From NCBI RefSeq assembly GCF_013387495.1, contig NZ_JABZEE010000015.1, positions 124,001 to 188,000 of the forward strand: 64,000 bases of DNA, given 5' to 3'. A program made the translations under genes and the position numbers. Positions 1 through 64,000 of the stretch are shown here, piece by piece (the stretch's first letter is position 1; every line of letters starts with the position of its first letter). The notes under the pieces were generated by a model. The model saw nothing but the letters and a program-made list of their open reading frames with translations. It did no database searches and was not told where the DNA came from. The DNA comes from Streptomyces sp. PKU-EA00015. Lineage in GTDB: Bacteria > Actinomycetota > Actinomycetes > Streptomycetales > Streptomycetaceae.

Positions 1-541
1 GCGTGAGCCCGGCCTGTTCCAGGATCCGCAGCACGAGCGCGCCCTGCGCCTGGCCCGGGCTGTAGGCGATCTTCTTGCCGCGCAGGTCCGCAAGCGTCCT
101 GATGCCTGCCCCGGGAGCGACGCCCAGCTCGTAGACCGGGTGCCGGAGCGGATCCTTGCGGAACTTCGCCGCCACGAGCTTGGTGTCGAGGCCCGTCCAG
201 TGAGCGTTGATCGACGGGATCTCCGCGGCCGAGCAGAGGTCGAGAGCCCCGGCACGGAAGGCCTCGGAGCACTTCGGTCCGCCGCTGATGTTGGCCCACT
301 CCACCTTGAAGGGAAGCTTGTCGATCTGACCCGACAGCTCCAGTGCGACCCTGAGCTGCGGCGCACCGACGGTCAGGGTGGTGTCGGGGGAGACCGCGGC
401 CGGGATCTTCTCCTCGGAGACGTCTTTGCCGGTAGCCGTGGACTGTGTGGTGCCCGCGCAGGCGGTCAGCAGAAGGGCAGCCGAGAGCGTGGCCGTGAGG
501 GCGGTCGGTAGGGATGGGGGCATGCGCAAGCGAGGGGACAT
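1..541 (-). CDS. ABC transporter substrate-binding lipoprotein, SsuA/NMT1-like (partial)
   Basis: The gene runs off the left edge, so only the N-terminal ~180 residues are present. The N-terminus is a lipoprotein signal peptide: basic n-region (MSPRLR), hydrophobic stretch, lipobox LLTAC with the modified Cys at about residue 28. The mature part has the look of periplasmic-binding-like proteins of the SsuA/NMT1 group (TLTVGAPQ near the start, then DLRGKKIAYSPGQAQG, the typical 'loop, then domain crossing' region). I chose the ATG at 541 because GAAGG lies just upstream and it keeps the arginines of the signal peptide; an ATG at 523 in the same frame is possible. Family knowledge suggests uptake of a small organic or sulfonate-type ligand; the ligand cannot be read from the sequence. 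The permease and ATPase partners would lie outside the window. Confidence 0.75.
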   Translation of the reverse strand, partial: MSPRLRMPPSLPTALTATLSAALLLTACAGTTQSTATGKDVSEEKIPAAVSPDTTLTVGAPQLRVALELSGQIDKLPFKVEWANISGGPKCSEAFRAGALDLCSAAEIPSINAHWTGLDTKLVAAKFRKDPLRHPVYELGVAPGAGIRTLADLRGKKIAYSPGQAQGALVLRILEQAGLT

Positions 542-1022
542 TCATGCCTTCACAGAGCGTGAGAAGCCACCAGGGCGGGGATGAGCCCGGAACGTGGCGA
601 AAGGGGAAAGGGGAAGCCGAAGCAGTCGGACAGCGTCGGTGGGGTCAGCTGCACACCGCGGTGGGGTCAGCTGCACACCCCGGTGGGCTCAGCTACACAC
701 CGCGGTGGCGACGCGCATCAGATCGATGGCCCGCCTCTTCCGAAACCGCTGGGAGATCCGCACATCGGCGAACGTAGCCACGGGCCGAAACCCGGTCAAG
801 AAGCGTCGGTTCGTTCGGCCCCCGCTGCAATGACACTGTCGTAGGCGGGCCATGTCCGCGTTACAACGCGGTCCGGTCCAGGGGACAACAACAGCGCGGA
901 AGGCGGACCCCGACGCCGGCCAGACCTGGGCCGAGCTGATCAGCGCCCTCAGCGCCGCCGGTGGTCCCACCTGTGACTACCGGCAGATCGACCGGTCGAC
1001 GGCGCCGACGGCGGGTGGGGGA
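542..1022. other. Non-coding stretch with repeats
   Basis: No convincing gene. It holds a three-copy tandem repeat (637-708) and a perfect 11-bp inverted repeat, ATGGCCCGCCT at 726-736 and AGGCGGGCCAT at 843-853, separated by 106 bp. The short frames between these look like chance frames. The large symporter/phosphatase gene ends at the right border of this stretch and the binding-protein gene starts at its left border, both on the minus strand. Confidence 0.4.
637..708. repeat. 22-bp tandem repeat, three copies
   Basis: CGGTGGGGTCAGCTGCACACC occurs at 637-657 and 659-679, and a third copy with two changes (CGGTGGGCTCAGCTACACACC) at 681-701, each separated by one base; a fourth partial copy (CGGTGG) follows. 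Each unit is nearly palindromic around CAGCTG (GGTG...CACC). The array lies about 100 bp upstream of the binding-lipoprotein start on the minus strand, so it could be a set of operators or simply a minisatellite. Confidence 0.6.
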
Positions 1023-4000
1023 TCAGGGGATCACCTGTTCCGTCCAGATGATCTTTCCCGTCTTGGTGTAGCGCGTGCCCCAACGGCGGGCGAGCTGGGC
1101 GACGATCAACAGGCCCCGCCCTCCCTCGTCCGTCGTCCGGGCGTGGCGCAGGCGAGGCGAAGTGCTGCTCGCGTCGGACACTTCGCAGATCAGGGCACGG
1201 TCCCGGATCAGCCGCAGAACGATCGGGCCGGTCGCATGACGGATGGCGTTGGTGACCAGCTCGCTGACGATCAGCTCCGTGGTGAACGTCAGATCGTCCA
1301 GGTCCCATTCCGACAGTTGCCGGCCGGCGACGCTGCGGGCGTTTGCGACGGCGGCGGGGTCCGAGGGCAGGTCCCAGGACGCGACCCGGTCCGAGCCCAG
1401 CAGGCGGGTCCGGGCAAGGAGCAGGGCGGCATCGTCGCGCGGCGGAACGGCCAGCAGCTCATCGACCACGTGGTTGCCTGTCTCCTGCAGAGACGGGCCG
1501 GGCACCGCGAGTGTGCCGCTCAGCTTGGACAGCCCGACGTCGATGTCCCGGTCCGGAGCCCGGATGAGGCCGTCGGTGTACAGCCCGATCAGGCTGCCCT
1601 CGGCCAGTTCCAGTTCCCCCGACTCGAAGGGCAGGGAGCCGAGGCCGAGCGGCGGTCCGGCGGGCAGGTCCAGGAAGTCGACGGCGCCGTCGGGTCCGAC
1701 GATCACAGGCGGGAGGTGACCGGCCCGGGCCAGTGTGCACACTCCGGTGACCGGGTCGTACACGGCGTACAGGCAGGTGGCCCCCAACATCGCGGTGCCC
1801 ACGCTCTCGTTCTCGGCCGATGTCGGCTCACCGCCGCCGCGCGACTCGATGAGGCCGATGACCAGGTCGTCCAGGTGGGCCAGCAGTTCGTCGGGGGGAA
1901 GGTCCAGATTGGCCAGCGTGCGCACCGCCGTGCGGAGCCGCCCCATGGTCGCCGCGGAGTGGATGCCGTGCCCGACCACGTCCCCGACGACCAACGCGAC
2001 CCGGGCCCCGGAGAGGGGAATCACGTCGAACCAGTCACCGCCCACGCCGTTCGGCGCATCCGCCGGGCAGTACCACGATGCCACCTCCAGCGCGGATCCT
2101 CCGGTCAGCTCCTGCGGCAGCAGGTATTGCTGCATCGACTGGGCCGCGGTCCGCTCGCGGGTGAAGCGGCGTGCGTTGTCGATGGACACGGCGGCACGGG
2201 AGACGAGTTCCTCGGCGAGACGTACGTCGTCCTCCTCGAAGGGCCACGAACGCCCGGACCGGACGAACGTCGCCGCGCCCAGGGTGACGCCGCGGGCCCG
2301 CACCGGCACCACCATGATTGAGCGGAGGTCGAACCGACGGATGGCGGGGCCCAGCGACGGGTCCATGGCCACCCACGCCTCGGGGGAGTGTTCCAGGTCC
2401 TCCACCAGGGTCCTGCTCTCCAGCAGGCAGCGGGCGACGGGCGAGGACGGCGCGCGCTGGACCACTTCCCCCACGGCCAGTCGCGCCTCCGGGCTCCCCT
2501 CGCGGACCGACCTCTGCCCCGCGCGGCGGATGACGGGTCCGAGGTCGACCGGCCCGGGAGCGGGCTCCTCGCCCCTGATGACCGAGTCCAGCAGGTCGAC
2601 GGCGACGAAGTCGGCGACGGAGGGCACGGCGTTGTCGGCCAGTTCCTGCGCGGTCAGCTGCACATCCAGCGCGCTGCCGATACGGGCACTGGCGTCGTTC
2701 AGGAGGGCGAGGCGCTCCTGTGCCCGTCGGCGCTCGGTGACGTCGATGATCATGTACCAGACGCCCACCTGTCGGCCGCGGCGGTCCTTCATGCCGAAGA
2801 ACGAGGCCGAGTACGCCCGCTCCAGGTAGGGCTCGCCATGGCCGAAGCCGCTGAACTCGTGGTCCATCACCGGAGCCCCGGTCCGCAGGACGGTCCGCAT
2901 TCTCTCCTCGAACGCCTCTGCCGTGGGCCTCGGCAGTACCTCCTTCACCTGGCGCCCCAGTCGTCGTTCCGTTGGCATCAGCCGCCCCAGCACCTTGTTC
3001 ACCCAGACGTAGCGCAGATCGGTGTCCAGGACGGCCACACCGACCGGCGCGTCGGACAGGAACGGCACGAGCAGCAGCTGGCTGACCCCGCCTCCCGGCA
3101 TCCGCCAGAAAGCACGCTGCGGTGGCCGGCCGACGAACCTGCCGAAGACCAGCGCGGCGACTGTGGCGACCAGCACGCCCGGAACCATCTCGTAGATGCC
3201 CGACTCGAGCGGCCCGAGCAGCGGATTGATCCTGTCCCACAGGAGCACCGTGGCCGCGCCCGACACGATTCCGGCCATGGCCCCCGCCCAGGTCATACGC
3301 GGCCAGTACAACGACAGGAGGACGACCGGTCCGAAGGCCGCGCCGAAGCCCGCCCAGGCGTAGGCGACGATGTTCAGTACACCGCCGCCCCCCAGCGCGA
3401 CCAGGCAGGCGACCGTGATCACCACCACCACGGCGCCGCGACCGACCCACACCAGCGTCCTGTCCGAGGCACGCCGTCTGAGGAACGCCCGGTAGAAGTC
3501 CTCCGTGAGGGCGACGGAGGACACCAGGAGCTGGCTGTCCGCGGTCGACATGATCGCGGCCAGTACCGCGACCAGCATCAGCCCGGCGATCCAGGGGTTG
3601 AGCAGGGTCTCGCTCAGGACGATGAAGACGGTTTCCGGGTTGGCCAGGGGGGCGCCGGACTGTGCGATTCCCACGAGGCCGACGAGAATGGCGCCGGTGA
3701 GCACGACCAGCACCCAGACCGTTCCGATGCGCCGGGCCGCCGGGACAGCCCTGGGGCTGCGGATGCCCATGAAGCGGGCCAGGATGTGCGGCTGGCCGAA
3801 ATAGCCGAGGCCCCAGGCGAGGAGCGAAACGATCGCCACGGCGCCGAGCGATCCGCCCGCCGTCCACCGGCCGTCGACGAAGTCGGCCTCGGCCCCGATG
3901 TCCAGCAGGGTCGGCGTCTTGCTGTCGAGGGAGTCCGCCAGGGATCCGAAGCCCCCGAGCGCCGCGATACCGACCAGGGGGAGTACCAGCAGGGCGAGGA

Positions 4001-4586
4001 ACATCAGAGTGCCCTGCATGACGTGCGTCAGGCTGACGGCGAGGAAGCCGCCGAGACACGCATAGGTCACGATCACCACAGCGGTCAACACGGCCCCGAG
4101 TTCGAAGGCGACCCCGAATACCTGCTCGAACAGCAGCCCCCCGGCCACCAGGCCGCTGGCGACGTAGACGGTGAAGAACACGACGGTGACGGCGGCCGAG
4201 ACCATCCGGAGCATCCGGGTGCGGTCCTCGAAACGCTCCTCCAGGTAGGCCGACAGGCTGACGGCGTTACCGGCCCGCTCGGTGTAGGTACGCAGCCTCG
4301 GCGCGACGAGCAGCCAGTTCAGATAGGTGCCGGCGGCCAGACCTACGGCGATCCAGCTTGCGCCGATGCCGGCGGCGTAGACGGCCCCGGGAAGGGCCAG
4401 GAACAGCCAGCCCGACATGTCGCTCGCGCCGGCGGACAGCGCCGCGACCGGCGCGCTGAGCCTGCGCCCGCCCAGCGCGAAATCGGCGAAGGTACGGGTC
4501 CGGGTGTAGGCCCAGATCCCCACCGCGATCACGGCCACCACGTAGACGATGAACGTGGCCAGAACCGGCGCGCTCAGGTCGGACAT
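1023..4586 (-). CDS. PutP-like Na+/solute symporter fused to PAS-GAF-PP2C(SpoIIE)-HATPase
   Basis: A 1187-residue membrane sensor/phosphatase. Residues ~1-500 form a sodium:solute symporter of the PutP class: SDMSGWLFLALPGA in TM2 and STADSQLLVSS in TM8 match the Na+-binding regions of proline permease. Then come a PAS domain (~515-635, ending WYMIIDVTERRRAQE), a GAF domain (~650-815), a SpoIIE-type PP2C phosphatase (~830-1040; QQYLLPQ linker, GGDWFDVI and VGDVVGHG metal-binding motifs) and a C-terminal HATPase domain (~1065-1180; SELVTNAIRHA N-box, TDEGGRGLL). The start at 4586 has GAGGAAG upstream and begins directly before TM1; an upstream in-frame start exists but lacks support. Family knowledge: SpoIIE phosphatases and RsbW-like kinases act on STAS anti-anti-sigma factors. 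Inference: the transporter part senses substrate or flux and controls partner-switching, by analogy with the CbrA histidine kinase, which also carries an SLC5 transporter. Confidence 0.9.
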   Translation of the reverse strand: MSDLSAPVLATFIVYVVAVIAVGIWAYTRTRTFADFALGGRRLSAPVAALSAGASDMSGWLFLALPGAVYAAGIGASWIAVGLAAGTYLNWLLVAPRLRTYTERAGNAVSLSAYLEERFEDRTRMLRMVSAAVTVVFFTVYVASGLVAGGLLFEQVFGVAFELGAVLTAVVIVTYACLGGFLAVSLTHVMQGTLMFLALLVLPLVGIAALGGFGSLADSLDSKTPTLLDIGAEADFVDGRWTAGGSLGAVAIVSLLAWGLGYFGQPHILARFMGIRSPRAVPAARRIGTVWVLVVLTGAILVGLVGIAQSGAPLANPETVFIVLSETLLNPWIAGLMLVAVLAAIMSTADSQLLVSSVALTEDFYRAFLRRRASDRTLVWVGRGAVVVVITVACLVALGGGGVLNIVAYAWAGFGAAFGPVVLLSLYWPRMTWAGAMAGIVSGAATVLLWDRINPLLGPLESGIYEMVPGVLVATVAALVFGRFVGRPPQRAFWRMPGGGVSQLLLVPFLSDAPVGVAVLDTDLRYVWVNKVLGRLMPTERRLGRQVKEVLPRPTAEAFEERMRTVLRTGAPVMDHEFSGFGHGEPYLERAYSASFFGMKDRRGRQVGVWYMIIDVTERRRAQERLALLNDASARIGSALDVQLTAQELADNAVPSVADFVAVDLLDSVIRGEEPAPGPVDLGPVIRRAGQRSVREGSPEARLAVGEVVQRAPSSPVARCLLESRTLVEDLEHSPEAWVAMDPSLGPAIRRFDLRSIMVVPVRARGVTLGAATFVRSGRSWPFEEDDVRLAEELVSRAAVSIDNARRFTRERTAAQSMQQYLLPQELTGGSALEVASWYCPADAPNGVGGDWFDVIPLSGARVALVVGDVVGHGIHSAATMGRLRTAVRTLANLDLPPDELLAHLDDLVIGLIESRGGGEPTSAENESVGTAMLGATCLYAVYDPVTGVCTLARAGHLPPVIVGPDGAVDFLDLPAGPPLGLGSLPFESGELELAEGSLIGLYTDGLIRAPDRDIDVGLSKLSGTLAVPGPSLQETGNHVVDELLAVPPRDDAALLLARTRLLGSDRVASWDLPSDPAAVANARSVAGRQLSEWDLDDLTFTTELIVSELVTNAIRHATGPIVLRLIRDRALICEVSDASSTSPRLRHARTTDEGGRGLLIVAQLARRWGTRYTKTGKIIWTEQVIP

Positions 4587-4744
4587 GTCTTCCTCGCTCG
4601 GGAGGCGGATGAGCACAGGCAACAACGTCGGCTCAGCTGCAGCTCGCCCTGGCACAAATGTACCGACTCCCGGGTCTGGGAACTCCTCACGAAATGATCT
4701 TCAAGGTGGTCGGATCACTCCGGGACCGATGATCCAGGGGGCTG

Positions 4745-4890
4745 GGTGGCTCGGCCGAAGCCGTGGGAAGCCGACGCCGAGCTGTGGGCGGTGGTCGAGC
4801 CACTGCTGCCCAAGGCCTGGCGTCGGGGCCCGGCACCCCGGGCGTAAGCGGCATCCGGACCGGCTGCTGTTCCAGGGCATCCCGTCGCGG
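4745..4890 (+). pseudogene. IS5-family transposase N-terminal remnant
   Basis: The frame reads VARPKPWEADAELWAVVEP followed by LLPK, the usual beginning of Streptomyces IS5-family transposases. It hits a stop at about 4846, and the next conserved piece (HPGRKRHPDRLLFQGI) continues in another frame, so there is at least one frameshift. Nothing recognisable of the remaining transposase follows. It is a dead fragment. Confidence 0.6.
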
Positions 4891-5148
4891 CAGCCGACGT
4901 CGTCGACGCCCGCGCCGACGTCGCCACCGCCTCGCCGCTGAAGGGCACGGTCGACGTCGCCGGCCCCGATGTCTCCCCACTGGGCGGGCTCAGCCTCCTC
5001 ACTGTCACCACCCGGTCCCCGGCCTGCCCACTCGCCGCCGCCAGAGGCTCGCCCAGCCATGTGATCCGCGCGCCGGTCACCGGCACACCCGGACCAACGA
5101 TCCGAGGTGATCAGCTGCCGGGCAGGGCCGGGCCGTGGCCCGGCAGGC
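4891..5148. other. Unassigned sequence after the transposase scrap
   Basis: Both strands are open in places, but no frame has a ribosome-binding site plus a recognisable product. A plus-strand frame (SPLKGTVDVAGPDVSP) and a minus-strand frame starting near 5086 (MPVTGARITWLGEPLAAA) look somewhat protein-like and may be debris of a lost gene. Confidence 0.3.
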
Positions 5149-5709
5149 TCAGGTGAGGTCGGTGAGGATGTCGGAGACGGCACCGGGGCGTCCGGGCCTC
5201 AGGAGCTTCTCGAAGAGAGTCATGACCAGTTCGTCGGTCTCGTCCAGGACATGGTGGTCGTCGCGGCTGACGTGGCCGTCGTGGGGGCGGAAGCCGTGCT
5301 TGGCGAACGAGGCGATTCGGGTGCCGTCCCGCACTGCGTCGGCACTCTGCCCGCCGGTGTGAAGGAACGCGTAACTCCGGCCGTGGACGAGGGCACGACC
5401 GGCTTTCTCCCGACGGCGCCCGCTGTGGGTGCCATCGCTGACGAACGCCTGCTCATCGTGCGGACGCAGTGTGACCGGGGTGGGTGTCCGGGCAGGCAGC
5501 GACGGACCGTTGGTCTCGAATGCGCGGCTGGTGACCGCGTTCTGCCGCTTGGCGAACCAGCCGGTGAAGTGCGGCACAGGCTCGATGGCGACGGACGCCC
5601 GGACCTGTCCCGAGGGGTCGATCACGTCGGCGCGGGTGCGCGTCTCGTCGACATCGACGCGCCAACCACCGCGGGTGGGCCGACGCCAGAGGGGGATCTC
5701 TTCTGCCAT
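5149..5709 (-). CDS. Hypothetical protein, 186 aa
   Basis: No family recognised. The protein begins MAEEIPLWRRPTRGGW and has no signal peptide or membrane segment. It is moderately charged, with a His-rich middle (RPHDGHVSRDDHHVLDE) and a helical C-terminus (TDELVMTLFEKLLR). Codon usage is typical of the window, with G/C in third positions. The ATG at 5709 has GAGAGG eight bases upstream; a GTG six bases further upstream would place the Shine-Dalgarno too close. It stands alone: the upstream lipase gene is separated by a strong terminator. Confidence 0.6.
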   Translation of the reverse strand: MAEEIPLWRRPTRGGWRVDVDETRTRADVIDPSGQVRASVAIEPVPHFTGWFAKRQNAVTSRAFETNGPSLPARTPTPVTLRPHDEQAFVSDGTHSGRRREKAGRALVHGRSYAFLHTGGQSADAVRDGTRIASFAKHGFRPHDGHVSRDDHHVLDETDELVMTLFEKLLRPGRPGAVSDILTDLT

Positions 5710-5790
5710 GGCCACAGCCTCTCAGACGGCCGGATGGCGGTTTCCCTCGCCCGACCCCAGCCGACGAGCCGACTGCACTGCCGAGGACGT

Positions 5791-5832
5791 AAGGCAGCCC
5801 CGGCAACCAGGTCAGGTTGCCGGGGCTGCCTT
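5791..5832. terminator. Intrinsic terminator, 18-bp perfect stem
   Basis: AAGGCAGCCCCGGCAACC (5791-5808), a 6-nt loop, and its exact complement (5815-5832). It lies about 155 bp beyond the stop of the minus-strand lipase gene and before the next minus-strand gene, so it probably ends the lipase transcript. Confidence 0.8.
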
Positions 5833-5988
5833 GCTGTCGTGCGCACGGTGGATGTGACGAGCGCTTGGCCGACGCCTCACGGCGGGACTCGTGTGGGGTG
5901 ACAGCCGGCGATTACGCGCCCGGCTGGTCCGCCGGCCGCTGATGTCACGGATGCCGGACCGCGCCAGACCGCGCAGTGAGGGAGAGGC

Positions 5989-6897
5989 TCACCATTGCCT
6001 GTGCCAGTACAGGGCGTTCATCGTTGCTCGCAAGGGTGCGGCGCCGCGCGTCAGGGATCCCCAGGCGCCGCCGTTGTTGGTGTACCGGAGCGGGTACACG
6101 CCCGTCCTGTGGGTACGCAGCGCCGAGTGGTCGATGTTCGACCGCTCCGAGTAGCGCACGAGGTGCTGCGCCCAGACGTCGGTGGGGGCGGCGTTCCCGG
6201 CACTGACGCTCCAGTCGGCGTTCGAGCCGATGAGGGTCCAGTCCGTTCCCCCCTGTGCTTGGGGGAGTTCGGTTCCGAGCCAGCGCCGGAATGTGCTGTC
6301 CGGGTACATCTCCTGGCACTGCCGGTTGATGACGCAGTGGGCGGCCCGCACGCCCTTGTGCGGGGTGCCCAGCGTGACGACGTCTTCCACGAACAGTGTG
6401 TCCGGCCAGGTCGGGTCGCCCTGTTCGTATCCGGCCACCGCAGCCCGGGCGATGAGCCCGCCCATGGAATGGCCGACGAGGTCGACGGTCTGTCCCTTGG
6501 AGGAGTACATCGTGTGGATCTTCCAGGCGAGTTCACGTCCCAGATCCTTCAGGGACGTGTCAGCGGTGCCCTGCCCGCCGGGGTCGATCCGCACATCGCA
6601 CCCTGCATCGTCTGTTCCGTAGAACCCGACGCGGTGCAACTCCCCTTTCCACTTCGACTTGTTGAACAGCTTGACGGCTGATTTCCACTTGTCGCCGCAC
6701 TTGTCGCCGGGCGTATAGCCCTTGATGAAGAAGACCGGACGCAGCGTGCTGTTCTCCCGTGGAGGCGCTGAGGCCCCGATCCCGGACCGGCCGGTCGTGG
6801 TGGCATCGGAGGGAGTGACAGCGCCGGCCGCGGTGGTCGCCGTGAGCAGGAGAGCGACGCTCACCGTGGACGTCGCGAGGGACGAACGGAGTCTCAT
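5989..6897 (-). CDS. Secreted alpha/beta-hydrolase lipase/esterase
   Basis: 302 residues with a Sec signal peptide (MRLRSS, then TVSVALLLTATTAAGA; cleavage near residue 25). The nucleophile elbow is VGHSMGGLIA with the catalytic Ser at about residue 144. The oxyanion region lies in VFFIKGYTP near residue 56, and several Cys pairs fit an extracellular disulfide-bonded protein. This matches actinobacterial class-2-like triacylglycerol lipases/esterases that act on lipid esters outside the cell. A GGGAG ribosome-binding site precedes the ATG at 6897; the frame stays open upstream but without a signal peptide start. It is a single-gene unit ended by the hairpin at 5791. Substrate specificity is unknown. 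Confidence 0.85.
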   Translation of the reverse strand: MRLRSSLATSTVSVALLLTATTAAGAVTPSDATTTGRSGIGASAPPRENSTLRPVFFIKGYTPGDKCGDKWKSAVKLFNKSKWKGELHRVGFYGTDDAGCDVRIDPGGQGTADTSLKDLGRELAWKIHTMYSSKGQTVDLVGHSMGGLIARAAVAGYEQGDPTWPDTLFVEDVVTLGTPHKGVRAAHCVINRQCQEMYPDSTFRRWLGTELPQAQGGTDWTLIGSNADWSVSAGNAAPTDVWAQHLVRYSERSNIDHSALRTHRTGVYPLRYTNNGGAWGSLTRGAAPLRATMNALYWHRQW

Positions 6898-7161
6898 GGG
6901 TGAACTCCCAGGTGTTTGTGGACTCTGACAGTCGTCGACTGTTCCGCAGAGGCCACGCTCCCACCAGGCTGTTTCCCTGTCCGGGACACGTCTGGGCTGT
7001 CCCGGACAGCCCGGACCGCAGGAGCACCGCTGTCCCTCTTCGGCGCCTTGCGCCTCCAATCCGTGCCTGGGACGCCCCAGCCGGTGCGTTCCGGCCGATT
7101 CCGGCAAGCCGGCGGTCGCGAAACGCCCCATGAGGGCGGTGCGTGCCGTCAGAGGGAGGCG

Positions 7162-8400
7162 TCAGGGACGGATTCCGTCGCAGGCGATGGGCAGGTGTCG
7201 TGGCCCGCGGAGTACGGCGTTCTGCCGGTAGGAGGGTGGGTCCTCCAGCAGGCGTGGGTTCTCGAGTCTGCGGGCGAGTTCCGACAGGGCGAGTTGGGCT
7301 TCGAGCCGGGCGAGTGGTGCGCCGAAGCAGCTGTGGATGCCGCTGCCCAGGCCGAGGTGCTGGATGTCCTGGCGGTCGGGGTCGAAGCGGTCGGGGTTCT
7401 CGAAGCGCTGGGGGTCGCGGTTGCCGGCTGCCAGGACCAGCCAGAGGGAGGCGCCTTTGGGGATGGTGGTGCCGTGGATCTCGATGTCCGCGACGGTCGT
7501 GCGCTGCGGCACCAGTTGTACCGGCGGTTCGAAGCGGAGCAGTTCCTCGACGATGGGCACGGCGAGCCGTGGGTCGGTCCGCAGCCGTTGCAGGATGTCG
7601 GGGTTGCGCAGCAGAGTCAGCATTCCGTTGGTGATGAGGTTGACCGTGGTCTCGTGTCCCGCGATCAGCAGCAGCGCGGCGGTGCTGAGCAGTTCCATCG
7701 TGGTCATCGGGCCGTCCTGGCCTTTGGCCGTGGCCAGCTCGGAGAGCATGTCGTCCTTGGGGTTCTTGCGGCGCTCCTCGATCAGCCCGGCCAGGTACAT
7801 GCCCAGTTGCATACGGGCGTCGTGCGAGATCTTGCCCCGCTCAGTGGGGTCCGCGTCAGGATCGGGATCCAGGCTGGCGGCGATGGTGTCCGCCCAGGTG
7901 TGGAAGCGTGCCTCGTCCTCGCGCGGCACTCCGAGCAGCCGGCAGATCACCGTCACGGGGAAGGGGTAGGAGAACTGGTCGACCAGGTCGATCCGGCCGG
8001 TGTCGCCGATGCCGTCGATGAGGCCGGAGACGATGTCGTGGAGTTCTTGGCGCATCCCGTCGACCCGGCGGGGGGAGTGCGGAGGGCCGAAGGGCCGGTT
8101 GGTCATGCGACGCAGCCGGTCGTGCTCCGGCGGGTCGAGCCGCAGGAAGCCCGGGGGCAGGGCGCTCTCCTCTTCCTGGGCCGACTCGGCCAGCGGGTCG
8201 TGGGTGGTCGAGGCCAGATTGCGGGCGTCGGAACTGATACGAGGGTCGTGCAGGAGGCTGCGGATCTCGTAGTAGGTGCTCACGACGTACGGCCCGTCCG
8301 CTTCCTGGTGGACCGGTGTCTTGCGCAGCTCCTCGTAGATCGGGTACGGATTGGCGCGGTTGGCGTAGTCCAGGATCTGGTGCAGCAGGGATGGCGTCAT
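7162..8400 (-). CDS. Cytochrome P450
   Basis: A 412-residue soluble bacterial P450 of the CYP105/107-like type. Landmarks are the I-helix AGHETT (247-252), the ExxR motif EELLR (E286/R289) and the heme loop LGSGIHSCFGAPLAR with the thiolate Cys358. It would hydroxylate a small organic substrate using electrons from the ferredoxin and reductase encoded just upstream in the same operon (24-bp gap to the reductase). No biosynthetic enzymes are adjacent, so the role may be catabolic or detoxifying; the substrate cannot be inferred. Confidence 0.95.
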   Translation of the reverse strand: MTPSLLHQILDYANRANPYPIYEELRKTPVHQEADGPYVVSTYYEIRSLLHDPRISSDARNLASTTHDPLAESAQEEESALPPGFLRLDPPEHDRLRRMTNRPFGPPHSPRRVDGMRQELHDIVSGLIDGIGDTGRIDLVDQFSYPFPVTVICRLLGVPREDEARFHTWADTIAASLDPDPDADPTERGKISHDARMQLGMYLAGLIEERRKNPKDDMLSELATAKGQDGPMTTMELLSTAALLLIAGHETTVNLITNGMLTLLRNPDILQRLRTDPRLAVPIVEELLRFEPPVQLVPQRTTVADIEIHGTTIPKGASLWLVLAAGNRDPQRFENPDRFDPDRQDIQHLGLGSGIHSCFGAPLARLEAQLALSELARRLENPRLLEDPPSYRQNAVLRGPRHLPIACDGIRP

Positions 8401-8424
8401 GGCGGGTCCTCGTGGCCGTGCGGG

Positions 8425-9816
8425 TCAGTGTGCGGGGGTGAACGTCATCCGGCGGTCGGCCGGTGAGTATCCGCTGAGGGTCACAGTGGGGCCGTGGGTG
8501 GGGATCGACGGGTCGGGGAAGTCGGCGTCCATCGGCCGCTGTCCGTCCGAGCGCCGGTCGACCGTGGGGAACGGCGGCGGGAACGGTGCAGTGGTCTCGA
8601 TCTGCTCCTGGTAGAACGGCAGCCACCGGGCATGGTCGAAGGCGACCGCGCCGATGACGCGTCCCTGGTATCCGTAGACGCCGATGAACCGGTGATCGTC
8701 GAGCGTGCCCTGGGAGATGACGATCTCGGTTCCGAGCGACGGCACACCGACGGACTTGATGTTCACGCCGAACTGTGAGGACCAGAAGGCCGGCACCCAC
8801 ATGTGGGGGATGCGGTCGGTGCTCTCGCTGAGCATGTTGTGGGCCGCGGTCCTTGCCTGCGAGACGGCGTTGCCCCAGTGCTCCAGCGACAGGAACTGGT
8901 AGCCGAACAGGGCGTGCGGGGAGCGGGCGACGTCACCGGCGACGAAGATGTCGTCGGTCACGATTCCACGGACGTCGAAAGCACGGCAGCCGGCGTCGCA
9001 GGCGATGCCGCGAGGCCCGGCACCGAGCCCGGACCCGGCGAGCCACTCGGTGTTGCGGGTGGCGCCGAGCGAGACGACCACCACGTCGGTCTCGACGGTG
9101 GAGCCGTCGGACAGGTGCGCGGCGCGCACCCGTCCCGAGGCGTCGCCCTCCAACGAGGTCACCATGACCCCGCAGCGCAGGTCGACGCCGTGCTTGCGCT
9201 GGAGGTCGCCGGCGACCGCGCCGACCACCCCGCCGAGCGCGCCGACCAGGGGCGCCGCGCCGCGTTCGGCGACGGTGACGGCGACGCCGCGTTCGCGGCA
9301 GGCGGAGGCGATCTCCGAGCCGGTGAACCCGGCGCCGATGACGAAGACCCGCTTGGGGCCCTCCGCGAGCCGCCGTGCGAGCGCGGCGCCGTCGTCGCGG
9401 GTCCGCAGCACGAAGACCCCGTCGAGTTCCGCCTCGGCCTCGCGCGGCCACGGTCGTGCCCGCACGCCGGTGGCGATCAGCAGCCGGTCGTACGGCACCT
9501 CGTCGCCGTCGGCCAGCCGCACCCGCTTGGCGGCCATGTCCAGGCCGGTGGCCGGGACGCCGAGCCGCCAGGTCGCGTCCAGGGCACGGCGCCTGGGCAG
9601 GGCGGTGCGGTCCGCGGTGGACATGCCCAGCAGCACCTGCTTGGACAGCGGGGGCCGGTCGTACGGCTCGTACGGCTCGTCGCCGATCATTGTCAGGGAA
9701 CCGGCGAAGCCCTTGTCGCGGAGGGTCTCCGCGGCGCGCAGGCCCGCCAGCGAGGCGCCGACGACGACGATACGGCCCTCGCGTCTGAGTCTTTCCAGCC
9801 ATCCGTCAGCGTTCAC
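8425..9816 (-). CDS. FAD-dependent ferredoxin reductase
   Basis: 463 residues. N-terminal FAD-binding motif VVVGASLAGLRAAETLR, then YEPYDRPPLSKQVL typical of putidaredoxin-reductase/BphA4-like proteins, a second GxGxxG for NAD(P)H (VFVIGAGFTGSEIASACRE) and the FAD-binding IFVAGDVARSP. It takes electrons from NAD(P)H and passes them to the ferredoxin. It starts with GTG at 9816, inside the last codons of the ferredoxin gene (11-bp overlap), which indicates translational coupling. It is the middle gene of the ferredoxin-reductase-P450 operon. Confidence 0.93.
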   Translation of the reverse strand: MNADGWLERLRREGRIVVVGASLAGLRAAETLRDKGFAGSLTMIGDEPYEPYDRPPLSKQVLLGMSTADRTALPRRRALDATWRLGVPATGLDMAAKRVRLADGDEVPYDRLLIATGVRARPWPREAEAELDGVFVLRTRDDGAALARRLAEGPKRVFVIGAGFTGSEIASACRERGVAVTVAERGAAPLVGALGGVVGAVAGDLQRKHGVDLRCGVMVTSLEGDASGRVRAAHLSDGSTVETDVVVVSLGATRNTEWLAGSGLGAGPRGIACDAGCRAFDVRGIVTDDIFVAGDVARSPHALFGYQFLSLEHWGNAVSQARTAAHNMLSESTDRIPHMWVPAFWSSQFGVNIKSVGVPSLGTEIVISQGTLDDHRFIGVYGYQGRVIGAVAFDHARWLPFYQEQIETTAPFPPPFPTVDRRSDGQRPMDADFPDPSIPTHGPTVTLSGYSPADRRMTFTPAH

Positions 9817-10033
9817 CGGACACCGCCTCGGCCGGTGCGTCCACCGCGTCGACGAGGATGGCCTGGACGGGGCATGCTGCTGCGGCCTGTGCCAGATTCC
9901 CGCGCTGTGCCTCGTCGGTTTCCGGGGTGTACAGCAGCCCCTCCTCGCCGTGCATCGCGAAGACGTCAGGGGCGAGAAACGCGCACTGCGCGTACCCCTG
10001 ACAGTGGTTCAGGTCGACCACAAGCCTTACCAA
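9806..10033 (-). CDS. Ferredoxin, 3Fe-4S type
   Basis: 75 residues. Three cysteines remain: C11 and C17 in HCQGYAQC and C54 in ACPVQAI. The middle Cys of the usual CxxCxxC is absent, which is the mark of single 3Fe-4S cluster ferredoxins that serve actinobacterial P450s. It carries electrons from the reductase to the P450 encoded downstream. The start seems to be TTG at 10033 with AGAGGA upstream; no ATG is available. It is the first gene of the three-gene operon and overlaps the reductase gene. Confidence 0.92.
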   Translation of the reverse strand: MVRLVVDLNHCQGYAQCAFLAPDVFAMHGEEGLLYTPETDEAQRGNLAQAAAACPVQAILVDAVDAPAEAVSGER

Positions 10034-10135
10034 GGGAACGGTCCTCTCCGATCGTCCGGCCCCCTGCGACCACCCTCTGCGTCCGGAGGGGATACGGCGA
10101 CGAGGGCGGACCGTTCGGGTGAGTGCCGTGGCCGG

Positions 10136-10774
10136 TCAGGCCGGGGCGGCGGGCAGCGGGCCGGCGGGGCGCCGGCCCGACAGGATGTACAGGCCGACGA
10201 TCAGCGCCCAGGCCGGGAAGACCAGTTCGGACCAGGGCACGTCCGCTCCCACCAGGAGCAGCGTCAGGCCCGCGAGGTAGCCGAGGACGACGAGCGGGCC
10301 GGGGAAGACGCCGAGGCGGCGGCCGATGGCCGAGGTCGTGAAGATGAACACGGCCGCCATCCGCATGGCGTACGTGGTCAGCAGGGTGTAGGCGAAGTGG
10401 CGGCCGAACGGCGGGTGCTGCTGACTCTCGTCCAGCACGGTCCCAGCCGCCGCGGCACTGGCGAACAGAGTGGCGACGAAGACGAGGCCGCTGCCCAGGA
10501 ACACGGTGGACACGAACCGGTCCTCTTCGTCACCTGCCTGCTCGCGCAGGGCCCCCATGAACCACAGGAAGGCGATCCCGGAGAACGGGAGCAGCGCCAG
10601 CGCTGTCTGCACAGCGCTCCGCTGCCCGGCATCGACGGCGATGTCGTCCCCGTCGGCTCCCCCGGGCAGGGCGATGCGCACCAGGACGATCGCCGTGGCC
10701 ATCAGCATCGCGAACACGACCCCGGCGATCCCGGCGGCCCGTGGTGTCCCGAGGCGCTCGTGCTTGTGGTCCAT
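10136..10774 (-). CDS. Integral membrane protein, unknown function
   Basis: 212 residues with about six hydrophobic helices (for example GIAGVVFAMLMATAIVLV near the start and GPLVVLGYLAGLTLLLVGA near the end). The start at 10774 (MDHKHERLG) has GAGGGA upstream; the open frame continues upstream without coding character. A loop rich in acidic residues follows TM1. No family name can be given with certainty; the arrangement resembles small actinobacterial hypothetical membrane proteins. It is divergent from the DUF4142 gene. Confidence 0.75.
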   Translation of the reverse strand: MDHKHERLGTPRAAGIAGVVFAMLMATAIVLVRIALPGGADGDDIAVDAGQRSAVQTALALLPFSGIAFLWFMGALREQAGDEEDRFVSTVFLGSGLVFVATLFASAAAAGTVLDESQQHPPFGRHFAYTLLTTYAMRMAAVFIFTTSAIGRRLGVFPGPLVVLGYLAGLTLLLVGADVPWSELVFPAWALIVGLYILSGRRPAGPLPAAPA

Positions 10775-11067
10775 GGTCCCTCGCTCTCTGTCCGCACTTC
10801 CTTCGTCCAGACAGCAGCGATCCGCGGATTCGTGCCACCGGGGCCGCCCGGAAGGCCGAGCCATGACCCCCGGTCGCCCGTGCGGGCCGTGGCTTCCGGC
10901 TTCGGCCATCCATCCCGTTCGTACGGCTGGACGGCGGCATGGAGCAGCAAGCCGGTTGAACAACGCAGGAGCCACAGCCGTATCTCCTGCTGCGCGCCGT
11001 GCCAGCCGCCGAACAGCTCCCGGGACGACAGGAACGAAGAATTCTCCATGCCGATCCAGGAGGCACC

Positions 11068-11757
11068 ATGCGTCCGAACCGACGGGCAGCACATACCAGG
11101 GCTTCGATACGAATGGTCGCGGTCGTCGTCGCGGTCTGCGCCGCCGTCACCACCCTGCTGATCCTCGTACGGGGCACCGGCGGCGAAGCGTCCGCCGGCT
11201 CGCCGGCCGGGATCCCGCGGCACGACGGCGGCCACTCGTCCACCACCCGCTCACAGGCGCAGGCGCACGCAGGTCCCCAGCCCGTGACCGAAGTGGACAA
11301 GACCTTCCTCGTCAAGGTCCGCCAAGCGGGTCTGTGGGAGATCCCCGCCGGCCGACTGGCGCAGACCCACGCCGACAGCGAAGCGGTGAAGCGTGCCGGG
11401 CTGCACCTGCTCGACGGCCACAGCAAGCTCGACCAGCTCGTGCGCGAGGACGCCGGCATCCTCGGCGTCTCGCTGCCGAACGAGGCCACAGAGGAACAGC
11501 AGGGCTTCGTCCGGCGCTTGGAGAACGCCCGCGGAGCCGAGTTCGACCGCCTCTTCGCCAACTTGCTGCGTGCCTCGCACGGCAAGATCTTCGCCACCAT
11601 CGGGGAGGTGAGGGCCGCCACCCAGAACGACCTCATCCGCCGTCATGCGCGCCAGGCCAACCAGACCGTGCTTGACCACATGGAGGTCCTGGAGGACACG
11701 GGGCTCGTCGACAGCGCCACCTTCCAGGAAGTGGAAGCCGCCGTCACGCCCGCATAG
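11068..11757 (+). CDS. DUF4142 protein, membrane-anchored/secreted
   Basis: 229 residues. A signal-anchor (VAVVVAVCAAVTTLLILV, ~16-33) is followed by a Gly/Ser/His-rich linker and an alpha-helical domain (~75-225: KTFLVKVRQAGLWEIPAG, HSKLDQLVRE, RHARQANQTVLDHMEVL). This fits the ferritin-like four-helix DUF4142 family, usually exported, of unknown function. AGGAGG at 11058-11063 sits ideally before the ATG at 11068. It is a single gene in its orientation; the next gene is 470 bp away. Confidence 0.8.
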   Translation: MRPNRRAAHTRASIRMVAVVVAVCAAVTTLLILVRGTGGEASAGSPAGIPRHDGGHSSTTRSQAQAHAGPQPVTEVDKTFLVKVRQAGLWEIPAGRLAQTHADSEAVKRAGLHLLDGHSKLDQLVREDAGILGVSLPNEATEEQQGFVRRLENARGAEFDRLFANLLRASHGKIFATIGEVRAATQNDLIRRHARQANQTVLDHMEVLEDTGLVDSATFQEVEAAVTPA

Positions 11758-12223
11758 GCGGCGACGGGGAAGGGCCGACGGATGCACTGAGGGCCTCCAC
11801 CCCTGGCATACACCTTTGCACTGTGCAATTCTTACGGGCGAGGAGGGCCCGGCACACGGCCGGCCCTTGCCCGGGAGCCCGGCACTGGCACGGTGACGCA
11901 GCTCGACACGGCACCCCGGCCCGTGGTCCGGAGCCCTCCTCGCCAGAACCGCGCCGGCCTGCCGAAGCCACCGCACTCCACGCGGCCTCGAGGCGGGGCG
12001 GCGCGGCGGGGTGCTCCGGGCCCATGACCGGTCACCGGCGGTCGGAGCCCCCCCGCCGCCCTCCGGCCGGGTGACGGATCAGCCGGCGCTGAGCCAGAGA
12101 GGTGAGCGCCTGGTCTGTCGGCAGCCGACAGGTCCCGGCTTTGGTGTATGCCTGGTTGCCGGCTAGCTCCCGTGGTCCAGCGCTCTGCCGTACTGCGGGG
12201 CGAGGAATTGCGAAGGGGCTGTC
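11758..12223. other. Intergenic region upstream of the hemerythrin gene
   Basis: No supported gene in 466 bp. The only clear structure is the 13-bp palindrome at 11816-11828, reported separately. Confidence 0.4.
11816..11828. promoter_or_regulatory. Perfect palindrome TTGCACTGTGCAA
   Basis: Six-bp arms around a single T. It lies 60 bp after the DUF4142 stop and about 400 bp before the hemerythrin start, so it is a possible operator for an unannotated transcript; no regulator gene is adjacent. Confidence 0.3.
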
Positions 12224-12787
12224 ATGGATCACGGCGGGAATGTGATTGCTGAGCTGGAGGCCGACCATCGCGAGGTGGAGCAGATCTTCCAGCAGATCGA
12301 GGCGCAGCCGGTGGGGGACCGGCGGAGGCGGGAGCTGGCGGACGAGCTGACGAGGGAGCTCGTGAGGCACTCGGTCGCCGAGGAGATGCACCTGTACCCG
12401 GCGGTACGCGAGTACGTCGAGGACGGTGCGATGCTGGCGGACAAGGAATTGGCCGATCACGCCAAGGTCGAGCGGGTGCTCAAGGACCTCGAGGATCTGA
12501 GCGCGGATGATCCGCGGTTCAACGATCTGGTCGCGAAGCTGAGGCTGGAGGTGGCCTCGCACGTACGTGACGAGGAGAGCCGCCTCTTCCCGAAGCTGGC
12601 AGCCTCCTGCACACCGCAGAAGTTGGATGAGCTGGGAGAGTTCGTTCGCCGGTCCAAGGAGACAGCGCCCACGCGACCCCATCCCTCCATGCCCACGAAA
12701 CCGCCGGTCGCCAAACTGCTGGCGCCCGGCGTGGGGATGGTGGACCGGATTCGGGATGCACTGAGCGGACGCCGTGGGGAGGAATGA
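12224..12787 (+). CDS. Hemerythrin (HHE) domain protein
   Basis: 187 residues, cytoplasmic. Candidate di-iron ligands are placed as expected for the four-helix bundle: H15 (EADHREVE), H49/E53 (VRHSVAEE) with H56, H79 (LADHAKVE) and H113/E117 (SHVRDEE). The C-terminal ~50 residues are a Pro-rich tail. Members bind O2 or NO or take part in redox sensing and iron handling. The ATG at 12224 has GAAGGGG upstream. A hairpin terminator begins four bases after the stop. It is a single-gene unit. Confidence 0.9.
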   Translation: MDHGGNVIAELEADHREVEQIFQQIEAQPVGDRRRRELADELTRELVRHSVAEEMHLYPAVREYVEDGAMLADKELADHAKVERVLKDLEDLSADDPRFNDLVAKLRLEVASHVRDEESRLFPKLAASCTPQKLDELGEFVRRSKETAPTRPHPSMPTKPPVAKLLAPGVGMVDRIRDALSGRRGEE

Positions 12788-12790
12788 ACA

Positions 12791-12821
12791 GCCGGTGCGG
12801 CGCGCCGACAACCGCACCGGC
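12791..12821. terminator. Hairpin terminator after hemerythrin gene
   Basis: GCCGGTGCGG (12791-12800) pairs with CCGCACCGGC (12812-12821) across an 11-nt loop, starting four bases after the stop codon. Typical GC-rich Streptomyces terminator without a clear T-run. Confidence 0.7.
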
Positions 12822-13061
12822 CGCTGTGCCCGCCGTTGACTGGAGCTCGCCGGAGTCCCGATCAGGGAACTGACCGGCATCGACGTGCGCGAGCTCCATG
12901 ACGAGTGCGTACACGCCCTGGAGCCGCTGGCTGCGGACAAGGCCGGCGGCGGCGCCCCGGACGGGCCTGCGCTTACGCGTATACCCGCTGGTGCGGGAGC
13001 CGCGATGGCGCGGGCGCTTTTCCTCCCGGCACAACTGACCGGCCGTCGGCACCAGCAGGAT

Positions 13062-14141
13062 CTACGACTGGAGTACCAGGCGACCTCCCGCGTAGGGGAG
13101 GACTTTGGCGCGAGGCAGATGCACCAGGACCTCCTCCATCGCCGGAATGCCTTCCTCCCGCGGCACCTTCGCCCGGATGAGCCGGCCGGCCACCTCCATC
13201 TCGAGCACGCGCTGCGGCCCGTGGTCCCGGACGCCCCGAAGCCTGGCGGGAAACGTGTTGGGCCCCGGTTCCGTGACGACTTTGACGTACTCGGGCCGGA
13301 TTCCCACCTGGCCCTCGGTGGTGCTCTCCGGAATGTCCCACGCCATGGCCAGGGCCCGGCCCCCAAGGGTGACGTTGCCGTGTGCCCGGTCCACGGTCAA
13401 GAAGTTCATTGCCGGTGATCCGATGAAGTAGCCGACGTACGTTGACGAAGGGGCCTCGAAAAGCTGCTCCGGAGTGCCCTGCTGCATGGCTCGGCCGTCC
13501 TTCATGACCAGCACTTCCTGCGCAATGCTCATTGCTTCGTACTGGTCGTGGGTGACGTAGATGACCGTGGGCCGGAACTGCTCCGTGATCTCGCGGATCT
13601 TGCGCCGCAGCGAGTGCTTCAACTGTGGATCGATGACGGTCAGCGGTTCGTCCATCAGCACGGCGGCCACGTCATCGCGGACAAGACCACGGCCGAGCGA
13701 GATGAGCTGCTTGTCGTCGGCGGTGAGCCGCCGGGCGGGCTGCCTCAGCCGGTCGTCGAGGTCCAGTGCCTCGGCGACCTGATGGACCTTGGCATCGATC
13801 CTCGCCTTGTCCCACCGGCGGCACTGCAGGGGGAAGGCGAGGTTCTCGTACACCGTCATCGACTGGTAGATGACGGGAAACTGGAAGACCTGGGCGATGT
13901 TGCGCGCCTTGGTCGGCAGAGCAGTGACGTCCGCGCCGTCGAAGAGGATTTGGCCCTGTGTCGGCCTGACCAGCCCGGACAGGATGTTCAGCAGCGTGGT
14001 CTTGCCGCAGCCCGACGGCCCGACCAGTGCGTAGGTCTTGCCGGCCTCGAAGGTCAGCGCGAGTGGCTTGAGAGCCCACTGCTCCTCTTCGACCCCGTGC
14101 GCGTAGCTGTGCCCGACGTCGACGATGTCCAACTGCGTCAT
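13062..14141 (-). CDS. ABC transporter ATPase (GlpT-like), degenerate signature loop
   Basis: 359 residues: an ATPase domain (1-235) plus a C-terminal TOBE/MalK-like domain. Walker A is canonical (GPSGCGKTT), Q-loop VFQFP, Walker B AVLMDEP, and the H-loop His is present (VTHDQYEAM). The LSGGQ signature is replaced by LTADDKQ. It pairs with the ATPase encoded just upstream, which has the complementary pattern. Last gene of the dehydrogenase-ABC operon; its ATG lies one base after the stop of the preceding gene. Predicted role: energising uptake of a polyol or sugar-like substrate. The resemblance to rhizobial GlpS/GlpT glycerol transporter ATPases is from memory of motif patterns. Confidence 0.88.
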   Translation of the reverse strand: MTQLDIVDVGHSYAHGVEEEQWALKPLALTFEAGKTYALVGPSGCGKTTLLNILSGLVRPTQGQILFDGADVTALPTKARNIAQVFQFPVIYQSMTVYENLAFPLQCRRWDKARIDAKVHQVAEALDLDDRLRQPARRLTADDKQLISLGRGLVRDDVAAVLMDEPLTVIDPQLKHSLRRKIREITEQFRPTVIYVTHDQYEAMSIAQEVLVMKDGRAMQQGTPEQLFEAPSSTYVGYFIGSPAMNFLTVDRAHGNVTLGGRALAMAWDIPESTTEGQVGIRPEYVKVVTEPGPNTFPARLRGVRDHGPQRVLEMEVAGRLIRAKVPREEGIPAMEEVLVHLPRAKVLPYAGGRLVLQS

Positions 14142-14142
14142 A

Positions 14143-15246
14143 TCAACGCCCTTCCACTGAAGCGAGATCGTAGGAAGGCGTCCGCACGAGCGCCCCTTCC
14201 TCGTCGAAGGCGAACAAACGCTCGGGACGGAGTCGCAGTTTCACCAGGTCACCGAGAGCGACGTCATGGATGCCCTCGATCTGTATGACGAACGGGGTCT
14301 CGCCGACGGCCGCATGGACGAACGTCTCCGACCCGGAGATCTCGACGAAGGTGACCTCGCCCTCGACGCCGGCGGACGCCAGGCCGACGTCCGTCGCGCG
14401 CAGGCCGAACTGGTAGGCGCCGTCGGGCAGATCGGCGAGATGCGCGGACACGTGCGTGGCCTGGAAGCCGGCAACCGTGACCTGACCGCTCCCGATGCGG
14501 CCTGTGAAGATGTTCATGGGCGGGTCGTTGATGATGGACGCCACCGTGGTCGTCGCCGGGCGCTCGAAGACCTCCTGCGGAGGACCGATCTGGAGGATCC
14601 GCCCCTCGTGCATGACCAGCACCACGTCTCCGAGCATCATCGCCTCGGCGGGCTCGGTCGTCGTGTAGATCACTATGGTGTCGCCCTGGTCGGAGAAGAG
14701 GGTCTTGAACTCGTCTCGCAACTGTTCACGCAACTTGTAGTCCAGATTGGCCAGCGGCTCGTCGAGCAGGAGGATGCCCGTGGATCGGGCGAGGGCCCGA
14801 GCCAGCGCCACTCGCTGCTGCTGGCCGCCGGAGAGCTGAGACGGCTTGCGCCGCTCGAAGTCGGCAAGGCCGACACGTGCCAGGCTCTCCCTCACACGCC
14901 GCCGGATCTCGTCTCGTGACAGTCCCGCCCGCTTGAGCGGGAAGGCGACGTTGTCGAACACATTGAGATGCGGGTAGTTGATGAACTGCTGGTACACCAT
15001 GGCGGTGTCGCGCCGCCAGACCGGCGTCTTCAGGAAGTCGGCTCCCTCCCTGGTCAGGGAGCCGGAGTCGACCGCCTGCAGACCGGCCAGTGCCCGCAGC
15101 AGCGTGGTCTTTCCCGCCATCGTCCGGCCGATGACGGTGTGGAGCCGTCCCGGCTCGAAGACCGCGGTCACCTCCTTGAGATGATCGACGCCGTCGACGG
15201 TCAGGCACAGATCGGTGGCGCTCAGATCAGTGGCACTCAGCTTCAT
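14143..15246 (-). CDS. ABC transporter ATPase (GlpS-like), variant Walker A and H-loop
   Basis: 367 residues with an MKLSATDLSATD start at 15246; its ATG overlaps the permease stop (ATGA), so translation is coupled. The signature LSGGQQQRVALARAL and Walker B ILLLDEPLANLD are canonical, but Walker A is GRTMAGKTT (Met in place of the usual small residue) and the H-loop is YTTTEPAEAM, lacking the switch histidine. The C-terminal ~130 residues form the TOBE regulatory domain of MalK-type ATPases. Together with the next ATPase it should form a heterodimer with one consensus and one degenerate ATP site. Confidence 0.88.
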   Translation of the reverse strand: MKLSATDLSATDLCLTVDGVDHLKEVTAVFEPGRLHTVIGRTMAGKTTLLRALAGLQAVDSGSLTREGADFLKTPVWRRDTAMVYQQFINYPHLNVFDNVAFPLKRAGLSRDEIRRRVRESLARVGLADFERRKPSQLSGGQQQRVALARALARSTGILLLDEPLANLDYKLREQLRDEFKTLFSDQGDTIVIYTTTEPAEAMMLGDVVLVMHEGRILQIGPPQEVFERPATTTVASIINDPPMNIFTGRIGSGQVTVAGFQATHVSAHLADLPDGAYQFGLRATDVGLASAGVEGEVTFVEISGSETFVHAAVGETPFVIQIEGIHDVALGDLVKLRLRPERLFAFDEEGALVRTPSYDLASVEGR

Positions 15247-16088
15247 CGGACCGCTCCCGAGAGGTTGCCTTTTGACAGATAGCGCTCGACCCGGAGCGCG
15301 AGAAGAACCAGCGGCGTCACACCGAAGAGGGCGGCTGCGGACAGGGTCCACCAGGGCGGGATGGACGAATTGAGGGCGACGACAGCCTGGGGCAGGGTCT
15401 GGACCTCGGTGAAGGTCAGCCTGAAGGCGAAGAAGAAGTCGTTCCAGCCGAACACGACGCAGAACATCGCGGCCACGGTCAGCCCGGGCAGGGAATTCGG
15501 CAGGATCGCACGCACGAAGGTCTGGAACGGGCCGCAGCCGTCGAGCATGGCCATCTCGTCGATCTCACGCGGAATGCCGTTGAAGAAGTCGACCATCACC
15601 CAGACCGCGATCGGCAGCAGCAGGGCGACCGTCACGATGACCAGTCCGAGGATGGTGTCCAGCAGGCCCGTCCACTGGAGCAGGTAGAAGAACGGGATCA
15701 CCAGGACGACGGGCGGCATGATCCGCTGCGACACGAAGAAGAAGACGATGTCGCTGTTCTTGACGAAGCCGAACTTGAAGCGGTATCGGGACAACGCGTA
15801 GGCGGCCAGGGACCCGAGGACGAGGCTGATGGCCGAGGCCGCGACGGTGACGATGGCGCTGTTGACGAAGGGCTGCATCACATCGACACCCCCGGCTCCG
15901 CCGAAGATGTTGCGCCACCCGGTGACGGTGGGTTCGTACTGCAGCCATGGCAGGTAAGTGGCGCCCCTCTGTACGCCGTTGACGTCCTTGAAACTGGTCG
16001 TCATGGCCCAGAAGAACGGTCCCGCGACGAAGCACGCCCAGAGGGCGATCACCGTGTACTTGAATACGGGATAAAGGCGCGACCTCAT
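15243..16088 (-). CDS. ABC transporter permease (MalG-like)
   Basis: 281 residues, six predicted membrane helices, and the EAA loop IPREIDEMAMLDGCGPFQ before TM5, as in carbohydrate-type (CUT1) permeases. The N-terminus MRSRLYPVFKYTVIALWACF is the first helix. Its start overlaps the stop of the upstream permease (ATGA at 16085-16088). It forms the membrane channel with the upstream permease. Confidence 0.92.
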   Translation of the reverse strand: MRSRLYPVFKYTVIALWACFVAGPFFWAMTTSFKDVNGVQRGATYLPWLQYEPTVTGWRNIFGGAGGVDVMQPFVNSAIVTVAASAISLVLGSLAAYALSRYRFKFGFVKNSDIVFFFVSQRIMPPVVLVIPFFYLLQWTGLLDTILGLVIVTVALLLPIAVWVMVDFFNGIPREIDEMAMLDGCGPFQTFVRAILPNSLPGLTVAAMFCVVFGWNDFFFAFRLTFTEVQTLPQAVVALNSSIPPWWTLSAAALFGVTPLVLLALRVERYLSKGNLSGAVR

Positions 16089-16963
16089 GAGTCCCCCTTC
16101 AGCTTGAAGGCCCTGGCGAGCAGGGCGGCGACGACCGTGAGCGTGACGATCATCAGGACCAGATAGGTCAGGGACATCGCCCCGCTGTACCCCGTCTGCT
16201 GATCCCTGAGCCCCTGGATGTAGAGGTAGTAGCCCGGCGTCTCCGTGGCGGAGCCGGGCCCCCCGGAGGTCAGCACGTAGACGCTGTCGGAGAGCTTGGA
16301 CGCCTCGATCAGCCGGATGATGATCGCCGCGACCGACACCGGCGCCATGAGCGGGAAGGTCACCTTCCGGAAGGTGCGCCAAGCGTCCGCCCCGTCGATG
16401 GCCGCGGCCATGAACGGTTCCTTGGGCAGGCTCAACAGGCCGGCCAGCAGCAGCAGGAACATGAACGGGGTCCACTGCCAGACCTCGACGGTCATCAGCG
16501 CGACCAGCGCCGGACCGGACTCGGTGAGCCAGGCAACCTTGGGCAGGCCGAGCATCCCGAGCAGATCGTTCACCGGCCCCAGCGACTCGTGGAAGATCAT
16601 TTGCCAGATGGCGGCCATGATCACGGGAGTGGTCATCATGGGGACGAGGAACAGCACCCGCCACAGACGACGGCCGCGTGTCTCACGCCAGACGAGCAGG
16701 GCCATCCCGAATCCGATCACATACTGGATCAGGACGGTGCCGCCCGCCAGCAGGACCAGACGCATGATCGAGGACCAGAATCGGCTGTCGTGCAGCATCG
16801 TGGCGTAGTTGGCCGCACCGATGAAGTCCAACTGAGGGTTGCTGACGTTCCAGCCGGAAAAGCTGACACGAATGGTGAACAGAAGCGGAAAGATGATGAT
16901 GAGTGCGAGCGTGAGCAGTCCTGGGAGGAGGAACATGCTCTTGTGCCGGCGCAGAGCTTCCAT
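16085..16963 (-). CDS. ABC transporter permease (MalF-like)
   Basis: 292 residues with six membrane helices (FLLPGLLTLALIIIFPLLF near the N-terminus) and the EAA loop region (EPFMAAAIDGADAWRTF). AAGGA lies five bases before the ATG at 16963. The 80-bp gap to the binding-protein gene contains a strong hairpin. Partner of the downstream permease in the same operon. Confidence 0.92.
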   Translation of the reverse strand: MEALRRHKSMFLLPGLLTLALIIIFPLLFTIRVSFSGWNVSNPQLDFIGAANYATMLHDSRFWSSIMRLVLLAGGTVLIQYVIGFGMALLVWRETRGRRLWRVLFLVPMMTTPVIMAAIWQMIFHESLGPVNDLLGMLGLPKVAWLTESGPALVALMTVEVWQWTPFMFLLLLAGLLSLPKEPFMAAAIDGADAWRTFRKVTFPLMAPVSVAAIIIRLIEASKLSDSVYVLTSGGPGSATETPGYYLYIQGLRDQQTGYSGAMSLTYLVLMIVTLTVVAALLARAFKLKGDS

Positions 16964-16992
16964 GGTTGTCCTTGTGGAAGTGGGCGGGCGCC

Positions 16993-17027
16993 CCCGGGTG
17001 GCCGACCGGCTCGGCCGGCCACCCGGG
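16993..17027. terminator. Hairpin between binding-protein and permease genes
   Basis: CCCGGGTGGCC (16993-17003) pairs perfectly with GGCCACCCGGG (17017-17027). It lies inside an operon, after the binding-protein stop. Such hairpins usually stabilise the 5' part or reduce read-through so that binding protein exceeds permease; that role is inferred. Confidence 0.6.
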
Positions 17028-17043
17028 ACGTCCCGTCATCAGG

Positions 17044-18639
17044 TCAGTTGTCCTCGAGTGCGACCACGTGTCGATAGGCGCTTCGGACCTTGTCCTTGCC
17101 GATCTGGCCGGTGATGGTGTCCCACTCCGCGGCCACGTCGTCCAGCGCGCGCTGCGGAGACTTCTGTCCCGCGAGAGCCGCGGCGACGCCGTCGGCCAGT
17201 GCGGACATGTAGCCGTTGACACCCGGTACGCGAAGGTCGAAGACGCGGTTGATGCTCGACTCCATGCCGGAGAGTGTCTCGACGTACGACTCGGCGACGT
17301 CCTTGTCCCAGCCCTGCTGCTCCCAGAACTCCGCGTTGAAGTGCGCGTTGCGGTAGGGGTTGACACCGAAACGACCGATGGTCAGGTCCAGGGCTGTGTT
17401 GGCCTCGTTGCTGAAGAAGCACAGATAGTCGAAGGCCATGTTCTGGTTACGCGCACCCTTGGCCACCGCCGAGGTCCAGCCCCAGGTGAAGTAGGGAGCC
17501 TGGTTGGGCTTCTTGTCCCACTTCTTCGTGGTGCGGTTGTAGACCTCCTCGGATCCCGGCAACTTTGCCGCCCGGATCTTGTTGCGGATCTGGCCGTCCG
17601 GCTGCTGGCCCTGGATGAAGGCGTCGTCCCACGAATAGGACATCAGGCTCTGGCCACCGCCGAAGGACAGGATTTCGTCCCCCAGGCCGAAGTTGGCGCC
17701 GCCCGGTGCCCAGGTCGACTTGGCCTTCACCATGTCCTCGAGGGCGCGCACGAAACCGGGCGTGTTGATCAGCGGTTTCATGGTGTTGACGTCGAAGAAG
17801 AGGCCACCCTTGACATCCGGGTGCTTGACGTACGGCGCCGCACGGCTGATGAACGCCGAGAACGTCAGGTCGTCACGCTTGGTCACCTCGGCACTGCCGA
17901 AGTTCGGCTTGCCGTCACCGTCGACATCCTTGCCGCTGAAGAACGAGGCGACCTCCTGGTATTCGGCCCACGTCCTGGGAGTCCGGAGGTCCTTGCCCGT
18001 GGCCGCCTTGTACGCCGCCTGCCGCTTCGGGTCCTCGAGGACATCCGTCCGGACCTTGAGATAGTGCCTGTCACCGTCCACGGGGTACTGCACGACCTGT
18101 CCGTCCCAGGTCGCCACGTCCATGTAGGCCTTGGTGACGTCCTTCATGCCGGGAGTGTCCAGGTACTTCTTCGGCACCGGGGCCAGATAGGGGGCCATGT
18201 CACCGATCCACAAGGACGGGTAGAACATGACGTCGTACGCCGGCTGGCCCGCTTGCAGGGGCGTGAGGATCTTCTGGTGCAGCTCCCCGAAGGGGACGTT
18301 GACCACCTGCACCTTCGCCCCGGTGATCTCCTCGAACTGCCGGGCGTGCAGCTGGGTCGGCTCGCCGATGACGGGGACGGCATGGCTGATGATCTTCAGT
18401 GTCTGTCCGGAGTAGTCCTTACGGCTGATGGACTCATAGCTGCACGGCCCCGGGACGTCCTTGACCTTCGTCGCCGGGTACGCCTTGCTGTACGCCCGGT
18501 AGCTGATCTCCGAACCCGGCTTGAACATCGCGGGCTTGTCGGGCTTATTCTCCACCGGACCCTGGCCGGTGCAGGCAGTGGCGGAGAGGGCCACGGCGAT
18601 CGCGGCGGCGACCACGCCCCTGTACGAACTCTTGACCAT
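17044..18639 (-). CDS. ABC transporter substrate-binding lipoprotein (GlpV-like)
   Basis: 531 residues, longer than the ~430 typical for CUT1 binding proteins and closer to the large binding proteins of the glycerol-type systems. The lipoprotein signal is MVKSSYRG...ALSATAC with the lipid Cys at about residue 23. Bacterial extracellular solute-binding fold features follow: GAKVQVVNVPFGELHQKI, AYDVMFYPSLWIGD, TSAVAKGARN. A DVDGDGKPNFG segment (~245) resembles a Ca2+-binding loop. AAGGAG precedes the ATG at 18639. It lies 19 bp after the alcohol dehydrogenase gene, so the dehydrogenase and the transporter are co-transcribed. Confidence 0.88.
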   Translation of the reverse strand: MVKSSYRGVVAAAIAVALSATACTGQGPVENKPDKPAMFKPGSEISYRAYSKAYPATKVKDVPGPCSYESISRKDYSGQTLKIISHAVPVIGEPTQLHARQFEEITGAKVQVVNVPFGELHQKILTPLQAGQPAYDVMFYPSLWIGDMAPYLAPVPKKYLDTPGMKDVTKAYMDVATWDGQVVQYPVDGDRHYLKVRTDVLEDPKRQAAYKAATGKDLRTPRTWAEYQEVASFFSGKDVDGDGKPNFGSAEVTKRDDLTFSAFISRAAPYVKHPDVKGGLFFDVNTMKPLINTPGFVRALEDMVKAKSTWAPGGANFGLGDEILSFGGGQSLMSYSWDDAFIQGQQPDGQIRNKIRAAKLPGSEEVYNRTTKKWDKKPNQAPYFTWGWTSAVAKGARNQNMAFDYLCFFSNEANTALDLTIGRFGVNPYRNAHFNAEFWEQQGWDKDVAESYVETLSGMESSINRVFDLRVPGVNGYMSALADGVAAALAGQKSPQRALDDVAAEWDTITGQIGKDKVRSAYRHVVALEDN

Positions 18640-18658
18640 GGGAGTGCTCCTTCGACCG

Positions 18659-19684
18659 TCAGGGAATCAAGATCGCTCTGCCGCGTACGGCACCGGCGGA
18701 CAAGTCGTCGAGGGCGTCCTGGAAGGACGCCAGGGGGTACCGCTGGGTGTGCAGGCCGACCCTGCCCTGGGCTGCCAGCACCATCAGCTCGGACAGGTCG
18801 TTGTAGGACCCCACGAGGTTGCCGATGAAGTTGATCTCGGTGGAGATCACGTCGATCGTCGGAACGTCGAGCCGGCCGCCGTAGCCGATCACGTAGTAGT
18901 TGCCGTTACGGCGCAGGCAGGCCACGCCCGTCTCGACCGCGCCCCCCTCGCCGACGAAGTCCAGAACCGCCTCGGCCCCGTGCCCTCCGGTGAGTTCCCG
19001 CACGCGCTCGGTCTCACTGCCGTCGGCGACCAGCGTGTGTTCGGCCCCCAGCTCCTTGGCGAGGGCGAGGGCATCCGAGCTCCGGTCGATCACGATGATC
19101 TCGACCGGAGAAAGAGCCCGGAGCACTTGGATACCGATGTGCCCGAGACCTCCGGCGCCGATCACCACGGCCCGGTCGCCCGGTCGCAGGATCCGGGCCG
19201 CCTTGGCGACGGCGTGGTACGCGGTGAGCCCGGCATCGGCCAGAGCGGCCACCGAAGCCGGCTCGAGGGACGGGTCGAGCGCCACGACCGAGCGGGCGGT
19301 GGTCTTCAGGTACTCGGCATAGCCCCCGTCGGCGTCGATGCCCGGGAAGGCCGAGCTCATGCAGTGCACGTCGTCGCCGGCCCGGCAGGCCCGGCACAGA
19401 CCGCAGGTCACGAGAGGGTGCAGGATGACCGGGTCGCCGACCTTGACGTTGGTGACGGCCTGCCCCACCTCCTGCACCCAGCCGGCGTTCTCATGGCCGA
19501 TGGTGTAGGGCAGGGCGACTCCGCTCTTGGCGGCCCACTGTCCTTCGAGGATGTGAAGATCGGTGCGGCAGACTCCCGCACCTCCCACCTTCACGATCAC
19601 ATCCAGCGGACCGGTGATCTGCGGGTCCGGCACATCCACGAGGACTGGCGGCTCGTCGTACTCGATGACCTGCACGGCTTTCAT
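18659..19684 (-). CDS. Zinc-dependent alcohol dehydrogenase (AdhP-like)
   Basis: 341 residues, MDR superfamily. The catalytic zinc site includes C39 and H64/E65 (GHENAG); the structural zinc Cys are C94, C97, C100 and C108 (CGLCRACRAGDDVHC); the NAD-binding motif is VIGAGGLGHIG. It oxidises a primary or secondary alcohol to an aldehyde or ketone with NAD(P)+. It is the first gene of the operon, divergent from the AcoR-like activator, and leads the ABC uptake system. That supports the idea that the transported substrate is an alcohol or polyol. GGGAG precedes the ATG at 19684. Confidence 0.92.
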   Translation of the reverse strand: MKAVQVIEYDEPPVLVDVPDPQITGPLDVIVKVGGAGVCRTDLHILEGQWAAKSGVALPYTIGHENAGWVQEVGQAVTNVKVGDPVILHPLVTCGLCRACRAGDDVHCMSSAFPGIDADGGYAEYLKTTARSVVALDPSLEPASVAALADAGLTAYHAVAKAARILRPGDRAVVIGAGGLGHIGIQVLRALSPVEIIVIDRSSDALALAKELGAEHTLVADGSETERVRELTGGHGAEAVLDFVGEGGAVETGVACLRRNGNYYVIGYGGRLDVPTIDVISTEINFIGNLVGSYNDLSELMVLAAQGRVGLHTQRYPLASFQDALDDLSAGAVRGRAILIP

Positions 19685-19747
19685 GGCGCTCCCTGCGATT
19701 CGGCGGGTGGACGGTGCGCCGATTACACAGGCCGCTGCTCGCAGGCC

Positions 19748-19778
19748 GATGTCTCAGAAACGGTCCGCGGATGTCTCA
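19748..19778. promoter_or_regulatory. Direct repeat GATGTCTCA x2 in divergent promoter region
   Basis: GATGTCTCA occurs at 19748-19756 and 19770-19778, spaced 22 bp start to start, i.e. two helical turns, on the same DNA face. It lies between the alcohol dehydrogenase operon and the divergent activator gene. Likely half-sites for the activator; this is inference. Confidence 0.4.
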
Positions 19779-19863
19779 ATGTGATACACGCCATAGGCGC
19801 GGCGTCATCGAGCTGTTCCAATCAGTCCATCGAGGGATGACGCGCGTGATACGGAAGTGTTAA

Positions 19864-21648
19864 ATGCCCCGACGCCGGCCTGGCAGCTCGCTGACAGCAG
19901 CCAGAGAGCTGTATCTGGAAGTCACCAAGGATCCGAGCGCCCGCCCGCTCCTGGTCGCTTCGTGGCAGCGCTCGATCGAGTACGAGGTGAAGTCGAGCCG
20001 TATCAACGCTCCGTACCTCGAGAATCCCAATCTGGACAGCCCGCTCGCCAGGGCGGCGCTGCCGATCGTCAACAGGCTGCACGAGCAGCTCGCCGACGAC
20101 CCGGTGTCCACGATGATCACGGACCGGGACGGCGTGGTGCTGTCCCGGAAACTCTCCCACGAGGGTCTGACGACGCGCCTCAACCGAGTGCAACTGGCCC
20201 CGGGCCACGTGTTCGCCGAGCGCTATGTGGGCACCAACGGCATCGGGACCGCGTTGGCCAGCGGCCGTCCGGTCATGATCGCCGGAAGCCAGCACTACGT
20301 CGAGGAGCTCCGGGACTTCCACTGTGCGGCCGTGCCGATCCTGCATCCCGTCCGGCGCACGCTGCTGGGAGCCTTCAACCTGACCACGCTCCGTCAGGGC
20401 TCCGCCGGGATGCTCATGGCCCTGGCCCGCTCCGTCGCGGGCCAGATCGAAGGCGAGATCGCCGCGATCAGCTCGCGACGGGAGCGGGCCCTGTTCCAGG
20501 ACTACATGGACGCCTGCTCCTCGGTGCGCCCGGGACCTGTCCTGGCCCTCAACCCTGAAGTCGTCATGATGAACGAGCAGTTGAGATCAGCCGTGACAGG
20601 TCCGGATCACTACGCGCTGCTCGACCACGCACGGGAGATCGCCGCCGATGCCCGGTTCGAAGGGACACGGAGTATCGCCCTCCCCTCCGGACGAGTCGCC
20701 GAGCTGCGGGTCAGCCGAAGCCGGCGCGAGGACAGCGACGCGGGCGCAGTCTTCCGGGTCCGGGTCATCGGACGCCCCCAGCCCGGACCGGCCCTTTCCA
20801 CCGGCCCCGGACGATCGGGCCTGGGGCTGGTGGGCTCCTCCCCGCAGTGGCTGCGCGCGGTCGCCGAAACCGAGGCGGCGTTCGTCGCCGGATCCTGGCT
20901 TCACCTCGTGGGCGAGGCCGGTGCCGGCAAGCGGACGCTGGTCCATGCCGTCCACCGGGCCCACAGTGCCGGGCGCCGGCTCGAGATGGTGGAAGCGCCG
21001 CTGTCGGAGTCACCGCACGCCGCCGAGCACTGGCTGCGCGACGTCCGCGAGCTGCGGGCCCGGCCGTCGACGGTGGTCGTCCTGCGCGACGTGCACCTGC
21101 TCGGCGATCAGCTGCGCCGGCAGCTGACAAGCCTGCTGGCGCACCCCGACGGGACCGCCCAGGGGCAATTGATCATGACCAGCCAACCGTCCATGGTCAC
21201 GCCCGACGACGAGCTCGACCGTCTGTGTGGGGCCTCGGTGGAGGTGCCGCCCCTGCGTCATCGCTATGGCGACATCGAGCACCTGGTTCGGTTCTTCCTG
21301 CTCAAATACCGGCCAGGCGGAGAGAGCAGCTGCTCCCCGGACGCACTGGCGATGCTGGAGCGCTGTCCCTGGCCGGAGAACGTCCGACAGTTGGAGGCGG
21401 TGATCCGCGGCCTCGCACGGCGCCCGTTGGCGGGGACGATCCACGTGGACGATCTCCCGCCGGAATGCCGGGTGTCGTCCCACAAGGTCCTGACCACCAT
21501 CGAAGCGCTGGAACGGGATGCCATTCTGCGTGGCCTGATGGAGCGCAACTCCAACGTCCAGCGCACCGCGCAGGACCTCGGCATCTCCCGCGCCACCATG
21601 TACCGCAAGATGCGCCGTTACGGGATCGTCCCGTCGAGCCTCACCTAG
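19864..21648 (+). CDS. AcoR/MimR-like activator: GAF, degenerate AAA+, Fis HTH
   Basis: 594 residues. The N-terminal ~290 residues hold a GAF-type sensor region (ELHDDPVSTMI-like segment and HVFAERYVGTNGIGTAL, the hallmark of AcoR-type proteins). A central AAA+-like domain follows with a Walker A (GEAGAGKRTL, ~350), and a Fis-type HTH at the C-terminus (NVQRTAQDLGISRATMYRK). The GAFTGA loop needed for contact with sigma-54 is missing, as expected since actinobacteria lack sigma-54. Divergent from the dehydrogenase-ABC operon, so probably its substrate-responsive activator. Start: ATG at 19864; no strong Shine-Dalgarno seen. Confidence 0.85.
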   Translation: MPRRRPGSSLTAARELYLEVTKDPSARPLLVASWQRSIEYEVKSSRINAPYLENPNLDSPLARAALPIVNRLHEQLADDPVSTMITDRDGVVLSRKLSHEGLTTRLNRVQLAPGHVFAERYVGTNGIGTALASGRPVMIAGSQHYVEELRDFHCAAVPILHPVRRTLLGAFNLTTLRQGSAGMLMALARSVAGQIEGEIAAISSRRERALFQDYMDACSSVRPGPVLALNPEVVMMNEQLRSAVTGPDHYALLDHAREIAADARFEGTRSIALPSGRVAELRVSRSRREDSDAGAVFRVRVIGRPQPGPALSTGPGRSGLGLVGSSPQWLRAVAETEAAFVAGSWLHLVGEAGAGKRTLVHAVHRAHSAGRRLEMVEAPLSESPHAAEHWLRDVRELRARPSTVVVLRDVHLLGDQLRRQLTSLLAHPDGTAQGQLIMTSQPSMVTPDDELDRLCGASVEVPPLRHRYGDIEHLVRFFLLKYRPGGESSCSPDALAMLERCPWPENVRQLEAVIRGLARRPLAGTIHVDDLPPECRVSSHKVLTTIEALERDAILRGLMERNSNVQRTAQDLGISRATMYRKMRRYGIVPSSLT

Positions 21649-21824
21649 CTGCTGCTGCTGCTGCGGGGCGGGCAGAGCGGCCGAGCGGTGCGGGTGGCCG
21701 CTGGAGGACAAGAGGTGGTCCAGAGCCGTCCAACGGTGATCGTGACGGCATGTCGTGCGAGGCGGGGGGTAGGCGCGAGCCAACCCCCGATCCGCAGCGA
21801 CCTTGCCCGAAGGAGGCTCCCCCC

Positions 21825-22052
21825 GTGCTGATGGCTCACCCTGTCGTCCTGCGCAATCTGCTCGAACAGTACGACGCGCTGCGTGTGCTGCGCGCCGAGA
21901 AGGGGTCGTCGCAGGCGCGACAGCGCATGGACGATCTGGCCTACACGCTGTGCGTCTCGACCGGAACGAGCGACGTGGCCGCCGCTCTCGTCGCAGCCCG
22001 CCACCGGCTCCCCGGGGCCCGCCCCGAGGACGACTCCCTGCTCGGCACCTGA
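21825..22052 (+). CDS. Small DUF5133-like protein
   Basis: 75 residues: starts MLMAHPVVLRNLLEQYDAL and ends AARHRLPGARPEDDSLLGT, with LAYTLCVSTGT in the middle, the pattern I recall for the Streptomyces-specific DUF5133 family. AGGAGG at 21811-21816 is eight bases before the GTG at 21825, better spaced than the ATG six bases later. No function is known. It precedes the ATP-grasp gene by 86 bp. Confidence 0.75.
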   Translation: MLMAHPVVLRNLLEQYDALRVLRAEKGSSQARQRMDDLAYTLCVSTGTSDVAAALVAARHRLPGARPEDDSLLGT

Positions 22053-22138
22053 CCGTGCCCTGTTGAGCCGGCCGGCCACCTGCGTGGCGAGGATCGAAAA
22101 GTCCCGGACAAGAGACACCACATGCCCGAGGAGATCCG

Positions 22139-23446
22139 GTGAGCAAGAAGAACATCTTCGTGATCGGTCTGGACGACGCCAACCTGAACACCCTGTTGAA
22201 CGTGCCGCATGCTCGCGAGTACCGCTTTCATCCGCTCCTGACCCTGCAGGAGCTGCAGGTCGGCGAGGTGTCCGTGCCCCGACTTCTGGAGAAGGCCGAG
22301 GGCGTACTGAACGCGTTCGACGGAAGCATCGACGCGATCGTCGGTTACTGGGACTTCCCGGTGAGCACACTCGTGCCCATCCTGAGTGAGCGGTACGGCA
22401 CGCGCAGCACCACTTTGGAGTCGGTCGTCAAGTGCGAGCACAAGTACTGGAGTCGCCTGGAGCAGCAGAAGGTGGTGGAGGAGCACCCACGCTTCGGCCG
22501 GGTCGATCTGGAGGCCAGGGACCCGCGCCCGCCCGAGGGCGTCCGTTTCCCGATGTGGCTCAAACCCGCCCTGTCGTACTCGTCGGAGCTGGCCTTCGGC
22601 GTGAAGAACGAGGAGGAGTTCCGCGCGGCGGTGGAGGAGATCCGCGAGGGAGTCGGCCGCGTCGGTCGCCCGTTCCAGTACATCCTCGACCAGCTGGACC
22701 TGCCGCCGGAGATGGAGGGCATCGGAGGCCAGGTGTGTCTGGCGGAGGAAGCGCTGTCCGGCATCCAGGTCGCGGTCGAGGGGTACGTCCACCACGGCGA
22801 GGTCACCGTCTACGGTGCACTGGACTCCATCAACTATCCCGACAGCTCGTCCTTTCTGCGCCACCAGTACCCCTCCACGCTCCCCGAGCCCGTGGTGCGG
22901 CGCCTGCACGACGTCTCCGAGCGTGTGATACGCCGGATAGGGATGGACTCGGCGACGTTCAGCATCGAGTACTTCTACGATCCGCGGACCGACGCGATCA
23001 ACCTGCTGGAGATCAATCCCCGGCACTCCCAGTCGCACGCCGAACTGTTCGAGTACGTCGATGGCGTGCCCAACCACCACTGCATGATCAGCCTCGCTCT
23101 CGGCAAGGACCCGAGCCTGCCCAAGGGCGCCGGTCGCTACAAGACTGCCGCCAAGTGGTACTACCGCTGGTTCGCCGACGGTGTGGTGCACGATGTGCCT
23201 TCCGATGAGGACCTCAGGCGCATCGAGCGGGAGATCCCCGGTGTGCGGGTCGACATGGTGCCCGAGGAGGGCCAGCGGCTGTCGCAGATGCCCGAGCAGG
23301 ACAGCTACAGCTTTGAGCTGGCCCACGTCTTCACCGGAGGGGACAGCGAAGAGGATCTGCGCGAGAAGTACGACCGCTGCGTGGCCGCCTTGGACCTCAC
23401 CTTCAACCGGCCCGCGTCGGCAGGCCGGGACGAGAAGAGCGCCTGA
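22139..23446 (+). CDS. ATP-grasp domain protein
   Basis: 435 residues, GTG start at 22139 after GAGGAGATCCG. An N-terminal pre-ATP-grasp Rossmann-like region (KKNIFVIGLDDANLNTLL) is followed by the ATP-grasp fold: the substrate/ATP lid region around FPMWLKPALSYSS, VAVEGYVHHGE, and the metal-binding strand AINLLEINPRHSQSH. ATP-grasp enzymes join a carboxylate to an amine, thiol or other nucleophile via an acyl phosphate. It is followed 87 bp later by a CocE/NonD-type hydrolase in the same direction; the two probably act in one pathway. The substrate is unknown. Confidence 0.85.
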   Translation: MSKKNIFVIGLDDANLNTLLNVPHAREYRFHPLLTLQELQVGEVSVPRLLEKAEGVLNAFDGSIDAIVGYWDFPVSTLVPILSERYGTRSTTLESVVKCEHKYWSRLEQQKVVEEHPRFGRVDLEARDPRPPEGVRFPMWLKPALSYSSELAFGVKNEEEFRAAVEEIREGVGRVGRPFQYILDQLDLPPEMEGIGGQVCLAEEALSGIQVAVEGYVHHGEVTVYGALDSINYPDSSSFLRHQYPSTLPEPVVRRLHDVSERVIRRIGMDSATFSIEYFYDPRTDAINLLEINPRHSQSHAELFEYVDGVPNHHCMISLALGKDPSLPKGAGRYKTAAKWYYRWFADGVVHDVPSDEDLRRIEREIPGVRVDMVPEEGQRLSQMPEQDSYSFELAHVFTGGDSEEDLREKYDRCVAALDLTFNRPASAGRDEKSA

Positions 23447-23533
23447 CGCAGGACGGCCTCGTCCGACCGGTGTGCCGAACAAAGTCCGCGGCAGCCACCC
23501 AGCCCGAGCAAAGACAAGGAGAGAGCCGGCCGT

Positions 23534-25561
23534 ATGCGCTGTGTGAGCAACCTGCCCTACGCGACAACGGAAGAGGAACACATCGCCGTCCCCATGTCCG
23601 ACGGCGTCTGCCTGTCGGCCCGGATCTGGCGTCCCCTCTCCTCGGACGCGGAACCCGTACCGGCCGTGCTGGAGTACATCCCGTACCGCAAACGCGACCT
23701 GTCCTCGGTACGCGACTCCATCCACCATCCCTACATCGCCGGTCACGGCTACGCCTGCGTCCGCGTCGATCTGCGTGGCACGGGCGAGTCGGAGGGTGTG
23801 CTGGCGGACGAGTACCTGGAGCAGGAACAGAGCGACGCAGAGGACACCTTGGCCTGGCTGGCCGAGCAGCCCTGGTGCGACGGCAATACCGGCATGATGG
23901 GCATCTCCTGGGGCGCGTTCGCCGCCCTTCAGGTCGCCGCACGGCAACCGCCGAGCCTGCGAGCCATCGTCATCGCCTCCTTCACCGACGACCGGTACGC
24001 CGACGACATGCACTACATGGGCGGCGCCCTGCTGTCGGACAACCTGGCCGAAGCCGGCACCATGTTCGCCTACGCCACCTGCCCGCCGGACCCCTCCGTC
24101 GTAGGCGCGCGCTGGCGGGAGATGTGGCACGAACGCCTGGAGAACACCCGTCCGTGGGTGCTGCAGTGGCTGCGTCACCAGCGCCGCGACGCCTACTGGC
24201 AGCATGCCTCGGTGTGCGAGAACTACCAGGACGTTCGCTGCCCCGTCCTCGCCTCCAGCGGCTGGGCGGACGGCTACTCCAACGCGGTGACGCGTCTGCT
24301 GGGAAACCTGGACGTACCGCGCAAGGGCCTGATCGGCCCGTGGTCGCACAAGTACCCCCACCTCGGCGAACCGGGCCCCGCCATCGGTTATCTGCAAGAG
24401 GTCGTCGCATGGTGGGACCACTGGCTCAAGGGCGTCGACAACGGAATCATGGAAGGGCCCATGCTGCAGACCTGGATGCAGGACAGCGTGCCGCCCTCCA
24501 CCCGCTACGAGGAACGGCCCGGTCGCTGGGTGGGCGAACCGGACTGGCCTTCACCGCATGTCGTGCCGACCGCCCACCCCCTCAGCCGGCATCGCATCGG
24601 CACCCCCGGTGAGACGACGTCGAGCAAGGATGCCCTGACCGTGCAGTCTCCCCTGTCCGTCGGACAGTTCGCCGGCAAGTGGGCCTCGTACAACGCGCCA
24701 CCCGACCTGCCCTACGACCAGCGGGAGGAGGACGGCGGCTCATTGGTCTTCGAGACGGACCAACTCGTCGAGCCTGTCGAGATCCTCGGCTCTCCCAGCG
24801 TCGAACTGGACCTCTCGGTGAGCGAACCGGTCGCCATGGTCGCCGCCCGGCTGTCCGACGTGGCACCCGACGGCAGCGCCACCCGCGTCACGTACGGCCT
24901 GCTCAATCTCACTCACCGCAATGAGACCGGAACACCGGAGCCGCTGACACCCGGCACCCGCTACCGGGCGACCGTCCGCCTCAACGGCGTGGCCCAGGCC
25001 TTCCCGCCCGGACACCGCATCCGGCTGTCGCTGTCCACCTCCTACTGGCCGCTCGCCTGGCCCCCGCCCCGTCCAGTGCTGTTGAGCGTCTACGAGGGCA
25101 CGAGCAGCCTGACGCTGCCGCTGCGCCCGGCGGGTGAGCCCGACCACCTTCCCCAGCGTCCGTTCGGCGAGCCCGAGGGCACAGCACCCCGCACCACCAT
25201 CCAGCTGACCCCTCCGGAACAACGCTGGGAGGTCAAACGAGACCTGGTCGGCTACAACTCCGAACTCGAGATCGTCAAGGATCGCGGCATGGTGCGCTAC
25301 GACGACATCGGCCTCGACGTCGGCCTGCGGGCTTACGAGAAGTACAGCGCGGTCGCCGACGACTTCACCTCGGTCAGCGGAGAAGCGACCTGGACAATGC
25401 GATTTCGTCGGGACGACTGGGACGTACGGGTGGAGACGCGCACCAAGCTGAGGTCCAGCGAGACCGAGTTCTTCGTCGACGCCACCTTGGACGGCTTCGA
25501 AAACGACCGCCGTGTCTTCTCCCGTACATGGAACGAGACACTGCCCCGCGACCACTTGTGA
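23534..25561 (+). CDS. CocE/NonD family hydrolase (X-Pro dipeptidyl-peptidase-like)
   Basis: 675 residues. The N-terminal alpha/beta-hydrolase starts at PMSDGVCLSARIWRP; the nucleophile elbow is GMMGISWGAFAAL (Ser at ~131), a later Asp lies in the cap and His in SHKYPHLGEPGP (~280). A C-terminal jelly-roll domain (~330-560) follows, ending near a ~100-residue extension not typical of CocE. AGGAGAG precedes the ATG at 23534. Family members hydrolyse esters or dipeptides (X-Pro dipeptidyl peptidase, cocaine esterase, glutaryl-acylase). No signal peptide, so cytoplasmic. Pairs with the upstream ATP-grasp enzyme: one could make and one break an amide or ester. Confidence 0.88.
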   Translation: MRCVSNLPYATTEEEHIAVPMSDGVCLSARIWRPLSSDAEPVPAVLEYIPYRKRDLSSVRDSIHHPYIAGHGYACVRVDLRGTGESEGVLADEYLEQEQSDAEDTLAWLAEQPWCDGNTGMMGISWGAFAALQVAARQPPSLRAIVIASFTDDRYADDMHYMGGALLSDNLAEAGTMFAYATCPPDPSVVGARWREMWHERLENTRPWVLQWLRHQRRDAYWQHASVCENYQDVRCPVLASSGWADGYSNAVTRLLGNLDVPRKGLIGPWSHKYPHLGEPGPAIGYLQEVVAWWDHWLKGVDNGIMEGPMLQTWMQDSVPPSTRYEERPGRWVGEPDWPSPHVVPTAHPLSRHRIGTPGETTSSKDALTVQSPLSVGQFAGKWASYNAPPDLPYDQREEDGGSLVFETDQLVEPVEILGSPSVELDLSVSEPVAMVAARLSDVAPDGSATRVTYGLLNLTHRNETGTPEPLTPGTRYRATVRLNGVAQAFPPGHRIRLSLSTSYWPLAWPPPRPVLLSVYEGTSSLTLPLRPAGEPDHLPQRPFGEPEGTAPRTTIQLTPPEQRWEVKRDLVGYNSELEIVKDRGMVRYDDIGLDVGLRAYEKYSAVADDFTSVSGEATWTMRFRRDDWDVRVETRTKLRSSETEFFVDATLDGFENDRRVFSRTWNETLPRDHL

Positions 25562-25922
25562 GGGCTGCGCGGTGGTGCCGGCCGACGCTCACCGTGCCGT
25601 CCCGGACCCGCTGCGCTGGGAGGCCCGCGAGCTCATCACAGGCAGTCGCCCGAGTGCGGTCCGCAGCGGCACCTGCCGGGCGGCTCCGCCGTGGACGATC
25701 CGGAGCTGCGCTGGACCAAGGGCCGCACCGCGCCAAGGGTGTTGGCCCGCGCACGTTATGGGTCCGACGCACCGGACAGGCGGCCTCCGGAGCGCCACAC
25801 CACCGGGGGACGCAGAGTGGCCACAAATCACCCGTCCTACCCCTTGCACCGTGGTTTTTGTGGTGAAGAGGTGACGGGCCGTGTAGCGTCAGTGCCAGCT
25901 GTCATGGTTCCGAAGTACCGGT

Positions 25923-25948
25923 CGCCCGTGAGCGCGAGTTCACGGGCG
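25923..25948 (+). promoter_or_regulatory. Stem-loop in cold-shock gene leader
   Basis: CGCCCGTGA (25923-25931) pairs with TCACGGGCG (25940-25948) across an 8-nt loop, about 90 bp before the cold-shock start codon. The region 25562-26038 has no gene of its own; a long 5' leader is usual for cold-shock genes, and this hairpin may influence stability or translation. Confidence 0.45.
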
Positions 25949-26038
25949 ATTTGCTGTTCAAAGCCTCTGAGGACCAGGGCGATCACCTCCGGCTCCCGCG
26001 CGGTGCGGGAACCGATTTCCAGTCCCCTTGGAGGGCAA

Positions 26039-26242
26039 ATGGCCAGCGGAACAGTCAAGTGGTTCAACTCGGAAAAGGGCTTCGGCTTCATCGAGCAGGA
26101 CGGCGGAGGCCCGGACGTCTTCGCCCATTACTCGAACATCGCCAGCTCGGGCTTCCGTGAGCTCCAGGAAGGCCAGAAGGTGAACTTCGACGTCGTCCAG
26201 GGCCAGAAGGGCCCGCAGGCGGAGAACATCACCCCCGCCTGA
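26039..26242 (+). CDS. Cold-shock protein (CspA/ScoF-like)
   Basis: 67 residues, the standard length. RNP1 KGFGFIEQ and RNP2-like DVFAHYSNI are intact, start GTVKWFN. It is a single-stranded nucleic-acid-binding beta-barrel that melts RNA structure. GGAGGG lies five bases before the ATG. A strong hairpin terminator begins 14 bp after the stop, so it is monocistronic with a long leader. Confidence 0.97.
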
Positions 26243-26255
26243 GCCACCTCGGTGT

Positions 26256-26287
26256 GACGCCCGCCCCGGTCTGCCGGGGCGGGCGTC
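26256..26287. terminator. Intrinsic terminator of cold-shock gene
   Basis: GACGCCCGCCCCGG, loop TCTG, CCGGGGCGGGCGTC: a perfect 14-bp stem with a tetraloop, 14 bp after the stop codon. Confidence 0.9.
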
Positions 26288-26442
26288 GGCGTCCCGCCTT
26301 TCGAGCGGAGCGGCGGATGGCACCAGCGCCGCCGTGCGCGGCAGGGAGACGGCCGGGCCGACAGGCTCCGAAGAACCAGATCGTCCGGCACCCGGCCCAA
26401 CACCGCGTGCCGCCGCAGGCACCCCCGGGTAGCGTCCGGGGC

Positions 26443-27090
26443 GTGAGCGCAGTGAGACGTGGGCCGGGAGTCGAACGCGGCAGGCCGGCCATGGGGCCCG
26501 AGCAGCTTCTGGCGTTCGGGGACGCGGTCTTCGCCATCGCGATCACGCTGCTCGTCCTCGACGTCGGTGTGCCGGACGGGCTGGCCCCCTCGGATTTCGG
26601 CGACGCGCTCCACGACGCACTGCCCGACGTGGGCGCGTATGTCCTCAGTTTCGCCGTCATCGGGATGCTGTGGCTGGCTCAGCATGCCCTGTTCACCTCG
26701 ATCGGCCGGCTCGACGCGTGGCTGTTGTACCTCTATCTGGCGCTCCTGGCCGTGATCGCAGGGCTTCCGTTCCCGACGCGTTTGATCAGCGAGTACGGGG
26801 ACACCGCTCCGGCGACGATGATCTACGCGGGAGCGATCGCTGCCGCCTCGAGCCTGATGACCGCGATGTCGCTACGGCTCGTCTGCCGGCCGGCCCTGGT
26901 GAAACCGGGCATCCCGCGCGAGACTCTGACCCGGTCCGTCCAGCAGGGCCTGGTCGTGGTGGTCGTCTTCGCGGCCTCGATGCCGCTCACCCTTGCCTCA
27001 CCCGTGCTGGCGCAGCTCTCGTGGCTGGTCGCTGTCCCGCTGCGTATCTGGCTCTCCCGGCGATCCGGCACCGGTCCCTCTCCCGCCTAG
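26443..27090 (+). CDS. DUF1211/TMEM175-like membrane protein
   Basis: The family signature is MGPEQLLAFGDAVFAIAITL, including the FSDAVFAIAITLL-type motif that lines the pore of TMEM175 K+ channels. About six hydrophobic helices follow (SFAVIGMLWLAQHALF; LYLALLAVIAGLPFP). Two start sites are plausible: GTG at 26443 (215 aa) and ATG at 26491 (199 aa); neither has a strong Shine-Dalgarno. Bacterial members form K+-selective leak channels. Single gene. Confidence 0.8.
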   Translation: MSAVRRGPGVERGRPAMGPEQLLAFGDAVFAIAITLLVLDVGVPDGLAPSDFGDALHDALPDVGAYVLSFAVIGMLWLAQHALFTSIGRLDAWLLYLYLALLAVIAGLPFPTRLISEYGDTAPATMIYAGAIAAASSLMTAMSLRLVCRPALVKPGIPRETLTRSVQQGLVVVVVFAASMPLTLASPVLAQLSWLVAVPLRIWLSRRSGTGPSPA

Positions 27091-27243
27091 GAACTCACTC
27101 ATGGACCACTTGGTGGCCGGCTCGGTCTCACGGCCTGCTGGCTCCGCCCGAGCTGCTCCCTGCGACGATTCGTCTGCGAGCCTGTCCCCGGACCAGGCGG
27201 GCCCCCGCTGGTACGGCCCAGCGCGGCGGAGCGGTGGTGATGT

Positions 27244-27671
27244 TCAGGTCATCAGCGCGGTAGCGCCCAGCGCGAGCAGGGTGAGGGCCTTGGCCACCTC
27301 ACAGACCACATAGAGCAGGTGTGCTCGCGAGCGGGGAACGTCCTCCCCGGACAGCACCCGGTCGGACCGGCGGTTGAGGGCGGGCCGGACGCCGACAAGC
27401 TGGATCACCAGCAGCGCGGTGGCGACGGCCGTCAGGACCCCCACCGCCGCCGGCGGATCGCCGACGGCGACGGCAGCGATCACGACAACGGCCAGTACGG
27501 CCTCGACGCGGTTGAGCGCGCGGAAGACAAGACGGCCGATGCCGAGCCCGATCCGTACGTTCACGCCTGGGCCCGAAACTTCAGCGGCGCCTCCAGGAAG
27601 GAGATGGCAAGCACCATCCCGAGCCAGACGAAGACAGCCGCGGCGGCCACGGCCGCCGAAGTGGCATGCAT
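27244..27671 (-). pseudogene. Small membrane protein with a frameshift near codon 36
   Basis: From ATG 27671 the frame reads MHATSAAVAAAAVFVWLGM, then ISFLEAPLKFRAQA and a stop at about 27561. The next frame continues smoothly as VNVRIGLGIGRLVFRALNRVEAVL...ALGATALMT to 27244. The join lies at the GGGCCC run near 27569-27574: one missing C would restore a continuous ~141-residue protein with four helices. Either a true frameshift or a base-calling error. Family: small actinobacterial membrane proteins with the FLEAPLKF motif; function unknown. It is downstream of hmp in the same orientation. Confidence 0.65.
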
Positions 27672-27785
27672 ACGGTGTATTCCTCTCTCTACGACGTCCC
27701 TTGCGCCTGCGAGCCGGTCTCACAGGGACGGCCCTCGTCAGGGGCCCGCGCCGGTCGCGTCCGCCCCGGGTGCGGGCCCCCGCTC

Positions 27786-28979
27786 CTACTGGCCCAGCCA
27801 GAGGTCCGGGCCGAAGACCTCGTAGTGGATCCTCTCCGCGGGCACGCCGAGCCGCAGCAGGTCGCCACGCACCGCGCGCATGAACGGCAGCGGACCGCAC
27901 AGGTAGGCGGTCAGATCTCCCGGGAGTGCCAGGCTGCCCACGTCGGCCTGGCCGGCCGCCGCCTCCGGTGCCTGGTCGCCGGGCACCTCGTACCACAGGT
28001 GGAGCCGGGCGTTCGGAAGTGTCCGCACCAGGCCGAGCTGCTCCTCGCGGTGGGCGTGGTCGGCGGGGGAGCGGTCGGCGTGGACCGCGATGACGCGGCG
28101 GGCCGAGCCGGTGGAGGCCAGTTGGCCGAGCATGGCCAGAATCGGCGTGTTGCCGATTCCAGCGGACGCCAGCAGCAGCGGGCCGTCGCGCTCCGGCAGG
28201 ACCAGGTCGCCGAACGGCGCCGACACGGTCAGCGTGTCGCCCGGCTGTGCGTGCTCGTGGAGCCAGGACGAGACCTCGCCGTCCGGCCTCGCCATGTCGC
28301 GGACGCGCTTGACGCTGATCCGCCAGTTCGGCCGGCCGGGGGCGGAAGAGAGGCTGTACTGGCGTATCTGCCGGGCGCCGTCGGGGAGTTCGACCTGGAC
28401 GCTGACGTACTGGCCCGGCCGGAAGGACGCCGCCGGCCGGCCGTCGCAGGGCCGCAGGAGAAAGGAGACGACATCGGGCGTCTCCTGGCGCCGCTCAGTG
28501 ATCTCCATGCGCTGCCAGACCTCGCCCTCCGCTGCGCCCGCCTCCTGGTAGAGGCGGGCCTCGATGGCGATCAGGGCGTTGGCCATCAGCCAGTAGACCT
28601 CGTCCCAGGCCGAAGCGACCTCATCGGTGACCGCGTCGCCGAGCACCTCGGCTATCGCCGCGAAGAGGTGCCGGTGGACGGTCTTGTACTGGTCGGAGGT
28701 GATCCCCAGCGAGGCGTGCTTGTGCGCGATCCGGGCCAGCAACGCGTCGGGGCGCGCGTCCGGCTTCTCCAGGGGCAGGCCCGCGAACGCCGCGATGGAG
28801 CCGGCCAGCGCCTTCTGCTGCTCCCCGTTGGCCTGGTTGCCGCGGTTGAACACGTCGCGCAGCAGCTCGGGATGGGCATCGAACAGCTTCCGGTAGAACA
28901 ACTCGGTGATGTTCCCGATGGCGGCTCCGACCGCCGGAAGAGTGGCCCGGACGACCGGGGCGGACTGCTCGGAGAGCAC
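27786..28979 (-). CDS. hmp: Flavohaemoprotein, nitric oxide dioxygenase
   Basis: 397 residues. Globin domain (1-140; proximal His in AHKHASLGI), FAD-binding domain (QYSLSSAPG, RxYS-type motif) and NAD-binding domain (LLASAGIGNTPILAML, YLCGPLPFM). It converts NO and O2 to nitrate using NAD(P)H. The GTG at 28979 has AGGAG five bases upstream. Its promoter contains an NsrR-like 23-bp inverted repeat (28990-29012), and nsrR lies next upstream in the same direction, the same arrangement as known for S. coelicolor hmpA1-nsrR. Confidence 0.95.
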   Translation of the reverse strand: MLSEQSAPVVRATLPAVGAAIGNITELFYRKLFDAHPELLRDVFNRGNQANGEQQKALAGSIAAFAGLPLEKPDARPDALLARIAHKHASLGITSDQYKTVHRHLFAAIAEVLGDAVTDEVASAWDEVYWLMANALIAIEARLYQEAGAAEGEVWQRMEITERRQETPDVVSFLLRPCDGRPAASFRPGQYVSVQVELPDGARQIRQYSLSSAPGRPNWRISVKRVRDMARPDGEVSSWLHEHAQPGDTLTVSAPFGDLVLPERDGPLLLASAGIGNTPILAMLGQLASTGSARRVIAVHADRSPADHAHREEQLGLVRTLPNARLHLWYEVPGDQAPEAAAGQADVGSLALPGDLTAYLCGPLPFMRAVRGDLLRLGVPAERIHYEVFGPDLWLGQ

Positions 28980-28989
28980 TGTGACTCCT

Positions 28990-29012
28990 AATAGGTAAAT
29001 GATCTTCGTATT
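28990..29012. promoter_or_regulatory. NsrR-type operator upstream of hmp
   Basis: AATAGGTAAAT-G-ATCTTCGTATT, an 11-1-11 inverted repeat in which 8 of 11 pairs match. It begins 11 bp upstream of the hmp start codon, placed to block transcription. It is unusually AT-rich for this genome. Confidence 0.75.
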
Positions 29013-29064
29013 TTGAGGCGCGTGAGCCCTCGCTCTGACGCGCAGGTGCATGTGAGGGACCGGG

Positions 29065-29505
29065 CTACCGCGGTGGCGGGCCGGCCAGGCCTATCAGCAC
29101 CGGCCCCGTGGGCGAGGCGACCAGGTCGGCCACGGTCAGCGGGTCGAGCGTGGCGTAGAACGCCTCCTGGGCGTCGCGCAGTGCACTCCGCAGTCGGCAG
29201 GCCCCGCGCAGGGGGCACGGTGGGTCGTCGCAGGAGACGACCTCGACCTCGCCCTCGAGCTGCCGCACCAGCCAACCCACCGAGGCGCGCCGGCCGAGGC
29301 CGGTCAGGGCGAGCCCTCCGCCGCGGCCGCGCCGGGCCTCCACCACACCGAGGTGCTGCAGGCGCGTGATCGTCTTCGCCGCGTGGGTGTACCGCACGTC
29401 CATGGCTTCCGCCACCTCACGGGTGGTGAGCACCTCGTCATCGGCACAGACCGCCAGACGCATGACGGATCGCAGCGCCAGGTCGGTGAACTTGGTCAGT
29501 CGCAC
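29065..29505 (-). CDS. nsrR: NO-sensing Rrf2-family repressor NsrR
   Basis: 146 residues. Winged HTH (LTTREVAEAMDVRYTHAAK) followed by the cluster-binding Cys C92, C97 and C103 (SCDDPPCPLRGAC); Asp8 (LTKFTD), the fourth ligand known for S. coelicolor NsrR 4Fe-4S, is also present. NO attack on the cluster relieves repression. Starts with GTG at 29505 without a Shine-Dalgarno. A TAGCGT -10-like hexamer ends seven bases before the GTG, so the transcript may be leaderless. An NsrR-like site (29522-29544) overlaps this promoter, implying autoregulation. Confidence 0.93.
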   Translation of the reverse strand: MRLTKFTDLALRSVMRLAVCADDEVLTTREVAEAMDVRYTHAAKTITRLQHLGVVEARRGRGGGLALTGLGRRASVGWLVRQLEGEVEVVSCDDPPCPLRGACRLRSALRDAQEAFYATLDPLTVADLVASPTGPVLIGLAGPPPR

Positions 29506-29521
29506 AGTCGGGACGCTAGCA

Positions 29522-29544
29522 AATACGAATGAACGATTCCTATT
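29522..29544. promoter_or_regulatory. NsrR-type operator upstream of nsrR
   Basis: AATACGAATGA-A-CGATTCCTATT, an 11-1-11 inverted repeat with 8 of 11 matching pairs and the same AATA(C/G)GAAT core as the hmp site. It overlaps the predicted nsrR promoter (-10 complement ACGCTA at 29513-29518). Confidence 0.72.
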
Positions 29545-29803
29545 TGAATGGCGTCTGTGACCGTGTGGAGTGCGTCACGGACCGGCGGTCCGCGGCAGAG
29601 GGCCGTCCACGCTGTCGGGCGGATCGGATACAGCGAATGGCGATCAGCAGACGGCGACTCCTCGGGTTTCGACGACGCAGCACCGGATGCGCTCTGCCGG
29701 GCAACGGCCGGTACGGTGTGGCGGCTGGCGGAGCCCGGACGGAGTTCTGGTTCGGGGGCGTTCCACGCTTCAGAGATCGCTTCCTGCTCTGCTCATGACG
29801 GGC
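29545..29803. other. Intergenic, no gene seen
   Basis: Short open frames occur, but none has a ribosome-binding site or recognisable product. Confidence 0.35.
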
Positions 29804-30259
29804 TCAGTCGCCGTCCCGTTCGCCGGCCAGCAGGCGTTCGAGCCGGTCGAAGCGTTCGTGCAGGGCTTGGAGGGCGTCGTCGCGCAGATGGTGCGCGCGA
29901 CTGAGCCGTCGTTCCTCCCGCCCGACGAACCACGTCGCCAGTGCGGCCGTGACCATGCCGTACGTCGTGATTCCGACGACCATGACGACCGAGCCGACGA
30001 CCCTGCCCCATGGCGTGATCGGGTAGAAGTCGCCGTAACCGACGGTGGTCGCCGTCTCGATCGACCACCACAGCGCCCTCGGGTACGACGTCAGGTTCGC
30101 GCCGGGAGCCCCGTCCTCGGCGGCCACGACGGCCCAGGAACCGCCGAGCATCACCAGCACGAGGACGACTGTCGCGCCGCCCGCCGCCTTCAGGTGCAGT
30201 GACCGTCCTTCCCGGCCGAGCAGCACGCCGACCGCCCTGGTGAGGAATCCGGGAAGCAT
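29804..30259 (-). CDS. Two-TM potassium channel
   Basis: 151 residues: TM1 (ATVVLVLVMLGGSWAVVA), pore helix with the selectivity filter TTVGYGDFYP (TVGYGD at 72-77), TM2 (VVGSVVMVVGITTYGMVTAAL) and a C-terminal amphipathic helix (ALQALHERFDRLERLL) likely to form a tetrameric coiled coil. KcsA-like architecture. AAAGGAG lies just before the ATG at 30259. Single gene. Confidence 0.92.
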   Translation of the reverse strand: MLPGFLTRAVGVLLGREGRSLHLKAAGGATVVLVLVMLGGSWAVVAAEDGAPGANLTSYPRALWWSIETATTVGYGDFYPITPWGRVVGSVVMVVGITTYGMVTAALATWFVGREERRLSRAHHLRDDALQALHERFDRLERLLAGERDGD

Positions 30260-30787
30260 GACACTCCTTTCGCCCGCGCCCAGTGTCCACGCGGGCAGGT
30301 GCCCCGGCATGCCGAGCGGGGCGTTCGGGTCGCCGTCGAGAACCCGGCTGCGCCGGCCGGGTGCGGTGTCATGTCCATCCCCAATGGTGGGCGCAGGCGC
30401 TCCAGATCATGTCGGCGGTGGCCTGCATCGGCGCATCGCCGCCCATACCCGGACCTCAACTGCCGTCCGGCGGGGCGAACATTCGAGGCGTGAAGACCAC
30501 TGGGCGGTACACGGCACCGTTCATGTGAACCTCGCCGTCCTGTGGCCGTTCCGATGGCATCAGGGCTCGCCGAAGACTTCTTCCGCCGCGTCGAGAACGC
30601 GTCGCCCCGCCGGAGCCGTCGGCGCGTCGTCCTACGCCGAGGAGGAGTTGCGCGCGAAGGGCCATGGCGCGGCGCGTCCTCGTGGATTCCGGCGAGTGCA
30701 GGCGTCAGGCATGTCGCGCTTCCTACGGGGCAATCGGTGAGCGGGGTGTCTGCCCCGAAAAACCGAAACGCAGAGGGAGATGGCCGG
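30260..30787. other. Intergenic, no convincing gene
   Basis: Several short overlapping frames on both strands lack start signals and recognisable products. Confidence 0.35.
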
Positions 30788-30961
30788 ATGTCCTCCAAGC
30801 TGAACACCATCGTCCGCGAACTGCGGCGGTACAGGAACGCCCGTCGCCGGCCGGCCGTGGACTCCCGGCTCGGCAGAGGCCCTCACGGCGTCTCCGCCGT
30901 CGCCGTCGTCCGTCGGCTCGTGCACACCCTCCGCACCCGAGCGGGCTCGAGCCGGCGGTGA
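30788..30961 (+). CDS. Possible small basic protein, 57 aa
   Basis: MSSKLNTIVRELRRYRNARR then an Arg-rich tail ending THTLRTRAGSSRR-like. GAGGGAG lies upstream of the ATG at 30788 at slightly long spacing. The length, charge and helical N-terminus are compatible with a small nucleic-acid- or membrane-associated protein, but no family is recognised and it may be a chance frame. Confidence 0.35.
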   Translation: MSSKLNTIVRELRRYRNARRRPAVDSRLGRGPHGVSAVAVVRRLVHTLRTRAGSSRR

Positions 30962-31559
30962 CGCAGGCGCGTGGGAACACGACGAGTCGAGGCTCCGCAG
31001 GGTGGGCCGGGGAAAGAACGAGGGGGCAGGCGATGACGGTTGACGAAGCGAGGACCGACGCGAGCGGCGAGTCGAAGTCCGAGCGTGCGGGACAGACGGC
31101 GGGTCCAGCTGCTCCAGGAAGTACGCGTGGCGCAGACCGGGGTGTAGAACCTGCGCTTCGTACTGAGTGACGTCCTCGCGGCGTGGATCGTTCGGCATCC
31201 GGACCTGGTGCGTGGCCTTCCGGGTCGTTCTGCCGGCATGGGTCCGCAGGACGGACTGATCCCTGTCGTCTTCACCGGCTGCAATACGGAGGTCTTGCAC
31301 GCCGCAATTCCGGTTGCGTTGCGACGTTATGGGTGACGGCGACACAAGACCGCTACGAAAGATGATTCTCAATGAGCGGAAGGAAAGGGCGTGGGCCTTG
31401 GAGCGATGATGCGTGCCCTGTGCCGCTGACCACTGTGAAGTGGTCGGCGGCACTGTTTTGCGGCGGTGCGTGTACCCGGGAAGGGCTCCGAGAAACGGGT
31501 CACAGTGCGCGCATGGCGGTTCAGGTGCGGGGCATACGGAATTCCGGAGGTGATGAGAA
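30962..31559. other. Non-coding or degenerate stretch
   Basis: About 600 bp without a supportable gene. Long minus-strand frames here have poor codon character (Arg/Pro-rich). Confidence 0.35.
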
Positions 31560-31730
31560 ATGGTTCCCCTTCTTCTCGTCCTATTGCTTGCGCTCGTTCT
31601 TTTCGGTGCCGGTTTCGCCCTCAAGGCACTCTGGTGGATCGCCGTCATCGTGCTGGTGGTGTGGTTGCTGGGGTTCGTGGTCCGGCCCGCGGCTTCAGGC
31701 GGCCGACGGGGCCGCTGGTACCGCTGGTAG
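31560..31730 (+). CDS. Small 'hydrophobic protein'
   Basis: 56 residues: MVPLLLVLLLALVLFGAGF, then ALKALWWIAVIVLVVWLLGF, then a basic tail GGRRGRWYRW. This is the conserved small two-helix hydrophobic protein of Streptomyces. GGAGGTGA at 31546-31553 is a near-perfect Shine-Dalgarno before ATG 31560. Function unknown; often near stress genes. Next gene, a PRC-barrel protein, starts 81 bp later in the same direction. Confidence 0.85.
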   Translation: MVPLLLVLLLALVLFGAGFALKALWWIAVIVLVVWLLGFVVRPAASGGRRGRWYRW

Positions 31731-31811
31731 GGATCCGGCCCTCGTCTGCAGGCGGCCCTTGGCCGTCGCCGAGCAACCGATGCCGCAGGATCGACAGTTG
31801 AGAGGACTCTC

Positions 31812-32162
31812 ATGGACCCCAACCTCTGGGCCTACACCCCCGCTTCCGGCCGCGCGACCGGCGCCGGCCTGGTGGGCTTCAAGGTGGAGGCCACCGACGG
31901 CAGCATCGGGAAGGTCGACAAGCACTCCGACGAGATGGGTTCCTCGCACATCGTCGTCGACACCGGCCCATGGATCTTCGGCAAGCATGTCCTGCTGCCC
32001 GCCGGAGTCGTTTCGAGCATCGACTTCGCGGCGGAGACCGTTCATGTCTCCCGCACGAAGGACGAGATCAAGAACGCGCCCGAGTTCGAGAAGGATTCGC
32101 ACGCCGACGACCCGGGATACCGGGACGAACTCGGCGGCTACTATGGCGGCTTCATGGGCTGA
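31812..32162 (+). CDS. PRC-barrel domain protein
   Basis: 116 residues. PRC-barrel core ~20-80: LVGFKVEATDGSIGKVDKHS, HIVVDTGPWIFGKHVLLPAG, IDFAAETVHVSRTKDEI; acidic/Tyr-rich tail DELGGYYGGFMG. Soluble. PRC-barrel proteins bind RNA or partner proteins; stress-associated members are common in actinobacteria. No strong Shine-Dalgarno, but GAGAGGAC is nearby. Followed by a strong hairpin terminator. Confidence 0.9.
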   Translation: MDPNLWAYTPASGRATGAGLVGFKVEATDGSIGKVDKHSDEMGSSHIVVDTGPWIFGKHVLLPAGVVSSIDFAAETVHVSRTKDEIKNAPEFEKDSHADDPGYRDELGGYYGGFMG

Positions 32163-32175
32163 CATCCGATCCCCG

Positions 32176-32219
32176 AGGCGGGGGCGGACCGGGACTCGTT
32201 TCCGGTCCGCCCCCCGCCT
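32176..32219. terminator. Hairpin terminator after PRC-barrel gene
   Basis: AGGCGGGGGCGGACCGG pairs with CCGGTCCGCCCCCCGCCT with one bulged base and a ~9-nt loop containing GTTT, 13 bp after the stop. Confidence 0.85.
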
Positions 32220-32441
32220 TGTGCCCGGGACTCCCGGCGCTCAGTGGCGGGCAGCGCGCGGAGCGCGTCCAGCTTCGCGTCGGAGTCGTCCGGGTCACAG
32301 CGCCCGACGTCCACCGGCCAGGGGCAGGAGCCGCTTGCGTCCGTCGCGCCGCCATCGCTCATGACCGAAACCCTGCCATCAGCGCGCCGCACCCGCTGAC
32401 GCGAATGTACTCGATCACCCTGGTCCCCGCCCGTCCGCCCG

Positions 32442-33287
32442 TTACCGCCCCGGCAGCAGCAACCCCGTACCACCGCGCAGCGCATCGGCCAGCGACCTGA
32501 CCGTGGTGCTCGGCGTGGGGCCGGCCGTGGGTGGGGTGCCGGTACTGCCGCTCGGGCTCGGACTCGGTGTGGGAGCCGGGGCCGAGGTGGACGGTGCCGT
32601 CGGGGTGGGCGAGGGGCTGGGGCGGCCGCTCGGCGGGCGGGGGGCCGGGGTGGGCTTCCCGGACGGCGGAGCGGTGACGGCGGGAGGAGCCGGGGGAGTT
32701 GGTGATTCCGGCTGCGTGACGGTCGCGCGTGGGGGCCGGATCACCTTGCTGTCGCGGTCCCGGTCGGTTCCTCTGGCAGGGTGCCTGGCCTCACGTTCCG
32801 GTGGGCGTGAGGCCCGCGGCGGTGCGGCGGCGTGCCCCTGGGGTGCCTCGGAGGATGCCTGTTCCGGGGGCGCGTCGGGGATGTCCGCGGATTGGGGCCC
32901 GGCCGTCGGCTCGGGAAGCACCGCGCCGGCGGCGAGGCCGCCCAGCACGGTGAACGCGGCCGCGGCCAGGGCCCGGGCGCCGTACTTCTTCCAGCGCGGC
33001 GCGCCGTGACGACGCCGGGCCTCGGGCCCCCCGTCCGGGGGAGTCGGGGCCGAGGCGGTCGCGTCCTCGGCGGCCCGTTTCCGGGTAGTGGGGATCGCCG
33101 GGGAAGGCGAGGGTGTTTCGACGGGGTCCGGTCCGGTGCCGAAGAGGACCTCCATCACCGCCGTGTCGACCGCCGGAGCGCGGTCGCCCGACTCGCCCGG
33201 CAGTGCCATGCCATCGTCGTACGCCCCGCACTCCGGGCACGTCACGGTGTCGTTGAGAGGGCGGCGGCAAGGAACGCAGTAGTCCAT
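32442..33287 (-). CDS. Zinc-ribbon, single-TM, proline-rich protein (SCO2400-like)
   Basis: 281 residues. N-terminal zinc ribbon with paired Cys (MDYCVPCRRPL...TCPECGAYDDG), a cytoplasmic linker, one TM helix (ALAAAAFTVLGGLAAGAVL, ~107-125) and a long Pro/Ser/Thr-rich outside region (SPSPTPTAPSTSAPAPT). The pattern matches the protein family NCBI calls 'SCO2400 family'. Orientation is probably N-in/C-out. Function unknown. Confidence 0.75.
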   Translation of the reverse strand: MDYCVPCRRPLNDTVTCPECGAYDDGMALPGESGDRAPAVDTAVMEVLFGTGPDPVETPSPSPAIPTTRKRAAEDATASAPTPPDGGPEARRRHGAPRWKKYGARALAAAAFTVLGGLAAGAVLPEPTAGPQSADIPDAPPEQASSEAPQGHAAAPPRASRPPEREARHPARGTDRDRDSKVIRPPRATVTQPESPTPPAPPAVTAPPSGKPTPAPRPPSGRPSPSPTPTAPSTSAPAPTPSPSPSGSTGTPPTAGPTPSTTVRSLADALRGGTGLLLPGR

Positions 33288-34001
33288 GGGATCGACCGAT
33301 CAGTGCGCGAGTTGCTGAGAGGGAGCTCGGCCGGGTCGGCCTGCTGGGAGGCGGCCCGCGGTCACGGGGCGGCGCCGGGCACTGTGGGGAAGGGGCCTGG
33401 ACATGTGCGAACCTCGCTCACTCGCCGGCTCAACGGTGGGTCGCCGGTTACCGGGTTCAACGGATCACCGCACGCCGGTTGCTCAAATTGCGACTGAAAC
33501 GTGAGGTACGTGACCCGCCCCAGCCCTTCGACGTCTCTCCACACAGAGGCCACCACCGAGCGTGCCACCCCTGGTGCTGGAGATCGCCGGACTCAGGCAT
33601 CCCATGCCCGAAAGGCCACTTGGCAGAGGGGAGACCGCCCGGCCCGGGGAGTCCTTCCCACGCCGCGCCAGATTGCGCGGACTTCTACGTAACCTCCTGC
33701 GACGCGGCAGCCGCCGCTCACCGACTGGGCTGGGGAGCTGATCAGCGGCGGTTAGCCCTACTAGGACGGAGACCGCAGGCGGAGACCGCAGGCCGGTCCT
33801 CTCTGTCCGCGGCGCGAGAGCCATCGTCCCGTGGTTCTGCCGGTCAGCGGCTGACCTGGTCCCTCGCTACAAGCTCAGCTCGGTTCAGGAACACCACCCC
33901 GCCGGAGGCTCGCCTGGCCCGTGTTCCGTAACCTCTTGCCGACGCTTGGGCCAGGGAAGGCCAAGGAGTGCGAACCGGACGACAGGCACCATGAGAGCAG
34001 G
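33288..34001. other. Intergenic, no gene seen
   Basis: Around 700 bp. Overlapping frames on both strands have no start signals, and none resembles a known family. It contains the minus-strand promoter region of the zinc-ribbon protein. Confidence 0.35.
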
Positions 34002-34316
34002 ATGACCGACGACGACATCGTGTGGCGGCTGGTGCGCGAGGACGCCCTTATCGGCACGATCACCGTGGATGAAGCCGTCTTCCCCTGGCTGCGAGGCCGG
34101 GTCGCCCCCGAGCCCGCCTTCCAACAGGTCAAGCCGTGGTTCGACGAGGTACACGCGATCGTGGAGACGGAGGAGTTCGAGCGGTTCGACGACGCGTACG
34201 ACCGTATCGAGGACGCCCTGACCCTACTGTCACCCTCCGGACCTGTTGACGAGTTCCTCCTGCACATACACCAGGACCGAGCGTGGTTTCGCTGGAACGA
34301 CGAGCCATCTGATTAA
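34002..34316 (+). CDS. Hypothetical acidic protein, 104 aa
   Basis: MTDDDIVWRLVREDALIGTI...FLLHIHQDRAWFRWNDEPSD. Soluble, strongly acidic, Trp/Phe-containing; it looks like a folded small protein with a mixed alpha/beta pattern. Codon usage is good. ATG at 34002 is preceded only by a weak AGAGCAG; an upstream in-frame extension to 33921 has no support. No family recognised. Confidence 0.55.
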   Translation: MTDDDIVWRLVREDALIGTITVDEAVFPWLRGRVAPEPAFQQVKPWFDEVHAIVETEEFERFDDAYDRIEDALTLLSPSGPVDEFLLHIHQDRAWFRWNDEPSD

Positions 34317-34398
34317 GAACTCAAGGTGAGAAGCCGCTTCTTGTGGCGGGCTGCAGGGGCGAGGGGTGTGCTCGGTTCGTCGTACGCGGTTGCTCCGG

Positions 34399-34839
34399 TC
34401 AGCGGGGCATACGCCGCCCCAGCTCCCGTGCCTTCTCGCGCAGACCCGCACCCCAGGCTCCGCCTTCCGCCGGGATCGACATACCTGTGACGGCGGAAAC
34501 CTTCACGTCTTCGTTCGGGGCTTCCGGGGTGGCTCCGAGTTCCGCCCAGTCCACTCCGATCCCGGCGCGCTCTGCAAGAACGGGCACTTTGGCGATGAAG
34601 TCTTCGGAGCGCGCGAGGACGATGGCGTGGCTCGTTCTTCGGTGCTGTGCCAGCAGGGCCTTGACGAAGGCCTTGTAGGTTGCCGGGTGGATCTGGCACT
34701 CGTCGTTCTCCATCGGCCCGATGCCCGATGGAAGTTCCAGCTCCGACTCGAAGACGGCTACTTGACGCTGGAACATACGGGAAGCTCCATTGGACGGGTT
34801 CCACAGGGTCTCGTCGCCGAGATCGAAGTACTGGCTCAT
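34399..34839 (-). CDS. Hypothetical protein, DUF6086-like
   Basis: 146 residues, starting MSQYFDLGDETLWNPSNGAS, then MFQRQVAVFESELELPSGIG and PMENDECQIHPATYKAF. This pattern recalls the actinobacterial DUF6086 family, often found near toxin/WXG-like or immunity genes; the assignment is from memory. Soluble. Single gene in its orientation. Confidence 0.65.
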   Translation of the reverse strand: MSQYFDLGDETLWNPSNGASRMFQRQVAVFESELELPSGIGPMENDECQIHPATYKAFVKALLAQHRRTSHAIVLARSEDFIAKVPVLAERAGIGVDWAELGATPEAPNEDVKVSAVTGMSIPAEGGAWGAGLREKARELGRRMPR

Positions 34840-34944
34840 CCTGGCACCCTTCAGCCGGTCATGGCAGGTCAGCGTATCCAGGCGAATCGTCGCTGTCGTC
34901 GGTGTTACGGCCTGCCGGACGCCGATGGAAGATGAGGGCTGCGG

Positions 34945-35085
34945 CTATGCAGTGCCGGCGAAGGCCGGGAAGTGCTCAGGCTTGCGTTCGTAGCGACGGT
35001 GAGCCAGCGGCAGCCGGCGAGCCAAACCACACGAGCGGGCCAGGAAACCGTGCTCGCCGTCGAGATGACGTGCGAAGGCGTCACC
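34945..35085 (-). pseudogene. IS5-family transposase C-terminal remnant
   Basis: A minus-strand frame reads GLARRLPLAHRRYERKPEH then FPAFAGTA and stops. RYERxxxHFxAF is the typical end of IS5-family transposases. Only ~45 codons remain and no inverted-repeat end is obvious. Confidence 0.45.
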
Positions 35086-35105
35086 TTCATGCCCTCTCCC
35101 GGCTG

Positions 35106-36356
35106 TCACCCAGCCGAGTCGGGGCGGTCGAGAAGGTCGCTCAGCGGGATGTCGGAGTCGGCGAGCCTCGTCGCGTCGACCGGGCGCCCAGAGGTCACGA
35201 GGGCCCGGATCGGGTCAGTGACGTCCCAGACGTTGACGTTCATTCCGGCCAGGACCCGGCCCTCGGCGAGCCAGAAGGCGATGAACTCGCGGGTGTCCCT
35301 CCGGCCGCGGAAGACCACCTGGTCGTAGCCGCCGGGTTCGACGTAGCCGGTGTACTCCATGCCCAGGTCGTACTGGTCGGTGAAGAAGTACGGAAGGCGG
35401 TCGTAGGTCACGTCCTGGCCGAGCATCGCCTTGGCCGCAGCTTGCGGCTGGTTGACGGCGTTGGCCCAGTGCTCGACACGGATGTGTCGGCCGAGCAGTG
35501 GGTGGAAGGCGTTGGCGACGTCCCCGGCGGCGTAGATGTCGGGGTGCGAGGTGCGCAGGCCGACGTCAACGCGGATGCCGTTGTCGACCTCCAGGCCGGC
35601 AGCGTCGGCGAGCTGGGTGTTGGGGGTGATGCCGACCCCTACGATGACCGCGTCGGCAGTGATGCGGCTGCCGTCGGCCAGCAGTACGCCGTTCGCCCGG
35701 CCGCCGGCACCGGTGATCTCGGCGACCTGAGCACCGAAGCGCAGGTCCACCCCGTGATCGTTGTGCAGGTCGGCGAAGATCTGGGCGACCTCGCGGCCCA
35801 GCACGCGCAGCAGCGGCAGCTCCGCCCTCTGCAGCACGGTGACTTCCACGCCGGCCGCGCGGGCGGCGGCCGCTGTCTCCAGACCGATCCAGCCGGCGCC
35901 GATCACCACGATGCGGGATGCGGACTCAAGGGATTCCTTGATGCGGTCGCTGTCGGCGAGCCGGCGCAGATAGAGCACTCCGTCGAGGTCGGCTCCGGGC
36001 ACGGTCAGGCGACGAGGTGAGGAACCGGTGGTCAGGAGCAGCTTCTCGTAGCCGATGCGACTGCCGTCAGCGAGCGTCACCTCGTGCCGATCTGGGGCGA
36101 TCCCCGTGACCGTGGCGCCCAGGCGCAGGTCGACGTCGTGCTCGGCGTACCACTGGGCAGGATGGACATAGACAGTGTCACGCTCGTCCTTGCCCAGCAG
36201 ATAGCCCTTCGACAGCGGCGGGCGTTCGTAGGGGTGCTCGCTTTCCTCTCCGAGCAGTACTACGGGGCCGTCGAAGTTCTCCTCCCGGAGGGTCTGTGCT
36301 GCCTTCGCACCGGCCAGGCTCGCTCCGACGATCACGAATGCTGTGTTCGCGGCCAT
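35106..36356 (-). CDS. FAD-dependent ferredoxin reductase-like oxidoreductase
   Basis: 416 residues. FAD motif AFVIVGASLAGAKAAQTL, YERPPLSKGYLLGKDE, NAD motif IVVIGAGWIGLETAAAA and IYAAGDVANAFHP, then a C-terminal reductase domain. Same family as the reductase of the P450 operon but only distantly similar. AGAGGAGAGC precedes ATG 36356. No ferredoxin or oxygenase gene is adjacent, so its partner is unknown. Confidence 0.9.
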   Translation of the reverse strand: MAANTAFVIVGASLAGAKAAQTLREENFDGPVVLLGEESEHPYERPPLSKGYLLGKDERDTVYVHPAQWYAEHDVDLRLGATVTGIAPDRHEVTLADGSRIGYEKLLLTTGSSPRRLTVPGADLDGVLYLRRLADSDRIKESLESASRIVVIGAGWIGLETAAAARAAGVEVTVLQRAELPLLRVLGREVAQIFADLHNDHGVDLRFGAQVAEITGAGGRANGVLLADGSRITADAVIVGVGITPNTQLADAAGLEVDNGIRVDVGLRTSHPDIYAAGDVANAFHPLLGRHIRVEHWANAVNQPQAAAKAMLGQDVTYDRLPYFFTDQYDLGMEYTGYVEPGGYDQVVFRGRRDTREFIAFWLAEGRVLAGMNVNVWDVTDPIRALVTSGRPVDATRLADSDIPLSDLLDRPDSAG

Positions 36357-36548
36357 GCTCTCTCCTCTGCTGAGTTGGCTCGGCCCGCAGGCGGATGGCG
36401 ATCCGCTCCCTGCTGACGTCGCACGTGGCCAGACCATCGTCGTCGACAGCCCTGAGCTGTCAGCGGTTGACTTGTTCCCCGGTGTGTCCGCCGATCGGTC
36501 GTCGCCGGAGACCGTGGCGCTCGTACGGTTCGTCGGCGGCCGGCTGCA

Positions 36549-37664
36549 TCAGGCGGCGAAGCGCCTCGGGTGCAGTTCGGCCTCCAGTTGCTCGAACAAC
36601 TCGTTGCCGGAGGCGGTGAACTTGGCGATGCCCTCGTCCTCGAGCACACGCACCACGTCGTCGTAGGACACTCCGACAGCCTCCAAGTCGTCGAGTACCT
36701 GCTGGGATGCCGCGTAGGTGCCGTGAACGGTGTCGCCCCGGATGCGGCCGTGGTCGGCGACCGCGCGCAGGGTCCGCTCCGGCATGGTGTTGACCACCCC
36801 GGGCGCCACCAGGTCATCGACGTAGCGGGTGTCCTCATAGGCGGGATCCTTCACCCCGGTGGAGGCCCACAGCGGACGCTGGGGGCGCATCCCGGCCGCG
36901 GCCAGCGCCTGCCACTGCCGGGATGCGGCGGCCCGCTCGAAGCGCTGGTAGGCCAGGCGCGCGTTGGCGATCGCGGCCCGCCCGCGCAAAGCCAGCGCCT
37001 CCGGCGTGCCGATCTTGTCCAGCCGGCTGTCGACCTCGGTGTCCACCCGGCTGACGAAGAAGGAGGCCACCGACGCGATGGATGCCAGATCACGCCCCGC
37101 CGCATGGGCCTTGCCCATGCCGTCAAGGAAAGCGCGAAGCACCTGGTCGTAGCGGTCGAGGGAGAAGATCAGCGTCACATTGATGCTGACGCCCTCGCCG
37201 AGCGCGGTACTGATCGCCGCCAGGCCGGGTTCGGTGGCTGGGATCTTCACGAACAGATTCGGCCGGTCCACCAACCACCACAGGGCCCGCGCCTCGGCGA
37301 TCGTCGCCGCCGTGTCATGAGCGACGCGCGGGTCCACCTCGAGCGACACCCGCCCGTCCACCCCGTCGCCGGCCTCGTACACCGGTCGCAGTACGTCGCA
37401 GGCCCAGCGCACGTCGAACGCCGTCAGCAGCCTGACCGCCTCCTCCACCCGCACCCCGCGCCGGACAAGATCACGGACCTGTGCGTCGTAGCGGGCACCC
37501 GAGCGGATCGCCTTGGCGAAGATCGTCGGATTGCTGGTGATACCCACCACCCGCTGGTCACGCACCAGGCCGGCCAGCCCGCCACCGGCAAGCCGCTCCC
37601 GGCTCAGATCATCGAGCCAGACCGCTACGCCTTCGGCGGCCAGCCGATCCAGCTTCTCACTCAT
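36549..37664 (-). CDS. tal: Transaldolase
   Basis: 371 residues. [14 protein letters not shown] and the Schiff-base Lys in [12 protein letters not shown] (K140) are diagnostic; also [16 protein letters not shown] and [11 protein letters not shown]. It transfers a dihydroxyacetone unit between sugar phosphates in the pentose-phosphate pathway. Start ATG 37664 with GGGAGAAGATC upstream. The regulator gene immediately upstream (37700-38509) is in the same direction, 35 bp away, and may be co-transcribed. Streptomyces usually carry more than one transaldolase; this looks like an accessory copy. Confidence 0.93.
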
Positions 37665-37699
37665 GATCTTCTCCCATGTGTCGTCTCGCGGGATGCCGT

Positions 37700-38509
37700 C
37701 TACGTCGCGCCCGGATCCTCCGTGGGCCGGGCGCAGAGCTCCTTCACACACCCCCCGGTGGCAGGGCCGGGCACGCTCGCACCGCCGGCCGCGGCGCGCA
37801 GTTCCACACAACACCGTCCCGGGTGAGGGGCGAGGACCGCGTCGATCCCGGCTGCCTGCAGGCCGGTGAGGAAGCCGCCGAGGAAGGCGTGGTTGATCCC
37901 GCACACCAGCTCAGGCGAACGGGTGGCCAGCGGGTGGAAGGGGCAGTTCAGCAACCGCACCTCGGTCGGGGCCTGCCGGTCGGGCTCGAAGCCGTGCTCC
38001 TCCAGCACGGACTCGGACAGCGTGAGGGAACGCTCGGGCCCCAGACGGCCGGGACGGCTGCTGGCGCGTGTCGCCGCTCCCAGCTCCTCGCCCCGGCGGC
38101 GGGCCGTGCGCAGCGCGGATGACAGCGCATCCTCGCCCTGCTCCTGTTCGAGGACCGCGTCGATGAGGATCTCGGCCAGCACGTCGGGCCGACGCTCGGG
38201 GATGCTGATGCGGATGTCGGTCTCGGCCGGCTCGTACACCTTGGGCTTGCGGCCGACTTTGCGGACGCCTCCCGGATGGTCGTAGCGGGAGGTCAGCAGC
38301 CCGGCCGCGACGAGCTTGTCCAGGTGGAAGGCGGCCAGCTTGGCGGAGATGCCGGCATTCGAGGCTGCCTCCTCCCGTGTCACCGGCCGGTGCGCGAGCC
38401 GGATGAAGTTGTACAGGGTGCGACGCACATCATCCGCGAGCACCGAGACCGCTTCCACGCCCGCCGCGGTGCGGGGATGGGGCGAAGGGGGAGTCAGTCC
38501 TGAGGTCAT
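37700..38509 (-). CDS. ArsR-like HTH regulator with Cys-containing C-terminal domain
   Basis: 269 residues. An N-terminal winged HTH ([38 protein letters not shown]) with a wing containing [16 protein letters not shown]. The C-terminal domain has conserved Cys in [19 protein letters not shown] and HPGRCCVEL, the layout seen in SufR-like Fe-S-binding repressors. Divergent from the small reading frame and folE. The shared region holds CCAAT-type repeats that could be its operator. Inference: a redox- or Fe-S-responsive regulator. Confidence 0.8.
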
Positions 38510-38586
38510 ACCTTCACGATAACTCCAATCCACGCAGGCGGAACTGAAGCGATCTGGGTTTCTTCCCAGGAAGCTTGACCATCCTC

Positions 38587-38610
38587 TCCAATAAGTCCAA
38601 TACTGATTGG
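38587..38610. promoter_or_regulatory. CCAAT/ATTGG repeats in divergent promoter
   Basis: TCCAATA occurs at 38587-38593 and 38596-38602, and CCAATACTGATTGG (38597-38610) is a palindrome with 5-bp arms. AT-rich relative to the surroundings, midway between the regulator and the small frame preceding folE. Confidence 0.45.
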
Positions 38611-38632
38611 TGAAACTCCTAAGGAGGTAGCC

Positions 38633-38773
38633 ATGCCCATGGAACTGCACAAGCAGGGGAAACAGCCGGTCAGCACCACCCTCGCGGACTCGTACGGGCA
38701 TCCGTTCGATGCGAACCCGGTCGCCGTGGCGGTCGGTGGGCGGATGGGCAGTGCTCTCGGGATGGGTGAGTGA
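38633..38773 (+). CDS. 46-aa protein upstream of folE, translationally coupled
   Basis: MPMELHKQGKQPVSTTLADS then YGHPFDANPVAVAVGGRMGS to GMGE. AAGGAGG at 38621-38627 is a full Shine-Dalgarno. The stop TGA lies one base before the folE ATG (TGACATG), so folE translation is probably coupled to it. No family recognised. It may be a genuine small protein or a regulatory leader peptide. Confidence 0.6.
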   Translation: MPMELHKQGKQPVSTTLADSYGHPFDANPVAVAVGGRMGSALGMGE

Positions 38774-38774
38774 C

Positions 38775-39434
38775 ATGACCCAGGACCTCCGCTCCGCCGT
38801 GCACATAGCCCCCGGCCCGTACCCCGCCCCTGAACCGATTTCGGCGCCTGCTGCGCTGCGTGTGGTCCACGACGTGGACGGGGTGGATCTGACGGCCGCC
38901 GAACTCGCAGCGGCGCAGTTCCTCCAGGCGCTGGGTATCGACACCGATTCGGAGAGCCTGCGCGGCACCCCGGGACGCATGGCCCGCGCCTACGCCGAAC
39001 TGTTCAGCCCTCGCCCGTTCGACCTGACCACCTTCCCCAACGACGAGGGCTACGACGAACTGGTCCTCGCCCGGAGCATCCCGCTCCGCAGCGTCTGTGA
39101 GCATCATCTTCTGCCGTTCGTCGGGACGGCCCACATCGGCTACCTGCCCGGGCACCGGATCCTGGGCCTGTCCAAACTCGCCCGCGTCCTGGAGCACTTC
39201 GCCTGCCGTCCTCAGGTGCAGGAGCGGCTCACCAAGCAGGTCGCCGACTGGCTCCAGGCTCACCTGGAGCCGAAAGGCGTCGGCGTCGTCATCCAGGCCG
39301 AACACACCTGTATGACGCTGCGCGGCGTCCAGGCCACCGGCACGACGACGATGACCTCCACACTCCTCGGCCTGCTGCGCAGCGATGCGCGGTCCCGCAG
39401 CGAGTTCCTGGCCTTGACCGGCCTGCCCCGCTGA
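38775..39434 (+). CDS. folE: GTP cyclohydrolase I
   Basis: 219 residues. Zinc ligands C108 and H111 (SVCEHHLLPF) and C179 (QAEHTCM) are intact; PGRMARAY near 67 and RSDARSRSEFL at the end are typical. Converts GTP to 7,8-dihydroneopterin triphosphate, the first step to folate or tetrahydrobiopterin-type pterins. The N-terminal ~35 residues are longer than in core FolE. Placed with a redox-type regulator rather than in a folate operon, so it is likely a second, regulated copy. Confidence 0.92.
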   Translation: MTQDLRSAVHIAPGPYPAPEPISAPAALRVVHDVDGVDLTAAELAAAQFLQALGIDTDSESLRGTPGRMARAYAELFSPRPFDLTTFPNDEGYDELVLARSIPLRSVCEHHLLPFVGTAHIGYLPGHRILGLSKLARVLEHFACRPQVQERLTKQVADWLQAHLEPKGVGVVIQAEHTCMTLRGVQATGTTTMTSTLLGLLRSDARSRSEFLALTGLPR

Positions 39435-39531
39435 CCACAGCAGCGGCCGGGACGGGTGGCACCGTGCCGGCCGGAAGCTGCTGAACTTGCTGTATGGATC
39501 TCGATCGGACCACCCTGCAGACGGGTTCGCG

Positions 39532-40077
39532 ATGCCCCGGCTCGAGCTGATCACCTTCGGCCACAGCACCGCGGACCGGACCTCTCTGGCAGAACTCCTC
39601 CGAGAAGCCGGCGTCACCGCCGTCGTGGACGTCAGGACCGCTCCCGGCAGTCGCCGTGACCCAGACCTGTCACGGCAACGGCTGGCCCAGTGGATGCCCG
39701 AGGAGCACATCGCCTACCGGTGGGAGCCGCGCCTGGGCGGCTTCCGCAAGCCGCCGCCGGACTCTCCCGACACGGTATGGCGCAACGAGTCCTTCCGTGG
39801 TTACGCCGCTCATACACGCAGCCCGGAGTTCATCTCCGCCATGGACGCCCTCGTGCGCCAAGCGGGCGAGGAGCGCACCACGGTGATGTGCAGCGAGGCG
39901 GTGTGGTGGCGATGCCACCGGCGCCTGATCGCCGATTTCGCCGTCCTGGCCCGCGGCGTGCTCGTTCACCACCTGATGCACGATGGACGCCTCACGGTGC
40001 ACAATCCGACGCCAGGCGTGCGCCTGCGTGGCGACGGCCTTCTCGTGTACGACGACGCCGGCTCCCGGCCGCCGTGA
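39532..40077 (+). CDS. DUF488 family protein
   Basis: 181 residues: LITFGHSTADRTSLAELL, VVDVRTAPGSRRDPDLS, ERTTVMCSEAVWWRCHRRL, and HHLMHDGRL near the end, all standard DUF488 motifs with a conserved Cys and RR pair. Function unknown, sometimes linked to nucleic-acid or small-molecule chemistry. ATG at 39532 fits the domain start; an earlier in-frame start at 39487 lacks conservation. Confidence 0.9.
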   Translation: MPRLELITFGHSTADRTSLAELLREAGVTAVVDVRTAPGSRRDPDLSRQRLAQWMPEEHIAYRWEPRLGGFRKPPPDSPDTVWRNESFRGYAAHTRSPEFISAMDALVRQAGEERTTVMCSEAVWWRCHRRLIADFAVLARGVLVHHLMHDGRLTVHNPTPGVRLRGDGLLVYDDAGSRPP

Positions 40078-40642
40078 CAGCAAGGTCATCGACCGCGGTC
40101 GCGGCGGCGATCTGCGGCAGGATCTCCTCGCGCAGCTCGGGCGTGCCGTGGCGCAGGACGGACGGGCCTGTCTGCCGGTCACCGATCCAGTGCGCTGCGA
40201 CCGGGGCGCGCCTGCACGCAGCAGTTCCTCGCGACACCCGCAAACCCTCACCCAAACAGAACAGCTCCAGCTCAAGGCCGTCCGGATCCTCCGCGGATTG
40301 GTTGTCCCCTGGTGTGGTGTAGCGGCGGGCAGCTGTTCTCTGCCCTGGGTGGTCAGCAACCTGTTGCGGCGCCCGTCGCGTCAAGTGGTGATGGCATGGA
40401 TCGTCGCGTGCGCCGGGCCAGGACGCGGTTCGCGAAGAAGGTGATCCATGGGCTATTTGCGGCCCGAACGCGATCGGCCGCTGTGGTTGCGGTACTTCGC
40501 TGCCGTACCGCCTCACGCCTCGTGAAGAGTGGCCGCCGACAACTACGACTTGAACGCGTTCAAACTCTGTGCCAGGGTACGGCGTGCGTTCTTGAGCCCA
40601 TCGGTCGTGCACGCGGCCTGCGGAACCCGCTAGGGGTGGAGT
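40078..40642. other. Degenerate stretch with a VOC-like scrap
   Basis: No intact gene. On the minus strand around 40255-40330 the frame TPGDNQSAEDPDGLELELF looks like the end of a glyoxalase/VOC fold, then runs into unrelated sequence. Other frames are weak. Confidence 0.3.
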
Positions 40643-41086
40643 GTGTTGCGTTCCTGTCGTACTGCGCTGATTTTGCTCGCCATGGCCTTCGCCCTGACGG
40701 CCTGCGGCAGGCTCACCGTCATGCCGCCGCCCGAAGGCAAGCCGGTCGTTCTGAAGCCGGCCGAACTTGCGACCACGTGGACCGATGCCGACGGCGGCAC
40801 CCTCACGCTGAAGCCGGACGGGACGTTCATCGCCGATAAAGTCTGCATCGCCTACCGCTGGGACGAGGGTTTGACCGGGTCCGGAACAGGCACCTGGAAG
40901 CATGGCTCCAACGAGGAGTACAGCTTCGTCGGTGTGTCCTTCGACGCCGCTCACCCCGAAACGGGTGAGCGGGAGCCCGCCTCCTACGCCGCCTTGAGGC
41001 AAGGCAAGGTCCTGAAGCTCTGGGTCGCCGTCGGCGATCCGGACAACGATTATCCGAACTGCGTCCTGACCAGCCCGGCGAGTTGA
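40643..41086 (+). CDS. Hypothetical lipoprotein, 147 aa
   Basis: Signal MLRSCRTALILLAMAFALTA with lipobox LTAC (Cys21). The mature part resembles small beta-rich lipoproteins: TWTDADGGTLTLKPDGTFIA then GTGTWKHGS, the usual look of a substrate- or bio-response-type beta fold. GTG at 40643 follows AGGGGTGGAG. Function unknown. Single gene. Confidence 0.75.
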   Translation: MLRSCRTALILLAMAFALTACGRLTVMPPPEGKPVVLKPAELATTWTDADGGTLTLKPDGTFIADKVCIAYRWDEGLTGSGTGTWKHGSNEEYSFVGVSFDAAHPETGEREPASYAALRQGKVLKLWVAVGDPDNDYPNCVLTSPAS

Positions 41087-41479
41087 CCCGGTTGCCGCGC
41101 GGCCGGGTGATGCACATGGTCCGGCATCGCACATGAGCGGTTGCCGTTTTCCCGGAGCGTTGCACGATGGCCGTTGCCGTTCAGGGGGCACGAACCGGAG
41201 CAGCGGAAGCACCTGCGGGGCGCACCGACCCAGGCTCACCGCCTTGATCCCCTACACCACGACAGGGGACACGATCCGCGGATTCGGCACTCCGGTCGGG
41301 CAGAGCCGGTCTCGGCATGAGGGCTGCTCCACGCCGCCGCCCGAGCCGGTTCTGTGGGCCGTTTGCGGCAATGTGGCCCGCGCCCGCTTGCGCCTGCTGC
41401 CGGGGCACCCACACCACGCTGAACAATTGGCCTGGTCAAACGCGGGGACGTGCCTGAGCGACATCGAGGGGAGCGACCG
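41087..41479. other. Intergenic, no gene seen
   Basis: Open frames on both strands lack start signals and recognisable products. ACCCGG...CCGGGT just after the lipoprotein gene might be a weak terminator. Confidence 0.3.
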
Positions 41480-42217
41480 ATGGACAGTGCCCGACGTCCG
41501 GATCGTAGAGCGCTGCTTGCCGGCGGACTTATGGGCGCCACAGTCGCGCTTGCGGGGTGCTCCTCAACCACGAGGGCCGCTTCGTCGGCGACCGGCGCTT
41601 CGCCGCAAGCGCGGCCCACCACGCCCGCCGCGGCATTTGCGAGGCTGATGGAAGGCAACAAGCGCTGGGTGAGCGGAGACCTTCAACACCCCGACCGGGA
41701 TCCGAACCGGCGTCAGTTCGTGGCCCAGGAGCAGGAGCCTTTTGGGGCGATCCTCTCGTGTATCGACTCCCGCGTGCCGCCTGAACTCCTCTTCGATACC
41801 GGCCTGGGTGACCTTTACGTGATGCGCACGGGTGGCGAGGCGGTCGGCCCGGTGGTCACCGGCTCTGTCGAGTACGGGCCCATGACGAGTGACACCCCCC
41901 TCATCGTGGTCCTCGGGCATCAGCGTTGCGGCGCCGTCAAGGCGGCGTACACGTCCCTTCGTGACGGCAAACCGCTGCCCGGCAACCTGCAGGCGATCGT
42001 CAGGGCCCTGCAGCCGGCGTACGAGCAGGCAGTCCGGGAGGGTGGCGCCGACCCGGTCGAGACCATGGCCCGCGCCCAGGTCACGTTGACCGCGGCCGAT
42101 CTGCGCTCCAACCAGGACCTGACCCCACTCGTGAGAAAGGGCGCCCTTGCCGTGGTCGGCGCCTACTACTCGCTCGACACCGGCAAGGTGGAAGTTCTGG
42201 CCGGCGCGCCCTCCTGA
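41480..42217 (+). CDS. Exported beta-carbonic anhydrase (lipoprotein)
   Basis: 245 residues. The leader has a twin Arg (PDRRALLAGGLMGATVALAG) ending in the lipobox LAGC (Cys27), so probably Tat-exported and lipid-anchored. The catalytic domain has the zinc site C94-x-D96-x-R98 (ILSCIDSRVP), H147 and C150 (LGHQRCGAV). Interconverts CO2 and bicarbonate outside the membrane. GAGGGGAG precedes ATG 41480. Single gene. Confidence 0.92.
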   Translation: MDSARRPDRRALLAGGLMGATVALAGCSSTTRAASSATGASPQARPTTPAAAFARLMEGNKRWVSGDLQHPDRDPNRRQFVAQEQEPFGAILSCIDSRVPPELLFDTGLGDLYVMRTGGEAVGPVVTGSVEYGPMTSDTPLIVVLGHQRCGAVKAAYTSLRDGKPLPGNLQAIVRALQPAYEQAVREGGADPVETMARAQVTLTAADLRSNQDLTPLVRKGALAVVGAYYSLDTGKVEVLAGAPS

Positions 42218-42299
42218 CCGGTCGGACGAGTCGAACGGGCGACGCCCGGCTGCGGCGGCCGAGTGCCTGGCGAACCGCTGCCGAAGGGCTGCTCGTGGA

Positions 42300-42680
42300 C
42301 GAGCCGGCGGGCGGTGCCGTGGGTGCAGCGCAGCATTCTGCACGTGCCCTGGCTTCATCCGCCGTCGGCGTGAATCCGTTCCCGATCCGCGCCCGCCTCC
42401 ACTCGCGACCCTTGGCCTTGTGGACGGTGAACACCCCCACCCGCGCCTGGTCCTCGTCGACCATTCGCTTCACGGCCGCGATGATCTGCTGCGTCCCGTA
42501 GGTGTCGACCGGCTCCACGATCGCCTTCAGCTCCGCTGCCGCGGAGTCGTGCTCGGCGTATTCGTGCACCTCACCCCATGACGAGAACAAGAACAGCTCA
42601 TGATGCGAGATTCGCCGGCCCGCTTGCAGATCGATCGCCGCCTCAGCGATCCCGGCGCCTTCGGCTCGCCTTTCCCGTCC
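42300..42680 (-). pseudogene. UvrD/Rep-type helicase C-terminal remnant
   Basis: Minus frame: AAIDLQAGRRISHHELFLF, EYAEHDSAAAELKAIVEPVD, then VFTVHKAKGREW, which matches superfamily-1 helicase motif V (TxHxxKGxEW). The motif VI region and the real C-terminus have degenerated into unrelated sequence, and there is no N-terminal ATPase part. Dead fragment. Confidence 0.6.
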
Positions 42681-42733
42681 CCGCCCCCGATCATGCGCGG
42701 CCTCGCAGCCCAGCGATAAAGGCCCCGTGGACG

Positions 42734-43735
42734 CTAACAGTCCTGCGCCCGCACCAGCACGTCGCCGGCGGCTGTGCGGTAGTAGAGCACGGACCGTCCC
42801 GCACGGCGGCGGCCGACCAGCCCGGCGTCCAGGAGCACTTTGAGGTGGCGGCCCACCGAGCCGAGACCCTGGCCCGTCACCGCCACCAGGTGCGTCGTGC
42901 TCATCGGGCTATCCAGGAACACCAGCACCCGCGCCCGCCCGGCACCGAGCAGCCTGCCCAGCGCCTTCGGAGCAGCGGCACGCTCCGGCTCCGCCAGCGT
43001 GCCCGAACACGGATACACCACGGCGTTGCGGTGCACCGCGCCGTGGGAGTCCGGCCGGTCCATAGAGATCCATCCCCTGCGCGGCGTGACCGGCACGAGC
43101 AGCAGCTGTGATCCCCTCAGTTGCCGTGGCGGGAAGGCACGGGTGTTGATCTGCAGCCGGCTGTCGCCCAGCCACCGCATCTGCGGATGCATGTCGTCCA
43201 GTGCCGCTGCCCAGCCCGCCCGGCTCAACTGGCCCGCACGCGCGACGACGTCGGCCTCGATGACACGCCGCCGCCGCGGCCAGTCGGGCGCCACTGTCTC
43301 CCGCCACACCCACTCCAAAAGGTCGGCGATGCGCTCCGGCAGATCGGGGCGCAGCAACGGGCCCGGCAGCGGTCCGCGGTGAGCTTTCTCGAGGTCGGTG
43401 CGGGCGGTGTCGGCCGGCGTCTCGCGTATCCGTGCCAGCTCGTCGTGGAACTCGGCACCGCCGCGTGCCTCACCCGCCCGGGACGGCACCGGCGTCAGGA
43501 AGTCGGCGATCCACCGGTGCCTGCCCAGCGCGACGGGCACCAGCACAGCGGTGACCGGATCGGCGGCCAGCCGTTCCCGGTAGGCGGATCTGTGACTGTC
43601 CAGCCAGCGGCTCTCGGCGGGATGGCCGGGGGATTCCTTCTCCAGGACCATCAGGCTCGCTGTCGTCTCGCACAGCGGCGACACGACGAACCGGCTGCTC
43701 GCGAGCGTATCCGCGTCGACCTCCCACCAGCCCAA
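42734..43735 (-). CDS. ArsR/DUF5937-type transcriptional regulator
   Basis: 333 residues. The N-terminal ~240 residues are the uncharacterised domain that begins GWWEVDADTLASSRFVVSPL; the C-terminal ~80 form an ArsR-type winged HTH (RVLVFLDSPMSTTHLVAVTG, GSVGRHLKVLLDAGLVGRRR, VLYYRTAAGD). TTG at 43735 has GGGGAGG eight bases upstream and fits the family start; an ATG at 43759 would leave only 36 bp to the divergent gene. Divergent from the MFS exporter, so it probably represses it. Confidence 0.82.
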   Translation of the reverse strand: MGWWEVDADTLASSRFVVSPLCETTASLMVLEKESPGHPAESRWLDSHRSAYRERLAADPVTAVLVPVALGRHRWIADFLTPVPSRAGEARGGAEFHDELARIRETPADTARTDLEKAHRGPLPGPLLRPDLPERIADLLEWVWRETVAPDWPRRRRVIEADVVARAGQLSRAGWAAALDDMHPQMRWLGDSRLQINTRAFPPRQLRGSQLLLVPVTPRRGWISMDRPDSHGAVHRNAVVYPCSGTLAEPERAAAPKALGRLLGAGRARVLVFLDSPMSTTHLVAVTGQGLGSVGRHLKVLLDAGLVGRRRAGRSVLYYRTAAGDVLVRAQDC

Positions 43736-43795
43736 TGCTTTCGCCTCCCCGCGAAACATTAACTCCGCGCCCGGACATGTGACGACACTCCGTCC

Positions 43796-45046
43796 ATGCG
43801 CTACTACCAGGAGCTCTTCAAAGCCCCGGAGTTCACCCCGCTCCTCGCGACCTTTGCCGCACACGTGGCGGCCCAGACCGTGAGCAGAACGGCGCTCGGG
43901 ACGCTCGTCTACGACGCGACGGGCTCACCGCTCCTCACCGCCCTCAGCATGTTCGGCCCGCTGCTGGCGCAGATGATCGGCGCGACGTTCCTGCTGTCGG
44001 CGACGGACCGCCTGCCGCCGCGCACCGCAACCATCGGCCTGGCGCTCTTCTTCGCCGTGGCCACCACCGCCCTGGCCCTGCCCGGCCTGTCCATGGGGGC
44101 GATCTTCGCGATCCTGTCGGTGCAGGGCATGCTCGGCTCCCTCGGCGGCGGAGTACGCTACGGACTCCTCACCGAGCTCCTCCCCGCACAGGGCTACCTG
44201 CTCGGCCGTTCGGTGCTCAACATGTGCGCGGGAAGCCTGCAGATCTGCGGTTACGCCCTCGGCGCCGTCCTCGTCAACGTCCTGACACCGCGCGGGGCCC
44301 TGCTCACCGGTGCCGCCCTCTTCCTCGTCGCCGCAGCCGTCGCCCGCCTCGGTCTCGAAAGACGGCCGCCGCGCGCACAAGGCCGTCCGTCCGTGAGCGA
44401 GACCTGGCGGACCAACACGCGCCTGTGGGCATCCGAACCACGGCGCCGCGTGTACCTCGCCCTGTGGGTACCCAACGGACTCGTCGTCGGCTGCGAGTCC
44501 CTCTTCGTCTCCTACGCACCACACCACGCGGGGCTTCTGTTCGCCTCCGCCGCGCTGGGCATGCTGGCCGGGGACACCGTGACCGGCCGCTTCCTGCCCA
44601 GGCACTGGCGCGAAAGGTTCGGTGCGCCGCCACTACTCCTGTTGCTCGCCGTCCCATATCTGATCTTCGTCCTGCACCCGCCGATGCCCCTGACGCTCGC
44701 CGCCGTGACCGTGGCGTCGACAGGCTTCTCCGCCAACCTGCTGCTCCAGGAACGCCTGATGTCCCTTGTCCCGAGCGAGCTGAGGGGCCACGCCCTCGGA
44801 CTGCACCACTCGGGCATGTTCACCATGCAAGGCATCGCCGCGGCGGTCGCAGGCGGCATCGCGCAGCTCACCTCACCCGCAACCGCCATGACCGTGATGG
44901 CCGTCGCCTCCGCCGCGGTCACCCTGGCCCTCACACCCGGTCTCCGGCGCATGCGACCGGCGGCCGGAGGCATACCGGCCGGATCCGACGCCGACCGCGG
45001 GCACACCGACACAGCCAAGGACCTCAAGGCGACGCACCCGACCTGA
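43796..45046 (+). CDS. MFS transporter
   Basis: 416 residues, about 12 hydrophobic helices, MFS-like GxLxxGxxxG-type turns (GSLGGGVRYGLLTELLPAQG). The C-terminus is a short hydrophilic tail. Divergent from the ArsR-type regulator; this pair is common for drug or metabolite efflux in Streptomyces. No Shine-Dalgarno before ATG 43796, so perhaps leaderless. Substrate unknown. Confidence 0.88.
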   Translation: MRYYQELFKAPEFTPLLATFAAHVAAQTVSRTALGTLVYDATGSPLLTALSMFGPLLAQMIGATFLLSATDRLPPRTATIGLALFFAVATTALALPGLSMGAIFAILSVQGMLGSLGGGVRYGLLTELLPAQGYLLGRSVLNMCAGSLQICGYALGAVLVNVLTPRGALLTGAALFLVAAAVARLGLERRPPRAQGRPSVSETWRTNTRLWASEPRRRVYLALWVPNGLVVGCESLFVSYAPHHAGLLFASAALGMLAGDTVTGRFLPRHWRERFGAPPLLLLLAVPYLIFVLHPPMPLTLAAVTVASTGFSANLLLQERLMSLVPSELRGHALGLHHSGMFTMQGIAAAVAGGIAQLTSPATAMTVMAVASAAVTLALTPGLRRMRPAAGGIPAGSDADRGHTDTAKDLKATHPT

Positions 45047-45194
45047 GGCCCCCCCGGACGCACTCCGACAGGGGGCGGTATGCCCAGGTCATGGCTGAAC
45101 GTCGCGCGTACCCGAGTTTCGCTCCGACAAACCCGGTTATGTCCAGGGCAGCGGCCACACCGCCATTGCGCTAAGCAATGATCTTGGACAGTAG

Positions 45195-45225
45195 AGGACC
45201 CCGGCCACGTGATGGCCGGGGTCCT
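45195..45225. terminator. Bidirectional terminator between convergent genes
   Basis: AGGACCCCGGCC, 7-nt loop ACGTGAT, GGCCGGGGTCCT: perfect 12-bp stem between the convergent MFS and CDF genes; it can serve both. Confidence 0.85.
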
Positions 45226-45244
45226 GTGCTGTGCGGGTGTCGGT

Positions 45245-45970
45245 TTAGCGGTAGCAGTCGCAGCCGGGGCGACAGCGGCACGCGTCTGTCTCAACGGCTG
45301 CGGTGGGGACCGCCGCGGCGGCGGCCGGGGTGGCGCAGCAGCCCTTGCCCTGCCAGGCGTCGCAGCCTTCCTTGACCGCGATGGCGGCGATAACGAGGGC
45401 GGCGATCGGGTCGGCCCAGGACCACCCGAGAGTGGCGTTGAGGACCAGGCCGACCAGAAGGACGGCGGAGAGGTAGGTGCACAGCAGGGTCTGCTTGGAA
45501 TCGGCGACCGCGCTGGCAGAGCCGAGTTCGCGTCCGGCCTTGCGCTGGGCGGCGGACAAGAACGGCATCACCGCGAGCGAGAGGGCGGCGATGACGATGC
45601 CGGGGATGGAGCGTTCGGCCTCGCCGGTGCCGGCCAGCGCACGGGCGGCGTCGATGGTGACGTACGCGGCGAGCGCGAAGAACGACACCGCGATGATCTG
45701 CAGGGTGGTCTTCTCCCGTGCCTCTCGTGCCGCGTGGTCGCGCACGGAGAACTGCCAGGCGACCGCGGCGGCGGAGGAGACCTCCATGACCGAGTCCAGG
45801 CCGAAGCCGATCAGGGCGGTGGAGGAGGCGATCGTCCCGGCGCTGATCGCGACGATCGCCTCGGTGACGTTGTAGGTGATGGTGGCCGCGACCAGCAGCC
45901 GTATCCGCTTCGCGAGGACGTCGCGGCGGGCCGCTGCCGGGCCTGTGCCGATGGGTATCTCGGCGGTCAT
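45245..45970 (-). CDS. CDF-like cation efflux protein with Cys-rich tail
   Basis: 241 residues with about five to six TM helices (ATITYNVTEAIVAISAGT; GLVLNATLGWSWADPIAALVIAAIAV), the ALIGFGLDSVMEVSSA metal-site-like segment of cation diffusion facilitators, and a C-terminal metal-binding tail ETDACRCRPGCDCYR. It overlaps the upstream regulator stop (TGATG). With a CmtR-type sensor in the same operon, the likely cargo is Cd/Pb/Zn-type metals. Confidence 0.82.
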   Translation of the reverse strand: MTAEIPIGTGPAAARRDVLAKRIRLLVAATITYNVTEAIVAISAGTIASSTALIGFGLDSVMEVSSAAAVAWQFSVRDHAAREAREKTTLQIIAVSFFALAAYVTIDAARALAGTGEAERSIPGIVIAALSLAVMPFLSAAQRKAGRELGSASAVADSKQTLLCTYLSAVLLVGLVLNATLGWSWADPIAALVIAAIAVKEGCDAWQGKGCCATPAAAAAVPTAAVETDACRCRPGCDCYR

Positions 45971-46305
45971 CAGCAGCAGTCCTTGTCTTCCGCGTCCACA
46001 CAGGTCTTGTCGGTTTCAACGGCGACCACGGCGGTGCGCAGATCGTCCAGCGCGTGACCGAGGCGTTCGTCGGCGAGCTCGTAGCGGGTGCGCCGGCCGA
46101 CCGGTACCGCGACGACCAGGCCGCAGTCGCGCAGGCACGCCAGGTGGTTCGACAGCCGGGTCCGGGAGATCTCCAGGGTGTCAGCGAGGTCTGCGGGGTG
46201 GGCCGGTGCCTCGCGCAGGGCGAGGAGGACCCGACAGCGGATCGGGTCGGCGAGAGCGCGGCCGAACCGCGCCAGCACCTGGATGTCAGCAGCGAGAGTC
46301 AGCAC
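45970..46305 (-). CDS. CmtR-type ArsR/SmtB metal sensor
   Basis: 111 residues: HTH region PADLADTLEISRTRLSNHL. The metal ligands known for M. tuberculosis CmtR (Cys57, Cys61, Cys102) fall at exactly the same numbers here (LACLRDCGLV, KTCVDAE), and Cys24 is also present; a further Cys pair ends the protein (KDCC). GTG start at 46305, with no clear Shine-Dalgarno. Upstream TGAATTCATGAA (46329-46340) contains two overlapping palindromes and may be the operator. It represses itself and the CDF gene until Cd or Pb binds. Confidence 0.88.
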   Translation of the reverse strand: MLTLAADIQVLARFGRALADPIRCRVLLALREAPAHPADLADTLEISRTRLSNHLACLRDCGLVVAVPVGRRTRYELADERLGHALDDLRTAVVAVETDKTCVDAEDKDCC

Positions 46306-46494
46306 ACCACCGACAGTACACGGAATCCTGAATTCATGAAACTCTGCACGCACGTGCGGACGCCGCGAAGCCACGTCTCGTGCGTCCTGCGAGCGGCAAG
46401 ACATCCCGGGACGCCACATCCCCACGTACTAGACGTCGTTTCCTCCCGGTGTTTCATCCCAGGATCTGCGGTTGGTGGGGCTTCGGAGAGGTCG

Positions 46495-47037
46495 TCACCA
46501 CCGTCGGTGCACGGTGGCTTTGGTGCCAGTCACCAGGCTTGCCGATGGAACGTCATCGGCCACGACCGCGCCAGCGGCGATCACGGCATCACGGCCGATG
46601 CTGACGCCGGGCAGGATCGTGGCACCGGCACCGATCCACACGTTCTCTGCAACGTCGATGGGCGCGCCGGTGAGGTACAGCCGCCGCTCCTCGGGATCGA
46701 CCGGGTGGCCGCTGGTGATGAACGTGACCTTCGGGCCGACCATCACGCGCTCGCCGAGCCGTATACCGGCGTAGTCCAGGAACGTGCAGTTCTGGTTGAT
46801 GAACACGCGCTCGGCGAGGTCGAGGTGGAGACCGTGGTCCGTGTAAAAGGGCGGATAGATCGTGACTCTCGGCGGCAGCGGCCTGCCGAGGATCTGTTCC
46901 AACAGTTCGGCCTTGCCCGCTTCGTCCTCGAAGGGCAGGACGTTCAGGCGGGAGGTGAGCTCGGTGACCCGCAGGACCCTCTCGGCCATGGCCTGGAACT
47001 CGGCGCTGTGGATGCGCATGAAACGGTCGCTGGACAT
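46495..47037 (-). CDS. Sugar O-acetyltransferase (hexapeptide repeat, Maa/LacA-like)
   Basis: 180 residues. N-terminal helical cap (AMAERVLRVTELTSRLN), then the left-handed beta-helix: VFINQNCTFLDYAGIRLGE, MVGPKVTFITSGHPVDPEER (catalytic His in SGHP), VWIGAGATILPGVSIG. Typical of maltose/galactoside acetyltransferases that use acetyl-CoA. Single gene, divergent from nothing obvious upstream. Confidence 0.92.
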   Translation of the reverse strand: MSSDRFMRIHSAEFQAMAERVLRVTELTSRLNVLPFEDEAGKAELLEQILGRPLPPRVTIYPPFYTDHGLHLDLAERVFINQNCTFLDYAGIRLGERVMVGPKVTFITSGHPVDPEERRLYLTGAPIDVAENVWIGAGATILPGVSIGRDAVIAAGAVVADDVPSASLVTGTKATVHRRW

Positions 47038-47061
47038 GCCACGATCCTGTCTCCTGTACGG

Positions 47062-47236
47062 CTAACCGGACAAGATCCAGTCAGAGGTCATTCCACCCGG
47101 CGCTTCGTCCCGGAACACGCTCGCCGCGGTAACCACACCCCACTTCGTGAAGTAGCCGTAGACCGTGTTCCAGTGCGGGAGGTAGCGCCACTGGACGCCC
47201 GTGCGGTCCATGTACAAGATCGCGCCCATGATTGCT
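47062..47236 (-). pseudogene. IS5-type transposase remnant (DUF4096-like N-terminal piece)
   Basis: Minus frame: ILYMDRTGVQWRYLPHWNTV then YGYFTKWG, matching the N-terminal GxxWRxLPxxxxxWxTVYxxFxxW of IS5-family transposases. It breaks off into unrelated sequence. Confidence 0.6.
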
Positions 47237-47647
47237 CCGGCCGACGCTGGGTGACGACTGAGACGAGTACCCGTTCCGCTCCACGCTGGAGGTGCGGCGA
47301 GCCCTGACTGGGATTGCTCGGTGCGGGCGGTGGACTCGACGCAGAACCAGTCGGCGGGAGGTCCGTTGCCCTTTCTCACTGACATCGCTCTCTTGTCGGG
47401 CCCAGGGGCCATGTTGGTGGGCCAACTACGTGTCCCATGCCCCGGGCCGGAAGCTTTCCCCGGCGATTTGCGGTGAAGATGGGGCCGTTGGGATGCAGCG
47501 TGCGGCGCGCAGTCAAGAGGGAGTGTCGTTGAGCGTTCCTGACGCCGACGGGTGGTCACGGAGATCGGAAGTGGCTGACAAGCGCGGCTCAGACCGGATT
47601 GAGACCGGATCCTGCCGCCGTCGAAGCCCCGTCGTGGCGGGTCGGCG
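47237..47647. other. Non-coding stretch next to transposase scrap
   Basis: No supported gene; part may be the degenerate upstream end of the transposase. Confidence 0.35.
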
Positions 47648-50600
47648 CTACCTGCGGTGGATCATGGCGCTCTGCGCTGCCTCGAAGGCGACCGGCAGCA
47701 GCTCCGCCAGGTGGCGGTCGAGTGCCGCGAGCAGGGGATCGGCCTGGACCGACACGTCCTCGACGTTGGACGCCACCTGCTCCATCGCACCGACCGCCAG
47801 GACGAAGCCGGGCAGGTGGGCCTCGGGGTTCCGGCAGACCAGTCGGCTCCAGATGTCCAGCGCAGTCATCGCGGGTTCCAGTGCCGTCTCCCAGAGGCCG
47901 TAGGCGGTCAGCTGGTTCACCGTGCGGGAGAGGAGTTCGGCGACGGCGGGCTCGTACTCGGGTGACGCCTCGTCGAGTTGGTGCCAGACATCCAGTGCAC
48001 GTCGCAGAGCGGCCAGGAACGCCGACGGGGATCCGGCCTCGGCCTGCCAGCGGCCGAGCTGAAGCGTCTGGACGACGATGTCGGTGTCCGTCTCGCTGTT
48101 GCCGAGCCCGATCCGTCGCCGGTGCTCCCCGATGGCGATCGCCTGCTGCATGGTGTGGCGAGCCTCGGTGGAACGCCCCACGGTCTGCAGGAGGTTGCTG
48201 AGGTTCATGAGCGCGCTGATCAGCATCGGCTCGCCGTTGCGCGGGTCGCGACGGGCCAGTCGGCGGTGGCCGTCCACCGAGTCCGCCATGAGCTGCAGGG
48301 CTTCCTCGTGGTGGCCCGACTTGACCAGGAGCGTTCCGAGGTTCGAGCTCCGGAGCGCCAGCTCGAATTCGTAGGCGGTATCGGTCCTGGCCAGCTGTCG
48401 GGTGAGCTCCACGGACCGGCGCAGTGCGCGCGTGGCCTTGTCGTGGTGGCCCAGGTTTCGGAGGAAGTCGGTGAGTAGCTGCAGCTCGAGGGCGAGGTCG
48501 TCCCGAAGGTCTGGGTCCGTTCTCGCTAGCCGCTCTATCAGGTCCACGCTCTGTTCGAGGGAGCGCAGCGCCTCCTCGTCGCGGCCGACGGCGCGCAGGT
48601 AGGAGCTCAGCCCGCTCAGCGCGAGGGCGTACTGGATGTCACGGGTGGGGTGGGTTCTGTCCAGGTCCTGCCAGACTTTCAGTCGCTCCTGCGCTGTGTG
48701 CAGGGCCTCCTCGTGGCGGCCTGCGCGGCTGAGCGCGGAGCTCAGGCCGCTCAGGGCGACACCGAGGGCGGCCTGTGCGGACGTCGAACCGTCCTTGGCA
48801 TGCTGGCGGGCCGTGGCCAAGTGGTCTTCGGCGAGCCGCAGGTTGAGGTCGTCCAGGCCGTTGTTCCCGTAGGGCACGACGATCTGGAGTTGGTGGAGTA
48901 CGTCGATGCCGGCGGTGGTGGCTTCCAGGGCGTTCAGCAGCGCCTGCTGGATGTCGGCCGTCCGGGCCGTGCGGCCCGCCTGGTGGTGCGCGACGGCGGC
49001 CCGTACGAGCACGGTGACCAGTTGCACCTGCTGGTCGGTGGAGGAGCACGCCAGCAGGGCGGCCAGTGGGAGTGGCGGATCGAGGTCGAGGAGGGCACGG
49101 GAGGCGTGGTACTCGCCGACGCGGTCGGGCTGAAGCGTGCCCCAGAACCGGTCGGGACCGGGCGGGTAGAGGGTGCGTAGCCACGCCGTCACTTCCGCTG
49201 CCCGCGCGGGGGGGACCTCGGGGAGTACGCCGACGGCCGCGAGGGCCTCGGCCTCGTCCGTCGCCCCGCACAGCGCGGCGACGGCGACGGCCCGGTGCAA
49301 GGTCGTCGGATCGAGCGGCCCGAGCCGCTCGGCGGCCCGCACCCAGTACCGTTGCTCGTGTCGGAGGAGGGTGGCCTCGGCGGGTTCCTCGAGCGCGGTC
49401 TCGACGGGCGCCGAGCCGTTCTGCAGAAGAGTGGTGAGGGCGGTCATCTGCACGGTGAGGACGGATTCGTACGCGGGCTCGTCCAGATCCTGCGGGGCGC
49501 GCAGGGCGTTGGCGAGCATCGGCCACCCGGCGGGCGGGCGGCCGGGCAGGCCCGGCAGTTCCTCCAGCAGGTCGGCGAGGTCGCCGAGGGCGTCGGTGAA
49601 CATTTCGGTACGGGTCTCGGGCGGGCCGTCCTCGGGTGCCAGTGACGCCAGTTCGGTCGTCGGGGCCCTGGCGAGGATCTCGTCGGCGTGGGAGGCGGTG
49701 AAGCCGTCGGTCTTCCAGGTGCCGCCGGTGCGGGCGAGGAGCAGGAGCCGGGTGCGGTGGCGACAGCTCCGGAGCTGGTCGATGACGCGGCGTACCAGGC
49801 TCGGCCGGGCATCCGCGTAGTCGACGACCAGCAGGAAGGGGAGCGCGGTCTCCAGGGACCTGAGTTCGGGCAGGGCGAGGTCGCTGTGACGCAGTTCCGC
49901 CCGGAGGTGCCCGGTGACCCAGCCCTCCTCGCGCAGGATATCGCTCAGCCGACGGGCGAGGCGGGACTTGCCCTGCCCGCCGGGCCCGGTAATCACCCGC
50001 ACCGAGAAGCCCTCGGCGTCGCGTTGGCACCAGTCCCGCAGCGCGTGTAGCTCGTCCTCCCGCCCGCGGAACGTCACGGCCTCGGCGTCGGCGCGCAGCA
50101 GCATGGTCGGCGACCGCAGGTCCCGCTCGCGGGCCGCCGGTTCGAGCAGGTCCACCGGTTCGGCGGCTTCCAGCAGGGATTGCCACCCGCCGTGCTCGGC
50201 GACCAGCGCCGAAAAGCGTTTGTCCGCAAGAAGCGCCGACGCCGGGGTGGCTGTCAGCCGGGTGCCGCCCACGGCCTGACGGTCCTTGCGGACCACCCCG
50301 CACAGCAGGCCGCTCTGGCGGCTCTCGGCCAGCAGGGCGGCGCCGGACATCCCTGACCAGCCAGTGCCGTTCCCCTCGCTCACGGGGACGGTCGCGTCCT
50401 TACTGAAGACCTCGTAGCGCCCGGCGAGCGATCCGGTCCCCGGCATGATCTCCCCGCTGATCTGGCCGTCGAAGCGGTCGCGGGTGCGTGGGTCCTTCTC
50501 CATGCGGGGAAACCCAGCGATGGTGACCGGGTGGGGCCGGGTGCCGATGATTCGGCCCCACCGCTGTTGAGGCCGGGTGCGCACGTCAATCAGCGACTCG

Positions 50601-50887
50601 GGCGGCTCCCAGCGCAGGCCGTCGCCACCCGGTGCAGGCGCTGCGTCGACCTCGACCAGCGCCGCGTCGACTTCGTCGTCGATGCGCCACCACCGGACGG
50701 CTGCCGGGAACTGGTCCTTCCCCGCATCGGGCCGGCAGACAGTCACCCGCGTCGGGTCCGGCCCCATGGCCGTCTCGATGACATGGCCGGCCGTCAGCAC
50801 CAGCCGAGGCGCGACCAGATAGCCGGAACCGAATGTTGTGCCTTCCCGCCGGTGGACCCTGATCTGCACCCGCCGGTCGAACTCCAC
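47648..50887 (-). CDS. Trypsin-like protease-STAND NTPase-TPR protein (NLR-like)
   Basis: 1079 residues. Trypsin-like domain (1-~235) with a complete triad: H35 (LTAGHVI), D74 (DEVDAALVEV), S181 (GWSGMSGAALL). A STAND/NB-ARC-like NTPase follows (~270-560: RGREDELHALRDW, Walker A GPGGQGKSR at 301, Walker B LLVVDYAD at ~356), then TPR-type helical repeats (~690-1050, e.g. ALSGLSSALSRAGRHEEAL repeated every ~50 residues). No signal peptide or TM. GTG at 50887 with AGAAGGGGGCAGG upstream. Lies 40 bp after a trypco2 gene; the pair matches the trypsin/trypco conflict systems described by comparative genomics. Inference: TPRs sense a trigger, the NTPase oligomerises, the protease executes defence or suicide. 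Confidence 0.93.
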   Translation of the reverse strand: MEFDRRVQIRVHRREGTTFGSGYLVAPRLVLTAGHVIETAMGPDPTRVTVCRPDAGKDQFPAAVRWWRIDDEVDAALVEVDAAPAPGGDGLRWEPPESLIDVRTRPQQRWGRIIGTRPHPVTIAGFPRMEKDPRTRDRFDGQISGEIMPGTGSLAGRYEVFSKDATVPVSEGNGTGWSGMSGAALLAESRQSGLLCGVVRKDRQAVGGTRLTATPASALLADKRFSALVAEHGGWQSLLEAAEPVDLLEPAARERDLRSPTMLLRADAEAVTFRGREDELHALRDWCQRDAEGFSVRVITGPGGQGKSRLARRLSDILREEGWVTGHLRAELRHSDLALPELRSLETALPFLLVVDYADARPSLVRRVIDQLRSCRHRTRLLLLARTGGTWKTDGFTASHADEILARAPTTELASLAPEDGPPETRTEMFTDALGDLADLLEELPGLPGRPPAGWPMLANALRAPQDLDEPAYESVLTVQMTALTTLLQNGSAPVETALEEPAEATLLRHEQRYWVRAAERLGPLDPTTLHRAVAVAALCGATDEAEALAAVGVLPEVPPARAAEVTAWLRTLYPPGPDRFWGTLQPDRVGEYHASRALLDLDPPLPLAALLACSSTDQQVQLVTVLVRAAVAHHQAGRTARTADIQQALLNALEATTAGIDVLHQLQIVVPYGNNGLDDLNLRLAEDHLATARQHAKDGSTSAQAALGVALSGLSSALSRAGRHEEALHTAQERLKVWQDLDRTHPTRDIQYALALSGLSSYLRAVGRDEEALRSLEQSVDLIERLARTDPDLRDDLALELQLLTDFLRNLGHHDKATRALRRSVELTRQLARTDTAYEFELALRSSNLGTLLVKSGHHEEALQLMADSVDGHRRLARRDPRNGEPMLISALMNLSNLLQTVGRSTEARHTMQQAIAIGEHRRRIGLGNSETDTDIVVQTLQLGRWQAEAGSPSAFLAALRRALDVWHQLDEASPEYEPAVAELLSRTVNQLTAYGLWETALEPAMTALDIWSRLVCRNPEAHLPGFVLAVGAMEQVASNVEDVSVQADPLLAALDRHLAELLPVAFEAAQSAMIHRR

Positions 50888-50927
50888 CCTGCCCCCTTCT
50901 GCTGTCCCGGACCGCTACCGCACCGGT

Positions 50928-51242
50928 CTACTCCTCATCGGAGACGTTGACCGGCCCGAGGTTTGAACCGTGCGGCTCCAGCCGCACCGTGACCTGGTGG
51001 GTGGCCTTGCTCGCCCGCTCCGCCTTGGCCCCCACGCTGACGACTGCGAAACGCAGTCCCCCGTCCAGATTCCGGCTGCCGGTCAACTCAAGCCCGAGCT
51101 CCAGCGTGATCTCTCCCAAGGAGAAGAGGACCCCCTTGTCCCCCTCGGCCGAGAGCCGCCGCTGCGCCTCGGCGACCTGGTCCCGCAACAGCGTGATCGC
51201 GTCGGCCAGATCCATCCAGTCTTCCCCGCCACCATCACCCAC
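50928..51242 (-). CDS. Trypco2 domain protein
   Basis: 104 residues: DWMDLADAITLLRDQVAEAQ, an amphipathic helix, then beta-strands VLFSLGEITLELGLELT and GLRFAVVSVGAKAERA, THQVTVRLEP. This matches the 'trypsin co-occurring domain 2' family. GTG at 51242 is chosen because GGGGG precedes it and family members keep the Trp before LADAI; an ATG at 51215 is the alternative. Probably an adaptor or regulator of the protease encoded 40 bp downstream. Confidence 0.85.
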   Translation of the reverse strand: MGDGGGEDWMDLADAITLLRDQVAEAQRRLSAEGDKGVLFSLGEITLELGLELTGSRNLDGGLRFAVVSVGAKAERASKATHQVTVRLEPHGSNLGPVNVSDEE

Positions 51243-51716
51243 TGATCCCCCAAGTCCGCTTTGTCCTCGGCATCTTCGGGACGACCATCTCACAACAACA
51301 CGAAGCAGGAAGCCTCTACCGGAAATCACTCCCGGCCCGCGGCCCACCCGTCACCCATGACCGCCCCGGTCATGCCTGATCCCATGCTTCGGTGACCGTT
51401 TGCGCGACCTCTTGCGGGCGTGTGCTCGTTGGCCGCGCGATCGTGCCGAGGGCGACGGTCTCCCGGGCGCCGGCGCGCTCCGGGATCGACCGGGCGTCGT
51501 CGAAGCCGTTACTTCTGCATGCCCGCGAGGTCGGCGTGGCCGGGGGGCGCGGCCGCGTCAGCGGTGCGTTGCGCCAGTTTCCTTCAGCGGGAGGGGTCCA
51601 CGGGATCGGCCGACATGACCTTCTCCCACCTGGGGTCACTCACTGTACCGATCATGACGGCGACCGGGGAACCCAGCGACGGGCCGTGGCGGACGGCGGA
51701 CGCCGCCGAGGGAATC
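51243..51716. other. Intergenic with possible gene debris
   Basis: A minus frame (DDARSIPERAGARETVALGT) ending at 51370 looks slightly protein-like but has no start; perhaps a lost gene end. No supported gene. Confidence 0.3.
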
Positions 51717-52430
51717 TCAGACCACAAACTTCTTGTCGAGCACCATGTCGTGTCCGACGATGAAGGAGGCATCGTCGGAACACAGCCACACCACCGTCTC
51801 GGCGACCTCCGCGGCGGTCGCCCCGTCGGCGTGGTTCGCCCCCTCCTCGTGGGCCGGCCCGGGACTGATCGCGTTGATCCGGATGCCCTTGCCGATGTAC
51901 TCGTGCGCGGCGGTACGGGTCAACGCGCTCAGCGCCGCCTTCGAAGCCGCGTACGCGCTCATGCCCACCAGTCGCCCGCTGCTCGCCATGTTGCAGGCGG
52001 TGTTCACGATCACTCCGCGACCGCGCGACTCCATGTGCGCGAGCTCGTGCTTCATCGCCATGAAGACCCCCGTGAGATTGGCGGCGAGGATGTCGGCCCA
52101 CACGTCCTCGGCGATGTCGGCGACGTTGCTGTTCGGCCCGGTGACGGTCGCGTTGTTGAACGCGATGTCCAGCGCGCCGAACCGCTTCACCGCAGCCGCC
52201 ACCATGCCCGCGGCCGCGGCCGAGCCGCCCCTCGTCATGTCCGCCGCGACGCTGTCGGCCTCACCTCCCGCATCGCGGATCAGCTTCAGCGTGCCCGCCA
52301 GTTCCTCCGGGTCCGGCCCAGCCACCAGTACGCGCGCACCCTCCCGGGCGAACGCGACTGCCGCCGCCTGGCAGATGCCGTCGCCCGCTCCCGCGACCAG
52401 GGCGACCCTTCCAGCAAATCGTTTGGACAT
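51717..52430 (-). CDS. Short-chain dehydrogenase/reductase
   Basis: 237 residues. Cofactor motif VALVAGAGDGICQA (the third Gly of TGxxxGIG is Cys), DIAFNNA (NAG-type), catalytic Ser-equivalent in NTACNMASS and YAASK with Tyr/Lys; ends GHDMVLDKKFVV. Classic SDR; substrate unknown. GAGGAGC precedes ATG 52430. Immediately downstream of the DsbA-family pseudogene. Confidence 0.9.
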   Translation of the reverse strand: MSKRFAGRVALVAGAGDGICQAAAVAFAREGARVLVAGPDPEELAGTLKLIRDAGGEADSVAADMTRGGSAAAAGMVAAAVKRFGALDIAFNNATVTGPNSNVADIAEDVWADILAANLTGVFMAMKHELAHMESRGRGVIVNTACNMASSGRLVGMSAYAASKAALSALTRTAAHEYIGKGIRINAISPGPAHEEGANHADGATAAEVAETVVWLCSDDASFIVGHDMVLDKKFVV

Positions 52431-52449
52431 GGATCGAGCTCCTCTTTCT

Positions 52450-52772
52450 CTACTGATCTCTGTGAATCGTGTCGAGCAGTTCATCGGCCCACGCGGTGCT
52501 GTAGTCGTCCAGCCGTGGCAAGCCGCCCTCGTAGGGGGATCCCGTCCACGTGAACGTGGCGCCGGGCAGTGGGCCACGGCCGAGGGTCCGCGGATCCAGG
52601 GCAGCCCGCACTTCTTCGCTCCCGGCGGGTACGCCTCGCACCTTGTGGTCGATGATCAGTGCAAGCTCCCGCCGCTCGGCGACGCCGTGCAGGTGTGCAG
52701 GGCCAGGCTCGCCCAGGGGCAGCCGATGTCCGACCAGATGGTCACCGTCGGGGCGGCGGTGTCGTTCACCAT
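52450..52772 (-). pseudogene. DsbA-family protein remnant with inverted central segment
   Basis: Minus strand from ATG 52772 (AAGGA upstream): VTIWSDIGCPWASLALHT, the start of DsbA/2-hydroxychromene-2-carboxylate isomerase-like proteins with a single active-site Cys; a frameshift follows. The C-terminal end also reads on the minus strand (FTWTGSPYEGGLPRLDDY, AWADELLDTI, to 52450). The conserved middle piece (QWATAEGPRIQGSPHFFAPG, then GYASH) is readable only on the plus strand at ~52563-52640. So a short block has been inverted in place and much of the central protein deleted. Confidence 0.7.
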
Positions 52773-53046
52773 GTCCGTTCCTTCACGTCCTTCATGAGTA
52801 CGGGCTTCCTGGGCACGGGGGTACGGGCGCGGCTGCGCCCGGCCGCCGCACGGCGGCCGGGCACCCGGTGCTCAGAGCCCGACGCGGACGTCGTACTCGG
52901 TGACCAGGTGCTCAACTCGATCAGGCGCTCCACGACGGCGCGGGCGCTCCACGGGCCGCCTCGTTCAAGGGGAGGCCGAGCCGGGGTCCTTGGCCGACTG
53001 GCATGAATGTGCTGCACGGCGGAAGGACCGGTCCATGGGCGCCGGT

Positions 53047-53100
53047 CCACTTCGTCAGATGACCGGGGCCTCTTCAGGTCCGCAGCACCTGACGAAGTGG
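53047..53100. repeat. Perfect 12-bp inverted repeat upstream of aquaporin gene
   Basis: CCACTTCGTCAG (53047-53058) and CTGACGAAGTGG (53089-53100), 30-bp spacer, ending 46 bp before the aquaporin start. Could be an operator pair or a stem in the 5' leader. Confidence 0.55.
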
Positions 53101-53146
53101 CGCGCCCGAGGTTGCCGGGGCCCGGGCGGGGCCCCACATTCCGAGC

Positions 53147-53920
53147 ATGACTGGGACCTTCCTCGATACCGGTCCACGGACCGAACAACCTTCCGTGCGC
53201 GTGCGAAGGCGGGTGCCCCGCGTCCTGGAGACCGCCCTTTACGAGTTCGCGCTGTCCACCGGCATGCTGTTCACCGTGGTCACGGCCGTCCGCTGGATGG
53301 CGGGACCCGGCACGCCCCTCGCGGACCTCTTTCCGACGCTGACCAGCCAGCTCGTGGCCATGGGTCTGCTGGTCGGTGTGATCGTCGTGCTCGTGCTCGG
53401 GCCGTCCATGCGCCGGGAGACGGCCGGGCACCTGAACCCGGCCGTCACCATCGGGCTGTGGCTGCTGCGGGTCTTCCCCGTCCAGGCCGTGCTGCCGTTC
53501 GTCGTCGCGCAGTTGGCCGGCTCGGTGGCCGGCGTGGGTCTGGCGCGCCTGGCGTGGGGTGACGCGGCCGCCCGGGTCGGGGACGCTGCGCTGACGCCGG
53601 CTGCCGGCTGGAGCACCGGGGCCGTGTTCGCCGCGGAGGCCGGCGCCATGACCGTGATCATGCTGATCGTGGCCTTCGCCGGTACGCGCCGGCACCTGCT
53701 GACATACCTGCCCACGGTGGTGGGCGCCTGCGTCGCCGCCGTGATCATCTTTCTCGGGCCGCTCTCGGGCGGCGGCGCCAACCCGGCGCGCCAGTTCGGA
53801 CCCGCGCTGGTCTCCGGCACGACCGGGCTGCTGTGGGTCTACGTACTGGCCCCGGTGGCGGGGTCGCTGCTGGCAGCCCTGGTGGCCGGACTGCTGAAGC
53901 GGCGGGCCCCGGCGCGCTGA
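53147..53920 (+). CDS. Aquaporin/MIP family channel
   Basis: 257 residues, six TM helices and two NPA half-helices (HLNPAVTIG and GANPARQFGPAL). The second loop has Arg after NPA as needed for the selectivity filter. Water or small neutral solute channel; Asp/Gly signatures of glycerol facilitators are not clear. Start ATG 53147, weak Shine-Dalgarno. A CCACTTCGTCAG inverted repeat lies upstream. Confidence 0.88.
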   Translation: MTGTFLDTGPRTEQPSVRVRRRVPRVLETALYEFALSTGMLFTVVTAVRWMAGPGTPLADLFPTLTSQLVAMGLLVGVIVVLVLGPSMRRETAGHLNPAVTIGLWLLRVFPVQAVLPFVVAQLAGSVAGVGLARLAWGDAAARVGDAALTPAAGWSTGAVFAAEAGAMTVIMLIVAFAGTRRHLLTYLPTVVGACVAAVIIFLGPLSGGGANPARQFGPALVSGTTGLLWVYVLAPVAGSLLAALVAGLLKRRAPAR

Positions 53921-54049
53921 GGCAGACGCCGGGCTGCCGCTCGCGGCGTCCGAGCGTGCCCGGCCGGGAGGCGATGGCGACCTTGCCCACCTGCAACTCC
54001 ACGCCCTGCCCCACAGCCGGTTGCCGGGCCGGCTCGCCTCGGCACTTGA
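53921..54049. other. Short spacer before WD40 debris
   Basis: No gene or clear structure. Confidence 0.3.
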
Positions 54050-54403
54050 TCACTCATCGTCCACCCGACGACGTACTCCGCCGTCGGCGGTGAGGGGGTC
54101 GCACAGGGGGCGGAGGAGCGGGTCCCACAGCTGTACCGTCCCGTCCCGCCCGCCGGTGGCGAGTAGTTGCCCGTCCGGGGAGAACGCCACCGCCAGGGAA
54201 CTCCCATGGTGGCTTGTCTGGGGCGCGGATGGGGGCGCCTGTGGACGGGTCCCACAGCCGTGGGACCTTCTCCAGGGTTCCATGGCCAGCATGCCCCCGC
54301 CGGGGGAGAAGGCCAACGACCGGACTGCCGCGGTGTGGCCGGTGTAGGGGTTGCCGACGGGGGTGAGGGTGACTGGGTCCCACAGCCGTACCGTCCCGTC
54401 CAG
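54050..54403 (-). pseudogene. WD40-repeat protein fragment
   Basis: Minus frame: LDGTVRLWDPVTLTPVGNPY, GHTAAVRSLAFSPGG, VAFSPDGQLLATGGRDGTVQ then LWDP: two to three WD40 blades, the middle one frame-disrupted (stretches of CGTRPQAPP). No N-terminal domain of a STAND or kinase protein remains. It is joined directly to a transposase fragment. Confidence 0.65.
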
Positions 54404-54850
54404 TGTCCGTTCGACCTTCCAGCGGCGGGGCGGGATGACGAAGGCTCTCGCCCCGGGGGAGGGGAGACGGTTCTGAGCGTCATGTGGAGGAAGTCGTCGG
54501 ACCAGTTGATGAGCTGGCCGGCGTAGGCGGAGTCGGCCCAGAGCTGCGTGATCTGCGGTTGCATAAGGCGCAGGCGTCAAAGCAGTTCGCGGGCGGCGTC
54601 GCGGTCGGTGGTGTCTGCGGGTGTCACCGTGATCATCACCGGCAGGCCGAGGGTGTCGACGGCGATGTGCTCTTGCGCCCGTTGATCTTCTTCCCAGCGT
54701 CGAAGCCGCGGGTGGCATTGGAGACGGTCTCGGCGCCCCTGACGGACTGAGAGCACTGGCCAGGGGCATCGTCCCTGACCGATGCGGAACTGCCGTCTGA
54801 GCTGGCCGCGCAGGAAGGCGCCGGCGACAGCCCCGAGCGTGGCCGCCGCA
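54400..54850 (-). pseudogene. IS5-family transposase fragment, multiply broken
   Basis: Pieces in different minus frames: TVSNATRGFDAGKKINGRK, HIAVDTLGLPVMITVTPADT then DRDAARELL (then TGA where TGG is expected), MQPQITQLWADSAYAGQLIN, and RRWKVERT at the left end. At least two frameshifts and one nonsense change. At ~54402 the conserved RWKVERT runs straight into WD40 sequence, so the transposase C-terminus is lost. Confidence 0.7.
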
Positions 54851-55972
54851 GAGCCGCGAGCCCGCGTCGTGGCCACGGAGGCCGATCTGGACACCGGCCC
54901 CATCCACCACCTCCCGGACCTTGCCGACTTGAGGGACCGGGGTGTGCTCGACTCGCATGCGCTGGGCGACTGACCGCGTGAGCACGCGCCGCCCGCTGGG
55001 CATCGGTCCCCGTCCGTACCCTGCCGCTGAAGCGGACGACCGGGGCGGACGCGGCCGCACGGTTGCCGAGCTCGCTGCCCAGCGTGCCTCCGCCCCGGCC
55101 GAGCTTCAGCCGTACCGGTCGGCAGTCGGCCGTCGACCGCTCGGCGCCGGACAGGAAAGCCAACCTGTAACACTCATTTGAGGGCCGGTTAATAGAACTT
55201 CCCCAGGTCGGATTGGGTAACGGTTCCGACTGTTACCGACCGCTACCCTGGGAAGTGCCCGACTTTGGCGGGGCGTTCGCTCAGGCGTCCGTGCGGTCGA
55301 CGCGTGTACTGAGGTACCGGTGTCAGCCGGGGAGGCCGAGGTCGTCCAGGGACGCCCGGCGGCCCACTGCTGCGGCCGGCGGCCGTCGAGGAGGTGGACG
55401 CCGCCCTGGCGGGAAAGCCCACAGCACATTGGTGCGGCTGTACGAGCCCCTGCTGACTCCGACCCGGATCAGGTCATCGACACCGGGTGGCTTTGAACAC
55501 GAGAACGAGAACGGGGGTCGTTTGTCGATGAGCTGCGGGGCACCCCGATTACGGTGAGGTCGATGTTCACGACGTCGGTACCCGAGCGCCTGGTCCTCGC
55601 CGAGCAGGTTGCCCGACGAAGGAAGAGCAACGCTGCGCCCTGTCCGACTTCCTGGGGCTGGGGCTGGGGCACCGGGGGGCGGAACATCCGCTTGATCCCC
55701 GTCGGAGACCAGCCGCGGCCGTCACTCTCGACCGGGCGGGAGGTCAGACGTGCGTGGGACACCCCCTCTCCATCCCCGGGGCGACCGCCGAGGCTCGTCA
55801 ACCGCGTCGGCGCCTGGGAGGTCTGGGCTGGCACGGGGCCTCGCGCAGCGGCGAACGCGGACTCGGGGCCCTCCGTGAACTGGTCGGCGTTCCGCCCGGA
55901 CCGGCTCGGGAACCGTTCCCCGGGATGGTGCGTGACTCTTGACGTGTTGTCGGCTGGTGACGGGGGATCCGA
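54851..55972. other. Degenerate region with a 60-bp imperfect palindrome
   Basis: No intact gene in about 1.1 kb; overlapping frames are probably debris. The palindrome at 55197-55256 is listed separately. Confidence 0.35.
55197..55256. repeat. 60-bp imperfect palindrome
   Basis: Left arm 55197-55221 (ACTTCCC...GGGTAAC) and right arm 55232-55256 (GTTACC...GGGAAGT) match at 18 of 25 positions around a 10-nt centre. The inner GGTAAC/GTTACC and outer ACTTCCC/GGGAAGT are perfect. Possible hairpin, IS end or recombination site. Confidence 0.5.
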
Positions 55973-56533
55973 ATGAAAGCTCGGACGATGGTGAGCGTGG
56001 CGGTATCGGCCTGTGTGGCGCTGGTGGCGTGCGCGTGCGGTCCGGAGAATTCGGAGGAGGACACGGACGCGAAGCCTTCGCAGCCGTCCCCGTCTATGGA
56101 CGCCGAAGAGCCGTCGGCCACGCCGTCCGTGTCCGCTCGGACCGAGAAGCCGTCGGCCGAGCCAACCGGCGACCAGCCCGCACCCAGGACGAAGGAGGGC
56201 GCGATCCAGCGGTACGAGCAGTACCTCCACGCCCTGGGCCGTGAGGACATCGACACGGTCTGCGAAGTGGCCGGGCCCGCCGCGAAGAAGGCACAGGACC
56301 AGGGCTCCGGCCCGTGCACGTCGACGTACTCCGTCGTGTTCCAGATGATCTCGCCCGCGCAGAAGAAGGCCCTGCAAACCGCGACGGTCGACCCGCAGCG
56401 CATCGCCGTGCGAACGCCTTACAAGATCGAGATGCCGGTCGAAGCGGTGAGGGCTTCCGCAACCTTCTCCGAGAGCGACCTCGGCAGCTGCACCCTGGAG
56501 TACCTCAAGAACGATTGGTACATCACCGACTGA
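55973..56533 (+). CDS. Hypothetical lipoprotein, 186 aa
   Basis: Leader MKARTMVSVAVSACVALVAC with lipid Cys at residue 20 or 22, then a Ser/Pro/Glu-rich linker (~25-75) and a domain TKEGAIQRYEQYLHALGRED...CTLEYLKNDWYITD with four Cys, perhaps two disulfides. It resembles the NTF2-like small lipoproteins of actinobacteria. GGGGGATCCG precedes the ATG. Function unknown; intact despite the surrounding debris. Confidence 0.75.
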   Translation: MKARTMVSVAVSACVALVACACGPENSEEDTDAKPSQPSPSMDAEEPSATPSVSARTEKPSAEPTGDQPAPRTKEGAIQRYEQYLHALGREDIDTVCEVAGPAAKKAQDQGSGPCTSTYSVVFQMISPAQKKALQTATVDPQRIAVRTPYKIEMPVEAVRASATFSESDLGSCTLEYLKNDWYITD

Positions 56534-56674
56534 ACCCGACGCCCCGTACGCTGAGCCGCCCCGACGGTCTGGATGCTGACCGGCAGGTCGGCATCCAGAG
56601 CGGGGGGAATGCCCTTCAGGTCTCTTGGTTCCCCCTGGTTCAGGGGGAATTCCCCGCAGGCTGGAGACCCCGCA

Positions 56675-56944
56675 TGGGGCCTCGATCCGCTGACGGGCAC
56701 GGGCAAGTCGGCCGTGGCGGACGGGCTCGTTCTTCCGGTCCGGCCGTAACAGACGGACGCCCAGGCGCTCGTCGAGAAACGCCTCGAACTCCCGCACGGC
56801 GAAGCCCTTGTCCGCGAGGATCACCTGACCAGTGCGGACGAGGTGCTGGTCGCGTTCCAGCAGTGCGGTCATCACTTCCCGCTCACCGAGCTTGGAGCTC
56901 GCCAGGCACCAGGACAGCGGCATGCCCTCGGCGGTGGTCGGCAC
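56675..56944 (-). pseudogene. IS4/IS982-type transposase remnant
   Basis: Minus frame: EGMPLSWCLASSKLGEREVM, ALLERDQHLVRTGQVILADK then GFAVREFEAFL, RLLRPDRKNEPVRHGRL: the C-terminal catalytic part (with the DKGF loop) of Streptomyces IS982-like transposases, without its N-terminus and end. Confidence 0.65.
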
Positions 56945-57094
56945 AGCTACGCAAGGCCTTCGAGGACGGCAAGCACGAAACCGGCGCCGCCGACTTCTAT
57001 TACGGCGAGATGGAGATGCGCCGCCATGCCCACGACATCCCTCGAAGCGAGCGTGCCCTGCTGCTCGGACCCACGACTACTCGCGTCTGGGGGT
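56945..57094 (+). pseudogene. Fragment of a membrane-protein family (LRKAFEDGKxExGAADFYY)
   Basis: Plus frame: QLRKAFEDGKHETGAADFYY then GEMEMRRHAHDIP and SERALL, then a stop. I recall this motif from actinobacterial pentapeptide-type membrane proteins. A homologous scrap lies on the opposite strand at ~61660-61740. Overlaps the 3' end of the NACHT gene. Remnant only. Confidence 0.45.
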
Positions 57095-59665
57095 GACACG
57101 CGGCAGCAGCTCCGCCGCTGTGGTGTTCATGTGCAGTTGGAGCAGGCGGTGCGGGAAGGAGAAACCGCTGTCGGCGCGGTACAGCAGAATGCGCTGTTCC
57201 GCCGTGTGCAGGAAGCGGCGGTACCGGTAGGGCGAGCTGCCGCTCTGCGCCAGGACTGCGCGTATCGTCCAGTGCCGCAGGATGGCGAGGCCGCCGTAGC
57301 GGAAGGCTCGGGCCAGACCGTAGAGGCTGCCGAGCAGCAGGGCGACGAACCAGGCGCTGCGCGCCCGGTCGTCCTGCGGCGAGGTCAGGGTGATGAGAGC
57401 GAAGAGTGCCAGGCCGATCAACAGGCACGTGCTTATGCCCTGGATCAGGGAGAACCGCAGGGTGCGGCGGATTCCTTCATTGGGACGGGGACGCCGGTCC
57501 TGCAGGGATGGCTCGAGCTGGTTACCGAAGGCGTAGAGCACCCCGAGGGGGAGGGTCGCTGCGGGACCGATCCACCACGGGTCGGGGCAGAGCAGATGAA
57601 GGACGTACCCGAACAGCAGGACGTTCGTCACCACAAGGAAGATGGTGACGATGCCTCGGATGTAGTTCTGCTTGGTCGGCGACCAGAGCGTCCGCTCCTG
57701 ACGCCGCCAGGTCCACCTCAGCTGTTCGACCGGTGAGTAGACGTCGGTGAACGCGGCGTCGAACTGTGTGGCGGTCACCCACAGGTAGCCGAGTCCGATC
57801 ACCAGGACGCCCGGTGCGGTCAGATCGGCCCGCAGCAACACCACCAGCCAGAAGAAGTTGAAGAGCATCACCGGCATGTTCGCCCCGAAGGGAATGAGGA
57901 TGCTGCCCGGTTCGTCGGGCCCGGTCGATCCCCGTTCGGACGGCGACGTGGCGTAGTGCTTCTCGGACCTGTACGCCTGGCCGGCGATGGTGAGCGCCAT
58001 GGCCACAGCGAACGCCGCCGCGTCGGAAAGGCTCGTCCGTATCACCCCGGCCTGGGTGGCGACCACCACCCACACCAACGGCACCCCGAGGGCCACGGCC
58101 GACATGACGACGTTCGGCACACTCTTCGGCAGGACCTGCTGGGCCGGCGAGAGCCAGGTCAGATCCAGTCGATCCAGATGCAGCACGTGCTCACCGCGCT
58201 CGGTGAGCGTGCGGGCGAGCCAGGTGAGCCAGTGAAGAGTGCGTTCCGGCTCGTCGTATGCCCCAGGGCGGCCGTCCGCCAGGCACCGCCGGATGTAGGT
58301 GTCGAAAATGCGACCTCGACGGTCCGTCAGGCTGCCCGGTTCCCGAAGCTCGGCCGCCGACCGGTTGCGGTACGCGACGTGGATGACGTTCAGCACCATC
58401 GGTGACTGCAGCAGCGGCCACAGGTCGGGATCGGCCTCCAGGGCGGCGCTCACGTCTTTGAGGGCTTCGATGTCGCAGGCCAGGAAGTCCTGGACGTCCT
58501 GGCGCGTGGGCGGCAGGAGCTCGGCGTAGCGCAGGGCGCCGATGCTGCGCGCCAGACGCCGCAGATCGGCCTCGTCGGTACGGCAGCCGATGGCTATGCC
58601 GGGGCACTGCACCCGCAGCCGGCGCAGTTCCTCGACGCAGCGAGGACGTTCCGCCTCGGGCACCTCGTCCAGACCGTCCAGTACCGGCAGCAGTTGCCGC
58701 CGGCTCAGCCAGGTGCGCACGAGTACGGCGGGCAGCTCGTAGGATCCCCGGCCCATCGCCGAGACCAGCCACTCCTCCATGGGTTCCCCGCGGTAGCTGT
58801 CCAGGCTCAGAAAGACCGGTATCGGTGACGGCTCTGCGCTGCTGTTTTGCTCCAGGGCTTCGACAGCGAGCTGGTGCCCGAGCCGGGCGAGCTGGGTGGT
58901 CTTGCCCAGCCCAGGCCTGCCCAGCACCACGACCTCGTCGACGTCGTCGAACAGCACACGGATTTCCGTTTCGGAGGCTGGCACGCGAACGGGCTCGGAA
59001 CGCCGTGTCCTCCTTCCCCGCGTCGTCCGGCCGGTTCCGCTTCCCTCCGGGTCCCGCCAGATCACGAACCGGGGACAGAGGTAGTAATGGGACTCGGCGC
59101 GGCGGATCTCGTCCGCGGTCTTGGCCCGCACCCTCTTGAGCATCCTTCGCCTGAGCTTCGCTGCCGCCTTGTCGCTGCGCATCCGCGTCGGCCAGGTGGC
59201 GACCGTGACCAGCCAGCCCATGACCATGCGCAGGAAGCGACGGGTGAGATGGCGACGGGCCGGCCAGCCGGGTACGGCACCAGGCACCGCGGCCTCGGGG
59301 GTTTCGTCGTCGACGCCCGGCAGCCGCAGGCCGTCCCCCCGCTCCCCGGCCCGCGTCTGCGCGACCGCGGCATGCCAACGCGGCTCCCACTGCGACGGGT
59401 TCCCGCCCAGAGCCCGCACCAGGGACAGGAACACCTCCCGTTGAGGATGCTTCTTCCCGGAGAAGATCTGTGAGACGTAGCTCTTGTGCACATGAGCCGC
59501 GTCGGCCAGAGCGGTCAGGGTGGGCCGCTCAGCGGGCTCACCGCGCTCATAGAGCTCGTCGTAGACACGGCGCATCAGCACCGCCCAGTGGTGATCTCCC
59601 GGCTCCACCGACTGCGGATCAGGGCGCCGGGGGCCTCTCGCCTGGAAGCCTCCACGTCCTGGCAT
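57077..59665 (-). CDS. HTH-NACHT-transmembrane NTPase
   Basis: 862 residues. N-terminal XRE-like HTH (~45-88: TLTALADAAHVHKSYVSQIF, SGKKHPQREVFLSLVRALGG). A basic linker with a possible first TM (~140-158) follows, then the NACHT domain (Walker A LGRPGLGKTT 248-257; Walker B LLPVLDGLDEV 325-335; GCRTDEADLRRL sensor region). The C-terminal third has five to seven hydrophobic helices (NVVMSAVALGVPLVWVVVAT; FFWLVVLLRADL; LLIGLALFALITL). GGAG precedes ATG 59665. Family knowledge: NACHT proteins form antiphage and cell-death systems in bacteria. Here the HTH could sense DNA or repress its own gene, and the membrane part could be the effector; both are inference. Confidence 0.88.
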   Translation of the reverse strand: MPGRGGFQARGPRRPDPQSVEPGDHHWAVLMRRVYDELYERGEPAERPTLTALADAAHVHKSYVSQIFSGKKHPQREVFLSLVRALGGNPSQWEPRWHAAVAQTRAGERGDGLRLPGVDDETPEAAVPGAVPGWPARRHLTRRFLRMVMGWLVTVATWPTRMRSDKAAAKLRRRMLKRVRAKTADEIRRAESHYYLCPRFVIWRDPEGSGTGRTTRGRRTRRSEPVRVPASETEIRVLFDDVDEVVVLGRPGLGKTTQLARLGHQLAVEALEQNSSAEPSPIPVFLSLDSYRGEPMEEWLVSAMGRGSYELPAVLVRTWLSRRQLLPVLDGLDEVPEAERPRCVEELRRLRVQCPGIAIGCRTDEADLRRLARSIGALRYAELLPPTRQDVQDFLACDIEALKDVSAALEADPDLWPLLQSPMVLNVIHVAYRNRSAAELREPGSLTDRRGRIFDTYIRRCLADGRPGAYDEPERTLHWLTWLARTLTERGEHVLHLDRLDLTWLSPAQQVLPKSVPNVVMSAVALGVPLVWVVVATQAGVIRTSLSDAAAFAVAMALTIAGQAYRSEKHYATSPSERGSTGPDEPGSILIPFGANMPVMLFNFFWLVVLLRADLTAPGVLVIGLGYLWVTATQFDAAFTDVYSPVEQLRWTWRRQERTLWSPTKQNYIRGIVTIFLVVTNVLLFGYVLHLLCPDPWWIGPAATLPLGVLYAFGNQLEPSLQDRRPRPNEGIRRTLRFSLIQGISTCLLIGLALFALITLTSPQDDRARSAWFVALLLGSLYGLARAFRYGGLAILRHWTIRAVLAQSGSSPYRYRRFLHTAEQRILLYRADSGFSFPHRLLQLHMNTTAAELLPRVTPRRE

Positions 59666-59921
59666 GTGCTCTCCTCGTCCCTGCCCGTTCACCGGCGTTC
59701 ACTCGTTGACCACGGCCTGAACGCCCTGGCCGGCGGCGTCCGACCGGCTCTAGAAATGAAGACGCGGCCCCGGAGCCGGGACAGCGCTGCCATTCCATAC
59801 CCAAGGGAGTGCCTCCCGGGCGGAAACGGCGTTTTCACCACCGCCGAGCAGCCTTCAGGCTCCACCCGCGTCTCGATCCACTCGTGTGCGCCCGCGCATG
59901 TCCGACACGAAGGAGCCCAGG
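59666..59921. other. Divergent promoter region
   Basis: Between the NACHT gene and a small membrane-protein gene on the opposite strand. No clear palindrome noticed. Confidence 0.3.
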
Positions 59922-60140
59922 ATGAGCAACGACGACCAGCGCAGCCCCACGCCGGACACCGCGCCCCGGACCGACTCAGTCGCCGGACGCATCGTGCACT
60001 GGCTCGTGACGGGCTGTCTGCTGCTGGCCGGCCTGGCGTACGTGGCACACCAGCACCCGGCGGTGGGGGCTGCGCTGCAGGCTGCCTTCAGCGGGGGAGC
60101 CCTGTTGATGACAGCGGTCCTCGCGGCCACGAGGCGGTGA
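59922..60140 (+). CDS. Small membrane protein, 72 aa
   Basis: MSNDDQRSPTPDTAPRTDSV then IVHWLVTGCLLLAGLAYVAH and SGGALLMTAVLAATRR: two TM helices. AAGGAG six bases before ATG 59922. Divergent from the HTH-NACHT gene; could be a partner, but no family is recognised. Confidence 0.65.
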   Translation: MSNDDQRSPTPDTAPRTDSVAGRIVHWLVTGCLLLAGLAYVAHQHPAVGAALQAAFSGGALLMTAVLAATRR

Positions 60141-60599
60141 TGGCGCGCGGTCCGTGGCCTCCGGTCCGTGGCTCCCGGCCGCGCAGGGTGAACCGCTCCC
60201 GCCCCGGGCCGAAGGACGCACGACGCAAGCGGATGGGCGAGCCCCGGCGCGGGCGGTGGCTGTGATCACGGACACCGGCAAGGGCCGCTGCCTGTTCCCC
60301 GTGACGGCTGACCGTGGACTCCCCGTCGGTCGAGGCCGCCTGCACTGTTCCGGTTCCCCGGTCGCTCCAGTCGCTTGCGGGTCCTTGCCACGCCGGCACC
60401 GGGCTCGAAGAACCGCCACCCGGCCACCCGCCACGACGTGGGACGCGTCCTCGTCACCGGTCAGGCATACAGCCGCCGCGCCCACCACAAAGTGGGCGCA
60501 CCAAACCGCGACGCGTCGGATGAAGGCCGAGCCGAGCAGCGGCAGGCGCTGTGGCAGTCGACCTTGGTACGCGTGGTCGGCAGGACGTCGACGTCCGGA
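60141..60599. other. Degenerate stretch
   Basis: Long frames on both strands have little coding character; nothing recognised. Confidence 0.3.
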
Positions 60600-60892
60600 C
60601 CTCTACGCCGACCACTACGGCGACATGCTCGCTCAGCCGCGCGCCGACCACCGCGGTCCGACTCACGGGTACTACCTGGACGTGCCGTTCGGCGAAACCT
60701 TCGTTGGGCATGCCACCGAGCCGACCGCTGATGACGTGAACGAGACGCAGCTGCGCTTGACTGGTACCGGCCGCGCGATCTGCTGCCGGACGGCTCGAGA
60801 CCGTCATCGGTGCCGACAGCGCCCTGCAGGAGACCGTCGACCGCATCATGTCCGAAACCGGCCTGGCCCACCTGCCCGCACTGGACCGCTGA
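60600..60892 (+). pseudogene. Unidentified gene with two frameshifts
   Basis: Three coherent pieces in successive frames: LYADHYGDMLAQPRADHRGP then THGYYLDVPFGETFVGHATE; DWYRPRDLLPDG; and LETVIGADSALQETVDRIMS then ETGLAHLPALDR with a stop at 60892. Coding bias is good in each, so a ~100-residue C-terminus of a once real protein. Family not recognised. Confidence 0.5.
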
Positions 60893-61926
60893 CCGGGGCA
60901 CCGCTGTCCACCGAACTCGGCCAGTTCCCGGCGGCCGCACCCTGCCCGGCCCACGCCCCGCAGAACCCCGCGCGCCCGGCCCTGGCCTGAGCTGTCGCTT
61001 CTACTACTCCGGCGACACCCCCTGATGACCCGGACCAGCCCGGCCGCCCTGGGAGATCCGGTTGGCCCGGGGACCTGACCAGCGCCGCGCAAGGGTCTGG
61101 TGCGAGCGGGCTGCGCTGCGCCTACTGGTCGAGGCACGGACCTACGTCTTCTACCGCCAGGAGTACGGAGGTCACATGTGCCGGCAGGGGCAGGTGGAGG
61201 GCTTCCTGGTGCCAGTGTTCGGTCGTGCCCGGCTCCGCGAGGAACTCGGCGGCAGGCTCGGGGAAGTCTGCCGGGACCCGGAGACTGGACGTCGCCCGTG
61301 CGGATCCTGCGGAGTGGTCCTGGCTGCCGATGGTCGTGTGCACTGTGTCGCCGGCGGCGCTCCTGTACGTCAGTGTCGCGGCGACGCGGCGGCGTCCGCT
61401 TCCCTTGTGGCCTGCTGGGCCGCGTGGAACTGCTCGGCCTGCGGCCGGCCGTAGACCGCCTTCCCCGACGTCCGGTCCTTGTCTCCCCGTCTGGCATGCG
61501 GCCGCGTCGACGAGTGTCGGGAGCAGCGCGAGCACGACTCTCCAGCGTCCGACGGTCTTCGCATTCCCACCCCTTGCACGTGTTGCGACTACGCATGCTG
61601 CCTGCCCCAGGCCGACAGGCGCAAGCGCCGAGTGATCAAGAAACGTTGCAGGTCAGAGCGTATGAGTCTGCGGCTCCGGGCTCGTTCTTCCCGTCCTCGA
61701 ACGCCTTGCGCAGATGCCCGTAAGCGCAGCCACATCCTCTGGATCGGGGGTGAGGTCGGGTTCGGGGCGGTGCGGGCCGGTCCGCCACTGGCGGGGTGCA
61801 GAGGCCGGTCTCCCGCGGCCAGGCGGGGATCTTGTCGTGGCGGGCGGTGGTGATCTCCGAGGACCGGCCCGGGCGGGCGGCCGAGATCCATACGAGGTGC
61901 GCGCCGGCCACGGCGGCCGCCACCTG
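60893..61926. other. Degenerate stretch with scraps
   Basis: A minus frame at ~61122-61535 (WRVVLALLPTL-like start, TLTYRSAAGDTVHTTIGS) could be a broken membrane-protein gene. At ~61660-61740 (minus) HLRKAFEDGKNEPGAADSYA is homologous to the scrap at 56945. No intact gene. Confidence 0.35.
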
Positions 61927-62421
61927 TCACAAGACCTCGGAGACCTTGTACGCGATTCCGCCCTCGACGAGGTAGCCCGAGCCCACGCAGACGATTCCGT
62001 TGAGCCATGTGTAAGGCTCGGCTCCGGTTTCGAAGAGCGGGTTGGTCCGGAAGTAGTAGCGGTCGGGGTCGATCCGGTGCCGCTCGGCGGGGTCTGTCAT
62101 GGCGTCGCGCAGCGTGGGCGGGGTTACCCAACGGCCGCCATAGGTCATGTGCAGAAGAGCGCCGTCGTGGGTGCGCAGAGTGAGGCGTACGTCCAAGGTC
62201 ATCGTTCCATCGGAGTCGAACAACGCCCAGTCACCGCCTCCGGGCACGACATCTCCGCTCAGCCTGGGGCCGTGGAACGTGCCGCCGGCGGCTCCGAAGA
62301 GGACCCGTCGGCCGAACGGCCCGCTGCCGATGGGCAGGCGGGGGTTCAGGTCGACGACGATGTCGAAAAGGTGCGCCGTCCGGATGCTCCCAACGTCCTT
62401 CACACGAGGGTCTGTTGTCAT
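61927..62421 (-). CDS. DUF3237 domain protein
   Basis: 164 residues: RTAHLFDIVVDLNPRLPIG, GTFHGPRLSGDVVPGGGDW, HMTYGGRW and YYFRTNPLFETGAEPYTWLN: the full DUF3237 pattern (calycin-like barrel, function unknown). Its ATG overlaps the stop of the SnoaL-like gene (ATGA), so coupled. Operon with it under the TetR operator. Confidence 0.9.
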   Translation of the reverse strand: MTTDPRVKDVGSIRTAHLFDIVVDLNPRLPIGSGPFGRRVLFGAAGGTFHGPRLSGDVVPGGGDWALFDSDGTMTLDVRLTLRTHDGALLHMTYGGRWVTPPTLRDAMTDPAERHRIDPDRYYFRTNPLFETGAEPYTWLNGIVCVGSGYLVEGGIAYKVSEVL

Positions 62422-62882
62422 GCGGCATCTCCCTCCGTGATCTCGGGGAACAACGTGCGTCGGACCGCGTCCGTGGAGACTCCGGACTGGGCGCACAGCG
62501 TCGCGAGGTCGAAGAAGAACCGCTCACTCGCGATGAGGTCGTCCTTGAAGGTGAACTGGACGAACACCGGCACCTCGGCCCGGTTGCCATTGGAGAGAAC
62601 GCCGAACCGGTCGCCCGTCATGGTCATCCGTGCCGTCCCCCAGCACACGAGCGTGTCGTCGTTGCCGGCGTGACCGCCCAGCGCGACTTCATAGTCCGGG
62701 AACGAGACGAAGAACCGCCTCAGCACCCTCTCGTTCTGAGCCAAGCCCCGGGCGGTCGTGCCGAAGGCCGGGGTCTCGAGCAGGATGTCGGGGTGGAGCA
62801 CCCGCAGCGCGGCGGGAACGTCCTGTCGGCTCTTGGCGACAGCAAGCGCGTGTGCCAGCTCGAACATCCGTCGGTCATGCAT
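62418..62882 (-). CDS. SnoaL-like/NTF2-fold polyketide-cyclase family protein
   Basis: 154 residues: AKSRQDVPAALRVLHPDILL, TPAFGTTARGLAQNERVLRR, FPDYEVALGGHAGNDDTLV, then FVQFTFKDDLIASERFFFDL; typical SnoaL-like alpha+beta barrel with a hydrophobic pocket. AAGGAGG precedes ATG 62882. First gene of the two-gene operon with the DUF3237 gene, divergent from a TetR regulator. Small-molecule isomerase, hydrolase or binder; substrate unknown. Confidence 0.85.
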   Translation of the reverse strand: MHDRRMFELAHALAVAKSRQDVPAALRVLHPDILLETPAFGTTARGLAQNERVLRRFFVSFPDYEVALGGHAGNDDTLVCWGTARMTMTGDRFGVLSNGNRAEVPVFVQFTFKDDLIASERFFFDLATLCAQSGVSTDAVRRTLFPEITEGDAA

Positions 62883-62910
62883 GGCAGCCTCCTTCAGCGG
62901 GAAACAAAAG

Positions 62911-62926
62911 ATACGATCGGTCGTAT
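62911..62926. promoter_or_regulatory. TetR-type operator ATACGATCGGTCGTAT
   Basis: 16-bp palindrome with perfect 6-bp arms (ATACGA/TCGTAT), placed between the divergent TetR gene and the SnoaL-DUF3237 operon, 28 bp from one start and 31 bp from the other. It probably represses both. Confidence 0.75.
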
Positions 62927-62957
62927 GCTTGAGGCAAGCACATGACAGGATGGATCG

Positions 62958-63623
62958 ATGAACGAACAGACAGGGCCCCCCAGCTCGGCAGCAGCCGTTC
63001 CCTCGGTCGAAGCGGCGGTCGCAGTCGTGGCCGACCAACGCCTCGTGCGCGGTGCCCGGGCCAGACACAAGATCGCACGCCGCGCCGTCGACATCGCCTC
63101 GCTGGAGGGGCTCAACGGCCTCAGCATCGGCCGCCTGGCCACCGACCTCGGAATCAGCAAGAGCGGCATCCAGACACTGTTCAAAACCAAGGAGAACCTT
63201 CAGCTCGCCGCCGCCGAGACGGCGCGTCGCGAGTTCGCCGAAGCGGTCATCCGCCCTGCGCAGACCGCACCGGCCGGCGCTGCCCGGCTGAAGTCGCTGA
63301 CAGAGAACTGGATCGCGTACGCCGAGGCGCCCCTGTTCGCCGGAGGCTGCTTCTGGGCCGCCACCCTCCCGGACTTCGACAGTCGGCCCGGCAAGGTCCG
63401 TGACACCCTGCTGCTCCACCGCAACGCCTGGCTCGGCCTCCTCGCCGACGAGCTGCGCCAGGCAGTGGACAACGGTGAGATCGCCGAGTTGGACACGGAA
63501 CTCACGGCGTTTCACATCGACGCCGTCCTCACCGCCGCAAACACCGCATTGCGCTTGGGGGACTCCACCGTCCCATCCAAGGTCCGGCGGATCGTCAAAG
63601 AGTTCCTGACCCCGCCTCACTGA
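62958..63623 (+). CDS. TetR-family transcriptional regulator
   Basis: 221 residues. The N-terminal ~32 residues are extra; then HTH RHKIARRAVDIASLEGLNGL, SIGRLATDLGISKSGIQTLF, KTKENL; a ligand-binding helical domain with GGCFWAATLPDFDSRPGKVRD (TetR_C type). Divergent from SnoaL/DUF3237, with a palindromic operator between. Likely ligand-released repressor of those genes. Confidence 0.92.
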   Translation: MNEQTGPPSSAAAVPSVEAAVAVVADQRLVRGARARHKIARRAVDIASLEGLNGLSIGRLATDLGISKSGIQTLFKTKENLQLAAAETARREFAEAVIRPAQTAPAGAARLKSLTENWIAYAEAPLFAGGCFWAATLPDFDSRPGKVRDTLLLHRNAWLGLLADELRQAVDNGEIAELDTELTAFHIDAVLTAANTALRLGDSTVPSKVRRIVKEFLTPPH

Positions 63624-64000
63624 CAGGGATGGCCCACACCCTTCCGCGGGGCATTGGCGCCATCCACGCGCTATGTGCGCCTGCGGCTGGACATAACCAC
63701 AGACGACGTGCCGCCGTTCGGGGAAGGCACTGCCTCGCCGCCAGCTGACCGCCAAGCGGCTTGGCCACGGGTCCAGCAGCCCAGCGGGAAGCAGGCACGG
63801 TGTTCGCCAGGGTCCCGGCCCACGCGTTTGTTCCCTGCCGGGTGTACAGGCCAGCGGAAACGGGGCATCAGCTACCGTGCCAATCCTCGCAGGTCAAGAG
63901 CCATTTCAGGTCAATCCGGCCTCCATTTTCGGGCTCTCTCCGGCACGAAACGTTGCGTTAACCCAGCAAACAACTCTGCCCGGTTAACGTGTTTCTTGAC
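63624..64000. other. Right-edge region without a gene
   Basis: Nothing supportable. GTTAAC occurs at 63957-63962 and 63983-63988, and TTGAC ends the window; perhaps the promoter of the next gene. Confidence 0.35.

Follow-up and report, generated by a model that had tools for sequence, protein, structure and literature searches.

A PutP-like symporter joined to a PAS-GAF-PP2C-HATPase regulator in a single Streptomyces polypeptide

Gene model and domain architecture

The window analysed is a 64,000-nucleotide stretch of Streptomyces DNA, and the gene considered here lies on its minus strand (1023..4586; ATG at 4586, stop codon at 1025-1023). It is a real single reading frame that encodes one SLC5-PAS-GAF-PP2C-HATPase protein of 1187 amino acids. 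The mechanical open reading frame begins upstream with a GTG at 4655; the ATG at 4586 is favoured because the DNA ahead of it has diverged among orthologues except for one short element. A ribosome-binding-like GAGGA can be read from the sequence at 4591..4595 (minus strand).

A Pfam search of the protein returned SSF, PAS_4, GAF, SpoIIE and HATPase_c_2, each above its gathering cut-off, and the initial annotation of symporter, PAS, GAF, PP2C and HATPase domains in one polypeptide is thereby borne out. All of the features that follow are on the minus strand. The SSF domain (residues 36-443; 3258..4481) is matched over the full model with 302 bits, and a match to TIGR02121 spans residues 8-490. 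The fusion seam falls at the codon for W494 (3105..3107), before which the protein is PutP-like and from which it continues as a phosphatase-like sequence beginning WRMPGGGV. There follow PAS_4 (residues 511-621; 2724..3056), equivalent to the second PAS in free relatives, GAF (residues 702-802; 2181..2483), SpoIIE/PP2C (residues 860-1060; 1407..2009) and an RsbW-like HATPase_c_2 (residues 1073-1180; 1047..1370). The motif GGDWFD at 849-854 sits immediately ahead of the Pfam SpoIIE match. No HisKA, STAS or STAC match was found in the protein among the Pfam calls, which for STAC should be read knowing that Pfam may hold no such model. The TIGR02121 match stops at 490 and the PAS match starts at 511; with only 20 residues between them, there is no space for a STAC-like domain after the symporter.

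Structure prediction of the full-length protein with AlphaFold2, run with 45 of 53 sequences (its own and 44 of 52 open frames from named contigs), gave a mean pLDDT of 55.5 and a pTM of 0.35, too poor to serve as support for coupling between the halves. The modelled helices at 617-638 and 785-822 favour helical linkers at most weakly. A hydropathy count of membrane helices, in which adjacent helices were merged, was set aside.

The symporter half

From its sequence we infer that the N-terminal half is a Na+/proline symporter of PutP type. The assignment uses the TIGR02121 equivalog with its cut-off of 515.5 bits, which is passed both by the protein (578.7 bits) and in the genome search (581.8 bits), where the fusion is the sole match above cut-off in its own genome and the next scores 105.7 bits. 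This half is 51% identical to E. coli K-12 PutP. Residues A54, M57, A344, S347 and T348, which correspond to the Na2-site residues A53, M56, A337, S340 and T341 of the E. coli protein, are the same as in E. coli and invariant in all 55 intact fusion rows of the alignment; the Na+-site motifs are thus intact, as initially described. Likewise, D56, S58, W60, Y141, W258, Y262, P266 and R271, the listed substrate-site columns among them, are identical in E. coli PutP and in 55/55 rows. Across the Na2 and listed substrate-site columns, conservation equals that of free PutPs.

Three other columns differ or vary. At E. coli S143 (S144 in the fusion) the fused rows carry S in 49 cases, G in five and A in one. 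The column of E. coli D187 holds H in all 55 fused rows, and H is also the residue of 19/20 free PutPs from Streptomyces. At the G63 column A is found in 54/55 fused rows, against G in 20/20 free PutPs. The fusion differs from E. coli K-12 PutP, beyond this D187-to-H change, in a C-terminus that extends into a 694-residue signalling part.

The phosphatase and kinase half

The catalytic motifs of the signalling part are well conserved. In the PP2C domain D851, D854, D869, G872, D1051 and D1052 are invariant (55/55 intact rows), and D1005 is kept in 52 rows and replaced by Asn in three; N also stands at this position in 16/16 of the closest free phosphatase relatives. The metal ligands of SpoIIE are given as D628, the G629 carbonyl, D746 and D795 (PMC5468089, as far as that source shows). 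Their counterparts here, paired by motif rather than by structure, are D869, V870 (a backbone ligand, standing where SpoIIE has G629), D1005 and D1051/D1052. A loss of these ligands, which had been named as a possible objection, was therefore not seen, apart from the three Asn rows. The HATPase_c_2 domain scores 44.7 bits against a cut-off of 27.4, and its N-box residues E1109 and N1113, D1138 and the GGRGL motif at 1155-1159 (G1156, G1158) are invariant in 55/55 intact rows. The Pfam matches and conserved motifs uphold the earlier description of a SpoIIE phosphatase and an anti-sigma-type kinase domain in the same chain. With motifs intact in both the SpoIIE-type PP2C and the RsbW-type HATPase, a partner-switching output would follow from knowledge of these families.

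Distribution and evolution

The fusion is present in 32 of 392 Streptomyces genomes, six of which are single-contig assemblies, with no internal stop in any of the 32 fused junction matches; it was not found in any sampled genome outside Streptomyces. Fifty-four named Streptomyces contigs carry it, 52 of them with an open frame through the same seam. The exceptions are L105, in which the frame is broken, and L089, which has a run of N within the gene and so counts as neither intact nor broken. These two loci could be cited for an artefact in which two genes were joined through an assembly or frame error, but the recurrence of the same open seam in the 52 named loci and the 32 genomes refutes such an artefact, and we regard its probability as negligible. 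Free homologues of the halves are separate genes at unlinked sites (e.g., C1:7847039 and C1:629395 in genome G363). Halves split here by a stop or frameshift, which the initial annotation had named as a possible refutation, were not encountered among the 32 junction matches.

Among the 43 Streptomyces genomes with PutP, the fused form occurs in 32 and is the only form in 25. Fused rows cluster together in the trees of both halves, and the halves co-diverge (Mantel r 0.86; the largest of 500 permutations gave 0.273); this co-divergence is not decisive on coupling because linkage alone predicts it. For every pair and domain measured dN/dS is below 1. The remaining PAS changes fastest, with a median dN/dS of 0.464 versus 0.26-0.28 in the other domains, and the symporter (0.28) lies near the catalytic domains.

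The closest free phosphatase architecture is PAS-PAS-GAF-PP2C-HATPase. Comparison with these free relatives places PutP, from W494 backward, at the position of their first PAS, the domain content of which was checked in L185 and L200. Sixteen free Streptomyces relatives are 71-74% identical to residues 497-1187, and the phosphatase chassis occurs without PutP in all 16, as well as in a paralogue in the same genome as the fusion. N-terminal sensors of PP2C phosphatases have been proposed to be exchangeable modules that are read via helical linkers, and an exchange of PutP for PAS matches that proposal as PMC12143880 presents it.

Long PutP frames outside the genus (846, 1031 and 1567 aa) were considered as possible independent fusions. 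In the six loci read, which comprise the 846- and 1567-aa cases and are half of the twelve listed non-genus matches, the C-terminus lies at the normal PutP end, and the frames of these six are, on this evidence, upstream frame extensions and not PP2C fusions.

Neighbourhood and upstream region

Neighbouring open reading frames were clustered over 56 loci (the gene's own, G007 and the 54 named contigs), with the fusion recognised in 55 of them, L089 being the exception. Besides the fusion itself, the widest-shared cluster is found in 12/56 loci; the nearest neighbours vary among loci, as do neighbour domain calls in three genomes. The neighbourhood was rejected as a pointer to a partner, there being no widely conserved neighbour. 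In the search for STAS partners the gene's own genome gave eight PF01740 matches. A STAS profile built from eight STAS pieces of that genome finds STAS-like frames near the fusion in only 3/57 loci, and in one of the three the frame is 567 aa long; no STAS partner is regularly linked to the fusion gene across the 57.

A conserved element, GTACATTTG (4655..4663, minus strand), lies 77 nt ahead of the start codon, and the pattern GTA[GC][AG]TTT occurs upstream of 46/55 fusion genes. As a regulon signal it was rejected: its two off-fusion sites both fall at the beginning of a 418-aa frame, apparently the same one in two genomes, and were put down to chance or to some other role. A SigB-type promoter, with the consensus GNNT-N14-16-GGGTAY, was likewise rejected, with a match in 1/55 upstream regions versus a shuffle mean of 1.16. 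A sigma-70 promoter scan of 500-5300 found none, and Rfam on 4500-5200 gave only a mir-1292 match far below gathering score.

Comparison with known systems

A combination of SSS, GAF, PP2C_SIG and HATPase_c was already listed for Actinobacteria in 2021, by domains only, with Streptomyces albus, S. griseorubens, S. gilvosporeus and Actinospica acidiphila as hosts (PMC7918813, section 5.1.1 and Fig. 6 legend). The domain combination is shared, and L102 is an S. albus member of the present family. As far as PMC7918813 shows, what is new here is the extent of the family, the PutP identity, the seam, the PAS exchange, the site conservation and the prevalence.

The parallel with CbrA drawn at the outset was right: CbrA and the SLC5/STAC histidine kinases share with the fusion an N-terminal SLC5 domain, PAS and a signalling output in one chain. 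Unlike CbrA, the fusion has no STAC that could be seen and no HisKA/DHp, and its output is PP2C with an RsbW-like HATPase. In CbrA STAC connects the symporter to the output. According to PMC7096432, uptake by CbrA needs no kinase domain. The Na2 site is intact in the fusion, whereas in CbrA Ser340/Thr341 are reported as not conserved, with K196 filling the site (PMC7096432, PMC13022988). By sequence, the best solved PP2C-HATPase relative is Rv1364c of Mycobacterium tuberculosis (PDB 3ke6), likewise a single chain made up of a sensor, a phosphatase and a kinase. Rv1364c differs in a C-terminal anti-anti-sigma domain, absent from the fusion, and PMC12143880, where it treats this protein, names no transporter in it.

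Possible coupling of transport to signalling

Transport-linked control of a sigma factor, as suggested initially, is a plausible hypothesis. Our best explanation, to which as a whole we assign an even chance, is a transceptor: a working PutP-type Na+/proline symporter would have replaced the sensory PAS at the N-terminus of an older partner-switching regulator with PAS-PAS-GAF-PP2C-HATPase architecture. Its observed basis comprises the domains, the intact site residues, the clustering of the fused proteins in the trees of both halves, and the finding that free relatives have PAS where the fusion has PutP; the steps beyond are conditional. The fusion would import proline with Na+, and substrate occupancy or the conformational cycle (proline, Na+ or osmolality) would be the signal into the cytosolic part. 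This signal could reach the phosphatase switch by way of the remaining PAS, the PAS-GAF helix, GAF and the helix between GAF and PP2C. Dephosphorylation of a STAS anti-anti-sigma protein whose gene is unlinked, such as BldG, would then free a SigB-type sigma factor, and the C-terminal HATPase may rephosphorylate the STAS protein or hold a sigma factor. Because proline is a main osmolyte in streptomycetes, osmotic or nutrient stress would be the likeliest setting. The narrower claim that the Na+/proline symport cycle directly sets the sigma-factor switch, making this the first transceptor with a partner-switching output, can be advanced only tentatively. Against a transceptor stand the H at D187, the change of G63 to A, the variable S143, the few STAS-like neighbours, the poor AlphaFold2 model and the absence of any STAC match, together with what PMC7096432 reports for CbrA, the parallel studied best: uptake independent of the kinase domain, and autokinase and phosphotransfer unaffected by L-histidine.

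The symporter might instead import proline and anchor the regulator while PAS and GAF sense another intracellular cue, with transport not steering the phosphatase. This is possible but doubtful. The rapid change of the remaining PAS fits it, and so does the CbrA precedent, in which SLC5 is described as dispensable for the kinase, L-histidine as without effect on autokinase or phosphotransfer, and the signal is thought to be intracellular (PMC7096432; PMC7918813); yet the symporter occupies the place of a sensor domain, and PMC7096432 also indicates that the SLC5 domain of CbrA appears to modulate autokinase activity. A symporter fold that has lost transport and binds proline or Na+ as a sensor only would explain the fused-specific G63 change and the H at D187, but that H is common to nearly all of the free PutPs, the site columns are conserved as in those proteins, the symporter is constrained much like the catalytic domains, and the fusion is the sole PutP above cut-off in 25/43 genomes, all of which make such a receptor unlikely. 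Control in the opposite direction, with the cytosolic phosphatase/kinase module acting on uptake and not on a sigma factor, would agree with the variable neighbourhood and the scarcity of adjacent STAS-like frames. It is nevertheless very improbable: the chassis, being found without PutP in free relatives and the paralogue, has a job apart from transport, and transport by CbrA is reported in PMC7096432 to be unchanged after removal of the output domains.

Under the transceptor reading, a single molecule, the sole PutP in those 25 of the 43 sampled PutP-bearing Streptomyces genomes, would both take up an osmolyte and set free a SigB-type sigma factor, and the substitution of a whole transporter for PAS would mean that a membrane transporter can be used as a plug-in sensor of PP2C phosphatases. 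PMC8346170 attributes 44 RsbU/RsbP-like phosphatases and nine homologues of SigB to S. coelicolor. A recognisable PutP sensor gives the phosphatase described here a named candidate ligand, and natural controls exist in free PutP and in the free phosphatase with PAS at the place of PutP.

Domain architecture and distribution

A single open frame of 1187 aa, running from an ATG at 4586 to a stop at 1023 on the minus strand, encodes the fusion. The initial annotation had proposed a symporter, PAS, GAF, PP2C and HATPase in one polypeptide, and a Pfam search of the full protein returned all five domains over the gathering score, i.e. SSF at residues 36-443 with the whole model covered, PAS_4 at 511-621, GAF at 702-802, SpoIIE at 860-1060 and HATPase_c_2 at 1073-1180. 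NCBIfam assigns the first half to the PutP equivalog TIGR02121 with 578.7 bits, over the cut-off of 515.5. By sequence, the second half is closest among solved structures to Rv1364c (3ke6).

Among the matches listed, full-length fusions free of internal stops occur in at least 3 of 41 genomes (the own genome and 40 relatives; identities 100, 79 and 78%). A junction query of 201 aa across the seam, counted where the match spans essentially the whole query, was found in 32/392 Streptomyces genomes, in 2/346 genomes of a phylum sample, both Streptomyces, and in at least 25/293 genomes of an order sample, where all 25 listed are Streptomyces. These samples overlap, that of the order is mostly Streptomyces, and weaker fusions could escape the 41-genome and order counts. 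A junction alignment was also used to scan genome contigs from 84,980 species, by way of peptide patterns drawn from the fusion family itself, so that distant fusions would escape; this gave 56 loci, all titled Streptomyces, with the junction covered in 54. The frame is open in 52 of these 54; it is broken near its end in L105, a draft assembly, and cannot be judged in L089 because of a run of N within the gene. A stop parting the halves at this place, as had been considered, was not found in any of the 32 Streptomyces junction matches, and the free halves are unlinked. The 52 named loci, the own genome and two sampled genomes (G007 and G016) provide the 55 intact rows used below, with L089 left out; these are 54 distinct sequences, since L077 (S. 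echinatus) is identical to L003 (G016).

TIGR02121 exceeds its cut-off in 43/392 Streptomyces genomes with 51 genes, of which 32 lie in fused frames of at least 1193 aa and 19 are free, as assigned by comparing the TIGR02121 places with those of the junction query. Twenty-five of the 43 genomes hold the fused form only, 11 the free form only and seven both. In the own genome the fusion is the sole match over the cut-off (the next scores 105.7); proline may also be carried by other SSF transporters.

Origin of the fusion

Both halves also exist as free genes in Streptomyces at unlinked places, e.g. C1:7847039 and C1:629395 of one sampled genome (G363). Identity with residues 1-490 is 64-76% for twenty free PutPs, and identity with residues 497-1187 is 71-74% for the 16 closest free phosphatases. 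Domain scans of two free phosphatases, a close relative (L185) and an own-genome paralogue (L200, 58%), gave PAS, PAS, GAF, SpoIIE, HATPase_c_2 for both. The fusion tracks free PutP through GRPPxRxF and then free phosphatase from W494 (WRMPGGGV) into the second PAS, so that PutP occupies the place of the first PAS of the free relatives. The seam tryptophan is the consensus of both free sets (20/20 PutPs and 15/16 phosphatases).

The 55 fused rows fall on one side of a branch in the symporter tree (support 100/100; 100% of 200 bootstrap trees) and in the phosphatase tree (SH-aLRT 93 by a quick method, under the 95 mark), and the fusion therefore likely arose once. Fusion, rather than fission with gain of a PAS, would be the simpler reading of these sequences. 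Distances of the two halves are correlated (r 0.86 against 0.273 for the largest of 500 permutations), as predicted by inheritance as one gene. Rough median dN/dS was 0.28 for the symporter, 0.464 for PAS, 0.272 for GAF, 0.259 for PP2C and 0.269 for HATPase, from 1475 of 1485 non-independent pairs and with absolute values unsure owing to codon bias.

Conservation of functional sites

Na2 and substrate-site columns were read from an alignment with E. coli PutP, at the position numbers of the PutP literature. The Na+-site motifs are intact, as initially annotated: A54, M57, A344, S347 and T348 are the same in 55/55 rows and equal to E. coli PutP, as are D56, S58, W60, Y141, W258, Y262, P266 and R271. 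The Na2 site is described in general terms in a review (PMC7918813, section 4.1). The E. coli D187 position is His in 55/55 fused rows and 19/20 free Streptomyces PutPs, and the S143 position is Ser in 49, Gly in five and Ala in one of the fused rows. Ten symporter columns set fused and free Streptomyces PutPs apart, among them E. coli G63 (A64 here), which is Ala in 54 fused rows, Ser in one and Gly in 20/20 free PutPs. These ten columns are candidate residues for adapting the symporter to signalling.

In the second half, PP2C D851, D854, D869, G872, D1051 and D1052 are invariant across the 55 rows, as are the HATPase N-box (E1109/N1113), D1138 and GGRGL. The PP2C metal ligands, whose loss had been considered at the outset, are intact save for D1005, which is Asp in 52 rows and Asn in three (L055, L097, L102). 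This metal-ligand position is Asn in all 16 closest free phosphatases (L184-L199), a group which may, given this residue, differ in metal use or activity.

Relation to known systems and proposed function

The domain combination is already in print: a 2021 review presents Actinobacterial SSS, GAF, PP2C_SIG and HATPase_c proteins from four isolates (PMC7918813, section 5.1.1 and Figure 6 legend). The present analysis adds how far the family extends, that its sites are intact, how the fused proteins group, where the seam lies and how common the fusion is; the listings of literature searches showed no functional study of such a fusion. The parallel with CbrA drawn initially holds for the manner of working, but the fusion falls outside the SLC5/STAC histidine kinases: unlike CbrA, it has no STAC or HisKA match (Pfam) and no room for STAC.

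In RsbU the switch works through a coiled-coil linker, and the authors of that study argue that phosphatases of this kind carry exchangeable N-terminal sensor modules; the word "transmembrane" is absent from the main text (PMC12143880). The exchange of a PAS for PutP is as expected on this view, once it is widened to include a transporter. Streptomyces under salt accumulates proline, with its osmoprotectant uptake systems described as uncharacterised (PMC10117811), and SigH activation under osmotic stress involves BldG (PMC8346170). On these grounds we favour, at an even chance, a partner switch responsive to proline/Na+. The chief rival, an uncoupled bifunctional protein whose symporter does not steer the phosphatase, is less likely; it draws on CbrA, whose autokinase and phosphotransfer are unaffected by L-histidine, even if its SLC5 domain as such seems to have a modulating effect on autokinase activity (PMC7096432).

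A search for STAS proteins, which the initial annotation had suggested as partners to look for, gave eight matches (PF01740) in the own genome, which also holds 48 matches to SpoIIE, of which three are weak or incomplete. STAS-like frames lie near the fusion in only 3/57 loci, and the nearest match in the own genome is ~17 kb off on the same contig (C56:108199-108456). One STAS piece (L155) appears BldG-like.

Upstream element and neighbourhood

The element GTA(G/C)(A/G)TTT precedes the start of 46/55 fusion genes (the window, L001-L003 and L054-L107), at 77-87 nt in 43, in DNA otherwise diverged, and often sits inside AATCTGTA(G/C)ATTTGTA. The window holds one match (4663-4655, minus strand) against 0.21 expected, and 14/100 shuffles have at least one. 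This short form was not seen upstream of free PutPs and free phosphatases, 20 of each, a weak negative since many of the stretches covered fell below 200 bases and a few below 25. A search of 20 whole genomes, of which 15 carry the fusion, gave seven occurrences of the longer pattern ATCNGTASATTTG in six genomes, five of them directly upstream of the fusion gene, and none of the reversed pattern; the exact pattern is missing at the fusion gene in 10 of the 15, the own genome included. The element could be a promoter -10 (TA(G/C)ATT) or an operator.

ORF clustering found no neighbour widely common to the fusion loci (top cluster in 12/56). In the window, the upstream neighbours (5989-9816, minus strand) begin with a lipase-like alpha/beta hydrolase and include frames that read, in translation, as cytochrome P450-like (7162-8400, minus strand) and FAD-dependent ferredoxin reductase-like (8425-9816, minus strand). 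A protein cluster of median 842 aa occurs in ten loci (L056, L065, L067, L069, L071, L072, L073, L075, L082 and L085), in seven of them upstream of the fusion on the same strand, and in L072 the tail just upstream reads like another PP2C phosphatase. In L088-L106, part of a subclade, the fusion lies among genes that appear universal stress protein-, nitroreductase-, pyridoxamine oxidase-, CBS- or rhodanese-like, a neighbourhood which, by these names, recalls a hypoxia or dormancy island.
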